A stretch of 51,783 bases of DNA from Bacteroidota bacterium (GTDB lineage: Bacteria; Bacteroidota; Bacteroidia; Flavobacteriales_F; PHOS-HE28): contig JAFDZF010000010.1 of assembly GCA_018267055.1 (NCBI GenBank), positions 1-51,783 on the forward strand, written 5' to 3'. The first letter of the stretch is position 1; every line of letters starts with the position of its first letter. Positions 1 through 51,783 of the stretch are shown in pieces. The position numbers were made by a program, and so were the translations under genes. Below the pieces are notes generated by a model. That model made no database searches. It was given only the letters and a program-made list of their open reading frames with translations, and was not told the origin of the DNA.

Positions 1-287
1 CCACCGTGGGGATCGCCGATGCGCGTGCCACCGATGCGCCCACCGTGCAGCCCGATCCCTTCGCCGACCGCTTCCTGGTGCGGTTGCCCATGCCGGTGCA
101 GGGTCCCGTGCGGCTGGCGCTCATCGATCCGCTGGGCCGCGATGTGCTGGTGCGCACCCTCACGCCGGACATGCAATGGTCCCTGGAAGTGGACGTGCCG
201 GCCGGTTGCCGTGCGGGCACCTACGTGCTCCGCATCGACGCGGCGGAGCACCGCTGGGCGGTGCCGGTGATGAAGATGGGGGAGTGA
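1..287 (+). CDS. C-terminal fragment of a T9SS-sorted secreted protein
   Basis: The reading frame is open from the window edge to the TGA at 285-287, so only the last ~95 residues are present. They read like a type A T9SS sorting domain: a proline/aspartate lead-in (QPDPFADRF), alternating hydrophobic strands, the family-typical 'DPLGRDVL' turn and a 'GTYVLRI' strand near the end. In this family the domain routes a Sec-exported protein through the type IX system and is then removed. The function of the missing body cannot be told. A GTG at 6 is in frame but is almost certainly internal. Confidence 0.7.
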   Translation, partial: TVGIADARATDAPTVQPDPFADRFLVRLPMPVQGPVRLALIDPLGRDVLVRTLTPDMQWSLEVDVPAGCRAGTYVLRIDAAEHRWAVPVMKMGE

Positions 288-292
288 GCCGG

Positions 293-1237
293 TCAGGCCG
301 GCGGGGCCTGCCACGCGATCACCCGCTTGTCGTCCCCGGCGGTCAGGAGCACATCGCCCAGCCAGGCCAGCGCGTTCACGCTGTGGGTATGCCCACCGGC
401 CGTGCGGTCGAGCCGTTGCAGCACGTCGAAGGTGTCCGCCGCCCAGCGTTTCGCGGTCTTGTCGCGGCTGGCGGTGGCGAACTGCGTGCCTGCGGGATCG
501 CCGGCCAGGGCATAGATGGGTCCGCTGTGCGCGGGCAGGTCCAGCAGCAGGGCGAAGCCGCGGTCGCTGTGCCATAGGCGCAGGTGGCCGTCCTTGCCGC
601 CGCTGATGAGCACGGGCTTGTGCGGATGCCAGGCCACGCAGGTGGCGCCTTCAGGATGGGCCTGGAGGGTATGCCGCTCGTTCAGGTCCGCCGTGTCGAG
701 CACCCGCACGGCGCCATCGCCGCCGGCCACTGCGAGCCAGGCACCATCGGGCGAGACCGACAGCCCCCGCAGCTTTTCCGCACAGAGCGGGATCCGCCGC
801 TGCAATGCCAGCGTGGACGGCGACACCGCCCAGAGGCTGAGCGTGCCATCGCCACCAGCGCAGGCCAGGCGGCCGCCGGGCAGCGGTGCCAGGGCGAAGA
901 TGCCCTTGCGGTGCACGTGCTCCAGCTGCACTTCGCGGTCCTGCTCCGGATCGATCAGGTGCAGCCCGCCGTGCTCGTCGCCGATCAGCAGGCGGTCCGG
1001 GGAACGGAACAGGCTGAACGCCGCCTGTCCGGCATCGGCCAGCAGTACGCCCTGGTCGGGTCGGCGCAGGTCCCAGCGCACCACGCGGTGGTCGCCGCTG
1101 CCGCTCAGGAACGTATGGCCGTCATCGCCGGCGTCCAGCGCATACACGGGGCCCTGGTGGCCGGTGAAGCGGGCGATGGGAACGAAGGGCATCCCGCGAA
1201 GGTCCGAAGGGCGGGCGGGTGGATGCAGGGCTGTCAT
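293..1237 (-). CDS. WD40-repeat beta-propeller protein
   Basis: A 314-residue protein built almost wholly of WD40-type repeats. Several blades show a GH dipeptide ~25-30 residues before a WD-like end (GHQGPVYAL ... VRWDL; AHPEGATCVAW ... LRLWH; HSVNALAW ... VIAW), enough for about seven blades and a closed propeller. There is no signal peptide or catalytic domain, so it is probably a cytoplasmic scaffold. The ATG at 1237 is used here; an ATG at 1192 just before the first blade is an alternative. It starts 22 nt after the fatty-acid hydroxylase stop and probably shares its transcript. The binding partner is unknown. Confidence 0.8.
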   Translation of the reverse strand: MTALHPPARPSDLRGMPFVPIARFTGHQGPVYALDAGDDGHTFLSGSGDHRVVRWDLRRPDQGVLLADAGQAAFSLFRSPDRLLIGDEHGGLHLIDPEQDREVQLEHVHRKGIFALAPLPGGRLACAGGDGTLSLWAVSPSTLALQRRIPLCAEKLRGLSVSPDGAWLAVAGGDGAVRVLDTADLNERHTLQAHPEGATCVAWHPHKPVLISGGKDGHLRLWHSDRGFALLLDLPAHSGPIYALAGDPAGTQFATASRDKTAKRWAADTFDVLQRLDRTAGGHTHSVNALAWLGDVLLTAGDDKRVIAWQAPPA

Positions 1238-1259
1238 CCTGCGGGACGGAGGATCCGGC

Positions 1260-1901
1260 TCAGAGCAGGTTCTGCTGGGCCGCGGCCTTCTTCTTGGGAT
1301 CCGCCGGCATGGTGCCGAAGATGTAGTCCCAGAGCGGCGAGCTCACGCCGAAGGCCCCATCGTCGCCCACGTAGTGGTGGAGGTTGTGGTGCTTCCAGAT
1401 GATGGACAGGAAGTTCTTCGGCGGCTTGTACATGTGGATGCAGTAGTGCGCCAGCAGGTAAGTGCTGTAGCCGAAGAGAAAGCCGCCCCCGAAGGCATAG
1501 CCGCCCGGGCCCACCACCACGCGGAAGAGCGCGATGAACAGGATCGCCAGCACCACGCTGAGCACCGGCGGCAACGCCAGGCGGCTCTTGTCGCGCGGAT
1601 GATCGTGGTGCACGCCGTGGATCACGTACTGGAAGCGCTTGCGCTTCTCGGTGTCCGCCGGGATGTGGTACATGTAGCGGTGCATCAGGTACTCCACCAG
1701 GGTGAAGAGCAGGGCGCCGCAGAGGAAGAAGGCGATGGACGAAAGCCAGCTGATGCCCATCCGCGCGATGGAGTACCAGAGGGTGAGGATGCCCGCGCAC
1801 CAGAACAGGGTGAGGGGGACCGCGATGTGGGTGCGCGTAAGCGCTTCGAGGAAGGGGTTCTTGAAGATCCGCCCGACGCCGGGCTGATGCCGTGTAGCCA
1901 T
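1260..1901 (-). CDS. Fatty acid hydroxylase / sterol desaturase family membrane protein
   Basis: 213 residues with four hydrophobic segments and the di-iron histidine clusters of the FA2H/sterol desaturase superfamily: H74-x4-H79, H95-x2-HH99, H142-x3-H146 and HH172-x2-HH176. Members use two irons and O2 to hydroxylate or desaturate lipid acyl chains in the membrane. The size and the 'HGVHHDHP' segment resemble fatty-acid 2-hydroxylases, which would fit 2-hydroxy sphingolipids or other Bacteroidota lipids, but the substrate is inferred. The ATG at 1901 lies 7 nt after a TAACTTCG promoter box, so the mRNA probably has almost no leader. Confidence 0.8.
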   Translation of the reverse strand: MATRHQPGVGRIFKNPFLEALTRTHIAVPLTLFWCAGILTLWYSIARMGISWLSSIAFFLCGALLFTLVEYLMHRYMYHIPADTEKRKRFQYVIHGVHHDHPRDKSRLALPPVLSVVLAILFIALFRVVVGPGGYAFGGGFLFGYSTYLLAHYCIHMYKPPKNFLSIIWKHHNLHHYVGDDGAFGVSSPLWDYIFGTMPADPKKKAAAQQNLL

Positions 1902-1908
1902 GACGGGG

Positions 1909-1916
1909 CGAAGTTA
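1909..1916 (-). promoter_or_regulatory. -7 box TAACTTCG for the hydroxylase gene
   Basis: On the minus strand TAACTTCG matches the Bacteroidota -7 element TAnnTTTG with C for the third T. It is 7 nt before the ATG at 1901. The first three bases of the box are also the TAA stop codon of the upstream TonB-dependent receptor gene (1914-1916), so promoter and stop codon are superimposed. Confidence 0.5.
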
Positions 1917-4175
1917 GTCATGCCCGGACGATCGCTCGCCCGCGCTCTCCCGTGCGAACCGGAGCCAGGCCCCCACGAACACGCTGCGTCCCGGCGCCGG
2001 GTTCGCATAGCGGCGGCCGGGGTCGTTCAGCTGCACGAAGGACGTGTACCGCGTGTCCGTCAGGTCCTCGCCGTGGACGAACACCCCCACCGTCTCCTGC
2101 CGGACGCGGAACACCTGCTCCAGCCGCACGTGCAGCACGGCATAGGCGGGCAGCCGGTCCGTGGTGGACACGCTGGCCGACAGGGCCGATACCGTGCGGC
2201 AGCCGGCTTCGAGCCACGGCCCCCAGCGCGTGCGCAAGCGCGCCACCGCGCCCGTGGTCCAGCGCGGCACGCCGGGCACGTCCACGGTGCCCTCCAGTTC
2301 CGGCAGGTGCAGGCGGTGGTGCTGCCAGGCGCCGTTGAGCAGGAGCTCCAGCCGGTGCGCTCCCGGCAAGGCCCGCCCGATGCGTGCCGATGCCTCCACG
2401 CCGTTCTGCGCCGCGTCACCGGCGTTGTAGAACTCCTCCGCGGTGCCATTGTCCACCGTGCGTTGCAGGATGAGGCCGTCGGTCCGGCGCACATAGCCGT
2501 TCAGCGTGATGGTGAGGCCGGACCGCTCCAGCGTGAGCCCGGCTTCGCCTTCCCGCACCTGTTCCGGTGCCAGGGCGCTGTTGAACACGCCGGTGGAGCC
2601 CAGGGCTTCCCAGATGGTGGGGCGGGAGCGGCTTTCGGCATAGCGGACGTGGGCGGTGAGGCCGTGGCGGAGGTCCTGCTCCACGCCGAGGAGCGGATAG
2701 GGCACGGGGGGCCGGTCGTTGGTCAAGGTGATGTTCCGCAGGGCATCCTGCAGGCGGAAGCCGGTGCGTTCCAGTCCCACGTCCGCGAACACGGTGGTGC
2801 GCTCTCCGATGCGGGTGCGGGTGGTGAGGAAGCCGTTCCCGTTGCCCACCTGCGTCCTTGCATCCGTCCGCACATCGCCGAGGACCGCATAGGCATAGGC
2901 CCGCTCGTTCAAGGCGTCCTGTTCCAGCAGCACCTCCAGGCCGGCCTCCCAGGCGAAGGCCAGGCGCCGCCGCTCCACTTCGCCGCCCACCGCCAGGCGC
3001 GCGCCCGCCGCCCGGATGCGCTCGTCCTTGTAGCCGCTGAGCGCCGGTGTGGTGCCGTAGGGGTTCACCTTGTCGATGGCCTGCGCCTGCACGGCGCTGC
3101 GCAGGTGGAGGCCGTGGCCCAGTGCGGTCTCGTTGCTCAAGCCGGCCAACACCTGCGATTTCTCGATGTGGGCATCGATGGCGAGCGAGTACGGACGGGC
3201 CAGGCGCGGGTCGCGTGCCGCGGTGGCGCTGTCGATGCTGCCCGGGAGGCCCCAGGCGGCCCGCTGGCCGGTAAGGAGGACGCGGGTCAGGCTGCGGCCC
3301 GTGCGCCATCGGGCGGCCAGGAACACCTGGTCGCGTCGGGCGTATTCCTGCTGGCGGTAGCCGTCGTTGCCCAGGCGCAGCACGCCCACGGTGAGGGCGG
3401 TGCCGTTCGCTTGCCGGAGGGCGGCGGAGCCGGCCAGCTTGAAGTAGCCGTACGGACCGGCGGTCGCCTTCAGCTCACCGGTGATGCCCGGCGTGCGCCG
3501 CCAGGGCGGGTCGGCCAGCAGGAGCCCGGCCGGGGCCGATCCATAGGCCGGTCCGCCCACGCTGCGCACCACGTCCACGGTCCCCACCAGCTCCGGGTCG
3601 AGCAGCTCGAGCGGGGTGGAGCCGTCGGCCAGTGTCAGGGCGAAGGGCCCCCAATACACCTTCACGCCCCGCACGCCGTACGGTGCGCGCAGCAGGCTGC
3701 CGCGGATGCTCAGGCGGGTGCTGCCGCCATGGCCGCGCTCGTCCATCTGCACCCCGGGCACCCACATCAGCGCATTGCGCAGGCCCGAGCCCTCGAAGCC
3801 GCGCAGGGCGCTGCTGTCCGGGGAGGATGCCGCCGCCAGGGCCTGCCGGTCCCGCTTGGTGGGCCAGGGCAGGACGTCCACCGTGGGCAGCGGCCGGGCC
3901 GTCGCCATCACGGTGACGTGGCCGGCGGCCAGCGCTTCGCTCCAGGCGACGCGCAAGGGAACGAGGCCGTGACCGCCGATCACCAGCGTGTCGCAGGCCG
4001 TGCTGCCGCAGAACTGCCCGAAAGCGTCCACCGCGCCCAGCAGCGTGCCGTCGGGGCAGGTGACCAGCGTGCCCTGCGCGGGCTGCGCGTCGCTGCGCAC
4101 CACCAGGAGGCAGGATTGCGCCGCCATCGCCTGGGCGAGGGCCATGGTCGCTACGGCATGCAGGAGGCGGGACAT
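1914..4175 (-). CDS. TonB-dependent outer-membrane receptor
   Basis: 753 residues from the ATG at 4175. The start gives a clean signal peptide (MSRLLHAVATMALAQAMAAQ). After a short N-terminal domain (~20-95) comes a plug domain (~105-225) with the 'GLRNALMWVPGVQ' and 'RLSIRGS' segments typical of TonB receptors, followed by alternating aromatic beta-strands ending in a terminal strand with a penultimate aromatic (VGAWLRFA). Such receptors import siderophores, metals, cobalamin or glycans using TonB-ExbBD energy; nothing here fixes the ligand, and no SusD partner is adjacent. A longer in-frame start at 4211 would put the signal peptide inside the protein and was rejected. Some receptors of this layout carry iron or copper ligands. 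Confidence 0.85.
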   Translation of the reverse strand: MSRLLHAVATMALAQAMAAQSCLLVVRSDAQPAQGTLVTCPDGTLLGAVDAFGQFCGSTACDTLVIGGHGLVPLRVAWSEALAAGHVTVMATARPLPTVDVLPWPTKRDRQALAAASSPDSSALRGFEGSGLRNALMWVPGVQMDERGHGGSTRLSIRGSLLRAPYGVRGVKVYWGPFALTLADGSTPLELLDPELVGTVDVVRSVGGPAYGSAPAGLLLADPPWRRTPGITGELKATAGPYGYFKLAGSAALRQANGTALTVGVLRLGNDGYRQQEYARRDQVFLAARWRTGRSLTRVLLTGQRAAWGLPGSIDSATAARDPRLARPYSLAIDAHIEKSQVLAGLSNETALGHGLHLRSAVQAQAIDKVNPYGTTPALSGYKDERIRAAGARLAVGGEVERRRLAFAWEAGLEVLLEQDALNERAYAYAVLGDVRTDARTQVGNGNGFLTTRTRIGERTTVFADVGLERTGFRLQDALRNITLTNDRPPVPYPLLGVEQDLRHGLTAHVRYAESRSRPTIWEALGSTGVFNSALAPEQVREGEAGLTLERSGLTITLNGYVRRTDGLILQRTVDNGTAEEFYNAGDAAQNGVEASARIGRALPGAHRLELLLNGAWQHHRLHLPELEGTVDVPGVPRWTTGAVARLRTRWGPWLEAGCRTVSALSASVSTTDRLPAYAVLHVRLEQVFRVRQETVGVFVHGEDLTDTRYTSFVQLNDPGRRYANPAPGRSVFVGAWLRFARESAGERSSGHD

Positions 4176-4183
4176 CGCGCCAC

Positions 4184-4191
4184 CGAAGTTA
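4184..4191 (-). promoter_or_regulatory. -7 box TAACTTCG for the TonB receptor gene
   Basis: TAACTTCG on the minus strand, 8 nt before the ATG at 4175. It is the same octamer found before the hydroxylase and acyltransferase genes. The spacing implies transcription starting at or within a few nt of the start codon. Confidence 0.5.
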
Positions 4192-4235
4192 TCCGGCAAC
4201 GATCGGCCCATCCGTTCGGGATCGCCTGAAGCGCA

Positions 4236-4243
4236 TACATTTG
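4236..4243 (+). promoter_or_regulatory. -7 box TACATTTG for tRNA-Val
   Basis: An exact TAnnTTTG match ending 29 nt before the mature 5' end of tRNA-Val. A weak TTC at 4215-4217 is 18 nt upstream in the -33 position. No other gene on this strand lies between box and tRNA. Confidence 0.55.
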
Positions 4244-4272
4244 CGCCCCTTCTTGTGCAGGAAAGGCATATC

Positions 4273-4347
4273 GGGCGTTTAGCTCAGCTGGTTCAGAGCA
4301 CTACCTTGACAGGGTAGGGGTCACTGGTTCGAATCCAGTAACGCCCA
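4273..4347 (+). tRNA. tRNA-Val (anticodon GAC)
   Basis: A full cloverleaf: acceptor stem GGGCGTT (4273-4279) pairs with AACGCCC (4340-4346), the D-arm is AGCTCAGCTGG-type, the anticodon stem CTACC/GGTAG encloses TTGACAG with anticodon GAC at 4308-4310, and the T-arm contains GGTTCGAATCC. The discriminator is A4347 and CCA is not encoded (CA then G follows), as is common in Bacteroidota. Confidence 0.95.
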
Positions 4348-4350
4348 CAG

Positions 4351-4371
4351 GGTCCTCCTCGCGGAGGGACC
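4351..4371 (+). terminator. Hairpin after tRNA-Val
   Basis: GGTCC-TCC pairs with GGA-(G)-GGACC around a TCGC loop, with one bulged G. It sits 4 nt after the tRNA and has no T-run, so it may end the tRNA transcript or simply lie in the leader of the cytochrome gene. Confidence 0.4.
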
Positions 4372-4382
4372 TGCGTATCGTC

Positions 4383-4901
4383 GTGCAAAAGGCCGCTCCT
4401 TACATCGCACTGGCCGCGCTGCTCGCGGTGGCCTTCCTGCTGAAGCGGGTGGGCGAGCTGGAGGACCGCCTCCAGGCCCTGGCCACCGGCCGCCCGGCCG
4501 TCGCGATGGCCGCCACGGCATCCCCCGCTCCCGTGGAAGTGGCGCAGAACATGGGGCGCATCCAGGCCTATGCCAACAAGATGTGGTCCGCCGGCCAGGC
4601 GGGGAACCTGCCGCTGGTGGACTTCTACCGGCATGAGATGAAGGAGGAGATGGAGGCTGTGGCGAACGGCGGCGTGGTGGACGACGGTGTGCCCGTGAGC
4701 GAGCACATGAAGACCTACGGGATCCGCGCGATGGAAGCGCTGAAGGCGGACCTGAAGGCGAACGGATTGACCGATTTCAACGACCAGTACGCGGTCCTTA
4801 TCAGCACCTGCAACTCCTGCCACGTCACCTGTGGCCACCCGGAGCTGCGGATGCGGGTCCCCTCCATGGGCCGCTATACCGACCAGGAATTCGCTCCATA
4901 A
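4383..4901 (+). CDS. Membrane-anchored small c-type cytochrome (cytochrome c'-like)
   Basis: 172 residues. Residues 5-21 form one hydrophobic anchor, followed by an Ala/Pro-rich linker and a mostly helical domain. A single heme-attachment motif C143-N-S-C146-H147 lies near the C-terminus. A C-terminal CxxCH after a helical bundle is the layout of class II cytochromes (cytochrome c'). It would act in the periplasm tethered to the inner membrane; electron partners are not encoded next to it. The start is a GTG at 4383, the most upstream start available after the tRNA; the GGAGGG at 4363-4368 is rather far from it, so the start is uncertain. A second Cys-Gly-His just after the motif is unusual. 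Confidence 0.6.
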   Translation: MQKAAPYIALAALLAVAFLLKRVGELEDRLQALATGRPAVAMAATASPAPVEVAQNMGRIQAYANKMWSAGQAGNLPLVDFYRHEMKEEMEAVANGGVVDDGVPVSEHMKTYGIRAMEALKADLKANGLTDFNDQYAVLISTCNSCHVTCGHPELRMRVPSMGRYTDQEFAP

Positions 4902-4973
4902 GCAGGTTTTCATATCCATTGATGTGACCTGACCGGACCCTCTCCGTCGGAAAGGCACCACGACCGGACCGTT

Positions 4974-5558
4974 TTGTTCAAAGGGAGGGTGAAGCCATCC
5001 TCGTCGATCAACGACGAGGAGCTCGTGGCCGAGTTGCAGCGCCATATGGATGCCGATAGGTTCGGCATCCTCTATGACCGCTATTCGGCCAAGGTGTTCC
5101 AGAAGTGCTTGGGCATGACGCGTGACCGGGACCTGGCCAAGGACCTGACGCACGATATTTTCCTGAAGACCTTCGTGAACCTCACCAAGTTCGATCACCG
5201 CAGCCGCTTCGGCACCTGGTTGTACAGCATCACGTACAACTACTGCCTGGACAGCCTGCGGAAGTCGCAGCGCCAGCGGTCGCAGGACCTGGACGAACGC
5301 GCTGAGGAGGGGTTGACCGACGACGACGCCTACGAGGCGGAGCTGCTGGCCCTGAAGGCGGAGCGCATCGACGAGGTGCTCGCCCGCATCGACCCGCCCG
5401 ATCGCGCGCTGCTGCTGATGAAGTACCAGGACGACCTCTCGGTGAAGGAGATCATGGAGGTGCTGTCCCTGGGCGAGAGCGCCGTCAAGATGCGCATCAT
5501 GCGCGCGCGTGAGCGCGCCATGCAGGCGTACTACGCACTTTATCCGGAGGAGCGATGA
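4974..5558 (+). CDS. ECF-type RNA polymerase sigma-70 factor
   Basis: Up to 194 residues. Region 2 (~35-98) shows the helix 'DLAKDLTHDIFLKTF' and the promoter-opening segment 'FGTWLYSITYNYCLDSLR'; region 4 (~130-185) shows 'LLLMKYQDDLSVKEIMEVL' with the helix-turn-helix 'GESAVKMRIMRAR'. Regions 1 and 3 are absent, which defines the ECF group. The start is unclear: TTG at 4974 or GTG at 4989, and neither has a well-placed ribosome site. The stop overlaps the next small gene by 4 nt (ATGA). No classical anti-sigma factor follows, so the coupled 68-residue protein may be the regulator. Confidence 0.85.
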   Translation: MFKGRVKPSSSINDEELVAELQRHMDADRFGILYDRYSAKVFQKCLGMTRDRDLAKDLTHDIFLKTFVNLTKFDHRSRFGTWLYSITYNYCLDSLRKSQRQRSQDLDERAEEGLTDDDAYEAELLALKAERIDEVLARIDPPDRALLLMKYQDDLSVKEIMEVLSLGESAVKMRIMRARERAMQAYYALYPEER

Positions 5559-5761
5559 GCGAGAACCCGTTCAAGATCATCCGGCCCACGGACCAGCCTC
5601 CCGAGAACCTCCGGAAAGAGGTGATGGGGAGCGTCAAGTTCGTGCTATTGTTGATGCGCTTCCTCCAATTGTTCATGGCCGATTATGCCAATGTGCTCTT
5701 CGAGAACGTCCGCGTGATCGGGGAGGATGGCGAACGCAAGGACGGGCAAGAGCTCCGTTGA
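5555..5761 (+). CDS. Small protein coupled to the ECF sigma factor
   Basis: 68 residues, not recognised. It begins with a polar stretch and has one hydrophobic helix (~27-49, VKFVLLLMRFLQLFMADYANVLF) ending in a charged tail. The ATG overlaps the sigma-factor stop by 4 nt, so the two are translationally coupled. By position and amphipathic build it could be a small membrane-associated modulator of the sigma factor, but it has no zinc-finger anti-sigma motif and this is inference only. Confidence 0.6.
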   Translation: MSENPFKIIRPTDQPPENLRKEVMGSVKFVLLLMRFLQLFMADYANVLFENVRVIGEDGERKDGQELR

Positions 5762-5786
5762 CCCCCTGACCCAAACCCACTCTCCG

Positions 5787-6626
5787 ATGAACGCTTCCCT
5801 TTTCCAGGACCGCTTGCAGGCGGCCTTCGACCATTACCTGGGCAAGATCGTCGCGCTGCTGCCCGTGCTGCTCGGCGGTCTGGTGCTCCTGCTGGCGGGG
5901 TACGGCCTGGCGAAGTTCCTCCAGTACGTCACCCGGCGGCTGGTCCGCTCCACGGGCCTGGAGCGGCTGGCCGATCGCCAGGGCATGGAGCGCACGCTGC
6001 AGCGACTGGGGGGCACCGTCTTCGTGATGGGCAAGCTCGTGTTCTGGCTGGTGTTCCTGTTCTTCATCCTGGCCGCCGCCGAGGTGATGGGCCTCACGCT
6101 GATCACCGATGGCATGCGCGGCTTCTTCGGCTACCTGCCGCGGCTGCTCACGGCGCTGGGCGTGCTCCTGTTCGGCATCTGGCTGGGCCAGAAGGTGCGC
6201 GCCGTGGCCAACGGCCTCGCGGGGCCCATGGGCATCTCCGGCGGCAAGGTGCTGGGCCGCCTGCTCTTCGGCCTCATCGTGTTCTTCCTGGGCATTACCG
6301 CGCTCAACGTGGCCGGCCTCGATACCACATTGATCACCTCCAACGTGCTCATCTTCTTCGGCGGCATTCTGGTGGCCTTCAGCGTGGCCTACGGCATGGC
6401 CTCGCGCGACATCCTCACCAACATCCTCAGCAGCTACTACGGCAGGGACCGCTTCTCGCCCGGCCAGATCGTGCGCATCGGCAGCGATGAAGGGGAGATC
6501 GAGCGCATCGACAGCATCTCGCTGACGCTGCGCACCAAGGACCGCGTGGTGATGATCCCCACCAGCAAGCTCATCACCGAGCGCATCGAGGTGCTCCAGC
6601 CCAAGAGCGATCACATGCCGGCGTAA
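5787..6626 (+). CDS. MscS-family membrane channel protein (paralogue 1)
   Basis: 279 residues with about five membrane segments, followed by a soluble beta domain of the MscS type ('DRFSPGQIVRIGSDEGEIERIDSISLTLRTKD...'). The pore-lining helix (~195-225) is less canonical than in the downstream gene, lacking a clear Gly/Ala zipper, and the C-terminal domain is short. It may therefore be an accessory or 'conserved TM helix' channel and not a true MscS. Start: ATG at 5787; an upstream in-frame ATG at 5727 lies inside the previous gene and was rejected. It sits 25 nt after the small protein gene and probably belongs to the same transcript as the sigma factor. Confidence 0.75.
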   Translation: MNASLFQDRLQAAFDHYLGKIVALLPVLLGGLVLLLAGYGLAKFLQYVTRRLVRSTGLERLADRQGMERTLQRLGGTVFVMGKLVFWLVFLFFILAAAEVMGLTLITDGMRGFFGYLPRLLTALGVLLFGIWLGQKVRAVANGLAGPMGISGGKVLGRLLFGLIVFFLGITALNVAGLDTTLITSNVLIFFGGILVAFSVAYGMASRDILTNILSSYYGRDRFSPGQIVRIGSDEGEIERIDSISLTLRTKDRVVMIPTSKLITERIEVLQPKSDHMPA

Positions 6627-6722
6627 GCGCCCCGGTTCCCGGTCTTCCCCTTTTCTTTGGGGCACCGAAGGACGGGACCACAGCTCCAGGGACCGCTTGC
6701 CGCAACCTGAACCCTTCCATCC

Positions 6723-7538
6723 ATGAACGACATGCACGTCAATGACTGGCTCTCCCAGGCGGGGAGCGCCCTGCTCGCCTACCTCCCCAAGGTGGTCCTG
6801 GCCCTGCTGGTGCTCTGGATCGGCCTGCTGGTGGTGCGCACCCTCACGCGCGTGATGAACAAGGGCATGGCCCGCCGCGGGGTGGACCAGACCCTGCAGC
6901 GCTTCTTCGTGAGCATGCTGGGCTGGGGCCTGAAGATCCTGCTCTTCGTGAGCGTGATCCAGATGCTCGGGGTGGCCACCACGTCGTTCGTGGCCATCAT
7001 CGGTGCGGCCGGCCTGGCCGTGGGCCTGGCCCTGCAGGGCACCCTGGCCAACTTCGCCGGAGGCGTGCTGGTGCTGCTCTTCCGCCCCTACAAGGTGGGC
7101 GACCTCATCGAGGCCCAGGGGGTCACCGGCCACGTGAAGGAGATCCAGATCTTCACCACGGTGCTGCTCACCCCGGAGAGCAAGACGGCCATCATCCCCA
7201 ACGGCCCCATGGCCAATGGGAACATCATCAACTATTCCGCCGAGGGGCGCATGCGCGTGGACCTCACCTTCGCGGTCTCCGGTGACACGGCCATCAGCGA
7301 GGTGCGCCGGCTGCTCACCGAGGTGATGAAGAAGCAGCCGAACGTGCTGGCCGAGCCCGAGCCGAGCGTCACCGTGGTGAAGCTGAACCCTGAAGGCGTC
7401 GAGCTGGCCGTGCGGCCGTGGTGCGCGCCCGGCGACTACTGGGACGTGTACTTCGCCGTGTACGAGGAAGGGCAGAAGGCCCTGCGTACGGCAGGCATCA
7501 AGGGGCCCGAACGGAGCCTCACCGTCGTCAACAAATGA
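6723..7538 (+). CDS. mscS: Small-conductance mechanosensitive channel MscS
   Basis: 271 residues, the usual MscS length. Three N-terminal membrane helices are followed by the diagnostic pore helix with its Gly/Ala packing surface (GAAGLAVGLALQGTLANF, ~98-115) and the 'PYKVGDLIE' turn into the beta domain; 'IIPNGPMANGNIINYS' and a C-terminal alpha/beta domain complete the family plan. The channel opens under membrane tension on osmotic downshift. A 96-nt gap separates it from the first MscS-like gene, so it may have its own promoter. Confidence 0.92.
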   Translation: MNDMHVNDWLSQAGSALLAYLPKVVLALLVLWIGLLVVRTLTRVMNKGMARRGVDQTLQRFFVSMLGWGLKILLFVSVIQMLGVATTSFVAIIGAAGLAVGLALQGTLANFAGGVLVLLFRPYKVGDLIEAQGVTGHVKEIQIFTTVLLTPESKTAIIPNGPMANGNIINYSAEGRMRVDLTFAVSGDTAISEVRRLLTEVMKKQPNVLAEPEPSVTVVKLNPEGVELAVRPWCAPGDYWDVYFAVYEEGQKALRTAGIKGPERSLTVVNK

Positions 7539-7563
7539 TCCGCCCATCGATAACCCGACCATC

Positions 7564-8538
7564 ATGATGCAACGAACGACCCTCGCCGCGCTCTCCCTGT
7601 CCGTGGCCCTCGGCGCGTCCGCGCAGGAGGACAAGACCCAGCGCGATGCGGCCGCCACGGCCATGCGGACGAAGACGGCCGTCGATACCACCGGCAAGCT
7701 CTGGACGCGCGGCGGCGTGTTCCAGCTGAACATGAGCCAGGTGAGCCTGACCAACTGGGCCGCGGGCGGCTTCAGCTCGGTGAGCGGCATCGCCCAGTTC
7801 AACGGCTTCGCCAACCGCAAGAAGGGGCGCCACGCCTGGGACAACTCCGTGGCCCTCGCCTACGGCCTGCTCGCCCAGGAGGACAAGGAGACGGTGAAGA
7901 CCGACGACCGCCTGGAGCTGAACAGCAAGTACGGCTACGAACTGCATAAAGCCTGGTACCTGGCTGCGCTGGCGCAGTTCAAGACACAGTTCGCCGAGGG
8001 CAAGGACCCGTCCACCGGGGAGCGCATCTCCGACTTCATGGCGCCCGGCTACCTCATCCTCGGCCTCGGTCTGGACTACAAGCCGAACGACCATTTCTCC
8101 GCTTTCATCTCACCGGCCACCGCCAAGTTCACCTTCGTCACCAACCAGGAGCTGGCCGATGCCGGCGCCTTCGGCGTGGACCCCGCGGAGTACGACGCCA
8201 ACCTGGTGCGCACCAAGGCCGGCAAGAACAGCCTCTTCGAGTTCGGGGGATACGTGAAGCTGGTGTACACGCAGGAGCTTGCCAAGAACATCACCTTCCT
8301 CACCCGTGCGGACTTCTTCAGCAACTACCTGCGCGATCCGCAGAACATCGACGTCAACTGGGAGACGCTCTTCACCTTCAAGGTGAACGAATGGTTCGCC
8401 GCCACGCTGAACACCCTGCTGATCTACGATCATGACACGCAGATCATGAAGAAGTGGAACGACACGGACGAGCTCTACGTGGGCAGGGGCACCCAGTTCA
8501 AGGAGACCATCGGTCTGGGCATCACGCTGAAGCTCTGA
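7564..8538 (+). CDS. DUF3078 outer-membrane-associated protein
   Basis: 324 residues with a signal peptide ending in Ala-Ser-Ala-Gln (~20). The body has the features of DUF3078, a Bacteroidota family: 'WTRGGVFQLNMSQVSLTNWAAGG', then alternating beta-strands of barrel character and a C-terminal strand ending in 'LGITLKL'. Its function is unknown; the strand pattern suggests an outer-membrane barrel. It starts 25 nt after mscS and probably shares its transcript. A perfect hairpin follows the stop. Confidence 0.8.
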   Translation: MMQRTTLAALSLSVALGASAQEDKTQRDAAATAMRTKTAVDTTGKLWTRGGVFQLNMSQVSLTNWAAGGFSSVSGIAQFNGFANRKKGRHAWDNSVALAYGLLAQEDKETVKTDDRLELNSKYGYELHKAWYLAALAQFKTQFAEGKDPSTGERISDFMAPGYLILGLGLDYKPNDHFSAFISPATAKFTFVTNQELADAGAFGVDPAEYDANLVRTKAGKNSLFEFGGYVKLVYTQELAKNITFLTRADFFSNYLRDPQNIDVNWETLFTFKVNEWFAATLNTLLIYDHDTQIMKKWNDTDELYVGRGTQFKETIGLGITLKL

Positions 8539-8557
8539 CCCCGGGCTTCCGGGACGG

Positions 8558-8582
8558 GAACGGCCGCTGCGTGCGGCCGTTC
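8558..8582. terminator. Bidirectional terminator hairpin
   Basis: A perfect 10-bp stem GAACGGCCGC / GCGGCCGTTC with a 5-nt loop. It lies between the converging DUF3078 gene and the glycosyltransferase gene that stops at 8587. Confidence 0.6.
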
Positions 8583-8586
8583 GTGT

Positions 8587-10572
8587 TCACGGGTACCGCA
8601 GCGGCCCTTTCAGCGGTTCCACCAGCCCATAGAGCCAGGGGTTCCCGGACCGCACATGCACCTCCAGCGCGCCGATGTGCGCGCGGCGCTTGCCGCTGTT
8701 CCAGACGTAGCTGCGCAGCCGCAGGCCGTGGCCATGCCCGGGGAGGTCGGCCAGCTTCAGCGCGACGACGACGGCATTGCCTGTGCCGGAGAGACGGTGG
8801 TTGCGATAGAACACGGTGCGCTCGCCGTCCTTCAGCTCCATCACCAGCTGCACTTCGCCTTCGCGGTCCACGTCGCCCACGTCCATGCGGGCCTCCACCA
8901 CGTCGTTGTCCTCCGTGCCCAGGTCGTACAAGGGAGCCTCGAACAGCGCGCCGAACTCCCTGCCGGTGAAGTCCCACTGCGCGGGGGCCGTGCCGTAGCG
9001 GCCCGTGGTGTCGCGGAAGAGCGGGATGTCCGCATCCACCTTCCAGCCCCGGCCGTCCACCGCTTCGGGCGTGGTCAGGCTGCGGTAGGCGATGTCGTCG
9101 ATGCGCGTGGGCGAAGGCGTCCCCTGGAACAGGAAGGTCTGCCCCTCCACGCGGTCATGCCGTTCGGCCAGGAACGGGAAGGCGGCCTGCAGCCGGCCCA
9201 CGTTCTCCGGTCCGGCGCCCGCGCTGGCGCCGTAGAAGACGGAAGTGATGCGCTCCACGCCGGCCAGGCTGTCCAGGATCCCCGCGCCCTGGCCGGTGAT
9301 GTCCAGGAACGGCGCTGATGCGCTGTCCACGTTCCAGTGCCGCAGGTAGAAGCGGACCATGCGCTCGGGCGCGTCGACCACCGCTACACGGCCGGGGACC
9401 TGTGCGGCTTCCACCACCCCGTGGGCGATGGCCTCGTACTTCGAACGGTAGAAGGTCTCGTAATGCTTGCGCACACCCACCAGCGTGAACACCGAAACGG
9501 CCGCGGTGGCACCAGCGACCGGCACCGTCCAGGTGCCCTTCAGGTGGCGCAGGCCCGCCAGCGCGCCCAGCAGCACATAGGGGAAGGAGAAGAGCAGCAC
9601 GGAGTACTGCAGCACCGGCGCGCGCCACAATGAATAGGCGGTGCCGATGGCGAGGGGGGCCAGGCCCCAGCCCAGCGTGATGGCCCAGAGGGGACCGATC
9701 GTCCCGCGGAAGCGGATGCGCAGCCCGGCCGAGCCCACCAAAAGGAGGACGAGCACGGCGGCCATCAGCAGGGAGCAATGCGCGATCCACCAGGCATAGT
9801 CCAGGGTCCAGAGCGGCCCGGGCGGGGTCAGCCATTCGTCCAGTCCCTTCCACCCGAACTGCTTGGCGATGATCGGCAGGTTGGGCAGGTAGAGCGCGGC
9901 CGCGATGCCGCCGGCCACCAGGTAGCCCCGGCGCGTACCGGGCTTCAACAGCATGAGGCCGGTGAGGTACATGAAGGCCGCCAGCATCAAGGCGAAATGG
10001 TGCGTGTACGCGCTCAGCACGGCGCCCACGGCCACGCCGATCAGCGTGCGGCGGGACCCGCTGCCGAGGTGGCGCGTCAGCTGGTCGGCGAGGAGGGCCG
10101 TGGTGAACAGGCCCGCCGCATAGGGCCGCGCGATCTGCCCATACATCACCGTGTATTGCAGCGTGGCGAGCAGCGCCAGGGCGATCAGCGCCACGGCCCC
10201 GCCGCACCAGGCGTACATGAAGCGGTAGAGCAGGAACAGGGCGGCCAGCGACATCAGGATGAAGGGCCCCTTCACCGCCGGCTCGCCCAGGCCGAAGAGG
10301 CGGGTCCAGCACCACTCGAACACCTGCACGCCGGGCGGATGCGTGTCCAGCGCCACCACCCCCTTGCCGATGGTCTCGCCCAGGCCGGGGTAGAGGCGGA
10401 TCAGCGCGCTGATCTCGTCGTGCGTGTAGGGGATGTGCGGCAGGTCCCAGCAACGCAGCACGGCCGCCAGCGCCAGCAGCACGAAGAAGGCGCCATGCTC
10501 CGATGCGGTGCCCGGCAGTGCGGTTCGTGCGGCGGCGGCCAGCCGCTCTCGCCAAGTGGTGGGCTCAAGCAT
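8587..10572 (-). CDS. GT39/ArnT-like multi-spanning membrane glycosyltransferase
   Basis: 661 residues. About ten membrane helices fill residues ~28-370, followed by a ~290-residue periplasmic C-terminal domain. The first extracytoplasmic loop carries the catalytic-type D52-E53 (YTHDEISAL) and 'DTHPPG', as in polyprenyl-phosphate-dependent GT-C enzymes. These move a sugar from a lipid-linked donor onto lipid A, protein or a glycan on the periplasmic face; the acceptor is unknown. The start codon at 10572 lies inside the smpB stop region (8-nt overlap), so it is translated from the smpB transcript. Confidence 0.75.
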   Translation of the reverse strand: MLEPTTWRERLAAAARTALPGTASEHGAFFVLLALAAVLRCWDLPHIPYTHDEISALIRLYPGLGETIGKGVVALDTHPPGVQVFEWCWTRLFGLGEPAVKGPFILMSLAALFLLYRFMYAWCGGAVALIALALLATLQYTVMYGQIARPYAAGLFTTALLADQLTRHLGSGSRRTLIGVAVGAVLSAYTHHFALMLAAFMYLTGLMLLKPGTRRGYLVAGGIAAALYLPNLPIIAKQFGWKGLDEWLTPPGPLWTLDYAWWIAHCSLLMAAVLVLLLVGSAGLRIRFRGTIGPLWAITLGWGLAPLAIGTAYSLWRAPVLQYSVLLFSFPYVLLGALAGLRHLKGTWTVPVAGATAAVSVFTLVGVRKHYETFYRSKYEAIAHGVVEAAQVPGRVAVVDAPERMVRFYLRHWNVDSASAPFLDITGQGAGILDSLAGVERITSVFYGASAGAGPENVGRLQAAFPFLAERHDRVEGQTFLFQGTPSPTRIDDIAYRSLTTPEAVDGRGWKVDADIPLFRDTTGRYGTAPAQWDFTGREFGALFEAPLYDLGTEDNDVVEARMDVGDVDREGEVQLVMELKDGERTVFYRNHRLSGTGNAVVVALKLADLPGHGHGLRLRSYVWNSGKRRAHIGALEVHVRSGNPWLYGLVEPLKGPLRYP

Positions 10573-11014
10573 CGCGGTCCATGTCGCGTTTGATGTCCTT
10601 TTCCTTCAGGCTGTCGCGCTTGTCGTAGCTCTTCTTGCCCTTCGCCAGCGCGATCTCCACCTTGGCCAGGCCGTTCGGGGCGAAGAAAACGCGCACCGGC
10701 ACCAGCGTGATGCCCTGGTCCTTCAGCTTGCGCTCCAGCTTGCGCAGCTCCGTGCGGTGCAGCAGCAGCTTGCGGTCGCGGATGGGCTCGTGCGCGTAGT
10801 GCACGGCCTTCTCGAACGGCTGGATGCGCATGTTGCGCAGGAACAGCTCCCCCTCGATGAAGGTGCAGAAGGCCTCGGTGATGCTCGCATCGCCCAGGCG
10901 CAGGCTCTTCACCTCGCTGCCCACCAGCTGGATGCCGCATTCGTAGTGGTCGAGCAGGAAGTAGTCGAACGCCGCGCGGCGGTTCTTCACTTCGGGCATC
11001 ACGGGGGCGGCCAT
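10565..11014 (-). CDS. smpB: SsrA-binding protein SmpB
   Basis: 149 residues, the usual length. The N-terminal 'NRRAAFDYFLLDHYECGIQLVGSEVKSLR' region and 'LFLRNMRIQPF' match the OB-fold core that binds tmRNA; the basic C-terminal tail (KGKKSYDKRDSLKEKD) is the part that enters the ribosomal mRNA channel. SmpB with tmRNA rescues stalled ribosomes and tags nascent chains. No tmRNA gene was seen in this window. Start ATG at 11014, about 39 nt downstream of a TAGTTTCG promoter box. Confidence 0.97.
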   Translation of the reverse strand: MAAPVMPEVKNRRAAFDYFLLDHYECGIQLVGSEVKSLRLGDASITEAFCTFIEGELFLRNMRIQPFEKAVHYAHEPIRDRKLLLHRTELRKLERKLKDQGITLVPVRVFFAPNGLAKVEIALAKGKKSYDKRDSLKEKDIKRDMDRDA

Positions 11015-11053
11015 GGGGATGACGCCTGCGGGCTGCTCCGCGCGGGCGAGGCG

Positions 11054-11061
11054 CGAAACTA
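11054..11061 (-). promoter_or_regulatory. -7 box TAGTTTCG for smpB
   Basis: A TAnnTTCG box on the minus strand. It predicts a 5' leader of roughly 30 nt for the smpB-glycosyltransferase transcript, unlike the near-leaderless cases elsewhere in the window. Confidence 0.45.
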
Positions 11062-11102
11062 CGCGTGGCGCGGGGAAGGAACGGCCGCGGCCCGGAACGC
11101 CG

Positions 11103-12161
11103 TCAGCGCGAGAGGCGGATGAAACGGGTCTCGAAGTACGTGTAGGTGAAATGGCTGCACATCAAGGTGCCGGTGATGGATATCGCGGTCCGCAGCTCCG
11201 GACCGATGGCGGGCGCATGCACGGGACCAGGCGGGAGGGCGAGGGCCAGTGCGGCGTGCACCAGGGGATGCAGCAGGTAGACGGAATAGCTCATGTGGCC
11301 CAGGCGGGTGAGCGGCACCTCCACGGGCCGCCACAGCTCCGGTGTGAATTTGAAGCCGCCCAGAGCGATCAAGAGGGTACCGAGCGTAAGGACCAGCCGG
11401 TCGGTGCCCGTCACCAGGCGGATGGCCCCTCCGTCCACCGGGTACAGCACGAAGAGGAGCGCGCCGACCACCAGCAGCCCCGCGCTCACCAGCGGCGGAA
11501 AACGCCGGGCGTGGAAGGCATGGCCCAGGAGGAAGCCGCAAAAGAAGAGGAAGGCCTGGTCCAGCGGATGGACGTAGTCCCGCCATTGCACCGTCAGGGA
11601 CCGTTCCGGCGTGAGCCGCCCGAAGGTGAAGTACAGGAACGCCGCCAGGAGCGCGAGGCCCAGCATGGCGAACAGTCCCTTCGCGGAGCGCGCGCTGAAG
11701 ACCAGCAGTGGGAAGAGCAAGTAGAACACCAGCTCATTGCCGATGGACCAGGCGCCCACGGCGATGGAGCCGTCCCAGGCCACCAGGCCGAACAGGCCGG
11801 TGAGGTTCAGGAAGAGCGACCACCAGCCGGGCCGCTCCCAGGCGATCAGCAGTGTCAGGAAGGTCGCCAGCCACAGCAGGGGGAAGATGCGGAACGCGCG
11901 CTTCTTCAGGAACAGGAGCACGCCCTTCGCCGTGAACGCCAGGCGCCGGTGGTACACATGGTGCAGCGTGATGCCGCTGAGCAGGTAGAAGACGGCTACG
12001 CCGTAGACGCCCACGCGCCCGAGGACCGTGCCGGCATCGAAGGGGCCCACGTTCCACGTGAGGTAGTGGTAGAGCATGATGCCGAAGGCGCAGATCCCCC
12101 GCAGGTGGTCCAGGTTGCGCAACCGGTCCGATGCGTGCGGCGATCCGTGCTCCTGGGCCAA
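11103..12161 (-). CDS. Acyltransferase-3 family membrane protein (OafA/YrhL-like)
   Basis: 352 residues with about ten membrane helices. The N-terminus has the family signature 'NLDHLRGICAFGIMLYHY', with the basic-acidic-His residues used by AT3 proteins to transfer acetyl or other acyl groups across the membrane onto surface polysaccharide or peptidoglycan. No SGNH domain is fused. The only start that keeps the signature is TTG at 12161, preceded by a GAGG ~12 nt upstream; there is no ATG ahead of the motif. Confidence 0.85.
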   Translation of the reverse strand: MAQEHGSPHASDRLRNLDHLRGICAFGIMLYHYLTWNVGPFDAGTVLGRVGVYGVAVFYLLSGITLHHVYHRRLAFTAKGVLLFLKKRAFRIFPLLWLATFLTLLIAWERPGWWSLFLNLTGLFGLVAWDGSIAVGAWSIGNELVFYLLFPLLVFSARSAKGLFAMLGLALLAAFLYFTFGRLTPERSLTVQWRDYVHPLDQAFLFFCGFLLGHAFHARRFPPLVSAGLLVVGALLFVLYPVDGGAIRLVTGTDRLVLTLGTLLIALGGFKFTPELWRPVEVPLTRLGHMSYSVYLLHPLVHAALALALPPGPVHAPAIGPELRTAISITGTLMCSHFTYTYFETRFIRLSR

Positions 12162-12196
12162 AGCGCTGCCTCACCGGGGTGGCGGTGGGAGGCGGC

Positions 12197-12204
12197 CGAA
12201 GTTA
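12197..12204 (-). promoter_or_regulatory. -7 box TAACTTCG for the acyltransferase gene
   Basis: Third copy of the TAACTTCG octamer on this strand in the window. It is 35 nt before the TTG start, so this mRNA would have a ~30-nt leader containing a plausible ribosome site. Confidence 0.45.
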
Positions 12205-12224
12205 GCCGGCACCGGGGGAGCCGC

Positions 12225-12608
12225 TCACCACAGCCGTTTGAGGAGCAGCGAAAGGCCGCCCAGCACCGACCCAGTGACCAGGCCCATCACCGGGCCCGTG
12301 ATCAAGCCGAACAGGCGCGCGGGCATGAACGTGACCTTCCGGAAGCTCGCCTGTGCCGCCGGGTTGTTCGCGAAATAGGCATCGAAGAACGTGACCTGGC
12401 ACAGGCCGTTCAGGATGCCCCAGGCCAGGCCGATCAGGAGCCCGTGCAGGAAGACGCGCTCGGAGATGTTCTTCGACAGCACCAGTGCCACGGCAAGGCC
12501 GAACAGCAGCCAGAGGAAGGGCTCGATCCGCTGCGTATAGCCTTTGACGGCAAGCGCTCCCATGATCAGGCCGATCAGGGAGAAGAGGAGGATGGCGGTC
12601 CAGTCCAT
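12225..12608 (-). CDS. Small four-helix membrane protein of unknown function
   Basis: 127 residues from the ATG at 12608. Four hydrophobic helices (~3-22, 30-46, 55-72, 95-120) with a basic C-terminus. No motif was recognised. An in-frame ATG at 12629 would add seven polar residues and cannot be excluded. A TATATTCG box 39 nt upstream suggests its own transcript. The next gene downstream on the strand is the acyltransferase, 63 nt away with its own box. Confidence 0.65.
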   Translation of the reverse strand: MDWTAILLFSLIGLIMGALAVKGYTQRIEPFLWLLFGLAVALVLSKNISERVFLHGLLIGLAWGILNGLCQVTFFDAYFANNPAAQASFRKVTFMPARLFGLITGPVMGLVTGSVLGGLSLLLKRLW

Positions 12609-12647
12609 GGTGGTCGCTCGGGCAGGCATCGTTCAGGGCCTTCTGCC

Positions 12648-12655
12648 CGAATATA
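12648..12655 (-). promoter_or_regulatory. -7 box TATATTCG for the small membrane protein gene
   Basis: A TAnnTTCG match on the minus strand in the short gap between mntH and the small membrane protein gene. Confidence 0.4.
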
Positions 12656-12692
12656 GGCGCCTGTCCGTCCCGTGCTCCTGGGTCAGCGCGCG

Positions 12693-14564
12693 CTACCGGA
12701 CGATCAGCACCGGCACCTTCACGCGGTGGCGCACGGCATCCACGGTGGCGCCGAAGAGCACGTCCTTGAGCCCGCGGTGGCCGTGGGCGCCCATCACCAG
12801 CAGGTCGCAATCGCTGGTGTTCACGATGGAGGCGATGGCCGTCACCGGATGCCCCTGGCCGGAGCGGGCCCAGGCGCGGTACCCCATGGTGTGCAATTGT
12901 TCCACATAGCGCTCCAGGTTGCGGGCATCGCCCTGCGTCTCCCGGTCGCCGCTCCAGGGCCCCGCATAGCGGGCGGCGGCCGACTCGGTGACGTGCACCA
13001 GCATGTACTCGGCCTCGGTGCCGCCCTGTGCGATGGCCGCGTCGATGCTGCGCTGGTCCACGGCGCTGAAGTCCACGGTGACGCAGATGCGCCGTACGGG
13101 GCTGATCACCGGTGCGCGCAAGGCGGGTACGGCATCATGCAAGTGTTCCTCGGCCACGCGTTCCCGGCGGATGAAGGGTTTCACGGCGATGTACAACAAC
13201 AGGGCCAAGGCCGCACCGGCCACGGGGAGCACCAGCACCTTCACCCAGAAGGCCTGCGCTCCGCCGCCCTCCATCCAGCCCATCACTTCCTGGCCCACCA
13301 GCCGGGCGTTCAGCACCACGATGATGAGCGCCGACGCCCAGGCCAGCACGCGCACCCAGGGCTTGATGACGAACTCGCCCATGTGGGCCTTGTCGGAGCA
13401 GAAGTGGATCAGGGGCACCACCGCGAAGCCGAGCTGCAGGCTGAGCACCACCTGGCTGAGCACGAGCAGCTGGCCCAGGGCGTCGTCGCCCCACCAGAGG
13501 ATGCAGACCACGGCGGGTACGATGGCGATGAGCCGTGTGAGCAGCCGCCGCAGCCAGGGCCGGATGCGCAGGTCGAGGTAGCCCTCCATCACGATCTGCC
13601 CGGCCAGCGTGCCGGTGATGGTGCTGCTCTGCCCCGCGCCGATGAGGCCGATGGCGAAGAGCATCGGCGCCAGCCCGCCGAAGAGCTCGCCCAGCAGATG
13701 GTGCGCCTGGTCGATCTCGGCCACGTCGAAACGCCCGTTCACATGGAAGGCCGCGGCGGCGAGGATGAGGATGGCCGCGTTCACCAGGAAGGCGATGTTC
13801 AGCGCGACGGCCGTGTCCATGAAGTTGAACCGCAGCGCCTCGCGCCGGCCCGCGGCGCTGGGCTCGAAGTCGCGCGTCTGCACCAGCGAGCTGTGCAGGT
13901 ACAGGTTGTGCGGCATCACCGTGGCGCCGATGATGCCGATGGCGATGTACAGCGCCTCGCCCGACAGCGCCGAGGGGAGGAGCCCGCGGACCACGGCCGA
14001 CGCCTCGGGTCGCACGATGAACATCTCGGCGAGGAAGGCCAGCCCGATGAGGGTGACGATGGAGACGATGAAGACCTCCATCACGCGCATGCCCCGGTTC
14101 ATCAGGAAGAGGATGAGCAACGTGTCGAGGCCCGAGATGAGCACGCCCCAGAGCACGGGGATGCCGAAGAGCAGGTGCAGGCCGATGGCCATGCCGATGA
14201 CCTCCGCCAGGTCGCAGGCCGCGATGGCGATCTCGGCCAGCACGTAGAGCGGGATGTTGACGATGGGCGGGTAGGTGTGCCGGGAGGCCTGCGCCAGGTC
14301 GAGCCCGCGCACGATGCCGAGCCGCGCGCTGAGGCTCTGCAGCAGCAGCGCCATCAGGTTGCTCATCAGCAGCACCCAGATCAGCTTGTAGCCGAAGGCG
14401 CTGCCGCCGGCGATGTCCGTGGCCCAGTTGCCGGGGTCCATGTAGCCCACGCTCACCAGGTAGGCCGGGCCGAGGAAGGCCATCGCGCGGCGCCACCGCC
14501 CGCGGCCCCGGGGGATGGGCACGGTGCCGTGCACCTCGCTGAGCGAACGGTGCTCGCGGCTCAT
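12693..14564 (-). CDS. mntH: Nramp divalent-metal transporter fused to a UspA domain
   Basis: 623 residues. The first ~430 residues are an Nramp (MntH) transporter: helix 1 carries 'DPGNWATD' and helix 6 'MPHNLYLHS', the two unwound motifs that bind Mn2+/Fe2+ and couple it to protons. Residues ~475-623 form a universal-stress (UspA) domain beginning 'RRICVTVDFS' and ending with the nucleotide-binding pattern G-x2-G-x9-G near the C-terminus. A typical stand-alone MntH is ~410-450 residues. The start ATG overlaps the mntR stop by 4 nt, so repressor and transporter are coupled. A longer start at 14987 lies inside mntR and was rejected. Confidence 0.92.
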   Translation of the reverse strand: MSREHRSLSEVHGTVPIPRGRGRWRRAMAFLGPAYLVSVGYMDPGNWATDIAGGSAFGYKLIWVLLMSNLMALLLQSLSARLGIVRGLDLAQASRHTYPPIVNIPLYVLAEIAIAACDLAEVIGMAIGLHLLFGIPVLWGVLISGLDTLLILFLMNRGMRVMEVFIVSIVTLIGLAFLAEMFIVRPEASAVVRGLLPSALSGEALYIAIGIIGATVMPHNLYLHSSLVQTRDFEPSAAGRREALRFNFMDTAVALNIAFLVNAAILILAAAAFHVNGRFDVAEIDQAHHLLGELFGGLAPMLFAIGLIGAGQSSTITGTLAGQIVMEGYLDLRIRPWLRRLLTRLIAIVPAVVCILWWGDDALGQLLVLSQVVLSLQLGFAVVPLIHFCSDKAHMGEFVIKPWVRVLAWASALIIVVLNARLVGQEVMGWMEGGGAQAFWVKVLVLPVAGAALALLLYIAVKPFIRRERVAEEHLHDAVPALRAPVISPVRRICVTVDFSAVDQRSIDAAIAQGGTEAEYMLVHVTESAAARYAGPWSGDRETQGDARNLERYVEQLHTMGYRAWARSGQGHPVTAIASIVNTSDCDLLVMGAHGHRGLKDVLFGATVDAVRHRVKVPVLIVR

Positions 14565-15223
14565 GGGCGTGCGGGTTCCACCAGCAGCTGGGCGGCCACC
14601 AGTGCGGACAGGGTGCTCGGCGGTCCCTGCTTGCGGCGCAGCTCCAGGCTGCCGTCGAAGGCCTGCCGGGCGTGCACCTCGAAGACCATCCCGATGCCGA
14701 TGCCCTTCTCGTCCAGCAGCTGCAGCAAAGGGTCGCTCGGGTCCTTCACCGCTGCGATGCGCACCCGCTCGCCCACCAGGCAGCCGGCCAGCGGCTTGAT
14801 GTTCCGGGATTGCACCTTGCCGTTGCGGTCGGGGATGGGGTCGCCGTGCGGATCGAAGCGCGGATGGCCCAGGTATTCGTCCAGGCTGTCGGTCAGCTTG
14901 TCGCTGCTCACGTGCTCCAGCTGCTCGGCCACCTCGTGCACCTCGTCCCAGCCGAAGCCCAGCCGCTCCACCAGGAAGGTCTCCCACAGCCGGTGCTTCC
15001 GCACCAGCCGCAGCGCGGCGGTCTGGCCCTTGCCCGTCAGCTTCACCCCATAGTACGGCTCGTGCTTCAGCAGCCCCTTGTCGGTGAGCTTCTTCAGCAT
15101 CACCGTCACGCTGCTGGCCTTGGTGCCCAGCCGCTCGGCGATGTCCTTGGTGAAGGCGCTGGCGCCGTCCTGCAACAGGGCGTGCACGGCCTTCAGGTGG
15201 TCCTCCTCACTGCGCGTCAGCAT
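14561..15223 (-). CDS. mntR: DtxR/MntR-family metal-dependent repressor
   Basis: 220 residues. Residues 1-65 form a winged helix ('TKDIAERLGTKASSVTVMLKKLTDKGL'); 66-140 is the metal-binding dimerisation domain with a His in 'RKHRLWETFL' and the 'EVAEQLEH' cluster that supplies Glu/His ligands in MntR; ~150-220 is an SH3-like C-terminal domain as in DtxR and IdeR. It is expected to bind DNA when loaded with Mn2+ or Fe2+ and repress uptake. Start ATG at 15223, 11 nt after a TATCTTCG box. The 14-bp palindrome at 15255-15268 is a good candidate operator for autoregulation. Confidence 0.93.
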   Translation of the reverse strand: MLTRSEEDHLKAVHALLQDGASAFTKDIAERLGTKASSVTVMLKKLTDKGLLKHEPYYGVKLTGKGQTAALRLVRKHRLWETFLVERLGFGWDEVHEVAEQLEHVSSDKLTDSLDEYLGHPRFDPHGDPIPDRNGKVQSRNIKPLAGCLVGERVRIAAVKDPSDPLLQLLDEKGIGIGMVFEVHARQAFDGSLELRRKQGPPSTLSALVAAQLLVEPARP

Positions 15224-15234
15224 GCGGATGGTCG

Positions 15235-15242
15235 CGAAGATA
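15235..15242 (-). promoter_or_regulatory. -7 box TATCTTCG for mntR-mntH
   Basis: A TAnnTTCG box on the minus strand, 11 nt before the mntR ATG. The candidate operator begins 13 nt further upstream, in the spacer and -33 zone. Confidence 0.45.
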
Positions 15243-15254
15243 TGGAAACATAAA

Positions 15255-15268
15255 TTAGCCTTGTCTAA
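15255..15268. promoter_or_regulatory. Candidate MntR operator palindrome
   Basis: TTAGCCTTGTCTAA has the symmetric pattern TTAGnCnnGnCTAA. It resembles the TTAGG..CCTAA-type half-sites bound by DtxR-family repressors. It lies in the unusually AT-rich gap between mntR and the oppositely directed di-heme oxidoreductase gene, at about -25 to -40 from both predicted start sites. One bound repressor could thus block both promoters. Binding is inferred. Confidence 0.5.
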
Positions 15269-15276
15269 AATATATA

Positions 15277-15284
15277 TACATTCA
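15277..15284 (+). promoter_or_regulatory. Probable -7 element TACATTCA for the oxidoreductase operon
   Basis: One mismatch (last base) from TAnnTTCG, 8 nt before the ATG at 15293, the same spacing as other boxes in the window. It lies next to a TATATATA stretch. Confidence 0.35.
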
Positions 15285-15292
15285 CGCCGCAA

Positions 15293-16477
15293 ATGAGGCC
15301 TTCCTTCCTCTTCGTCGTCGCGGCCCTTTCCCTGGCATGCAGCAGGCTGGAGCCGGCCGCCCCCGCGGACGATGCCCTGCTGGACGGTCCGGTGGACGGG
15401 CTCAGCGGGGAGGAGCGGGCGCGTTTCCTGCGCGGGGACGTGGCCTTCAACGACGCGGTGTTCCACGCCGGCAACGGGCTGGGGCCGCTCTTCGTGGCCA
15501 CGCGCTGCGGCAGCTGCCATGCCGGTGACGGTCCGGGGCATCCCTTCAGCACACTGGTGCGGTTCGGGCAGGCGGACGCCGGCGGCAACCTGTACCTGGG
15601 CCAGGGCGGCCCGCAGCTGCAGCACCGCGCCCTGCCGGGGATCGTGCCCGAGGCGGTCCCGGCCGGTGCACCGTCGGCCCGCTTCCTGCCGCCGCTCAAT
15701 ACCGGCCTGGGCTTCATCGATGCCGTGCCCGACGCCGACATCCTCGCCTGGGCCGACCCCGATGATGCGGACGGCGATGGGATCAGCGGACGGCCCAACC
15801 GTGTGCCGCGCAAAGGCTACAGTCCCCCGCGGCCGGGCGACAGCGAGGCGGACGGACTGGTGATCGGCCGCTACGGCCGCAAGGCCTCCGCCTATGACCT
15901 GCTGCAGCAGACGGCCTCGGCCTACAACCAGGACATCGGCGTGGTGAGCGTGTTCGAGCCCGTGGATCCCTATACGCACGAGGAGCAGGACCCGGAGATC
16001 GCCACCGGCACGGTGCACGACGTGGTGTTCTACCTGCGCACGCTGAAGGCACCGATCCAGCGGAACAGCGACGATCCCGAGGTGCGGGAGGGTGCGCGGG
16101 TCTTCGAGGCCGTCGGTTGCGCCAAGTGCCACCGGCCGTCCTTCACCACGGGCGACGCGCCCATCGCCGCCCTGGCGCACCGCACGTTCAGCCCTTACAC
16201 CGATCTGCTGCTCCACGATATGGGCCCCGGCCTGGACGACGGGTACACCGAAGGCATCGCCACCTCCGCGGAATGGCGCACGCCTGCGCTCTGGGGCCTG
16301 GGCCTTTTTCCCGACAGCCAGGGCGGGCAGTATTTCCTGCTGCATGACGGCCGGGCGCACAGCATCGAGGCGGCCATCGCTCTGCATGGTGGGGAGGGGC
16401 GGGCCGCGCGTGACGCTTTCCTGGCGCTGTCCCCCGCCCAACACGATCGGCTCCTGACCTTCCTCCGAAGCCTTTGA
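15293..16477 (+). CDS. Di-heme oxidoreductase (DUF1111, thiol-oxidoreductase-like) lipoprotein
   Basis: 394 residues. A signal peptide ends near Cys16 and may be lipid-modified, although the lipobox (LSLAC) is weak. Two heme-c motifs are present, C72-G-S-C-H and C276-A-K-C-H, separated by ~200 residues as in the DUF1111/DHOR family, which is related to cytochrome-c peroxidases and MauG. Conserved features include 'LPPLNTGLGFIDAVPD' and 'DADGDGISGRPN'. Family members often sit in iron-uptake loci beside imelysin, but no imelysin is present here. It is the first gene of a three-gene operon with a Rieske protein and a porin-like protein, divergent from mntR. The redox substrate is unknown. Confidence 0.85.
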   Translation: MRPSFLFVVAALSLACSRLEPAAPADDALLDGPVDGLSGEERARFLRGDVAFNDAVFHAGNGLGPLFVATRCGSCHAGDGPGHPFSTLVRFGQADAGGNLYLGQGGPQLQHRALPGIVPEAVPAGAPSARFLPPLNTGLGFIDAVPDADILAWADPDDADGDGISGRPNRVPRKGYSPPRPGDSEADGLVIGRYGRKASAYDLLQQTASAYNQDIGVVSVFEPVDPYTHEEQDPEIATGTVHDVVFYLRTLKAPIQRNSDDPEVREGARVFEAVGCAKCHRPSFTTGDAPIAALAHRTFSPYTDLLLHDMGPGLDDGYTEGIATSAEWRTPALWGLGLFPDSQGGQYFLLHDGRAHSIEAAIALHGGEGRAARDAFLALSPAQHDRLLTFLRSL

Positions 16478-16482
16478 CCGAC

Positions 16483-16914
16483 ATGGACCGCCGCACCTTC
16501 CTGCACCACGGATGCCTGGCCTGCCTGGCGGGCATCACCGCCCCGCTGTGGCTGAGCGCCTGCAGCACCTCCCAGGCCATCACGGGCACCCTCGAAGGGG
16601 ACGACCTGGTGGTCCCGGTGAGCGCGTTCACCGCGTCCGGCGGTGCGCCGAAGCCGGTGGTGGTGGCCACGCATCCGCAACTGAAGCAGCCCATCGCGTT
16701 GTTCCGGGAGGGCGCGGGCTACCGCGCGGTGCTGATGCGCTGCACGCACCGCGGGGTGGAGCTCCACCTTACCGGCAGCGAGCTGGAATGCCCCGCGCAT
16801 GGCAGCCGCTTCGACACGCACGGCGCGGTGCTGCATGGTCCGGCGAGCACCCCCCTGCGTGTGCTGCCCGCCACGGAGCGCGATGGGCGCGTGCTCATCT
16901 CCTTGAAGGCATGA
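16483..16914 (+). CDS. Rieske [2Fe-2S] lipoprotein
   Basis: 143 residues from the ATG at 16483. The N-terminus combines a twin-arginine motif (DRRTFL) with a lipobox (LSAC, Cys27), so it is probably exported folded by Tat and lipid-anchored. Cluster ligands are visible as C87-T-H89 and C103-P-A-H106-G-S. A TTG at 16474 overlaps the previous stop and would weaken the signal; it was rejected. It starts 5 nt after the di-heme gene and overlaps the next gene by 4 nt. The likely role is one-electron transfer to or from the di-heme protein; no cytochrome b is nearby, so it is not part of a bc1-type complex. Confidence 0.88.
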   Translation: MDRRTFLHHGCLACLAGITAPLWLSACSTSQAITGTLEGDDLVVPVSAFTASGGAPKPVVVATHPQLKQPIALFREGAGYRAVLMRCTHRGVELHLTGSELECPAHGSRFDTHGAVLHGPASTPLRVLPATERDGRVLISLKA

Positions 16915-18137
16915 GGACCGTGCTGCTGCTGGGTGGCGCCTTGTGCGCACGGCTGGCCGCCGCCCAGGTGGATCCCTCGCTGCTGGTGACGCCCGCGGCC
17001 GACACCACGCGCGCCGGCCGCTTGAACATGGATGCCACCTACGACCGGCCCTTCCTCACCTTCGACCAGGTGCCGGTGAGCCTGGGCGGCTACGTGGAAG
17101 CGAAGGGCGAGCACCTGGGCACCGATGGCGTGAGCGAGGGCCTGTCCTTCGCGCTGCAACGCATGACGCTGTTCGTCGCTTCGTCCATCCACCGGCGGAT
17201 CAGCTTCCTGAGCGAGGTGGAGCTGGAAGAGGGCGGGCGTGAGGTGGCCATCGAGTTCGCCGCGCTGGACCTGCGGCTGCATCCGCTCTGCGTGCTGCGC
17301 GGGGGCATCATCATGAACCCGATCGGCGCCTTCAACCAGAACCACGACGGCCCGAAGTGGGAGTTCACCGACCGGCCGTTGGAGGCCGTGGCCCTGCTGC
17401 CCGCCACGTGGAGCAACGTGGGCTTCGGGGCTTACGGCAAGCAGGCCGTCGGGGCCTGGACCTTCGGGTACGAAGCCTACCTGACCAACGGTTTCGACGC
17501 CAGCATCGTGAACAATCCGCAGGACCGCACCTTCCTGCCCGCGGCCAAGGAGAACCCCGAGCGCTTCACCGAGAGCTTCAACGGCGTGCCCTTGTTCACC
17601 GGCAAGGTGGCCGTGCGCCACCGGAACATCGGGGAGATCGGCCTGAGCACCATGGGCGGTGTGTACAACAAGTTCCAGGAGGACGGGTTGCGGCTGGACC
17701 GCCGGCGGCGCGTGGACGTGCTCGCCGTGGACGCCAACAGCACCATCCGGTCTTGGGGCACCACCTTGGTGGGGGAGTGGGCCTGGGTGTTCGTGGACGT
17801 GCCCGCCACCTTCACGCAGCAGTACGGCTCGCGGCAGCACGGCGGCTTCCTCGACATCGTGCAGCCGGTGCTCCGCCCCCGGATCGCGGACCTCGATCAG
17901 GCGGTGATCAGCGTGGCCTGCCGCCTGGAATACGTGGACCACAATGTGGGCACCTTCCGGGAGACCGGCGGCCGTATCGGCGATGAGGTCTGGGCCGTGG
18001 TGCCCGCCATCAGCTTCCGGCCCACGCCTGGAACGGTGCTGCGCGTGAACTACCGCCACCAGCGCACGCGCGACCTGCTCGGCAACCCGCCCGCGGTCAC
18101 CGGCGGCATCCAGTTCGGCGTGGCGAGCTACTTCTAG
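16911..18137 (+). CDS. Porin-like outer-membrane barrel protein
   Basis: 408 residues with a signal peptide ending at Ala-Ala-Ala-Gln (~19). The mature part has barrel-type alternating strands with 'LGGYVEAKGEH' at the start and 'GGIQFGVASYF' ending in Phe at the C-terminus, typical of outer-membrane porins. 'GGIIMNPIGAFNQNHDGPKWEFTDRP' is like the OprP/phosphate-selective porin type. The ATG overlaps the Rieske stop (ATGA), so the three proteins are made together. It may provide the outer-membrane passage for the substrate of the redox pair; this is an inference. Confidence 0.7.
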   Translation: MRTVLLLGGALCARLAAAQVDPSLLVTPAADTTRAGRLNMDATYDRPFLTFDQVPVSLGGYVEAKGEHLGTDGVSEGLSFALQRMTLFVASSIHRRISFLSEVELEEGGREVAIEFAALDLRLHPLCVLRGGIIMNPIGAFNQNHDGPKWEFTDRPLEAVALLPATWSNVGFGAYGKQAVGAWTFGYEAYLTNGFDASIVNNPQDRTFLPAAKENPERFTESFNGVPLFTGKVAVRHRNIGEIGLSTMGGVYNKFQEDGLRLDRRRRVDVLAVDANSTIRSWGTTLVGEWAWVFVDVPATFTQQYGSRQHGGFLDIVQPVLRPRIADLDQAVISVACRLEYVDHNVGTFRETGGRIGDEVWAVVPAISFRPTPGTVLRVNYRHQRTRDLLGNPPAVTGGIQFGVASYF

Positions 18138-18151
18138 GAGCGAGGGCGCCG

Positions 18152-18679
18152 CTACCGCTCTGCGCCGTCAGCGGCCTTGAGGGCGGCCAGGTGGATCTTC
18201 CGGATGCTGTCCTTCTCCTCCTGCTGGGCCAAGGCCCGGGTCTTCGGCACCAGCTGCTTGTTGTGCGGCGTGCGCAGCTTGACGATCTCGCCCAGGGCGA
18301 AGGCCGCGCTCCAGCGGACCACCGTGCCGTCGTGGTCGGCATTCGCCAGCAGCGGCGCGATCGCCGGGCCGATGGCCTTCGGGAAGCGGTGCGCGATGTT
18401 GCCGATCACCCGGCCCGCTTCGCGCTTGACCGCCGGGGCCTTGTTGCCCAGCGCTTCCACGGCCAGCTCCAGGACGCCTTCGGTGGCGAGCGCCGGCGTG
18501 GTGCGTGTGACCAGCTCCAGCCCTTCGAGGCAGGTGCTCAGCAGCGGGGCCTTGGCGGAGCGGGCGAACTCCACGAGGGTGCCCACCGCCAGCCGGCCGT
18601 CCAGCAGCAGCCGGGCCAGCTCGGTGGAGCGTTGCTTCGCGGTGAGGCGGGTGTCGGTGAAGAGGGCGGCGGGATCCAT
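18152..18679 (-). CDS. HEAT-repeat protein
   Basis: 175 residues from the ATG at 18679; a GTG at 18697 would add six. All-helical, with repeats of the HEAT type such as 'AVKREAGRVIGNIAHRFP' and 'VRWSAAFALGEIVKLR' in tandem. No signal peptide. Such solenoids bind proteins; no enzymatic motif is seen. It converges with the porin-like gene, the two stops being only 14 nt apart, and is divergent from the J-domain gene. Confidence 0.7.
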   Translation of the reverse strand: MDPAALFTDTRLTAKQRSTELARLLLDGRLAVGTLVEFARSAKAPLLSTCLEGLELVTRTTPALATEGVLELAVEALGNKAPAVKREAGRVIGNIAHRFPKAIGPAIAPLLANADHDGTVVRWSAAFALGEIVKLRTPHNKQLVPKTRALAQQEEKDSIRKIHLAALKAADGAER

Positions 18680-18712
18680 GGGGGAAAGATCATACACGCA
18701 TCTTTATCGGCG

Positions 18713-19285
18713 ATGGACCTGTACCGCGTGCTGGAGCTGACCCACGAGGCCGACGCAGCGGCGATCCGGGCCGCCTACCGGCGGCTGGCGAAGCGCTATC
18801 ACCCGGACGTGAGCCTCCTGCCCGATGCCGCGGAGCGGTTCGTCGCGATCACGGAAGCCTATGAGGTGCTGATCGACCCGGTGGGCCGGGGACACTATGA
18901 CCGCACCCGGTCGAGCCCCAGCCCCTGCAAGGCCTCCGCTTCCGCGGAAGCACGGTACCACCGGTACACGCAGCAGCGCCGGCAGGCCGCCCGTGCCAAA
19001 GCGGAGACCTACGGCCGCATGGACTACCAGCGGTTCGACGACGACTGCTTCAATACGGTGGCCGGCTACTTCGTGCCGAAGCTGCTGGGCTGCTTCGGCC
19101 TGGTCCTGGCCGGCGCGGTGGTGCTCAGCCTGGTGGTCTGGATCGTGCTGGCGACCGGCCTTCCACGGATCCTCATCTTCATGGCTTTCGCCGGTGTCAT
19201 CATCGGGGGCACCTGGATGAGCGTGGAGTTCGATGCCTGGCACAACCGCTGGCGGAAAGCGCGGCGGATGCGCACCGGCCGTTGA
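18713..19285 (+). CDS. J-domain membrane protein (DnaJ-like co-chaperone)
   Basis: 190 residues. Residues 1-65 are a J domain with the HPD triad ('RYHPDVSLLP') and 'AITEAYEVLIDPVGRGHYD'. There is no Gly/Phe region or zinc-finger domain. Two hydrophobic helices (~125-145 and ~148-165) follow, then a basic tail, so it is probably anchored with the J domain in the cytoplasm, recruiting DnaK to the membrane. Start ATG at 18713; only 33 nt separate it from the divergent HEAT gene. Confidence 0.85.
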   Translation: MDLYRVLELTHEADAAAIRAAYRRLAKRYHPDVSLLPDAAERFVAITEAYEVLIDPVGRGHYDRTRSSPSPCKASASAEARYHRYTQQRRQAARAKAETYGRMDYQRFDDDCFNTVAGYFVPKLLGCFGLVLAGAVVLSLVVWIVLATGLPRILIFMAFAGVIIGGTWMSVEFDAWHNRWRKARRMRTGR

Positions 19286-19316
19286 TCGGCCTTCCGCTGG
19301 GAGGCGCCCGGCCGGA

Positions 19317-19324
19317 TACCTTTG
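19317..19324 (+). promoter_or_regulatory. -7 box TACCTTTG for pyrD
   Basis: An exact TAnnTTTG box 7 nt before the pyrD ATG, implying a leader of about zero to three nt. No good TTG is seen at -33; CTGG at 19297-19300 is the nearest approach. Confidence 0.5.
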
Positions 19325-19331
19325 CCGCCCG

Positions 19332-20366
19332 ATGTATCCATTGCTGCGCCCGCTGCTGTTCAGCCTTTCCCCCGAGCGCGCCCACCACCTCACCTTTTCC
19401 TTGTTGGAGGCGGCCCGGCATGTCCCGGGGGCCATCGCCCTGGCCGGCGGGGCCAGGCCTGCGCCGGAAGCCGCCGTGGAGGTGATGGGCTTGCATTTTC
19501 CCGGACCGGTGGGCCTGGCGGCCGGCATGGACAAGGATGCGAAGCACGTGGACGCCCTGGCGCGGATCGGCTTCGGCTTCATCGAGATCGGCACGCTGAC
19601 GCCGCAGCCCCAGCCGGGGAACGACCGGCCGCGCCTCTTCCGCCTGAAGCCGGACCGCGCGCTCATCAACCGCATGGGCTTCAACAACGGCGGCGTGCAG
19701 GCCGCGGTGGAGCGCCTGAAGCAGCGCACGCCGGGCGTCATCGTGGGCGGCAACATCGGCAAGAACAAGGTGACCCCCAACGAGCGGGCCATCGACGACT
19801 ATGTGGCCTGCTTCGAGGCGCTGCATCCGGTGGTGGACTATTTCGTGGTGAACGTGAGCAGCCCCAACACGCCCGGCCTGCGCGAGCTGCAGGACAAGGG
19901 ACCGTTGCTCGCCATCCTGCGCGAGCTGCACGTGCGCAACGGCCGGAAGGGAACGCCCCGCCCGATCCTGCTGAAGATCGCGCCGGACCTCACCGACGCG
20001 CAGCTGGACGACGTATGCGCCGTGGTGAAGGAAAGCGGCATCCAGGGAGTGGTGGCCACCAACACCACCATCGCGCGGGAAGGCCTTCGCACGTCCAAGG
20101 ACGAGGTGGCCGCGATGGGCGCGGGCGGTGTGAGCGGTGCGCCGGTGCGCCGCCGGAGCACGGAGGTGGTGCGCTACCTGCGCGCCCGGCTGCCGAAGCC
20201 CTTCGTGCTCATCGGCGTGGGCGGCATCGACAGCGCCGAGGCCGCCCTGGAGAAGCTGGAGGCCGGCGCCGACCTGGTGCAGGTGTATACCGGCCTGGTG
20301 TACGAAGGCCCCGCCCTGCTGAAGCGCATCAACCAAGCCTATGCCCGATGGAGACCCCGGACGTGA
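19332..20366 (+). CDS. pyrD: Dihydroorotate dehydrogenase (quinone), class 2
   Basis: 344 residues. The N-terminal amphipathic extension (1-45) that docks class 2 enzymes to the membrane is present. The FMN barrel follows, with 'GLAAGMDKDAKHVDAL', 'EIGTLTPQPQPGN', 'RMGFNNGG', and the catalytic-serine segment 'NVSSPNTPGLREL'; 'GVGGI' and 'YTGLVYEGP' near the end bind FMN phosphate. It oxidises dihydroorotate to orotate with membrane quinone in pyrimidine synthesis. An upstream in-frame start at 19233 lies within the preceding gene and was rejected in favour of the ATG next to the promoter box. It overlaps the next gene by 19 nt. Confidence 0.96.
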   Translation: MYPLLRPLLFSLSPERAHHLTFSLLEAARHVPGAIALAGGARPAPEAAVEVMGLHFPGPVGLAAGMDKDAKHVDALARIGFGFIEIGTLTPQPQPGNDRPRLFRLKPDRALINRMGFNNGGVQAAVERLKQRTPGVIVGGNIGKNKVTPNERAIDDYVACFEALHPVVDYFVVNVSSPNTPGLRELQDKGPLLAILRELHVRNGRKGTPRPILLKIAPDLTDAQLDDVCAVVKESGIQGVVATNTTIAREGLRTSKDEVAAMGAGGVSGAPVRRRSTEVVRYLRARLPKPFVLIGVGGIDSAEAALEKLEAGADLVQVYTGLVYEGPALLKRINQAYARWRPRT

Positions 20367-21211
20367 AGCTGATCGAATGCCCGCGTGACGCCATGCAGGG
20401 CATCCACGCCTTCATCCCCACGGACACGAAGGTGAAGTACCTCGACGGCCTGTTGCGCGTGGGGTTCGACACCATCGACATCGGCAGCTTCGTCAGCGCC
20501 AAGGCCATCCCGCAGCTGGCGGACAGCGCGGAGGTGCTGGCGCGAATCGACATGGCCGGCGTGCGCAGCAAATTGCTGGTGATCGTGGCCAACGAGCGGG
20601 GCGCGGAGGAAGCGGTGAAGCATGCGCCGGTGACCTACCTGGGCTATCCGTTCAGCATCAGCGAGACCTTCCAGCAGCGCAACACGAACACGAGCATCGC
20701 GGGCAGCTGGGAGCGCACGCAGCGCATCGCGGAGATCGCGGCACGCGCGGACCGCCAGCTGGTGGTCTACATCAGCATGGCCTTCGGCAACCCGTACGGC
20801 GACCCGTGGAACACCGACGTGGCCCTGCGCTGGACCGAGCGGCTGGTGAACGAGCTCGGCGTGCGCATCATCTCGCTGGCCGATACGGTGGGTGTGGCGA
20901 AGCCGGCCGATGTGCGCTACATGTTCCAGGCGTTGGTCCCCGCATTGCCGCAGGTGGAGTTCGGTGCGCACCTGCACGTCCGTCCCGACGACTGGAAACC
21001 GAAGGTGGACGCGGCCTGGGACGCGGGCTGCCGGCGCTTCGACGGTGCGCTGAAAGGCTATGGCGGATGCCCCATGGCCGAGGATGAGCTGGTGGGCAAC
21101 CTGGCCACGGAACGCTTCGTGGCCGACCTGGTGGCGCGCGGCGTCCGCACCGGCCTCGACCTGGACGCGCTGGCGCGCTCGGTCCGCGAGGCCGGCCTGG
21201 TGTTCCCATAG
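20348..21211 (+). CDS. Hydroxymethylglutaryl-CoA lyase
   Basis: 287 residues, the usual HMG-CoA lyase size. Active-site features: the Arg-Asp pair in 'ECPRDAMQG', the metal-binding His-x-His in 'GAHLHVRPDD', the catalytic-loop Cys in 'GYGGCPMAEDEL' and a following Asn (VGNLATE). It would cleave HMG-CoA to acetoacetate and acetyl-CoA in leucine breakdown; isopropylmalate-type homologues are less likely given the Cys loop. The start is the ATG at 20348, inside the end of pyrD, so the two are co-transcribed although metabolically unrelated. Confidence 0.85.
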   Translation: METPDVKLIECPRDAMQGIHAFIPTDTKVKYLDGLLRVGFDTIDIGSFVSAKAIPQLADSAEVLARIDMAGVRSKLLVIVANERGAEEAVKHAPVTYLGYPFSISETFQQRNTNTSIAGSWERTQRIAEIAARADRQLVVYISMAFGNPYGDPWNTDVALRWTERLVNELGVRIISLADTVGVAKPADVRYMFQALVPALPQVEFGAHLHVRPDDWKPKVDAAWDAGCRRFDGALKGYGGCPMAEDELVGNLATERFVADLVARGVRTGLDLDALARSVREAGLVFP

Positions 21212-21286
21212 GCCTGCACCGCCGACCCCGCGGAGGCAACGAACGTACCTTTAGGGTTGTCCTCTGTTCAACCAATTGCTTCTCCC

Positions 21287-22318
21287 ATGCGAACACCCTT
21301 ACTCGGCTTATTCGCCTTCGCGGCCTTCCCGGTCCTGGCCCAATGCCCCTTCACGCCCACCATCACGCCCGATAATGCCATCCTCTGCCCCGACGAGCAG
21401 GTGGAGCTGAGCACCCAGGCCTATGACTCCTACCAGTGGCTCCGCGGTGGTGAGCCCATCAGCGGGGCCACTTCCCAGACCTTGACGGTCACGTCCATGG
21501 ACGCCGGCTACTACTACGCGGTGACGGCCACGCTCGATGGCTGCACCGAGACCTCGGAGGAAGTGCTCGTGGACGGCTGGGCCTTCCTCGGCCCGTACAT
21601 CATCAGCGGCGGCGATCCGCCCTATGCGTTCGGTGACAACGGCGAGGCGATGCAGTGCGTGGGCGATACGGTGCAGTTCGACCTGGGCGGCGCCGAGGCC
21701 AACATCACCTGGTACTACAACGGGGACGTCATCCCCGGCGAGACGACCACCACGCTCATCGTGACCACCACCGGCAACTACACCGCTACCGGTGCCCCGG
21801 GCGTCTGCCCCAACTACATCATGAACGTGGGCGTGGAGGTGCCGGTGATCTTCACCCCGCCCACGCAGCCCGAGATCGTGCAGAACGGCAATACGCTGTG
21901 CCCCTTCCCCACGGGCAACACCACGCAGTGGTACCTGGACGGCGCAGAGCTTTCCACCGAGGAGTGCATCGAGCTGGAAGCGTCCGGCTCCTACACGGTC
22001 TTCGTGGACTATGGCGATCCCTGCCAGGCCGCATCGGCGCCTTTCGTGATCACCGGCGTGCAGGACGCTGCGGCGCCGGCCTTCTCCGTGCGCCCGGTGC
22101 CCGCCGCGGACATGGTGCGCATCGCCTGGCCGTCGGGCCTGGCCCCGCGCGGGACCTGGCAGCTGCTGGACATGACCGGCCGCACCGTGCGCACCGGTGG
22201 CTTCTCGGGCATGAACGCCCTGGACGTCGATGTGCGTTCGCTGGCCCCCGGCAAGTACTGGTTCTCGGCCCTGGACGCCCGGGGCTGGAAGCCGGTCCCG
22301 GTCGCCGTGGTGCGCTGA
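21287..22318 (+). CDS. T9SS-sorted secreted protein with Ig-like segments (paralogue A)
   Basis: 343 residues. Signal peptide to Ala-Gln (~19), then three Ig/PKD-like segments each with a Cys and a 'Y-x-W' or 'WY-x-[ND]G' core (YQWLRGG, WYYNGD, QWYLDG), and a C-terminal type A T9SS sorting domain (~265-343: 'VRPVPAADMVRIAW', 'LLDMTGRTVRTGGF', 'LAPGKYWFSALD'). It is exported and probably displayed on the cell surface. The next gene is a clear tandem duplicate. The ATG at 21287 gives the clean signal peptide. Binding target unknown. Confidence 0.85.
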   Translation: MRTPLLGLFAFAAFPVLAQCPFTPTITPDNAILCPDEQVELSTQAYDSYQWLRGGEPISGATSQTLTVTSMDAGYYYAVTATLDGCTETSEEVLVDGWAFLGPYIISGGDPPYAFGDNGEAMQCVGDTVQFDLGGAEANITWYYNGDVIPGETTTTLIVTTTGNYTATGAPGVCPNYIMNVGVEVPVIFTPPTQPEIVQNGNTLCPFPTGNTTQWYLDGAELSTEECIELEASGSYTVFVDYGDPCQAASAPFVITGVQDAAAPAFSVRPVPAADMVRIAWPSGLAPRGTWQLLDMTGRTVRTGGFSGMNALDVDVRSLAPGKYWFSALDARGWKPVPVAVVR

Positions 22319-22340
22319 GCAGGACCTTTCATGGAACATG

Positions 22341-22368
22341 CGCGCGGCGGGCCCAGGCCCGCCGCGCG
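22341..22368 (+). terminator. Strong hairpin between the tandem paralogues
   Basis: A perfect 13-bp GC-only stem CGCGCGGCGGGCC / GGCCCGCCGCGCG with a CA turn (the two inner pairs probably open). No T-run follows. It separates the two paralogues into individual transcripts or tunes read-through. Confidence 0.55.
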
Positions 22369-22464
22369 TCGTTCCGGGCCACGGATGCGCGAATGCGTGT
22401 ATAAGGACGGACCGATCAGGCAGCATACCGGCGATCTCGCTTGTCCTGTCCCAAACGATCGACC

Positions 22465-23502
22465 ATGCGTACAGCATTATGCGCCCTGCTTCCCGTCCTC
22501 GCCCTTCCTGCGTTCGCCCAATGTCCCTTCGATCCCGTCATCGCGCCCACGAATATCCTGCTGTACTGCGCGGACGAGGAAGTGGAGCTGAGCACCATGG
22601 CCGGTGATGTCCATCAATGGTACCGCGATGGCATCGCCCTGGACGGCGCCACGGCGGCGACCTACACCGCCTCGCAGGTGGATGCAGGCTCGCAGTTCAC
22701 GGTGGCCGTCACGGTCGATGGCTGCACCGAGCTGTCCGCCACCCGGCTGGTGGATTCGTGGATGGGCCTGTGGCCGTACCTCCAGCATGGCGGCGATGAG
22801 CCGTACGAGATCGGCGACGGTGGCGTGTCCTACTACTGCGTGGGCGATACGGCGAACTTCACGTTGGGCGGTTCCTACACGGCGAACGTCGTGTGGTACA
22901 AGGACGGCGAGCCCATCCCGGGAGAGACCGGCATGGTGCTGGAGGTGACCACCACGGGCGCCTATACCGCCACGGCCGAGCTGGCCCAGTGCCCCGGCCA
23001 GGGCGCCAGCGTGGGGGTGGAGGTAGGGATGGTCTTCACGGCCCCCACGCAACCGGTGATCGCACCGAGCGGCAATACGCTGTGCGCCTTCCCCACGGGG
23101 GCCGAGACCCAATGGTACCTGGACGGCGAGGCGCTGTCCACGGAGGCGTGCATCGAACTGGCCGGCCCTGGCGTGTACACGGTCTTCGTGGACTACCACC
23201 TGCCCTGCCAGATTCTGTCGGCGCCGTTCGTTGCCACGGGCGTGCGTGAAGCGGCCGGCTCCTCCTTCACTGTGGGACCGGTGCCGGCCTCGGAAGTGGT
23301 GCGCATCGGCTGGTCCGCGGGCCATGCCCTGGAAGGCGCCTGGCAGCTGGTGGACCTGACCGGCCGCACCGTGCGCACCGGCCGTTTCGCGGCCGTGAAC
23401 GCGGTGGACATCGACGTGCGTGCGCTGGCCCCCGGCAAGTATTGGTTCTCGGCGCTGGAGGCGAACGGCTGGGCGCCCGTGCCTGTTGCGGTGGTGCGGT
23501 AG
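22465..23502 (+). CDS. T9SS-sorted secreted protein with Ig-like segments (paralogue B)
   Basis: 345 residues and collinear with paralogue A along its whole length: same signal-peptide layout, Cys-Pro-Phe at the mature N-terminus, three Ig-like segments (HQWYRDG, VWYKDG, QWYLDG) and the same T9SS tail (LVDLTGRTVRTGRF, LAPGKYWFSALE). Differences cluster in the central segment. The pair comes from a tandem gene duplication. Start ATG at 22465, just before the signal peptide. Confidence 0.85.
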   Translation: MRTALCALLPVLALPAFAQCPFDPVIAPTNILLYCADEEVELSTMAGDVHQWYRDGIALDGATAATYTASQVDAGSQFTVAVTVDGCTELSATRLVDSWMGLWPYLQHGGDEPYEIGDGGVSYYCVGDTANFTLGGSYTANVVWYKDGEPIPGETGMVLEVTTTGAYTATAELAQCPGQGASVGVEVGMVFTAPTQPVIAPSGNTLCAFPTGAETQWYLDGEALSTEACIELAGPGVYTVFVDYHLPCQILSAPFVATGVREAAGSSFTVGPVPASEVVRIGWSAGHALEGAWQLVDLTGRTVRTGRFAAVNAVDIDVRALAPGKYWFSALEANGWAPVPVAVVR

Positions 23503-23515
23503 CCGGTGGACCTGC

Positions 23516-23558
23516 GTGAACGAAGAACGGCGAGCCAAGCTCGCCGTTCTTCGTTCAC
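23516..23558. terminator. Long bidirectional terminator hairpin
   Basis: A perfect 19-bp inverted repeat (23516-23534 against 23540-23558) with a 5-nt loop CCAAG, placed between the converging T9SS protein gene and M16 peptidase gene. The AAGAA/TTCTT part gives a short U-rich 3' side in both directions. Confidence 0.7.
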
Positions 23559-23573
23559 GGTGCGGGTGCGCTG

Positions 23574-26504
23574 CTATTTGCCGGGCACGTCGTAGCCGAA
23601 GATCTCCTTCATGGTGAGCTTGCGCACGGGGCCAAGCTTCTCCAGGGCCTTTATATCCATGGCGCTCTCCTTGCCGATGGCGAGGTAGGTGTAGTGGCGG
23701 CCCTTGATGTGGGTGTCGAAGAACGCCTTCAGGTCGGTGAGGCCGATGCTGGGGATCTTCGCGTAGAGGTCCTGGTTGAGGTCGTGGTCCACGCCCCGGC
23801 GCAGTGCGGCATCGTAGCTCCAGAAGATGGCCTCCTTGGTGGTGCGCTGCGAAGCGATCCGCTTCAGGGCGGCCTCCTTGCTGCCTTCGAACATCTTCTG
23901 GTCCGCCGGCATGTCGTTCATCAGGGCGAGGATGGCCGATACCGCATCGCCCAGTTTGTCGTTCTGGGTGCCCACGTAAGCGCGCACGTAATGCGCCTCG
24001 TCCTTCTTCCCCGGCGAGGTGTAGGCGGCGTATGCCGTGTAGGCCAGCGCCTTGCCTTCGCGGATCTCCTGGAACACGATGGACGAGAGGCCCGAGCCGA
24101 AGTACTCATTGAAGAGCGCGGCATAGGGCAGCTGGTCCAGGCTGAAGCGGCTGCTTTTCGACACGAGCATCAGCTCCGTCTGCACCATGTCGTAGTCCAC
24201 GAAGTACACCTTGTTCTCCGTGGTCTCCAGCTCGGGGTAGGGCGGGGGCTGCGGGTAGGTGAGCAGCTTGGCGGGCGTGCGGTGCTCCTTGTTCAGCAGC
24301 GCCACCATCGCGTCCACCGGATGCTTGCCATAATAGAACAGGCGGTGCTGGTGGCTGCTCAGGCCCTTGATCAGCGCGGTGAGGTCCTCCGCCTTCACAC
24401 CGGCCAGGTCCTTGGCCGAAAGCACGTCGGTGAAGGGTGAGCGCTCGCCGTAGCGCGCGTAGTTGGCCATCCCGCCGAACATGATCTGGTTCTTGTTCTT
24501 CAGGTTGTCGCTGCGTTCCTGGCCGATGTCGTTGACCAGCTCGGCCAGGGCGTTCGGGTCGGGCTTGGCGCTGGCCAGCAGGTGCTCGAAGAGCTGCAGG
24601 CCCTTCTCCAGGTTCCCGTCCAGGCCGGTGAGCGAGACGTAGACGCGGTCGGTCCCGGCGAACACGTCGAACTGCAGGCCCAGCTTGAAGAACTCCTTCT
24701 GGATGTCGGCCGCGCTGTACTTCGCCGTGCCGAGGTAGGGCAGGTACTTCACCGCCAGCTTGAGCTTGGGGTCGCTGTAGGTGCCCAGGTCGAGGATCTC
24801 GTCCAGCGTGAACAGGTCGTTGCTGGTGTTGGGGATGTAGGCCAGCTTCACGCCGTGCGCCAGGTCGCGCTGGGTGAGGGCCGTGGCGTAGTCCACGAAC
24901 TGCGGGGCGATGGGGGTGGAGGGCACCTTCTCCCAGGCCTTGAACCAGGCGCTCTGCTCGCCGCGGTTGATGTCCAGCGGCGTGATCTTCGGCTTCACCA
25001 CCTTGTAGGTGTCCTTGTTCTCGCCGGTGCGCTTGAACACGCACACGTAGTTGTCGCCGAAATGCGCCTGGGCGAAGGCCACCACGTCCGCCTTGGTGAT
25101 GGTGGCCATCCGGTCGAAGTAGGTCACCACGTCGGTCCACTTCTTCTTCAGGATGAACGCGTCGGTGAGGGCCGCGGCGCGGAGCTGGTTCCGCTCGTTC
25201 CAGTAGCGGATGCGCTGCTGGCGGTAGTTGTTCACCACGGCCGGGATCAGCCAGTCGTCGAAGTCGCCCCGCTTCAGCTTGCCCAGCTCGGCCAGCAGCA
25301 GGTCGCGCGCCTGCTCCAGCGTCTGCCCTTCCTTGGGATTGGCCGACATGCCGAACTCGGAGTAGTCGGTCTGTTCGTCCGAATACGTCGAGGCATCGAG
25401 CACTTTCTGCTGCTGGATGAGGTCGATGTCCACCAGGCCCGCGCGGCCGTTGTTCAGGATGCCCGAGATCAGGTCGAGCATGATCGGGTCGTTGCTCTTG
25501 GTGCCGTCGAAGCGCCAGCCCAGGTCCACCCACTCCTGCATGGGGCCGAACACCTCCACCGTCTCCGGCGCGGTGATGGGGGCCTCCGGCGTGAAGGTGA
25601 ACTCGGGCACCGGCCCCTTCTTCCAGATGCCGAAGTACTTGTCCACCAGGGCGATGGTCCGGTCGTAGTCCAGATCGCCGGCCATGATCACCGCCATGTT
25701 GTTGGGCACGTAGTACGTGTCGAAGTACTCGTGGATCTTCACCATGCTCGGGTTCTTCAGGTGTTCGCCCGTGCCGATGGTGGTCTGCGTGCCGTAGGGG
25801 TGCTGCTTGTAGAGGCGCTTGCTCATCGCTTCGCCGGCCTTGCGGTGGTCATTGTCCTGTCCCCGGTTGAACTCTTCGAACACCGTTTCCAGCTCGGTGT
25901 GGAAAAGGCGCAGCACCAGCTCCTGGAAGCGCACCGACTCGATCATCATCCACTTCTCCTGCTCGTTCGAGGGGATGTCGTTCACGTACACCGTACGCTC
26001 GGTGCTGGTATAGGCGTTGGTGCCTTCCGCGCCGATGGACGAGATCATCTTGTCGTACTCGTTCGGCGCCGCGTACTTCGCCGCGATGGTGCTCAGGCTG
26101 TCGATGCTCGCGTAGATCGCATCGCGCCGGGCCTCGTCCGTGGTGTTGCGCCGCAGCTCATAGAGGTCGGAGATCCGCTGCAGCAAGGCGCTCTCGGTGG
26201 GCCAGTCCAGCGTGGCGATCTCGTGCGTGCCCTTGAAGAGCATGTGCTCCAGGTAGTGCGCCAGGCCCGTGGCGGTGGCCGGGTCGAACTTGCTGCCGGC
26301 GCGCGTGACGATGTTGGTCTGGATCCGCGGCGCGTCCTTGTTCTGGGAGAGGTACACCGTCAGGCCGTTGTCCAGGGTGTAGATGCGCACCTGCATCGGG
26401 TCGTCGGGCACCGAGCTGTAGGTGTACTGCTTCTGCGCGGCGACGGACAATGCCAGCGCGAAGAGGCCGAGGGTGGCGAAAAGGGATCGGCGGACCATCA
26501 TCAA
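23574..26504 (-). CDS. M16-family zinc metallopeptidase, two-domain secreted form
   Basis: 976 residues. Signal peptide 1-23 (ends Val-Ala-Ala-Gln). The inverted zinc motif H83-Y-L-E86-H87 is followed by the glutamate-rich helix (~204-211, ELETVFEE) that supplies the third ligand; the gap is longer than usual because of a helical insertion around 100-150. Residues ~500-960 form the second, inactive M16-like half ('ELMLVSKSSRFSLDQLPYAALFNEYFG'). It degrades peptides, presumably in the periplasm. Its own promoter box (TACTTTCG) lies in the 45-nt gap after the polysaccharide cluster. Confidence 0.92.
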   Translation of the reverse strand: MMMVRRSLFATLGLFALALSVAAQKQYTYSSVPDDPMQVRIYTLDNGLTVYLSQNKDAPRIQTNIVTRAGSKFDPATATGLAHYLEHMLFKGTHEIATLDWPTESALLQRISDLYELRRNTTDEARRDAIYASIDSLSTIAAKYAAPNEYDKMISSIGAEGTNAYTSTERTVYVNDIPSNEQEKWMMIESVRFQELVLRLFHTELETVFEEFNRGQDNDHRKAGEAMSKRLYKQHPYGTQTTIGTGEHLKNPSMVKIHEYFDTYYVPNNMAVIMAGDLDYDRTIALVDKYFGIWKKGPVPEFTFTPEAPITAPETVEVFGPMQEWVDLGWRFDGTKSNDPIMLDLISGILNNGRAGLVDIDLIQQQKVLDASTYSDEQTDYSEFGMSANPKEGQTLEQARDLLLAELGKLKRGDFDDWLIPAVVNNYRQQRIRYWNERNQLRAAALTDAFILKKKWTDVVTYFDRMATITKADVVAFAQAHFGDNYVCVFKRTGENKDTYKVVKPKITPLDINRGEQSAWFKAWEKVPSTPIAPQFVDYATALTQRDLAHGVKLAYIPNTSNDLFTLDEILDLGTYSDPKLKLAVKYLPYLGTAKYSAADIQKEFFKLGLQFDVFAGTDRVYVSLTGLDGNLEKGLQLFEHLLASAKPDPNALAELVNDIGQERSDNLKNKNQIMFGGMANYARYGERSPFTDVLSAKDLAGVKAEDLTALIKGLSSHQHRLFYYGKHPVDAMVALLNKEHRTPAKLLTYPQPPPYPELETTENKVYFVDYDMVQTELMLVSKSSRFSLDQLPYAALFNEYFGSGLSSIVFQEIREGKALAYTAYAAYTSPGKKDEAHYVRAYVGTQNDKLGDAVSAILALMNDMPADQKMFEGSKEAALKRIASQRTTKEAIFWSYDAALRRGVDHDLNQDLYAKIPSIGLTDLKAFFDTHIKGRHYTYLAIGKESAMDIKALEKLGPVRKLTMKEIFGYDVPGK

Positions 26505-26515
26505 AGGATTTGGCG

Positions 26516-26523
26516 CGAAAGTA
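26516..26523 (-). promoter_or_regulatory. -7 box TACTTTCG for the M16 peptidase gene
   Basis: A TAnnTTCG match on the minus strand 11 nt before the ATG at 26504, giving an expected leader of a few nt. Confidence 0.45.
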
Positions 26524-26549
26524 GGGGCGGAGGGACCTGCGAGCTCCCC

Positions 26550-27308
26550 TTACGCGGTACCTCGCCGGAACCACTGCGCCACCTTGCGCAGCGGCTTGCG
26601 CAGCACGATCAGCGGCGACACGCGCTCGCCGTTCATCCGCCAGGCCCGGTAGACCTCCACGTTCGCACGCCAGATGTGCGCCAATGACCGGTTGCTCACC
26701 CCGCCCAGGCGGAAGCGCACCACCACGCCCGGCACGTACAGCGCCGGCAGCCGGTGCTTGTAGAGGAAGCGGAACATCAGCTCGTAGTCCGCGCTCACCT
26801 GCAGGCGCTCGTCGAACCCGCCGAGGCGGTCGTAGGCGCGCTTGCGGATGTAGGTGCCCAGGTGCGGCGGCATCCAGCCCTTGCGGAAGTTGGCGCGGTC
26901 GTAGGCGCCGCCCTTCCAGAAGCGCCGCACGCGGGTGATGTCGTTGGGGTCCACCATCAGCGCGTCGCCGTACACCGCGTCCACGGCGTGCCGCTCGAAG
27001 GCCTCCACCATCCCGCTCACCGTGCCCGGCCCGGCCATCATGTCGCCCGCGTTCACGAAGGCGATCACTTCGCCGGTGGCCAGGCGGAGCCCTTTGTTCA
27101 TGGCGTCATACACGCCGCGGTCGGGCTCGCTCACCACGTGCGCGAGGCGTTCCGCATGGCGCGCCACCAGGGCCGGGGTGCCGTCGGTGCTGCCGCCGTC
27201 CACCACGATGTGCTCGATGTCGGGATGGTCCTGCACCGCCACGCTGCGCAGGGTCTCCTCGATGTGCGCCACGGCGTTGTAGCAGACGGTGATCACCGAG
27301 ACCTTCAT
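26550..27308 (-). CDS. Glycosyltransferase family 2
   Basis: 252 residues. A GT-A fold with 'VSVITVCYNAVAHIEETLRSV', the 'VVDGGSTDGT' motif, a metal-site 'FVNAGD' (DxD position occupied by N-A-G-D) and the acceptor-side 'VSADYELMFRF'. The WcaA/WcaE-like type fits exopolysaccharide synthesis. It is the last gene of the cluster and overlaps the acetyltransferase stop by 4 nt. Confidence 0.9.
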   Translation of the reverse strand: MKVSVITVCYNAVAHIEETLRSVAVQDHPDIEHIVVDGGSTDGTPALVARHAERLAHVVSEPDRGVYDAMNKGLRLATGEVIAFVNAGDMMAGPGTVSGMVEAFERHAVDAVYGDALMVDPNDITRVRRFWKGGAYDRANFRKGWMPPHLGTYIRKRAYDRLGGFDERLQVSADYELMFRFLYKHRLPALYVPGVVVRFRLGGVSNRSLAHIWRANVEVYRAWRMNGERVSPLIVLRKPLRKVAQWFRRGTA

Positions 27309-27874
27309 GCCCCGCCCTCGATCACGCGCTCGCGCACCGGCTGCGCCGGGTTGCCCTGGTGGATGGTGTACGCCGCGAGGTCCTTGGTGGCCACGCTGCC
27401 CGCGGCCAGCACCGCGTGCGACCGCAGGGTGACGCCGCCCATCACCATGGCGCCCGCGCCCACCCAGCTGCCTTCCTCCAGCACCACCGGCTTGTGCAGC
27501 GTGGGGTAGTCGATGCGCTTGTAGTCGTGGCTGCCCTGGACGATCATGGCGCCCTGGCTGATCACCACATGGCCGTGGATCGTCAGCTCGTCGATGTTGT
27601 CCAGCCAGGCCCGCTGGCCGATCCACACGTGGTCGCCGATGCGGAGCTTCCAGGGGAACTTGATGTTCACCCCGGGGTGGATCACCACGCCGCGGCCCAC
27701 CTTGGCACCGAAGAGGCGCAGCAGCACCGGCTTCGGCGAGCGGAAGGGGAAGGCCGGGTTGATGAAGAGGAGCGCGTTCACGAAGTACCAGAGCGTGCGC
27801 TTGACGGGCCCGGCACCGATCACGTAGTGTGCGTTGCTGAAGCGGCTCAGGTCGACGCGGGGGCGGTCGTTCAT
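27305..27874 (-). CDS. WcaF-like hexapeptide acetyltransferase
   Basis: 189 residues. Left-handed beta-helix repeats ([LIV]-G-x4 pattern: 'KVGRGVVIHPGVNIKFPWKLRIGDHVWIG', 'VVLEEGSWVGAGAMVMGGVTLRSHAVLAAGSV') with a catalytic His in 'IVQGSHDY'. The N-terminal helix before the repeats matches colanic-acid acetyltransferase WcaF. It would O-acetylate a sugar of the surface polysaccharide made by the neighbouring transferases. It starts 3 nt after the PIN toxin stop. Confidence 0.88.
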   Translation of the reverse strand: MNDRPRVDLSRFSNAHYVIGAGPVKRTLWYFVNALLFINPAFPFRSPKPVLLRLFGAKVGRGVVIHPGVNIKFPWKLRIGDHVWIGQRAWLDNIDELTIHGHVVISQGAMIVQGSHDYKRIDYPTLHKPVVLEEGSWVGAGAMVMGGVTLRSHAVLAAGSVATKDLAAYTIHQGNPAQPVRERVIEGGA

Positions 27875-27877
27875 CGG

Positions 27878-28252
27878 TCAGGTCTCCACAAGGATGACAC
27901 GAACGGCCGGGCTGACCTTCTTGAAGTCCTGGTCCGCGGTCAGCAGGGGAACATCCTTATGCAGGGCCGTGGCCGCAATGATCGCATCGGCCAGGGTGAG
28001 CTTGAATTTCTTCCGCAGGCCGATCGTCCGGTCCTGCACCGACCGGTCGAGCTCCACCACCTCACACTCGGCGAAAAAGGCGTCCAGCCAGGTATCGCGC
28101 TCCTTGCTCGATCCCGGCCAGCTGTACAATTCGATCCGGGTGATGGACGAGACGAGCAAGTGCTTGCCTTCCAGTTGCTCGGCCAGGGAGCGATGCCCCT
28201 GGAGAACGTGGACGATGATGTTGGAGTCGAGCAGCAGGCTATCGGCGCTCAC
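27878..28252 (-). CDS. PIN-domain toxin (VapC-like)
   Basis: 124 residues, the usual VapC size. The acidic site is complete: D9 (LLLDSNIIVH), E41 (ITRIELYSW), D89 (LTLADAIIAATA) and D107 (LLTADQDF). VapC toxins are Mg2+-dependent RNases cutting tRNA or rRNA. A GTG start at 28252 lies 14 nt inside the antitoxin gene. It is placed in the middle of a polysaccharide cluster, with acetyltransferase translation following immediately. Confidence 0.88.
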   Translation of the reverse strand: MSADSLLLDSNIIVHVLQGHRSLAEQLEGKHLLVSSITRIELYSWPGSSKERDTWLDAFFAECEVVELDRSVQDRTIGLRKKFKLTLADAIIAATALHKDVPLLTADQDFKKVSPAVRVILVET

Positions 28253-28409
28253 GTCGCATCTCCTTCTGGACCTCCACCGGATCTCCTTCGAACCGGGCCT
28301 TGCCCACCAGGCGCAGGATCCGCGCGCCTTTTCGCTTCCGCTTGGCCAAGCGCTTCAGGGCCGCATCCAATTGCCCTTTCGGACCTTTCCGTTTCAGCAG
28401 GACCACCAT
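28239..28409 (-). CDS. Putative antitoxin partner of the PIN toxin
   Basis: 56 residues from the ATG at 28409. Very basic in the first half, with a C-terminal 'FEGDPVEVQKEMRRERR' that resembles toxin-neutralising tails of VapB-type antitoxins. It is upstream of and overlapping the toxin, as in classical type II pairs. The upstream GTG at 28424 is unlikely because the TACCTTTG box at 28427-28434 would place the transcript start at about 28420, downstream of it. The DNA-binding fold is not recognisable, so the assignment rests on position, size and tail. Confidence 0.6.
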   Translation of the reverse strand: MVVLLKRKGPKGQLDAALKRLAKRKRKGARILRLVGKARFEGDPVEVQKEMRRERR

Positions 28410-28426
28410 GGGAGGAGGGTTCACCC

Positions 28427-28434
28427 CAAAGGTA
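28427..28434 (-). promoter_or_regulatory. -7 box TACCTTTG for the toxin-antitoxin pair
   Basis: An exact TAnnTTTG match on the minus strand, squeezed between the GT4 stop (28446) and the antitoxin start. It gives the pair, and the two genes after it, a promoter independent of the cluster promoter, and it decides the antitoxin start. Confidence 0.5.
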
Positions 28435-28445
28435 GGCGGGATCGG

Positions 28446-29591
28446 TCAGGAAGGGAGGAAGAGCGCCAAGGTCCCTTCCAGGGCCTGTGGATCATGGGCA
28501 CGTGCCCGCCCCAGGGCAAGGGCCCCCATGGACCAAGGTGCATAGGCTTGGTCATCCATCGCGCACAGCGCCTCGATCGTCGCGGTGTACCGCTCCGGTG
28601 CATCGAGCGGCAGGTCCCAGCCGGCATGCTGCGCCTCCAGCCCGCGCCAGGGCGTGCGGTCGCTGATGAGCAGCGGCCGGCCGGCGAGGAGGGCCTCCAG
28701 CATCGTGTGGCCGAAGTTCTCCCCCGCACTGGGCATGAAGAGGGCGTGGTAAGTGCCGAGCAGCTCCGGCACCGCTTCCGCGGCCACCGGCCCCCGGTGG
28801 ACCACCTGCACGTTCGGCGGAAGCTGCGCGATGGCCGCCCGGCATTCCGCCCAATACGCTTGATCGTAGACCGGGCCGTAGAGGTCCAGCGTCACCTGCC
28901 CACGCACGCTTCGCAGCCGCTCGATCGCGAAGCGCGTGTTCTTCTCCACCGCGATGCGGGCCACGCTCACCAGCCGCACTGTCCCGGCCTCCTTGGCGAT
29001 GGGGGCGGGGGAGGCGGCCGGCTGCTTCCGGGGCAGGTTGGGCACCACGCGCACGTCCGCGCCGCGCTGGATGTGGCGGCGGATGTCCCGCGCCTCCTCC
29101 TCGTTCGTGGCCTGGAAGCGCACGTTGCGGTAGAGCTCCAGGCTGCGCGCCACGGAAAGGAAGAGGAGCTTCTTCAAGGTGCCATGGCGCAGCGCGCCCT
29201 CCGCCAGCATCCCGCGCACCGCCACGATGCGCTGCGCTTTCCGCCCGCGCGACAGCCACAGCGGCAGGATGCTGTACCACCACGAGTACAGTCCGTTGAT
29301 GTACACCGCGTCCCAGTCCTGATCGCGCAGGAGGGCCTTCCAGGTACTTCGGCGGGTGCCGGCACGCGAGGCGTACCACACGCGTTCCCCGCCCGGCAGC
29401 ACCGTCCAGCGGTCCGGCACGATCCCCGGGTATGGCGTGGGTTCGGTGTAGTCCGTGTCCGCCGTCACGATGTGCAGGTCGATGCGGTCGCGGAGGTGGT
29501 CCACCAGGTTGGCCAGGCTGCGCACCGGACCGCCCGCCTTGTAGCCCGGCAGGTACCAGTCGATGAAGACGAGCACCTTAGGCCTGGCCAT
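28446..29591 (-). CDS. Glycosyltransferase family 4
   Basis: 381 residues. A GT-B fold: the N-terminal half opens with 'VLVFIDWYLPGYKAGGPVRSLANL' (the glycine-rich acceptor loop) and the C-terminal half has 'LVSVARIAVEKNTRFAIE' and the nucleotide-sugar signature 'ALFMPSAGENFGHTMLEALLAGRPLL' with the E-x7-E spacing of retaining GT4 enzymes. It is probably a sugar transferase of the surface polysaccharide pathway. It overlaps the upstream GT4 gene by 14 nt. Confidence 0.92.
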   Translation of the reverse strand: MARPKVLVFIDWYLPGYKAGGPVRSLANLVDHLRDRIDLHIVTADTDYTEPTPYPGIVPDRWTVLPGGERVWYASRAGTRRSTWKALLRDQDWDAVYINGLYSWWYSILPLWLSRGRKAQRIVAVRGMLAEGALRHGTLKKLLFLSVARSLELYRNVRFQATNEEEARDIRRHIQRGADVRVVPNLPRKQPAASPAPIAKEAGTVRLVSVARIAVEKNTRFAIERLRSVRGQVTLDLYGPVYDQAYWAECRAAIAQLPPNVQVVHRGPVAAEAVPELLGTYHALFMPSAGENFGHTMLEALLAGRPLLISDRTPWRGLEAQHAGWDLPLDAPERYTATIEALCAMDDQAYAPWSMGALALGRARAHDPQALEGTLALFLPS

Positions 29592-30669
29592 GGCGGTCGT
29601 GCAGAAGGTCCATCACCGTAGCGGCCCATCGGCGCGGCGTCCACGATCGTCCGAGCACGTGGCTCCGGGCGCCCATGGCGCGAAGCTCGTCATCGCCGGA
29701 GAGCACCATCATCCGCAGCATCATCCGCAGCGAGGCCGCATCGCCCGCGCGGAAGACGTGGCCGTTCACCGCGTCCTCCAGGAAGCGCTCGCGTGCGCCC
29801 ACGGCGCTGCTCAGCAGCAGCGGCAGGCCCGCGCAGGCCATCTCCTGCACCACCACGCCCCAGGGCTCGTAGGTGCTGGGCAGCACGAACACGCCGCTCT
29901 CCGCGATCACGCCGCCGAGGTCGTCGGCCTGCACGAAGCCGAGGTGGCGGATCCGCGGGTGCCGCCCGCCCGGCGAGGCCTTCACGGCCTCCTCCAGCTC
30001 ACCGGTACCGGCGATCCAGAGCTCCCAGTCGCCGGCATCGCCGGTGTCGCAGAGCGCGGCGAAGGCATCGCAGAGCTGCTGGTGGCCCTTGGTGGGGATG
30101 TACCGCGCCACGCAGAGGAAGCGGTGCGGGTACCGGGCCGCCTTGGCGGTGGCCGTGCGGGCACCGATGTCCGCGAAGCGGTCCACGTCCGCGGCATAGA
30201 AGCCCGTGCGGACTGCCCGTGCGGCGAAGCTGAGCTTCCGGGCATAGGCGGCCTGCGCCTCGCCCGTGACCCAGGCGTGGCTGAAGGCGGAGGAGAGCCA
30301 GGTCCGTGCCGCCGCCACCGCCAGCCATTGCCGCGCATCGCCGCGCCAGGCCGTATCGCTGCACATCACCACCGGGATGCTGCGCTTCCGCAGGGCCCGG
30401 CACGCGCGCAGGTACCCCTTGTCCACCCAGCCGCTGGCGAAGGCGATGTCCGGGGCGATCGTGCGCACGAGCGCCAGCAGGCCCGCATCGTCGTAGGCGG
30501 TCCGTTCGTACACGGTGACCCGTTCCGCGAAGCGCAGGTGGAAGGGGGCTTCCCTGTTCACCGGCCAGCGCACGAGGTGGACCTCCACGTCGTGGTCCTG
30601 TACCAGGCGCTCCACGCCCGCGAGGAAGTAGGGGGCCAGCTCGGTGTAGAGGAAAAGGACCTTCTTCAT
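29578..30669 (-). CDS. Glycosyltransferase family 4
   Basis: 363 residues. GT-B type with 'FLYTELAPYFLAGVERL' at the N-terminus and the donor-site segment 'VFVLPSTYEPWGVVVQEMACAGLPLLLSSAVGA', i.e. the E-x7-E motif. Only distantly similar to the neighbouring GT4, so it probably adds a different sugar. It starts 3 nt after the deacetylase stop. Confidence 0.92.
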   Translation of the reverse strand: MKKVLFLYTELAPYFLAGVERLVQDHDVEVHLVRWPVNREAPFHLRFAERVTVYERTAYDDAGLLALVRTIAPDIAFASGWVDKGYLRACRALRKRSIPVVMCSDTAWRGDARQWLAVAAARTWLSSAFSHAWVTGEAQAAYARKLSFAARAVRTGFYAADVDRFADIGARTATAKAARYPHRFLCVARYIPTKGHQQLCDAFAALCDTGDAGDWELWIAGTGELEEAVKASPGGRHPRIRHLGFVQADDLGGVIAESGVFVLPSTYEPWGVVVQEMACAGLPLLLSSAVGARERFLEDAVNGHVFRAGDAASLRMMLRMMVLSGDDELRAMGARSHVLGRSWTPRRWAATVMDLLHDRHGQA

Positions 30670-30672
30670 CGC

Positions 30673-31533
30673 TCAGGCGCGGGGCCAGGTGCTCCGGTCC
30701 CCCGCGGCCAGTTCGGCGAAGGTGCGCAACGGCAGGTCGTCGCAGAGGCGCTCCATTTTCGGCCGGGTGCTGCGCAGGTTGTAGTAGGTCATGAAGCGGC
30801 GTTTGGCGCTCATGGCCAGCCGCGGATGCTCCGGGTCCACCTCGCGGGGGTGCAGGTACACCACCACGGGCCGCCCTTCCGCCAGCACCGCGCGGGCCTT
30901 GCGGCGGATGAGCGCGTACGGGAAGAAGCGGAGGTAGCCGCCGCCGAAGAAGTACAGGCGCCGCCCCAGGAAGGAGGCCAGGGAGATGGGGAACTCCACC
31001 AGGTCGCCATGGGCCGTGGCGATCGTGTGGGGAACGTCCGGTGCGCCCGGAAGCCCGCCATGGCCGCGCTGGCCCGGGAAGATGGAGGAATCGTACGCAT
31101 AGCCGGCCTCGGCCACGGCATCGAAGAACCACGGCGTGGCGGCCGTGACGGAGAACCCCGGCGCGCGGTACCCCTGCACGGGCACGCCCGCCGTCTGCTC
31201 CAGGATGTCCTTGGCCCGGCGGATATCGGCCAGGAAGGTGGCGCGGTCCTGCCGGTACACGAGCTCGTGCGCATAGCCGTGCGAGGCGATCTCGTGCCCG
31301 GCGGCCAGGGCTTCGCGGACCAGCTGCGGATGGCGCTCGGCCACCCAGGCCAGGAAGAACAGCGTGGTGCGCACGCGTTTTTCGGCGAACACCTCCAGCA
31401 TCGAGCGGAAGGCCGCCTCCACCCGCGAGGGAAGGGCCGCCCATTCCGCCAGGGGCGGGGTGCTGGGCACGTCCAGGATGTGGAACCACTCCTCGACGTC
31501 GATGGACAGCACGCCAGCGGCCTTCGGACCCAT
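30673..31533 (-). CDS. Polysaccharide deacetylase (NodB-type, exopolysaccharide-locus form)
   Basis: 286 residues from the ATG at 31533. Catalytic features of carbohydrate esterase family 4: 'LSIDVEEWFH' with the Asp-Glu pair, the metal-binding His pair in 'SHGYAHE', and 'GYRAPGFSV'. The 'DVEEWFH' start and C-terminal 'YLHPREVDPEHP' are typical of the form found in XrtA/PEP-CTERM exopolysaccharide loci. It has no signal peptide. It would remove N-acetyl groups from the polymer or a precursor. It is the first gene of the cluster. An in-frame start at 31569 was rejected in favour of the ATG near a TATTTTG-like promoter sequence. Confidence 0.88.
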   Translation of the reverse strand: MGPKAAGVLSIDVEEWFHILDVPSTPPLAEWAALPSRVEAAFRSMLEVFAEKRVRTTLFFLAWVAERHPQLVREALAAGHEIASHGYAHELVYRQDRATFLADIRRAKDILEQTAGVPVQGYRAPGFSVTAATPWFFDAVAEAGYAYDSSIFPGQRGHGGLPGAPDVPHTIATAHGDLVEFPISLASFLGRRLYFFGGGYLRFFPYALIRRKARAVLAEGRPVVVYLHPREVDPEHPRLAMSAKRRFMTYYNLRSTRPKMERLCDDLPLRTFAELAAGDRSTWPRA

Positions 31534-31614
31534 GGCGGCCAAAATAGCCCATCGCCCATGGGGGGCCATCGCCCGGGGCCTGGCAACGAACGGAACGGCG
31601 ATCGTTCAAGACCG

Positions 31615-31622
31615 TACTTTCG
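31615..31622 (+). promoter_or_regulatory. -7 box TACTTTCG, possible promoter of the 31728 gene
   Basis: TAnnTTCG on the plus strand in the 194-nt gap between the divergent deacetylase and the small membrane protein. It would give a ~100-nt leader. Apart from this box I see no other feature in the gap. Confidence 0.35.
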
Positions 31623-31727
31623 GAGGAGGGCCTGGGGAGTTCGGGGTCTTCGGGTCGCGCATCCGCCCGACCCCGGCGCTCACCCCACGGTCCCACGATC
31701 CGTCCCGATCACCCATACCCCTTCACC

Positions 31728-32129
31728 ATGCTACGCAACATCGGCTTCGTCGTCCTCGCCCTGCTCGTGTTCATGCTCGTCGTGATGGCCGGCGATGCCG
31801 TCAGCATGAAGCTGGCCCCGCCCATGCCGGAAGGCCTGCAGCTGCATGACCACGAGGGCATGGCGCGCTATGCCGCCACCATTCCGGCGCAGTCCTTCCT
31901 GGTCATGGTCCTGGCCCACCTGCTGGGCGCCCTCGCTGCGGGCTGGGTGGTGGGCCGCTTCCTGGGCCACGGCCGCGTCGTCTGGATCATGGGCGTGCTG
32001 CTCACCGCCGTGGGCGTCTGGAACATCCTGGCCTTGCCGCACCCCACGTGGTTCTGGGTGGACGCCCTGGTGTACCTCCCGGGCGCCCTGATCGGCTTCT
32101 TCATGGGCCGGGTGCCGCGGGCCGTCTAG
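31728..32129 (+). CDS. Small four-helix membrane protein of unknown function
   Basis: 133 residues with four hydrophobic helices (~5-24, 52-75, 82-103, 110-128). 'AHLLGALAAGWVVGRFLG' and 'PHPTWFWVDALVYLPGALIGFFMGR' are Gly-rich packing helices. No family recognised. The stop is shared with the converging gene: the palindrome CTAG at 32126-32129 reads TAG on both strands. Confidence 0.7.
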   Translation: MLRNIGFVVLALLVFMLVVMAGDAVSMKLAPPMPEGLQLHDHEGMARYAATIPAQSFLVMVLAHLLGALAAGWVVGRFLGHGRVVWIMGVLLTAVGVWNILALPHPTWFWVDALVYLPGALIGFFMGRVPRAV

Positions 32130-32836
32130 CGGATCCGCACCTCGGCCATCTCGCGCACGCGCTTCCCCTTGGCGAACTGCCGCCGGTAATAGGCCTGCCA
32201 CAGGAAGATGATCGGCGTGCCCACCAGCGTGGGCCAGAGCCATTGCAGCCAGGTGGGCCTGATCATCGTCAGGTTCACCGCGGAGAAGGCCGATACCGTG
32301 GCGATGTAGCCCCCGAGGAAGCCGGTCATGTGGCCGAAGAGCCATTCGCGCTTGTCGTGCTGGCGCTTGTAGAACCGGCGCAGCCCGCCGATCACCATCG
32401 CCATGCCGATGAGGCCGAACACCGTGAAGAGGATCGCCGGCCTGCTGCGGTCGCGGAGCAGCAGGTGCGAAAGCCCCCAGATGAGCAGCCCGCCGTTCAC
32501 CACGCCGGCCACGCCGTGGAGCACCAGGTCGATCCGGGCGGGGCGCTGCCCCTGGTGCAGCTTCTTCAGGTACAGCGAGCGGTAGCCCGAGGCGATGAGG
32601 TGGAAGCTGAACACCGCCACCAGCGCCAGCCAGAAGCTCTTCGGGTGCAGCAGCCCCAAGGCGATGGCCGTGGCGCACACCACCGCCATGCTCCAGAAGA
32701 AGGCCTTGCCCCAGCGGCGGTGCCAGTCGCCACCCTTGTGGACGGCCATGGCGAGGGGGGCGACGAAGAGCGCGAGGGTCCCGGAGGCGATGTGGAGACG
32801 TCGCAGCCAGGGAATAAGGTCCGTGTCGATGTCCAC
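32126..32836 (-). CDS. Seven-helix membrane protein (DUF2306-like)
   Basis: 236 residues with about seven membrane helices. The first helix has 'LRRLHIASGTLALFVAPLAM' followed by 'HRRWGKAFF', and 'HGVAGVVNG' and 'HMTGFLGGYIATVSAF' lie later. This His-rich arrangement resembles DUF2306/ferric-reductase-like families that may bind heme, but no function is established. GTG start at 32836; a TATCTTTC near-match to the -7 element lies ~30 nt upstream. Confidence 0.6.
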   Translation of the reverse strand: MDIDTDLIPWLRRLHIASGTLALFVAPLAMAVHKGGDWHRRWGKAFFWSMAVVCATAIALGLLHPKSFWLALVAVFSFHLIASGYRSLYLKKLHQGQRPARIDLVLHGVAGVVNGGLLIWGLSHLLLRDRSRPAILFTVFGLIGMAMVIGGLRRFYKRQHDKREWLFGHMTGFLGGYIATVSAFSAVNLTMIRPTWLQWLWPTLVGTPIIFLWQAYYRRQFAKGKRVREMAEVRIR

Positions 32837-32895
32837 GAGAGGAGCGTGGTGGTGGTGGAGAGGTCAGGAAAGATAGGGCGGGAGCATGGGTGGTC

Positions 32896-34500
32896 CTACA
32901 GCGGGGGCTTGCGCAGGACCTCCGCCCAGGCATGCCCCGCGCTGAAGCGTTGCCAGGGACGCAGGCCTTGCGCGTTCAGCTGCTCGATGATCTCGGGTGG
33001 CGTCAGGTCCGTGGTGATCGCATAGGCGGTGATGTCGTCCACCACCGAGCGGACATGGGGGAAAGGCGTGTTCCCGACCAGGTAGCCCGCCCCCGGGTCC
33101 GCCATGTAGGTGCGCTCCAGGAACGAGCCGTAGAAGACCGAATCCTGCAGCCCTTGCTGCTCACAGAAGGGGATCGCTTGCTGGTGCACGGCGATCGCAT
33201 CGGCATAGTTCAGCCGGATGTCGCTCGTCCGGTCGTCGCGTCCCACCTGCCCGATCATGACACCCGCGAACACCGCCATGACCGCGATGGGCAGGGCCCG
33301 GTGGTAGGGGGCGAGGACATCGTCGAAGAACACCGCCATGCCCAGGAAGATGAACGGCACCACGCAGAACAGGTAGCGGTCCGAGAAGAAGTTCAAGGCC
33401 GTGAACCCCATGAAACCGAGCGTGAACAGGAAACCGATGCACGCCAGCTCGTTCCGCTTCGGGCCATGCCGGTAGGCCGGCAGGAAGAAAAGCGCGAAGA
33501 CCAGCCCCAGGCAGAGCGCGGGCACCGCGATGGTCCAAAGCCCCGGCAACGACCAGCGCCCATACAGGACCTTGATGGCCGCCACGTACAAAGGGATCAC
33601 CAGGAAGGCCCAGCGGCGGTCCCAGCCCCGCCAGAGAACGGGCACGGCGAATGCGAAGGCATAGGTCAGCACGTGCTGTCCTTGCGCCTCGAACAGGTCC
33701 GTGAAGGCCAGCTTCAGGTTGTAGGTCACCTCGCGCTCGACCCAGTGGAAATTGCCTACGTGCTCCGGATACAGGAACCAGCCGAACACCTGGTATTGGT
33801 AGAGGAAGAGCAGGAAGACCAGGCCCACCGGTGCGAGCAGTACGCCCACCCACCGCCATCCTTCGCGTGCATGCCCAGCCGGCGGCCGGACCACCAACAA
33901 GAGCAGTTGCCACGCGAGCAGGGCGAGCACCAGGATCAGTGCGGGCTCCTTGGTCAACAGCGCACAAGTGGCCGCCGCCATATAGGCCCACGGCCTGCGC
34001 TCCACGTACGCCCATGCCGCCAGCAGCGTGGTCAGGGCCAGCAGCACCTCCGGCAGCAGGATCGCGCTCTGGGCCAGGAACATCTCATTGGCCACCAGCA
34101 GCAAGGCCGCGCCCAGTCCAGCCTGGCGGGAGGCGATGCGCATGCCGCAGAGGTACGTGGCCTTCAGCAGGGCGATGGAGACGACCAGGGCGAACGCATG
34201 CATCGCCGTGCGCGAAGTACCGAAGACGTGCATCCAGGCGGCACCGGCCGCATGGAACAGCAGCGGGTGCCCGCGGGAGAGCAGCGGGTCGATGGCATCG
34301 GGCAGCAGGCTGGGGCCGTTCTTGTACATGGCCTTCACCGCTGGGGCATACACCCAGGCTTCGTCCCAGAAGAAGGGGAGGCCCAGGTACCGCCATTTGA
34401 AGGCCACGAAGGCGAGCAGCAGCACGAGGAAAGCCAGCGTCCAGGGCTCCCTGAGCTCCTTCCGCACCGCGGCCGTCCAGGCGTGCCATCGCTCCAGCAT
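32896..34500 (-). CDS. GT39-like integral membrane glycosyltransferase
   Basis: 534 residues from the ATG at 34500, with about eleven membrane helices. The first loop carries the acidic pair D46-E47 ('LPFFWDEAWVYAP') typical of GT-C polyprenyl-phosphate sugar transferases, and 'CALLTKEPALILV' matches the conserved K-E/D loop. The C-terminal ~80 residues are soluble. It transfers a lipid-linked sugar on the periplasmic side; substrate unknown. Only remote similarity to the other three GT39-like proteins here. A longer start at 34662 lacks a signal or helix and overlaps the divergent promoter, so it was rejected. Confidence 0.78.
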   Translation of the reverse strand: MLERWHAWTAAVRKELREPWTLAFLVLLLAFVAFKWRYLGLPFFWDEAWVYAPAVKAMYKNGPSLLPDAIDPLLSRGHPLLFHAAGAAWMHVFGTSRTAMHAFALVVSIALLKATYLCGMRIASRQAGLGAALLLVANEMFLAQSAILLPEVLLALTTLLAAWAYVERRPWAYMAAATCALLTKEPALILVLALLAWQLLLLVVRPPAGHAREGWRWVGVLLAPVGLVFLLFLYQYQVFGWFLYPEHVGNFHWVEREVTYNLKLAFTDLFEAQGQHVLTYAFAFAVPVLWRGWDRRWAFLVIPLYVAAIKVLYGRWSLPGLWTIAVPALCLGLVFALFFLPAYRHGPKRNELACIGFLFTLGFMGFTALNFFSDRYLFCVVPFIFLGMAVFFDDVLAPYHRALPIAVMAVFAGVMIGQVGRDDRTSDIRLNYADAIAVHQQAIPFCEQQGLQDSVFYGSFLERTYMADPGAGYLVGNTPFPHVRSVVDDITAYAITTDLTPPEIIEQLNAQGLRPWQRFSAGHAWAEVLRKPPL

Positions 34501-34549
34501 GGGCCAATGGTACGAAGCTTCGCTGCGCCGCGGAGGCGGCGTCCCGCGC

Positions 34550-34576
34550 TTGCACAGCGTCCACGAGATAGATTTG
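34550..34576 (+). promoter_or_regulatory. Bacteroidota promoter TTG-N16-TAGATTTG
   Basis: A -33 TTG (34550-34552) and an exact -7 box TAGATTTG (34569-34576), 6 nt before the ATG at 34583. Transcription should begin at or next to the start codon. Confidence 0.6.
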
Positions 34577-34582
34577 GGCACC

Positions 34583-36040
34583 ATGGACCTCTGCTCCGCC
34601 ACGCGTTCGCTGCTGTTCGGGATGGCGTGCGGCCTGTTCCTGCAAGGGAACGCGCAGATCACCTGGCGCCGTACGTACGGCGGCTTCGGGGCGGACCATG
34701 CGCATTGCGTGCGCCAGACGAGCGACGGCGGCTACATCATCACAGGCACAGCAGGCAGCTTCGGTAACGGGGCCTCGGACATCTATGTGGTGCGCGTGGA
34801 CGCGCAAGGCGCCCCGATCTGGTCAAGGACCTACGGTGGGCCGGGCGTGGAGCAGGGCATCGCCTGCCGGGAACTGGCCGATGGCTTCATCATCGCGGGC
34901 TATACCTCGCTGGGGGCGAACGGCTCGTACGACCTGCGGCTGGTCCGCACGGACCCTTCCGGCACACCGCTGTGGCAGAAGGATTATGGCACCTCCGGCT
35001 GGGACCTCTGCAACGCGTTCGAGCTTTTGCCGAACGGGTTCATCCTCGGCGGCATCAGTTACGGCCCGGCCACCCCGATGGGTGCCCCGTACGTCGTTCG
35101 CACCGACCTGAACGGCGATACGCTGTGGACGAGCTGTCCGCCCGGTGCGCTCCGGGCGGAATGTGCGGGCCTTGCGCGCACGAATGATGGAGGGATCGTC
35201 CTGGTCGGGTCACAGGATACGCCGGAGGGCCCTGCCGATGCGTTCATGACCAAGCTGAACGCGGATGGCGGACCGGTGTGGACCACCGTCATCGGTGGCG
35301 ACAGCACCGACTACTTCTCCGCCGTGCTCGAACGCCCCGATGGTGGATTGGTCGCCTGCGGGGGCACGCACAGCTGGAACGACAACCTCCAGATCTATAT
35401 CGTGGGCGTGCACCCGGACGGCCAGCTGGATTGGGAAGAACGCCAGGGCGATGTGTCGGACGCGGCGGCATCCGATATCCGCCTGGACCACGTGGACGGT
35501 TACGTGTTCACGGGGTACAACACCCTCAACCTGGGTGAGCGGGACATCATCCTCACCACCACCTATCCGAACGGCGGCTTCCGCTTCGGCAACAACTACG
35601 GCGACGGCCGCCCGGCCGATGGCTACTCCATCGAGCCCACCGCCGATGGTGGTTATGTGGTGGCCGGCTGGAGCGAGGATTTCGGTCCCGGCCAACGCTC
35701 CATGTACGTGGTGAAGACCGACGGCCAAGGACAGACCGCCAGCCTGACCGTACAGACCTATCTGGATCCGCTGAAGGTGGACGGGGTCGATGGCGAGGCG
35801 GGGCCAGCGGTCTTTCCGCAGCCGGCTACCGTGGGCGGGACCGTCACGTTGCGGCTGTCCGCTGATGGACCTTGCGATCTGGTATTGAACGATCTGCAGG
35901 GCAGGCTCGTGTTCAGCCGGTCCTTGCTTCCGCAGGAGCGTGCGTTCGTCGTGCCGGAGATCCCGGAGGGTTTGTATGTGCTTTCGGTGCGCGGGCGCTC
36001 GGGGATGCTGTTGAGCAGCCCCTTGGTGGTGCAACGTTGA
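34583..36040 (+). CDS. T9SS-sorted secreted repeat protein
   Basis: 485 residues. Signal peptide 1-23 (GNAQ). About eight propeller-like repeats follow, each ~50 residues, with 'W-x-[RK]-[TD]-YGG', 'D-x-[YF]-[VL]-V[RK]-[VT]-D' and 'T-x-DGG[YI]-[IV]-[ITVL]-[TVA]-G' (e.g. 'TSDGGYIITG', 'TNDGGIVLVG', 'TADGGYVVAG'). The C-terminal ~80 residues are a T9SS sorting domain (VFPQPATVGGTVTL ... IPEGLYVLSV). It is likely a surface-displayed beta-propeller; the ligand is unknown. Confidence 0.85.
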   Translation: MDLCSATRSLLFGMACGLFLQGNAQITWRRTYGGFGADHAHCVRQTSDGGYIITGTAGSFGNGASDIYVVRVDAQGAPIWSRTYGGPGVEQGIACRELADGFIIAGYTSLGANGSYDLRLVRTDPSGTPLWQKDYGTSGWDLCNAFELLPNGFILGGISYGPATPMGAPYVVRTDLNGDTLWTSCPPGALRAECAGLARTNDGGIVLVGSQDTPEGPADAFMTKLNADGGPVWTTVIGGDSTDYFSAVLERPDGGLVACGGTHSWNDNLQIYIVGVHPDGQLDWEERQGDVSDAAASDIRLDHVDGYVFTGYNTLNLGERDIILTTTYPNGGFRFGNNYGDGRPADGYSIEPTADGGYVVAGWSEDFGPGQRSMYVVKTDGQGQTASLTVQTYLDPLKVDGVDGEAGPAVFPQPATVGGTVTLRLSADGPCDLVLNDLQGRLVFSRSLLPQERAFVVPEIPEGLYVLSVRGRSGMLLSSPLVVQR

Positions 36041-36076
36041 GGGAAGGATCCTCAGTTCCAGCACCGTTCTGCTCCT

Positions 36077-36100
36077 GACCTGACCATGTTCGGACAGGTC
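36077..36100 (+). terminator. Hairpin after the T9SS repeat protein
   Basis: GACCTG / CAGGTC outer stem with an A-A mismatch and an inner CC/GG, loop ATGTTC. It is 36 nt after the stop and followed by a short AT-rich stretch. The rest of the gap to 36203 is AT-richer than its surroundings and holds no recognisable gene. Confidence 0.45.
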
Positions 36101-36203
36101 TAGATTTCGCATAGAATGGCTTGTCGCTTTGCTGATAAGCCGTTCTTTTATCTAGAGACCTTGCTCGTCATCATCCCCTTCATGGCCCCCTTTTGTACAA
36201 AGC

Positions 36204-37766
36204 ATGTTCGACCTTCTCTTTCCCGAGAAGCAACAGGTGTTCCTGGTCTGCAGTGTGATCGGGACCATTGCGGCGACCTTCTTCCAGCAAAAAGGCAAGA
36301 CCGGATGGGCTTTGGTGGTACTGACCCTGGTTGCGTTCCTGGTCAGGCTCTTCGCGGTGCACCTCGATCCGTTCTTGAACGCTTGGGACGAGTGTTTCCA
36401 TGCGACCGTGGCACGTCGGATGGTCATGCATCCGTTCACGCCGATGCTTCACGCTGCGCCGGAGCTGCAAGGGACGTGGTCGTGGACCGAAACGCATATG
36501 TGGCTGCACAAGCCCCCCTTTTTCCTCTGGCAGATGGCGGCATGCATCCAGCTGTTCGGCGCGGAACCCTGGGTGGTGCGCTTGCCGAGCGCCTTCTGGC
36601 TGACGGCCCTGGTGCCTGTGGGATACCGCATCGGAACGCTCCTGGCCAATGCCCAGGTCGGATGGGGGACGGCCGTCTTCCTCACCTGCTCCTATTACTT
36701 GGAGGAGCTCACGGCAGGGGCCATCAATACGGATCATAACGACGCGGTCTTCATTGCCACGGTCGTATGCAGTTGGTGGGCCTTGCTGGAGCTATGGAAC
36801 GATGGCCGGTGGTGCTGGGCCGTCTGGGCGGGCGTGTTCGCCGCGTGTGCCGTCCTGACCAAGTGGTATGTCGGTCTCAGCGTGTTCCTGCCCTGGGGCG
36901 TCGTGGTGGCGATGAACGGCTTTCGGCGAAAGGAAGTGCGGGACCTGTCGATCGGTGTCGGAGCGGCCGGGATCCTGGCCGGAGCATGGATCGTGAGCAT
37001 CGTCTCCCGCTTTCCGAAAAAGGTGGCGTATGAATGGGCGATCAAGGCTGAACATCTTTCACAAGTGATGGGCGGACACACGGGAACGTGGGCCTATCAT
37101 TTCGATGTGATCCGTGAGGTACTGCCGCCTTTCTCCCCTTGGTACGTATTGCCGGCTTATGCCTGGCTGGTCTGGAAAGCCGGGAAGAAGGAGCACCGGG
37201 TCTTTCTGATCGTCCTGTTCATGGCGGTGCATCTGGCCTTCGGCTATGCGCGGAACAAGATGGTGAGCTACACCATGGTGCTGCTGCCGCTCTATATGGC
37301 CGCGCTCGCCCAGGCCATCGTTGGTCTGGCTGGGCTCATCCCTGCCCGATACCGGTCCTGGCCGATCGCGGTGGCCGTGCCCATGCTGGGGCTTTGGATG
37401 CTCGATCTGCCGCGCTTGCACCACCGCCACACGGTATCAGCCCCATCGTTCGCGGACCAGCGTTGGCGGCGCCAGCAACTGGATGCGCTCCAGCCCTTGG
37501 CCCGGTTGAAGGAACTTGTTCCCGCCGATCGGCCGGTGGCCGTTCTCCACGTACCGGCCGTGCACCACATCCAGTTCATGTTCAACACCGGCTACGAGGC
37601 CTGGGACCGCATGCCCGATCGAGCGGACGTGGAGCAGCTGATCAGGGAGGGATATGCCGTGTATGCCGTGCAGGATGGTGTTCCTCTTGATTCCTTTCCC
37701 TCGGGGGTGATGCTGATTCCCGACAGCGTCCTGCGCTTTCCGAACGTTGGACGCCCTGGTTCCTGA
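36204..37766 (+). CDS. GT39-like integral membrane glycosyltransferase (paralogue 1)
   Basis: 520 residues with about eleven membrane helices. Catalytic-type D62-E63 sits in 'DPFLNAWDECFHATVARR', followed by 'WLHKPPFFLW', 'TDHNDAVFI' and 'AVLTKWYVGLSVF', the order seen in ArnT/GT39-type enzymes (GT-C fold). It should move a sugar from a polyprenyl-phosphate donor on the periplasmic face. Codon choice is less GC-biased than in most neighbours. It is a clear paralogue of the gene at 38307, and the two flank the 21-nt tandem array. Start ATG at 36204. Confidence 0.8.
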   Translation: MFDLLFPEKQQVFLVCSVIGTIAATFFQQKGKTGWALVVLTLVAFLVRLFAVHLDPFLNAWDECFHATVARRMVMHPFTPMLHAAPELQGTWSWTETHMWLHKPPFFLWQMAACIQLFGAEPWVVRLPSAFWLTALVPVGYRIGTLLANAQVGWGTAVFLTCSYYLEELTAGAINTDHNDAVFIATVVCSWWALLELWNDGRWCWAVWAGVFAACAVLTKWYVGLSVFLPWGVVVAMNGFRRKEVRDLSIGVGAAGILAGAWIVSIVSRFPKKVAYEWAIKAEHLSQVMGGHTGTWAYHFDVIREVLPPFSPWYVLPAYAWLVWKAGKKEHRVFLIVLFMAVHLAFGYARNKMVSYTMVLLPLYMAALAQAIVGLAGLIPARYRSWPIAVAVPMLGLWMLDLPRLHHRHTVSAPSFADQRWRRQQLDALQPLARLKELVPADRPVAVLHVPAVHHIQFMFNTGYEAWDRMPDRADVEQLIREGYAVYAVQDGVPLDSFPSGVMLIPDSVLRFPNVGRPGS

Positions 37767-37797
37767 TCCGGCTGGCTGTCCGATAGGTGCTCTGTTA

Positions 37798-38153
37798 TTG
37801 CAATAAGTCGTCCTTGGTTTGAAAACATCCGGCCGAACCATACATGGAACGGCGCTTTGTTTGAAAAGGAGTCCGGCATCTATTCATCCATCGGCTGGGG
37901 GTGTGATAACACGTCCGCATTCCTTTCAAAGAAAGGCGCCATCTATTCATGCGATCCCCGAATGGCTGAAAAGGATCTCCCGATGTATCCATTGGATCGC
38001 GCGTTCTTTTCACACTTGCCCGGCAGGTATGCACAATGCCCGTGAAAGGTTGAAAGGATCGGGCGTTCGTTCCATAGGACCGCTGCATATATGCATGGAA
38101 TCCGTGGATTTATGCAACGGGTCGGGCTCTCTTGGAAACGAGGACCCTCCGCT
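37798..38153. repeat. Degenerate 21-nt tandem array, noncoding
   Basis: About 17 consecutive units in phase at 21 nt, with one unit of 20 nt at 38050-38069. Unit starts: 37798, 37819, 37840, 37861 ... 38050, then 38070, 38091, 38112, 38133. In the alignment position 2 is T in 16/17 units, position 4 is A or C in 17/17, position 5 is A in 16/17 and position 6 is A or T in 15/17 (e.g. TTGAAAA, ATTCATC, ATCCATT, TTCCATA). Positions 11-16 are mainly G/C (e.g. TCCGGC, TCGCGC, TCGGGC) and 18-19 mainly A/T. So each unit has an AT patch and a GC patch, one cycle per two helical turns. The units are contiguous, not separated by spacers. There is no convincing gene inside. Confidence 0.75.
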
Positions 38154-38306
38154 ATTGCGGGCGATGCAAGATCGAACGGCTCTTCTTCTGGACCTTCAAC
38201 TTCCACCATGCCGTCATCAGCGATCGATCATTTGGTGCTGGGTATGTGATGCATCCGGCGCGATAGGAGCCAAGACCTACCTTCCGCAGCCACGGAACCC
38301 GATACC
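38154..38306. other. Noncoding leader region before the second GT39 paralogue
   Basis: The 21-nt phasing decays after 38153. Within this stretch I see only a near-match to the -7 element (TACCTTCC, 38278-38285) 21 nt before the ATG at 38307 and the small palindromic run CGATCGATCATT near 38221. No gene is supported. Confidence 0.4.
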
Positions 38307-39860
38307 ATGCTCTGCTTCTCGACCGAAGCCCAAGTACTGCTTGGCCTCGGCTTCATTGCACTCCTGGTCTCCGCTTTTCTCTACGCGCGATCAAAGGACC
38401 GTGCTGCACTGCTTTGCTTGTTAGGCGGCGCCTTGGCGCTCCGTCTGTTCGCAGCTGTCCTGGATCCTTACTTGAACACTTGGGATGAGTGCTTCCATGC
38501 CCTCGTGGCAAAGAATACCGCAACGGATCCCTTTAAGCCGATGCTTTTCAGGGAAGAAGCGCTCCATCTGGACTATCGGAACTGGACCCAGAACAATGTC
38601 TGGCTGCACAAGCAGCCCTTCTTCCTTTGGTGCATGGCCTTGTCCATCAAGCTTCTAGGGCCGACGGTGCTCGCGGTACGATTGCCCAGTGCCCTGTTCA
38701 CTACCGCCCTTGTTTTCTTCACCTATGGGATCGCACGCAAGATGCATGACCGCCATGTAGCCTTCCTGTCGGCTTTTTTCATGGCCTGCTCTCAGTGGGT
38801 CCTGACGCTGGTCATGGGTCAAGCGATGACGGATCACAATGATGCGATCTTCATTTCCCTGATCGGAGGAAGCCTGTGGGCCTGGTACGCGCTTCGCGAG
38901 GATGGACCCAGGCTTGGGGATCTGTTATGCGGGGTGTTCGTTGGCCTTGCTGTTCTCACCAAGTGGCTGCCCGGCCTGCTGGTGTTCGGTGGATGGGGAG
39001 TTGTGGCACTTTTCGCCGTTCCCGATAGGAAGCAGGAGTTGCTGGCAATGGGGCGTTCTCTTCTGGTGGCGCTCGTTATCGCGCTTCCTTGGCAGATATA
39101 CGGTGCGATCCGCTTCCCGGCAGAGATGGCACATACCCGTGGGTTCGATGCGAAGCATGTTTCAGAAGCCTTGGACGGTCATACCGGAGGGCCGCTCTTC
39201 CATTACGATGCCCTTGCGGAGCTGATCCGCCCGTTCCCCTCTTGGATGCTTGTGGTCCTTGCCCTCGCAGGTGCTATTGGAGCGACTTCCACCCGCTATA
39301 GGGTCCATGCGCTCGCTTCTCTCATCTTCACCTATTTCTTCTATTCCACGGTGGCGACAAAGATGACCGCCTACCCCATGATCACCCTCCCGTTCTTCAT
39401 GATCGGGATCGCATTCGCTTCACGGCTATTGGCTAGACCTTTAAGCGACAAAAGGGTGCCTTTGGTGACCATCACAGCAGCTATTGCTATCGGCTGGGGG
39501 CTTTTACAGTATGATCGTACCGTCATCACGCATTCCGATAACTGCATCGGTGATCCCTTTTATGCGGATCATCGTGCCAAGCACAAGCACAATAGGGCAT
39601 CCATCGACCTGCTGAGCGTGGAATTATCATCTGTCCGGAAACCGATCGTGTTCAATGTCCCATTCCCTGTGAACATCTATACCTCATTCTTCACTCCGTT
39701 CGAGGCTCAACCAGGCTTGCCCACGAGCGAGCAACGATCGGCCTTGGAGCGCAAAGGCTACACGGTGGTCGTGGTGGACCCACCGTCAACGACCCAGTTT
39801 CCCCCATCGATCCACCTCGTTCATCTTGGGAGAGCTTCGTTCGTCAACGAACCGCTCTGA
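38307..39860 (+). CDS. GT39-like integral membrane glycosyltransferase (paralogue 2)
   Basis: 517 residues, collinear with the protein at 36204: D60-E61 in 'DPYLNTWDECFHALVAKN', 'WLHKQPFFLW', 'MTDHNDAIFI' and 'AVLTKWLPGLLVF'. About eleven membrane helices and a ~90-residue soluble C-terminus. Same expected reaction (polyprenyl-phosphate sugar transfer in the periplasm). It has the lowest-GC codon use seen in the window, with TTA, AGA, ATA and TAT codons that are rare elsewhere. This suggests recent acquisition or weak selection on codon use. Confidence 0.8.
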   Translation: MLCFSTEAQVLLGLGFIALLVSAFLYARSKDRAALLCLLGGALALRLFAAVLDPYLNTWDECFHALVAKNTATDPFKPMLFREEALHLDYRNWTQNNVWLHKQPFFLWCMALSIKLLGPTVLAVRLPSALFTTALVFFTYGIARKMHDRHVAFLSAFFMACSQWVLTLVMGQAMTDHNDAIFISLIGGSLWAWYALREDGPRLGDLLCGVFVGLAVLTKWLPGLLVFGGWGVVALFAVPDRKQELLAMGRSLLVALVIALPWQIYGAIRFPAEMAHTRGFDAKHVSEALDGHTGGPLFHYDALAELIRPFPSWMLVVLALAGAIGATSTRYRVHALASLIFTYFFYSTVATKMTAYPMITLPFFMIGIAFASRLLARPLSDKRVPLVTITAAIAIGWGLLQYDRTVITHSDNCIGDPFYADHRAKHKHNRASIDLLSVELSSVRKPIVFNVPFPVNIYTSFFTPFEAQPGLPTSEQRSALERKGYTVVVVDPPSTTQFPPSIHLVHLGRASFVNEPL

Positions 39861-40131
39861 CCCGTTCGCCATGATGACAACTGCAACTTCGGCTGGCTGA
39901 TTTGCCGATCACGACCACGGGAACAAAGGCCGACGGAGCCATCAGGTGCGGCAATTCCATTTCCTCAAGCGGGGACATTCCCGCATATGTCGATGAGAAC
40001 AGCAGGATTTCTTGGCTCCTTCAATGCATAAGCCCGTAGCGTAAACCGCCCCCTCGTTCGTCCATCCGCTCAGCCGGCCGTTCGGCCCGGGCGTTCCGGG
40101 CCGGTGCGGCGAACGCCCCACCTTTGTCCCC
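39861..40131. other. Intergenic region with a GC-rich hairpin
   Basis: 271 nt without a supported gene. The first ~180 nt still have the lower GC of the upstream patch and no clear 21-nt phasing. Towards the end is an 8-bp hairpin CGGCCCGG / CCGGGCCG (40083-40090 with 40096-40103, loop GCGTT), a probable terminator. A promoter-like CACCTTTG (40119-40126) stands 5 nt before the ATG at 40132. Confidence 0.5.
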
Positions 40132-41385
40132 ATGACCCGCAGCTTCGTGCTTTTCCTGGCCTTCGTGGCCGTGCTCGTCGCCATCGACCTCTACGCGTTC
40201 AAGGGCATCAGCACGGCGCTGGCCGGGCGTTCCCTGACCCTGCGGCGTTGGGTGCGCATCATCTACTGGACCATCAGCATCGGCATGGTCGGCATGCTGT
40301 GCTTCGGCGCGTTGCGGATGCAGGAACTGCGTTCGTCGCACAACCACGCGTTCCTGTTCACCTTCATCGGGCTGTTCATCCTCTTCCTGCTGCCCAAGGT
40401 GGTCATCGTGGTGTTCCACGGGCTGGAGGACCTGATCCAGCTGGGGCGCTGGGTATGGGGCAAGCTGGCGCCCGGCGCGCCGGAGCCGACGAGCGGGGAG
40501 ACGATGGGCCGTATCCGCTTCCTGTCGCAGCTGGGCCTGGCGCTGGCGGTCGTTCCTTTCGGCAGCGTGCTGTACGGGCTGACCAAGGGCCGCCGCAACT
40601 TCCACGTGACGCATGTGCCTGTGACCGCCAAGGGCCTGCCCAAGGCCTTCGATGGCCTGCGCATCGTGCAGATCAGCGACATGCACCTGGGCAGCTACCA
40701 CGTGGGCAGCGACATCGTGCAGTACGGCATCGACCTGATCAATGCGCAGGACCCGGACCTGATCCTCTTCACCGGCGACCTGGTGAACGACTTCGCCGAG
40801 GAGGCGGAGCCCTGGCTGGACCAGCTGAAGGGCCTGAAGGCCCGGATGGGCAAGTATTCCATCCTGGGCAACCACGACTACTCGGACTACGCCCAGTGGC
40901 CCAGCCGCGAGGAGAAGGCGAGGAACCTGGATCGCCTCAAGGGGCACCACGCCACCATGGGCTTCCGGCTGCTGCTGGACGAGCACCTGAGGATCGAGAA
41001 GGACGGTGCGCACTTCGCGCTGATCGGCGTGCAGAACTGGGGCACGCGCTTCCAGCAGTACGGCGACCTGGCCAAGGCCCGCCAGGGCACGGAGGAGGCC
41101 CCGTACCGCATCCTGATGAGCCACGACCCTTCGCACTGGGACGCCCAGGTGCGCGCCACCGGCATCGAGCTCACCTTGAGCGGCCATACCCACGGGGCGC
41201 AGTTCGGCGTCACCATCGCGGGGCACACCTACAGCCCGGCGCAGTGGGCCTACAAGCAGTGGGCGGGCCTGTACGCGGAGGGTGGCCAGCACCTGTACGT
41301 GAACCGGGGCTTCGGCTTCATCGGCTTCCCCGGCCGGGTGGGCATGCCGCCGGAGATCACCGTGCTGGAGCTGCACAGCGCCTGA
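40132..41385 (+). CDS. Membrane-anchored metallophosphoesterase
   Basis: 417 residues. N-terminal helices at ~3-22, 40-60, 78-100 and one at ~130-150 precede a calcineurin-type domain with all motifs in order: 'ISDMHLG', 'FTGDLVND', 'LGNHDYSDY', 'MSHDPSHWD' and 'SGHTHGAQFG'. The two metal ions hydrolyse phosphoester or phosphoanhydride bonds; the YkuE/YaeI-like layout (membrane helices plus domain) suggests a membrane-lipid or lipid-pyrophosphate substrate. Start ATG at 40132, next to a promoter-like box, so the mRNA may be nearly leaderless. Confidence 0.88.
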   Translation: MTRSFVLFLAFVAVLVAIDLYAFKGISTALAGRSLTLRRWVRIIYWTISIGMVGMLCFGALRMQELRSSHNHAFLFTFIGLFILFLLPKVVIVVFHGLEDLIQLGRWVWGKLAPGAPEPTSGETMGRIRFLSQLGLALAVVPFGSVLYGLTKGRRNFHVTHVPVTAKGLPKAFDGLRIVQISDMHLGSYHVGSDIVQYGIDLINAQDPDLILFTGDLVNDFAEEAEPWLDQLKGLKARMGKYSILGNHDYSDYAQWPSREEKARNLDRLKGHHATMGFRLLLDEHLRIEKDGAHFALIGVQNWGTRFQQYGDLAKARQGTEEAPYRILMSHDPSHWDAQVRATGIELTLSGHTHGAQFGVTIAGHTYSPAQWAYKQWAGLYAEGGQHLYVNRGFGFIGFPGRVGMPPEITVLELHSA

Positions 41386-41446
41386 GCGCGGGGGCTTCAC
41401 ACGCCGGACATATCCGCTTTACACCGGTGCCGGAGCTTTGCGCCGC

Positions 41447-42262
41447 ATGAAGCGCAGGATCGACCTTCTCGTTGTATCCGATCTTCATCTGGGCACCTAC
41501 GGGTGCCGCGCCAAGGAGCTGAACGCCTATCTCCGGTCCATCCGGCCGCGCCAGGTGGTGCTCAACGGCGACATCATCGACATCTGGCAGTTCCGCAAGA
41601 GCTACTTCCCGCCCGAGCACATGAAGGTGGTGAAGCGCCTGCTGAAGTGGAGCGCCCGCATCCCGGTCTACTACGTCACCGGCAACCACGACGAGGCGCT
41701 GCGCCGCTACAGCCCCATGCGGGTGGGCCACCTCCGCCTGGTGGACAAGCTGGTGCTCGACCTCGATGGCATACCGCACTGGTTCATCCACGGCGACATC
41801 TTCGACGCCACGATGAAGAACGCCAAGTGGCTGGCCAAGCTGGGCGGCTTCGGCTACGACCTGCTGATCCGCATCAACCACCTCGTCAATGCCGTGCTGC
41901 TCTTCTTCGGGCGACCGCGGATGAGCTTCAGCAAGAAGGTGAAGGACAGCGTGAAGGGCGCCGTCAAGTTCATCAGCGACTTCGAGACCACCATGGCCGA
42001 CATCGCCCTGCACGAGGGTCACGCCGCGGTGGTGTGCGGCCACATCCACAAGCCGCGCATGGGCACCATCGCCACGGCCAGGGGAACGGTGCAGTACCTC
42101 AACAGCGGCGACTGGATCGAGAACATGAGCGCCCTGGAGTACCACGAGGGCAAGTGGAGCCTCTACGTGCATCCCGAGCCTGCCATCAAGCCGCAGGCCG
42201 CCCGGCAAAGCGCTAAGCCCGTGGCCGCGCGTCCTGAGCTCGATCCCGTGGCCCGCGGTTAG
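41447..42262 (+). CDS. UDP-2,3-diacylglucosamine diphosphatase-like phosphoesterase (LpxH family)
   Basis: 271 residues with the LpxH-type calcineurin fold: 'VVSDLHLGTYG', 'LNGDIIDIWQF', 'VTGNHDEALRRY', 'IHGDIFD' and 'VCGHIHKPRMG'. The 'DIWQF' after the second motif and the long helical cap (~115-180) place it with LpxH and its relatives, which cleave UDP-diacylglucosamine in lipid A synthesis. Assignment to lpxH proper is not certain. The ATG at 41447 has GAGCTTTG 6 nt upstream; a TTG at 41438 was rejected. A short CCGCGG inverted repeat (42253-42272) follows at the convergent end. Confidence 0.82.
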   Translation: MKRRIDLLVVSDLHLGTYGCRAKELNAYLRSIRPRQVVLNGDIIDIWQFRKSYFPPEHMKVVKRLLKWSARIPVYYVTGNHDEALRRYSPMRVGHLRLVDKLVLDLDGIPHWFIHGDIFDATMKNAKWLAKLGGFGYDLLIRINHLVNAVLLFFGRPRMSFSKKVKDSVKGAVKFISDFETTMADIALHEGHAAVVCGHIHKPRMGTIATARGTVQYLNSGDWIENMSALEYHEGKWSLYVHPEPAIKPQAARQSAKPVAARPELDPVARG

Positions 42263-42279
42263 AAGCCCGCGGCCGGTGT

Positions 42280-44025
42280 TCAGGCCATCCCTTTCCGCAG
42301 GTCCTCCACGGTCTTCTCGGGCAGCTTCGTCAGGTCCAGCAGCATCAGGCCGTCCAACGCGTCGTTGAAGCGCGGGTCGCTGTTGAAGCCGATGATCCGG
42401 GCGTTCAGCATGAGGTAGCGCTTCAGCAGCACGGGCACGGCCGAGCCGTTCACTTCGATGTCGGCGATCAGCTGGTCGAGCTTCTTCATGTCCTCGCCGG
42501 AGGCATCGAGCAATACATCGCCGTCGGCCTTCTCCAGGGCGATGTGGAACCGGTTGCGCGGGCGCACGTGCCGGGCCAGGGCATCGTCGTAGTGGTGCTT
42601 GCGCACGAACTCCATGATGAGGCTGCGCGAGAAGCGGCTGTAGTGCCCGCTGATGCTCACCGGCCCGATGAGGTACTTGTGGTCGGGGTTGGAGGTGATG
42701 TGCAGCAGCAGCCCGCGCCAGAGCATGAAGAGCGGCAGGCGGTGCTTCTGGTAGTCGGGGGCCACGAAGGAGCGGCCCAGCTCGAAGCTGTTGCCCAGGA
42801 TGCGGTGCATGGGCCGGCCCATGCGGAAGAGCGTGTTGGTGTAGAAGCCGCGCTTGCCATAGCGGCCCATGATCACCTTGCCGTCGCCGATGCGGTAGGC
42901 GCCCACGAGGCGGTGCTTCGACCGGTCCCACAGGAAGAGGTGGTCGTAGTAGTGGTCGAACTCGTCCAGGTCGATCCGCTTGTTGGTGCCTTCGCCCACG
43001 GCGCGGAAGGTCTCCTCGCGCAGGCGCCCGATCTCGCGGAGGAGGTGGGGGATGCGGTCGCTGGGGGCCAGGTACAGGTCGAACTCGGCCTGGCTGCTGA
43101 GCTTGCGGTCGGCCAGCGCGGCGATCTCCCGCTCCAGGTCCGGTACCGGGATGGCCTCCACGATGGGCTTGGGGCGGCGCGGGAAGAAGAGGGGGCGGAA
43201 CTGCTCGCGCTTGACGTGGGCGCCGCTGCCCAGGGCGTAGGTCTTGGCCCGCAGGTAGCGCGCCAGCTGCTCGGCGGAGGGCAGGGCCGCCAGGTCCTTG
43301 GGGCCGATGGGCTTGCCGATGCGGAGGCGCACCGAGCGGCCGCGCATGCGCAGCATCTCGTGCGGCAGCTGCAGCGTGCGCAGGTTGGGATGGATCATCC
43401 CCAGCATCTGGAACACCAAACTGTTGGCCCCGTCGAACCAGAGGGGCACCACGGGTACCTCGGCGCTGCGGATCAGCTTGATCACCGGGGCTTTCCAGCG
43501 GGGGTCGGCCACGGCGTCCAGGTCGTTGCGGTAACTGCTCACCTCCCCGGCGGGGAACACGCCCAGGGCGCCCCCCTGGGCCAGGTGCTCCATGGCCTGC
43601 CGCATGCCCTGGAAGCTGCTCCGGGCGCTCAGTTGCTCGAAGGGGTTCACGCCGATGAAGCGGTCCCTCAGGGGCTCCAGCTGCTGCAGCATGAAATTGG
43701 CCATCACCCGCAGGTCCGGCCGCACCTGCTGGAGCACGTGCATCATCGCCAGCCCGTCGATGGCGCCGTAAGGGTGGTTGGCCACGATGGCCACCCCGCC
43801 TTCCCGCGGCACCAGGGCCAGGTCCTCCGCGTCCACTTCCAGCTTCAGGTCCAGGTGGGCGAAGAGCGCGGTGATGAAATCCTCCCCCTCCCGCTGCTCG
43901 ATCTCGTTGTAGAAGCGCTCTAAACGGTTCAGGCCGCTGACCTCCGCCAGCAGCGCGATCCGTGGGTCCCCCGGGCGCATGTGGCTGGCCTTGGCCAGCT
44001 CGGCGGGGTGCATCAATTTCTTCAT
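42280..44025 (-). CDS. olsF: OlsF-like bifunctional acyltransferase (LPLAT + N-acyltransferase fusion)
   Basis: 581 residues from the ATG at 44025. Residues ~60-280 are a lysophospholipid-type acyltransferase with the H84-x5-D90 motif ('NHPYGAIDG') and 'GVFPAGEVSS'. Residues ~330-570 are an OlsB-like N-acyltransferase ('FDLYLAPSDRIPHLLREIGRLREETFR', 'YRIGDGKVIMGRYGKRGFY', 'LPLFMLWRGLL'). Order and length match OlsF of Flavobacterium and Serratia, which makes ornithine lipids by N- and then O-acylation; glycine or serine lipids are possible alternatives. It is intact. An exact TACATTTG box precedes it. The in-frame start at 44196 was rejected because it lies upstream of that box. Confidence 0.88.
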   Translation of the reverse strand: MKKLMHPAELAKASHMRPGDPRIALLAEVSGLNRLERFYNEIEQREGEDFITALFAHLDLKLEVDAEDLALVPREGGVAIVANHPYGAIDGLAMMHVLQQVRPDLRVMANFMLQQLEPLRDRFIGVNPFEQLSARSSFQGMRQAMEHLAQGGALGVFPAGEVSSYRNDLDAVADPRWKAPVIKLIRSAEVPVVPLWFDGANSLVFQMLGMIHPNLRTLQLPHEMLRMRGRSVRLRIGKPIGPKDLAALPSAEQLARYLRAKTYALGSGAHVKREQFRPLFFPRRPKPIVEAIPVPDLEREIAALADRKLSSQAEFDLYLAPSDRIPHLLREIGRLREETFRAVGEGTNKRIDLDEFDHYYDHLFLWDRSKHRLVGAYRIGDGKVIMGRYGKRGFYTNTLFRMGRPMHRILGNSFELGRSFVAPDYQKHRLPLFMLWRGLLLHITSNPDHKYLIGPVSISGHYSRFSRSLIMEFVRKHHYDDALARHVRPRNRFHIALEKADGDVLLDASGEDMKKLDQLIADIEVNGSAVPVLLKRYLMLNARIIGFNSDPRFNDALDGLMLLDLTKLPEKTVEDLRKGMA

Positions 44026-44040
44026 TACCGGCACGAGAGC

Positions 44041-44048
44041 CAAATGTA
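44041..44048 (-). promoter_or_regulatory. -7 box TACATTTG for olsF
   Basis: An exact TAnnTTTG box on the minus strand, 15 nt before the ATG at 44025; the leader would be about 10 nt. It rules out the longer reading from 44196. Confidence 0.5.
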
Positions 44049-44109
44049 GCCTGTGCCTTTCGGAGCCAGGTGAAGCCCATGCGACCCGCAGGTTATCCGG
44101 GGCGTGGCC

Positions 44110-44141
44110 TTGTCCGCTTCCCCGGAACCACCTTAATTTCC
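44110..44141 (+). promoter_or_regulatory. Weak promoter for the GloVer-repeat gene
   Basis: TTG (44110-44112), 21-nt spacer, then TAATTTCC (44134-44141), one mismatch from TAnnTTCG. Predicted leader about 30 nt to the ATG at 44179. Confidence 0.35.
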
Positions 44142-44178
44142 GGGATCCTTTGATCCGACCAAGCCCAACCCCCGTTCG

Positions 44179-47172
44179 ATGATGCGCCTCCTCCAACGCA
44201 CCGCGTTCCTCCTGCTATTGCCCGCCCTGCCCCTGGCCGCTCTCAGCCAGGCCACCTATTGGGGCATGACCTCCGCCGGGGGCACTGCCGACATCGGCAC
44301 CATCTACACCATCACCGAAGGGAACGTCTTCACCAAGAAGTACGACTTCCCCCGCTTCCCGGGTTCGACGCCGGTGGGCGAACTGCTGAAGGCCTCCAAT
44401 GGCTTGTATTATGGAGTGACTTCCACGGGCGGTGCCAACGGCGTGGGTACCCTGTTCTCCTACAACCCGACGACGCAGGTGCACACGGTGCTCATCAATT
44501 TCACCACGGCCACGAGCGGGGTGGGAGCCAATCCGGTCGGTGGCGTGGTGCAGGCGGCCAACGGTACCCTCTATGGCCTCTGCGCCACGGGCGGAACGGT
44601 GAACATGGGTACGCTTTATGAGTACAACATCAGCACGAGCACGGCCACCCGTCGCGTGAACTTCATCGGCACGAACGGAAAGACCCCGAGCGGCCGCTTG
44701 GCGGCCAATGCCGCAGGCACCATCCTGTACGGAATGACGCAGGAAAGCACGACCGCCAATACCGGCGGCCTGTTGTTCCAGTTCACCACATCGAGCAATG
44801 CCTTCCTGGCGCAATTCACGTTCCAGGGCGTGGCGGGCAATACCACGGGCCGTATCCCGAACGGCGGGCTTGTGCGGGCCACCAACGGGAAGTTCTACGG
44901 CGTGGCCCAGGGTGGCGGCGCCAACAACCTGGGGGTCGTGTTCGAATACACGACGCCCTCGACATGCACGGTCCTGCAGAACTTGGGCGGCAGCAATGGT
45001 TCCAGGCCGGTGGCCGGGCTCGTGGAGGGGGCCAGCAATGTGCTCTATGGTGTCACCACCCTCGACGGAGCCAACGGTGTGGGCACCCTTTTCAAGGTCG
45101 ACGTGACCGGTGCCGCCGCTTTCTCCAAGCTGTACGACTTCACATTGGCCGGCGGGCGGAACGCACAAGGCAGACTGATGAAAGCAGCGAACGGCCTGCT
45201 CTATGGGACCACCCGGGATGGCGGTACCGCCGGGGGCGGTGTGCTTTATTCGTTCAATACCTCCACCAATGCCTATGCGCAGGTGGGTGATCTGGGCGCT
45301 GCGGGTTTCGACGACATGCTCGGCGGGCTCATGGAGGATCCGGCCGGCACGTTCTATGGCCTTGTGAGCGCGGGCGGCACGGGAAGCGGTGGAGCTCTGT
45401 TCCGCTTCGTGGCGGCCACAGGCGTGTTCACGGAGCTCTTCCCTTTCAACTTCTCCAATGGGGCCAGCCCCCGGGGGCGCTTGTTGAAGGCGTCCAATGG
45501 CCTGTTCTATGGGCTTTGCAACAGCGGTGGCACCAATTCGCTGGGCACGCTTTTTTCCTTCGATCCGGCCACCTCGACCTTCGTTCGCCGTTATGACTTC
45601 GGTGGGGCGGCAGGTTCCGCCCCCCTGGGCACGCTCACCGAGATCGCCGGCAAGCTCTATGGCTTGTGCAATGCAGGCGGTGCCAATGGCGGGGGCACGC
45701 TCTTCGAATACACCATCGCCACCAATACGATGGTGAAGAAGCAGGACCTGACCGTAGCGACCGGGACCCTCCCCGAGAACAGCCTTTTCAAGGCGTCCAA
45801 CGGCCGCTTGTACGGCTCCACCTCCGCCGATGGCGCGAACGGCTTGGGCACCTTGTTCCAGTATGTGCCCGGTACGAACACATTGACCGTCCTGCGCGAC
45901 CTTTCCACGGCTGACGGTTCCAAGCCGCTCGCGGACGTGATTCAAGCCTCCAACGGCCTGTTGTACGGCACGCTCAGTGAGAACGGCCAGTTCGGGCACG
46001 GCTCGCTGTATTCCCTGGACCCGGCGACCAATGCGTTCACGCGGCTCTACAGCTTCGACGGCCTGCAGGGCGGCACGCCTGCCGGGGACCTCGTGCAGGT
46101 CACCAATGGCAAGCTCTACGGGATGTGCAGTGAGGATGGCCAGTTCTTCAACGGCTGCATCTACAGCTGGAACATCACTGGCGCGACCTATACCGAGGAG
46201 TATGACATGCAGGGCACCCCGCCGCAGGGCACCCTCTCGGAATCGAACCTGATCCTGGGTACCGATGGCCTGCTCTATGGCACTTGTACGCAGGGCGGTA
46301 CGAACAACCTGGGGGTGGTCTTCCGGTTCAACATGACCTCGCTCGTGTTCACCACGCTGCAGACCTTCGCCGGGGCCTCCAATGGCAGCCTCCCCTTCGA
46401 CGGCCTGGCGCGTGAGACCACGCCGCCCGCGGCCAACGTGGTGCTGGCCGCCCGCGTATTCCTGGAAGGCCCGTACAACACCGGCACCGGCCTGATGGGC
46501 GACGCCTTGCGCACCCTGGCGGGCTTCCCGCTCACCGAGCCCAATACCGCGGCCGGCTTCACCCAGGTGGGGGGCGGTGGCGAGACCATCACGGCCAGCG
46601 TGCTCACTACCACCGGCAACAACGCCATCGTGGACTGGGTGCTGGTGGAGCTGCGCGACAAGACGAACAACACGTCCGTCCTCCGCACGCGATCGGCCCT
46701 GGTGCAGCGGGACGGCGACATCGTGGACCTGGACGGCACCAGCCCGCTCACCATCGCCATGCCGCCGGACAACTACTTCATCGCGGTGCGGCACCGCAAC
46801 CACTTCGGGGTGATGACCCTGGCGAGCGTCGCCCTCAGCGGAAGTGCCGCCACGGTGGACTTCACCAACGGCAGCGTCGCCACCTTCGGCACCAATGCCC
46901 AGAAGGTCAGCGGCGCCGTGCGCCTGAACTGGGCCGGCAACGTGCTCCTCGACAACGTGCTGAAGTACACCGGTGCCAACAACGACCGCGACCCCATCCT
47001 GGTGCGCGTGGGCGGCTCGCTGCCGACGGCCACCACCGCCGGTTACTGGAAGGAGGACGTGAACCTGGACGGCGTGGTGAAGTACACCGGCGCCAACAAC
47101 GACCGCGACCCCATCCTGGTGAACATCGGCGGTTCCATCCCCACCGCCACCCGCGCCCAACAGCTGCCTTGA
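44179..47172 (+). CDS. Secreted GloVer-type tandem-repeat protein
   Basis: 997 residues. Signal peptide 1-23 (LAALSQ). From ~26 to 750 there are about 14 repeats of ~50 residues of the Gloeo/Verruco (GloVer) type: 'LLKASNGLYYGVTSTGGANGVGTLFSYNP' and variants, each joining a [ST]-NG-x-[LF]-YG strand to a G-x-G-[TV]-L-[FY] strand, predicting a beta-propeller or extended solenoid. Residues ~755-997 form a separate C-terminal module shared by large secreted Bacteroidota proteins, ending in two near-identical dockerin-like motifs. No typical T9SS tail is visible. An ATG at 44182 is equally possible as start. Confidence 0.8.
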   Translation: MMRLLQRTAFLLLLPALPLAALSQATYWGMTSAGGTADIGTIYTITEGNVFTKKYDFPRFPGSTPVGELLKASNGLYYGVTSTGGANGVGTLFSYNPTTQVHTVLINFTTATSGVGANPVGGVVQAANGTLYGLCATGGTVNMGTLYEYNISTSTATRRVNFIGTNGKTPSGRLAANAAGTILYGMTQESTTANTGGLLFQFTTSSNAFLAQFTFQGVAGNTTGRIPNGGLVRATNGKFYGVAQGGGANNLGVVFEYTTPSTCTVLQNLGGSNGSRPVAGLVEGASNVLYGVTTLDGANGVGTLFKVDVTGAAAFSKLYDFTLAGGRNAQGRLMKAANGLLYGTTRDGGTAGGGVLYSFNTSTNAYAQVGDLGAAGFDDMLGGLMEDPAGTFYGLVSAGGTGSGGALFRFVAATGVFTELFPFNFSNGASPRGRLLKASNGLFYGLCNSGGTNSLGTLFSFDPATSTFVRRYDFGGAAGSAPLGTLTEIAGKLYGLCNAGGANGGGTLFEYTIATNTMVKKQDLTVATGTLPENSLFKASNGRLYGSTSADGANGLGTLFQYVPGTNTLTVLRDLSTADGSKPLADVIQASNGLLYGTLSENGQFGHGSLYSLDPATNAFTRLYSFDGLQGGTPAGDLVQVTNGKLYGMCSEDGQFFNGCIYSWNITGATYTEEYDMQGTPPQGTLSESNLILGTDGLLYGTCTQGGTNNLGVVFRFNMTSLVFTTLQTFAGASNGSLPFDGLARETTPPAANVVLAARVFLEGPYNTGTGLMGDALRTLAGFPLTEPNTAAGFTQVGGGGETITASVLTTTGNNAIVDWVLVELRDKTNNTSVLRTRSALVQRDGDIVDLDGTSPLTIAMPPDNYFIAVRHRNHFGVMTLASVALSGSAATVDFTNGSVATFGTNAQKVSGAVRLNWAGNVLLDNVLKYTGANNDRDPILVRVGGSLPTATTAGYWKEDVNLDGVVKYTGANNDRDPILVNIGGSIPTATRAQQLP
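46951..47125 (+). repeat. Duplicated dockerin-like motif at the C-terminus of the GloVer protein
   Basis: Two copies of a ~30-residue unit. Both contain the identical 13-residue core KYTGANNDRDPIL followed by V-x-[VI]-GGS-[LI]-PTAT. The second is preceded by 'DVNLDGVV', a dockerin/EF-hand-like calcium loop; the first by the divergent 'NVLLDNVL'. The DNA copies differ at only a few third-codon positions across the core, so the duplication is young or kept homogeneous. Confidence 0.7.
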
Positions 47173-47195
47173 CGGTCCCTTCGGGGGACGTGTGT

Positions 47196-47225
47196 GCGGA
47201 AGCCTTCCTTCGGGAAGGCTTCCGC
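47196..47225 (+). terminator. Terminator hairpin with UUCG tetraloop
   Basis: A perfect 13-bp stem GCGGAAGCCTTCC / GGAAGGCTTCCGC closed by the very stable TTCG loop. It lies between the converging GloVer and transglutaminase genes. Confidence 0.75.
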
Positions 47226-47236
47226 GTTGAAGGGCA

Positions 47237-48163
47237 TTACACCGGCAGGATGCCCAGGATCTCCTCGGCCATCACCTCGCCGCCGGGGTAGTGGCGGGTA
47301 TAGTCCAGGTTGATCCAGCGGTCGCCCTTCGCGTCGGTGTGGTAGAACAGTGCGGCGTGCTTGGCCACGTCGGGGAAGAGCTCCTGGCGGATGAGGAAGG
47401 CCGCGCGCTCCATCGCTTTGGCGTTGCCCACCTTCATTTCGGGATAGATGTGGCCCGTGGTGCGCACCAGCCGCACCTCGCCGCCGATGGCCTTGATGCA
47501 GGCGGCCATCAGGATGGCGTGGTCGTCGCAGTCGCCTGCCAGCAGCTCCACGCTCTCGCTCGCCTTGGCGAAGTACTCGTCGTCCACCGGGTCGCTCACG
47601 TAGATCCAGGCGGAGTTGATGACCTTGAAGATGGAGAAGGACTGCACGAGGGTGAACTCGTCATCGTCGATGGGGGCGTCGGTGAACCAGGTGGTGGCGG
47701 AGCGCACGGCGAAGGAGCGCACGACGGGGTCCTGGTAATCGATGGCCGCGCGCACGTCCTCCGCCCGGGAGAAGGGCTTGAGCTCGCTCACCCGGGGCAG
47801 GGCCTTGGTGCTCTCGCGGAGCGAATGCATGAGCACGGCATAGTCCGCATAAAGGTCACGGAAGCCATAGCTGCCCCAGAAGCTGGTGACGGTGATGGTG
47901 GCCAGCCCCACCACCACGAGCGCGTACACCACCACCTGGAAGCGCCGCAGGATGAGGATCACCACCACGAGCATGGCGAGGAACACCAGCAGGTGGTCGA
48001 TGCGCAGGCCGCCGGCGAAGGGCAGCTTCCAGCCGGGCAGGTAGGGTTGCACCAGCATGAACACCGGCAGGGTGGCCAGCAGCGAGATCAGGTAGATGAG
48101 GACCCCATGCAGGAACCCCGCTCCTGAAGAGCGGTCGATGTCGTCCTGCCGTGGGTGTGCCAT
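47237..48163 (-). CDS. Membrane-anchored transglutaminase-like protein
   Basis: 308 residues from the ATG at 48163. Three hydrophobic helices (~20-40, 52-72, 76-98) lead to a transglutaminase-like cysteine-protease fold: Cys in 'LLAGDCDDHAILMAAC', His in 'TTGHIYPEM' and Asp in 'WINLDYT'. Family members act as peptidases or cross-linkers; the active site faces the periplasm if the helices orient as predicted. It starts 17 nt after the M49-like peptidase stop and is in its operon. A much longer in-frame reading to 49192 runs antisense-like through the upstream gene and was rejected. Confidence 0.82.
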   Translation of the reverse strand: MAHPRQDDIDRSSGAGFLHGVLIYLISLLATLPVFMLVQPYLPGWKLPFAGGLRIDHLLVFLAMLVVVILILRRFQVVVYALVVVGLATITVTSFWGSYGFRDLYADYAVLMHSLRESTKALPRVSELKPFSRAEDVRAAIDYQDPVVRSFAVRSATTWFTDAPIDDDEFTLVQSFSIFKVINSAWIYVSDPVDDEYFAKASESVELLAGDCDDHAILMAACIKAIGGEVRLVRTTGHIYPEMKVGNAKAMERAAFLIRQELFPDVAKHAALFYHTDAKGDRWINLDYTRHYPGGEVMAEEILGILPV

Positions 48164-48180
48164 CCGAACGGGTCCCGCGA

Positions 48181-49854
48181 TCAGTGTGCCGATCCGAGTC
48201 CCAGCACGTCCACGCCCTGCTCGAACACCACGTCCACCGGGATCGAGGCCTTCTTCAGGCGGTCCAGGTCGGCCTGCAGCTCGGGCTTCACCACGCCCTT
48301 GTCCTTCATCAAGGTCCGCAGCTCCTCCAGCGCCCCGTCGCCTTGCAGCTTCAGGATCAGTGCGCTCAGCTCGTCCATGGCGGCGCGCATCTTGTCGGGG
48401 TCCACGCGGTAGGTGCCCGTGGCGGCCTCGCGCACGAAGGCGCCGCGTTCCAGGAAGAAGTTGAAGCGCAGCATGTTCGCCCGGCCGTGCGCGCTGCTGG
48501 CGCCGAAGCGCACCGAGCGGAACACGCCGGCCATGAAGGTGACGTAATTGTCCATGAGGTCGCCGCCGGTGATCTCGCCCATATCGCGCAGGGCGGCCAC
48601 CATGTAAAGGCCCAGCATGTCGGCCTTGCCTTCCTCCAGCGCGCCGGCCTCCTCCAGCAGCGCCTCGCGCACCGTCCCCTTGCCATTGATCGTGTGCTTG
48701 ATGCCCAGGCCGTGCGCGACCTCGTGGAACATCACGTCCTCGAAGAAGGCATCGAAGGTCACGTGCCGGCGCTGGTCGGGGGCCACCAGCAGGTCGCTGA
48801 TCGGCAGCAGGATGTGGTCGAACTTGGCCTTCATCGCGTTCTTGAACTGCAGGCGCCGCGTGCCTTTCTGCAACTGCACCTGTTCGTCGTTGGGCAGGTT
48901 CACCGCGATGGTCTTGCTGCCCGCGTTGCAGTCGCCGGCGTAGTAGATCACGTCGTACGCGCCCAGTTGCGCATCGCTGCCGGGGCGCTCCCGCTTGTAG
49001 GCCGCCGGCACCGGAAGGCCGCGCTGCAGGGCGGGCATCAGCTGCGCGAAGCGGGCCAGTCTGCGGCTCCATTCCTGGTCCTTCACCGCGATGTAGCAGG
49101 CGTGCGCGGCCTTGTAGCCGAACAGCTGGTCCTCGTAGGTCTCGATGGGGCCGATGATGACGTCGATGGTGTTGTTCCGCATGTCCAGCCACGCGCGGTC
49201 GCTGGCGTCGTAGCGGTCGGTGCGCAGGGCTTCGGCGCGCAGCAGCAGGTAGCGTTTCAGGCCGGGGTCGTCCGCGAGCTCCGAGGCGCGCTGCAGCAGG
49301 TCCGCGGCCCGCGTGATGGGACCGTTGAAGTAGCGGTGGTAGGGGATGGCCACCAGCCGGCGCTGCGCATCGCGGCGCACCATGGTGTAGAGGTCCTTGC
49401 GCGTGCTGTCCGTCCAGGCGTCGAACTCCGCCCGCGTCATGTCCGCCGGGTAGAAGCGCGCGCCCTCGGGCTTGTCGCCCACGCCGTCGATGAAGGGCAC
49501 ATTGCCGGCCAGGCGGTCCCAGGGCCCATAGTTCATGCGGAAGAAGCGCTTGGTGTCCGCATCGAGCCGCCGGGAAGGCAGGCTGTCCTTGCGGCCCCAG
49601 GCCTCCTGCCAGAACAGGCTGTCCATGATCTGCGCGGCCTCGATCAGCAGCGGCACCATGCGGCGCTCGTTGTCGGTGAGCTTGGACACATCGGTGGTGA
49701 GGCGCACCGGCGTGTAGATCTCCGGCCGCACGCGCTCATCGTATTTCGCGCTGTCCACTCCGAGCTGGTCCATCGGGCCCTTGTCCCCCGGCGTGCCACA
49801 GGCGGCCAGGAGGGTCAGGAGCAGAACGCCGGCGGAGGTGGGGGCGGTGGACAT
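48181..49854 (-). CDS. M49-like (dipeptidyl-peptidase III family) zinc peptidase lipoprotein
   Basis: 557 residues. A signal peptide with lipobox LAAC (Cys19) makes it a lipoprotein. The zinc site is H377-E-V-A-H381 with E407-E408 and D412 ('GALEEGKADMLGLYM'). Classical DPP III enzymes have a six-residue HELLGH; this protein has the shorter HExxH form found in a Bacteroidota branch annotated as DPP III-like. Residues ~290-370 resemble the domain preceding the zinc helix. It should release N-terminal dipeptides, but this branch lacks direct evidence. Start ATG at 49854; a CATCTTTG promoter-like box lies 25 nt upstream. Confidence 0.75.
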   Translation of the reverse strand: MSTAPTSAGVLLLTLLAACGTPGDKGPMDQLGVDSAKYDERVRPEIYTPVRLTTDVSKLTDNERRMVPLLIEAAQIMDSLFWQEAWGRKDSLPSRRLDADTKRFFRMNYGPWDRLAGNVPFIDGVGDKPEGARFYPADMTRAEFDAWTDSTRKDLYTMVRRDAQRRLVAIPYHRYFNGPITRAADLLQRASELADDPGLKRYLLLRAEALRTDRYDASDRAWLDMRNNTIDVIIGPIETYEDQLFGYKAAHACYIAVKDQEWSRRLARFAQLMPALQRGLPVPAAYKRERPGSDAQLGAYDVIYYAGDCNAGSKTIAVNLPNDEQVQLQKGTRRLQFKNAMKAKFDHILLPISDLLVAPDQRRHVTFDAFFEDVMFHEVAHGLGIKHTINGKGTVREALLEEAGALEEGKADMLGLYMVAALRDMGEITGGDLMDNYVTFMAGVFRSVRFGASSAHGRANMLRFNFFLERGAFVREAATGTYRVDPDKMRAAMDELSALILKLQGDGALEELRTLMKDKGVVKPELQADLDRLKKASIPVDVVFEQGVDVLGLGSAH

Positions 49855-49980
49855 GTTAACGATCTTTAACCGGAGGGCACAAAGATGGCCTGTTCCCCGT
49901 TCGCACGCGCCATTGCAGGGAACGCCGCTGCCACGGACGGTGCCCACCGGTCCCTGTTCGCATCCATCGGTCCCCAAGGG

Positions 49981-50010
49981 TTGTGTGGCTGGATCGTACG
50001 GATAGTTTTG
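49981..50010 (+). promoter_or_regulatory. Best-scoring promoter in the window: TTG-N19-TAGTTTTG
   Basis: -33 TTG at 49981-49983, a 19-nt spacer and an exact -7 box TAGTTTTG at 50003-50010, 6 nt before the ATG at 50017. Spacer length and both boxes fit the Bacteroidota consensus; the mRNA should be leaderless or nearly so. Confidence 0.65.
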
Positions 50011-50016
50011 CGCGCC

Positions 50017-50913
50017 ATGACCGCAACGACCCTCGTGCGCCTGTGCTTCGTCGCGCTGCTCTGCGTGCCGCGCACCGTGGTGCTCGCGCAAGCGGACACG
50101 AGCGCGATCGGCGGCCCCGAGGAGATCGCACCGTACGAGGAGGCGGAGGAGGGGGACCTCATCGATGCTCCCGCACCGGCGGAGGAGTGGAGCGCCGCGG
50201 ATTCCCTGCTGCACATCCCCGGCTACAGCCTGTACGGGGATTGGAACACCGACGTGATCTTCAGCAAGCGGGGCGCACCGAAGGACACGGTGACCTTGCA
50301 GCTCAGCTCCTGCTCCGCGGACCATTACATGCCGGTCTGCGGGCACGTGACCTCGCCCTTCGGCCCGCGCCATGGCCGCATGCACTACGGCACCGACCTG
50401 AAGCTGCAGCGTGGCGACCCCGTGATGGCGGCCTTCGGCGGCATGGTGCGCATCTCGCGCTACCACAAGCAGTTCGGCAACGTCGTGGTGATCCGCCATG
50501 CCAACGGCCTGGAGACGCTCTACGGCCACCTGAGCGAGCGGGCCGTGGAGCCCGGCGACCAGGTGACGGCGGGGCAGGTCATCGGCCTGGGCGGCTCCAC
50601 GGGGCGCTCCACCGGCGACCACCTGCACTTCGAAACGCGTTACCTCGGCCAGCCCATCGACCCGCAGCTGCTCTTCGACGTGGACCAGGGCGAGCTGAAG
50701 GGGAGCACGCTGCACCTGCATGCGGGCCTCTTCGAGGCGGTGGCCAAGGCGAAGGCCGCGGTGAGCGCGTCCCGCTTCCATACCGTGCGCAAGGGCGAAA
50801 CGCTCTCGGCCATCTCGCGCCGCTATGGCGTGCCCGTGCCGCGCCTGTGCAAGCTCAACCGGGTGAGCACGCGGAGCAAGCTCCGCATCGGCCAGCGCAT
50901 CCGCTACCAGTAA
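50017..50913 (+). CDS. M23-family murein endopeptidase with LysM domain
   Basis: 298 residues. Signal peptide 1-24 (VLAQA), an acidic low-complexity linker (~28-60), then a lysostaphin-type M23 domain with its zinc ligands: H123 and D127 in 'HYGTD' and the H202-x-H204 pair in 'GDHLHFE'. A C-terminal LysM domain (~253-298, 'HTVRKGETLSAISRRYGV') binds peptidoglycan. It would cut peptide cross-links during growth or division; NlpD-like activators that lack activity differ at the ligands, which are intact here. The start is fixed by the promoter box; an in-frame start at 49885 lies upstream of it. Confidence 0.92.
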   Translation: MTATTLVRLCFVALLCVPRTVVLAQADTSAIGGPEEIAPYEEAEEGDLIDAPAPAEEWSAADSLLHIPGYSLYGDWNTDVIFSKRGAPKDTVTLQLSSCSADHYMPVCGHVTSPFGPRHGRMHYGTDLKLQRGDPVMAAFGGMVRISRYHKQFGNVVVIRHANGLETLYGHLSERAVEPGDQVTAGQVIGLGGSTGRSTGDHLHFETRYLGQPIDPQLLFDVDQGELKGSTLHLHAGLFEAVAKAKAAVSASRFHTVRKGETLSAISRRYGVPVPRLCKLNRVSTRSKLRIGQRIRYQ

Positions 50914-50925
50914 CGGCCGCAGGGC

Positions 50926-51531
50926 TCACGCGCGCTGCTGCTCCGGAGGCGCGCTGGCGGGCCGGTGCAACAGCTTGGCGATGGCGTCCACCATGTCCTG
51001 GTGGTGGATGGGGGAGAGCAGCATTTCACGCCCGTCGCGGATGCGCAGGAGCACCAGGTCCTTCTTGCCGTTCGGAAGGCGCTCCAGCGGACGTACCAGC
51101 GCCGACAGCGTACCCAGGCCGACGTCCATCGCGCAGTAGCGCAGGAAGACCTTCTTCATCCGCCGCAGGTCGTCGGCGGTGGCGCCCTTCTCCTGCATCG
51201 CGCGGGAGCGCTGGCGCACGTAGTCGCGTGCGATGGTGCTGTCCAGCAGGTTGGCATCGATGAGCTGGTCCAGGCCCAGCTCCTCGCGCCGGTCGGCGCG
51301 CACCAGGGTCATCCGTTCGCGGTCCAGTAGGTACAAAATGGTGTTGGCCCGATCGATGGACATGGCCACCAGGGTGCCGGTGAACGAGATGCCCAGCACC
51401 ACGATGAAGAGCAGGTAGGGGACCACCGTGCCGAGCAGCAACAGGCACAACAGCGATACGCTTGCGCCGGCAAGCACCCAGGCCCGCGTGCGGTACCAAT
51501 GCTGGCGCGTGCGGAAACGTTTGGCACCCAT
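50926..51531 (-). CDS. Membrane protein of unknown function with PH-like tail
   Basis: 201 residues. Two adjacent hydrophobic helices (~15-34 and 38-56) are followed by a ~140-residue soluble, charged, mainly helical domain (e.g. 'LDSTIARDYVRQRSRAMQEKGATADDLRRMKKVF') with a strand-rich end ('KKDLVLLRIRDGREMLLSPIHHQDM'). No family recognised. It converges with the M23 gene (12 nt between stops). The ATG at 51531 is 13 nt after an exact TATCTTTG box. Confidence 0.65.
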   Translation of the reverse strand: MGAKRFRTRQHWYRTRAWVLAGASVSLLCLLLLGTVVPYLLFIVVLGISFTGTLVAMSIDRANTILYLLDRERMTLVRADRREELGLDQLIDANLLDSTIARDYVRQRSRAMQEKGATADDLRRMKKVFLRYCAMDVGLGTLSALVRPLERLPNGKKDLVLLRIRDGREMLLSPIHHQDMVDAIAKLLHRPASAPPEQQRA

Positions 51532-51544
51532 GACGTGTTCCGAT

Positions 51545-51552
51545 CAAAGATA
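51545..51552 (-). promoter_or_regulatory. -7 box TATCTTTG for the 50926-51531 gene
   Basis: An exact TAnnTTTG box on the minus strand 13 nt before the start. It also shows the gene is not dependent on read-through from the tRNA-Leu. Confidence 0.5.
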
Positions 51553-51673
51553 GCCCCGCCCGGAACGGATCCTTCGGGCCTGCCGCGCACTTGACGGAAG
51601 CATAACGGCCCCTTCGCGTCGCCGTCGATCGGCCATCGGTGCTTTGCGATGGCAAGGGACCTTCCTGGAATGA

Positions 51674-51697
51674 CGAAGCGGCCCTGAGGCCGCTTCG
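51674..51697 (-). terminator. Terminator hairpin after tRNA-Leu
   Basis: A perfect 10-bp stem CGAAGCGGCC / GGCCGCTTCG with loop CTGA (TCAG when read on the minus strand), 3 nt beyond the tRNA 3' end on the minus strand. Confidence 0.6.
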
Positions 51698-51700
51698 CTG

Positions 51701-51783
51701 TACCGGAGAAGGGACTCGAACCCTTACAACCTTACGGTCACACGCCCCTGAAACGTGCGCGTCTACCAATTCCGCCACTCCGG
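51701..51783 (-). tRNA. tRNA-Leu (anticodon CAG), missing its first base at the window edge
   Basis: On the minus strand the acceptor, D-arm (GGCGGAATTGGTAGACGC), anticodon stem CACGT/GCGTG with loop TTCAGGG (anticodon CAG, complement of 51748-51750), long variable arm and T-arm (GGTTCGAGTCC) are all present. The variable arm is typical of a class II tRNA. The 7-bp acceptor needs one more 5' base, which would be at 51784, just outside the window. Discriminator A; CCA not encoded. Confidence 0.93.

Follow-up and report, generated by a model that had tools for sequence, protein, structure and literature searches.

The window analyzed here, a stretch of 51,783 nt from a Bacteroidota bacterium, contains three clustered relatives of PMT_2-type glycosyltransferases (32896-34662 on the minus strand, 36204-37766 and 38307-39860 on the plus strand), amid which a DUF5122 beta-propeller protein is encoded at 34790-36037. 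The two plus-strand genes, paralogues that encode PMT_2 family glycosyltransferases of 520 aa (36204..37766, thought not to be part of the array system) and 517 aa (38307..39860), enclose an intergenic gap of 540 nt (37767..38306), and within this gap a degenerate tandem array, not assigned to either strand, extends from 37798 to 38153. Genes near the array encode PMT_2 proteins and metallophosphatases, with no adjacent rep gene. An Rfam search of the window returned two tRNAs only and no RNA family match for the gap, which also had no Pfam match.

The array consists of 17 units with a period of 21 nt and a mean unit identity of 0.43, and the majority consensus of its unit is TTGCAAAGAACCGCGCCATGT, with the dyad centre on the TTGCAA part. 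A lone unit at 38050..38069 has 20 nt and is thus one base short, after which the register resumes. Base identity was 0.41, 0.41, and 0.40 at lags 21, 42, and 63, compared with 0.15-0.31 at most other lags, and 21 was the best lag in the range 12-40. The mean identity over lags 21, 42, and 63 (0.406) was compared with 500 dinucleotide shuffles of the segment, each allowed its own best lag (mean 0.279, sd 0.008), which gave a z of 15.9; the W/S version, the comparison with shuffled sequence that an earlier note on this DNA had proposed, gave a z of 15.6. Using a statistic that subtracts the codon-phase background, this was the strongest non-coding periodicity in the window, and it was missed by TRF at score 30 because the unit identity is only about 0.43. 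The unit alignment and lag identities bear out the description in the earlier note (17 units in a 21-nt register, one of them 20 nt long at 38050), as well as its view that spacing rather than a word is conserved. Its column counts also agree with ours for T at column 2 (16/17), A or C at column 4 (17/17), A at column 5 (16/17), and A/T at column 6 (15/17), but "G/C at 11-16" was slightly too strong, as columns 12-16 are G or C in 13-16 of the 17 units and column 11 in only 10/17. In addition, the unit profile is approximately self-complementary, a feature that had not been mentioned previously.

Both DNA and profile searches found the array sequence once in its source genome. Many copies of one word, as in a dispersed intergenic repeat of the REP or MITE type, were sought in this genome and a single copy was found. 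DNA similarity searches of the gap against 58 relatives gave matches in only two genomes, namely the source genome and one match of 33 bp, and a profile model of the array run against 98 genomes, a search that had also been proposed, detected nothing convincing beyond the source array. The synteny of PMT_2 relatives in other species was inspected and no arrays were present there. Because the consensus could differ elsewhere, the period itself was searched in other genomes. This de novo scan covered 1.2 Mb of a relative (G010) and about 0.93 Mb (24%) of the source genome, a draft of 203 contigs; the genomes of the genus used here are mostly drafts as well. In G010, a single-contig genome of the same genus, the sole strong 20-22-nt array in the 1.2 Mb (C1:8119-8518) was located upstream of a gene whose 206-aa product contains a fibronectin type III (fn3) domain. 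A similarity search turned up another array in G020, likewise upstream of a gene for a relative of this protein.

The fn3 proteins have approximately 205 aa and comprise a helical N-terminal bundle (predicted, pLDDT 89) and one fn3 domain. A protein search detected the family in 32/45 genomes of the genus, with 0 to 19 copies per genome, and since it also occurs in many families of the class, cultured hosts should exist; the named public contigs with the fn3-array pairing are Flavobacteriales MAGs. In nearly all of the first 30 fn3 loci, an array with a period of 21 or 22 nt lay immediately upstream, and a 20-22-nt array was present in 71/76 fn3 upstream regions, which came from the genus and from further families of the Bacteroidia (a few loci are counted twice in the 76; the tree includes 57 distinct proteins with arrays). 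A control set of 1,196 regions upstream of long ORFs in G010 contained three that passed the same threshold at lag 20-22, two of which were the fn3 array itself, leaving one unrelated array (1/1,196). The fn3-linked arrays usually have 11-28 copies of 20-22-nt units and end mostly 177-325 nt (about 240 nt) before the fn3 start codon. The association was likewise found in other Bacteroidia families, including AT-rich genera down to 32% GC, where periods were 20, 21, or 22 nt, or superperiods of 42, 43, or 44 nt, all within two helical turns. An apparently alternating series of 21- and 22-nt units forms a 43-nt superperiod in the fn3-linked array of L187/L215 (G024:C1), and in L236 and L214 another tandem array follows the fn3 gene, with a period of 21 (score 99.5) and of 16 (score 77), respectively. 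A promoter or leader motif shared between array and fn3 start was sought and none was found. PADLOC and NCBIfam searches gave no match, whereas PHROGs gave weak matches only, to tail proteins via the fn3 domain. The model of the full protein matched only fn3 folds in Foldseek and VIA, and the N-terminal bundle alone had no confident Foldseek match.

The period of these arrays is inherited along with the protein clade. When 57 fn3 proteins were placed on a maximum-likelihood tree, those with 22-nt arrays formed one clade with 100/100 support, and the period required one change on the tree compared with 13.3 when labels were shuffled. The unit words are private to each locus, and their similarity reaches background by about 65% protein identity. 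For syntenic orthologues, e.g., L175/L203, the alignment takes in the gene and the flanks on either side but not the arrays, whose unit consensus words are unrelated. Within-array identity forms a continuum from 0.40 to 0.93, with a transition excess in the younger arrays, and the window array (0.43) stands alongside 18 fn3-linked arrays at 0.5 or below. Members of the class do not share the W/S rhythm; their recurring features are a period of 20-22 nt and the symmetry about a dyad.

Self-complementarity of the unit profile, scored against column-permuted controls, had a mean z of 1.80 +- 0.16 across 61 arrays, and the mirror control gave 0.24 +- 0.14 (1.82 and 0.08, respectively, in an initial set of 45 arrays). 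The flat mirror control shows that this is true complementarity and not merely a symmetric AT/GC pattern. The largest effect occurred among the most diverged units (z of 2.52 +- 0.27 for arrays with identity under 0.5), which is predicted by selection on symmetry and not by founder noise. In the window array, the dyad z was 4.25 and the mirror value -1.25, and it is resembled by two degenerate arrays beside intact fn3 genes, L166 and L173 (identity 0.47 and 0.43), which had z of 3.3 and 3.1. The symmetry is moderate in any single array, and another degenerate array, L210, lacks it.

The AT patches of the array had been thought to face one side of the helix and to cause phased bending. This idea was rejected: the 10.5-bp W/S harmonic was only 0.68 of the permuted mean in the window array and 0.88 in its relatives, and the W/S autocorrelation of the window array was negative at lags 10 and 11 (-0.25 and -0.22); AT tracts recurring at about 10.5 bp, as in phased A-tract curved DNA, were thus not observed. 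The other half of the argument, that 21 nt corresponds to two helical turns, stands as the likely reason for the unit length. Repeated protein binding, which had been offered beside bending, is the leading idea, as the two-turn period is accompanied by dyad-symmetric unit profiles.

Taken together, the periods of 20-22 nt and the dyad symmetry point to a scaffold on which a dimeric protein binds repeatedly as the best-supported mechanism, and we infer that the arrays serve as helically phased sites of two-fold symmetry for a protein. On double-stranded DNA, each unit would present a face of two-fold symmetry once per two turns, with dyad centres every turn, and a dimeric and largely sequence-tolerant DNA-binding protein could load repeatedly along one helix face. 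Candidate binders are the protein that the fn3 gene encodes and a protein of the nucleoid type, and the loaded protein might set the expression of the neighbouring fn3 gene or mark it; in the window copy, the fn3 gene may have been lost or separated. The arrays and the fn3 genes may form an unnamed two-part unit of Bacteroidia, in which a locus-private dyad array is read by its geometry rather than its word and its two-turn period, though not its sequence, is inherited with the fn3 clade, the window array being a free-standing example; we assign this reading a probability of roughly 0.5.

The place of the window array in this class was considered separately. Membership in the class calls for a 20-22-nt period over at least about eight units, a position in a non-coding gap, and a dyad-symmetric profile, all of which are found in the window array, and an fn3-family gene a few hundred nt downstream, which is not. 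The three fn3 copies of the source genome are on contigs C174, C163, and C82; an fn3 gene was sought on the window contig and an fn3 remnant in the gap, and neither was found. The gene that does follow, encoding the 517-aa PMT_2 protein, starts 153 nt past the array, compared with about 240 nt expected for an fn3 gene, and the other detectable arrays of the source genome have a period of 22 rather than 21. The window copy is therefore unusual among arrays of the kind found upstream of the fn3 family in that the fn3 gene is absent; lacking the partner gene, it falls short of full membership by the features tested, and its assignment to the class relies on period, length, symmetry, and genus. 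Two adjacent arrays with higher-order repeats of 42 and 63 nt were observed at L095:1-871 (G025:C113). They provide a precedent, as no fn3 gene occurs in the following 1.4 kb, the fn3 copies of that genome are on other contigs, and one of the two arrays is 79% identical to the fn3-linked array of G020. Given this precedent, and given that the window array shares genus, period, copy number, unit divergence, and symmetry with the class, we call it a probable orphan. Its most likely placement, as an aged relative of the cis-acting arrays found across the Bacteroidia upstream of fn3 genes, is nevertheless tentative, with somewhat less than an even chance of being right.

Several other explanations were weighed. 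A repeat of 21 nt could correspond to seven codons and encode a heptad-repeat protein, and hydrophobic-[HKQ] heptads do run in one frame across 37819-38049; yet the one-base deletion at 38050 breaks this and any other heptad frame, a TAA lies in frame at 37804, the gap has no Pfam match, and many sister arrays have a 22-nt period. A coding repeat is accordingly rejected as very improbable, and the array is non-coding as first described. The tandem palindromic units might instead fold into hairpins, as RNA or as single-stranded DNA, or form cruciforms when the DNA is supercoiled, with pairing rather than protein sites under selection. Dyad symmetry without sequence conservation agrees with this, as does the finding that arrays fold better than column-permuted copies (mean z of -1.11 on the plus and -1.27 on the minus strand). 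However, there is no strand preference, within-unit compensatory covariation was absent over 45 arrays (observed minus expected pairing of 0.002 +- 0.004), the window array folds no better than its column-permuted versions (z of -0.15 and -0.16), and the whole gap folds weakly better than shuffles on one strand only (z of -1.6 and +0.3). As compensatory change is lacking and both strands fold alike, single-strand pairing is not favoured, and since periods tied to helical turns would not be expected either, structure formation seems rather unlikely.

A role in recombination, with the array as a homology or recognition region for the copying, exchange, or amplification of fn3 genes within genomes, would fit the copy number of 0 to 19 in one genus, the very fast turnover of arrays, and the existence of orphan arrays. 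On the other hand, the period tracks the protein tree strictly, near-identical copies in sister genomes (L164/L165 and L170/L171) keep shared flanks, and searches for the family in phages, plasmids, and viral contigs found no relatives, and this role is considered improbable. Similarly unlikely is a neutral minisatellite produced by replication slippage, of which the window array would be an old and functionless example. The identity continuum and the transition excess in younger arrays are what mutation predicts, and the window array has no gene partner, but neutral decay would account neither for the fixed position upstream of one gene family nor for a 20-22-nt period that is fixed and inherited by clade, and such decay would not be expected to leave the greatest symmetry in the arrays that have diverged furthest. 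Binding of a dimeric protein to phased two-fold sites is thus preferred.

Comparison with known systems places the window array closest to the fn3-linked Bacteroidia arrays, which it resembles in period, copy number, intergenic position, dyad profile, low identity, and genus, whereas class members adjoin an fn3 gene and it does not. Iterons of plasmid and phage origins are direct repeats that measure about two helical turns and to which an initiator binds, and in spacing they are like the present arrays. Iterons, however, have conserved words read by a specific Rep protein, whereas the arrays change their words from one orthologue to another and are linked to an fn3 protein; as had been remarked, iterons are far better conserved than the window array, which has a low unit identity and, in addition, no adjacent rep gene. 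Bacterial minisatellites or VNTRs upstream of genes share tandem organization, a gene-proximal gap, and fast turnover with the fn3-linked arrays, which differ in that the clade of the downstream protein fixes their period and in that they have a dyad symmetry in common; the window array in addition lacks the high unit identity of an ordinary minisatellite. Eukaryotic centromeric satellites are a loose analogy: their sequence changes fast, their unit length is constrained, and some are reported to have dyad symmetries, but organism, unit length, and associated proteins differ. CRISPR arrays have regular repeat spacing in common with the window array, whose units are contiguous, without unique spacers or a conserved repeat word, so that the previous exclusion of CRISPR is upheld. 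Searches of the open-access literature found no description of such arrays, in agreement with the statement that no named Bacteroidota element with this structure is known, and within that literature the class is apparently undescribed so far.

If spacing and symmetry are indeed inherited with a protein family while the letters are replaced, this would be an unusual case of conserved geometry in a bacterial chromosome. The arrays may also account for some heptad-repeat "hypothetical proteins", which are probably translations of such arrays. Long open frames with heptad repeats made by arrays were observed at L053:8089-8727 (minus strand), L194:3208-3543, and L204:3026-3877, sometimes on both strands (e.g., LRRDPIE repeats), and array-derived frames are a likely source of spurious annotations of this kind. 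A 7-nt tandem array, (AAGGACC)n, was also present at a contig end (L142:1-200, the start of G008:C34), and its period is unrelated to that of the 21-nt arrays.
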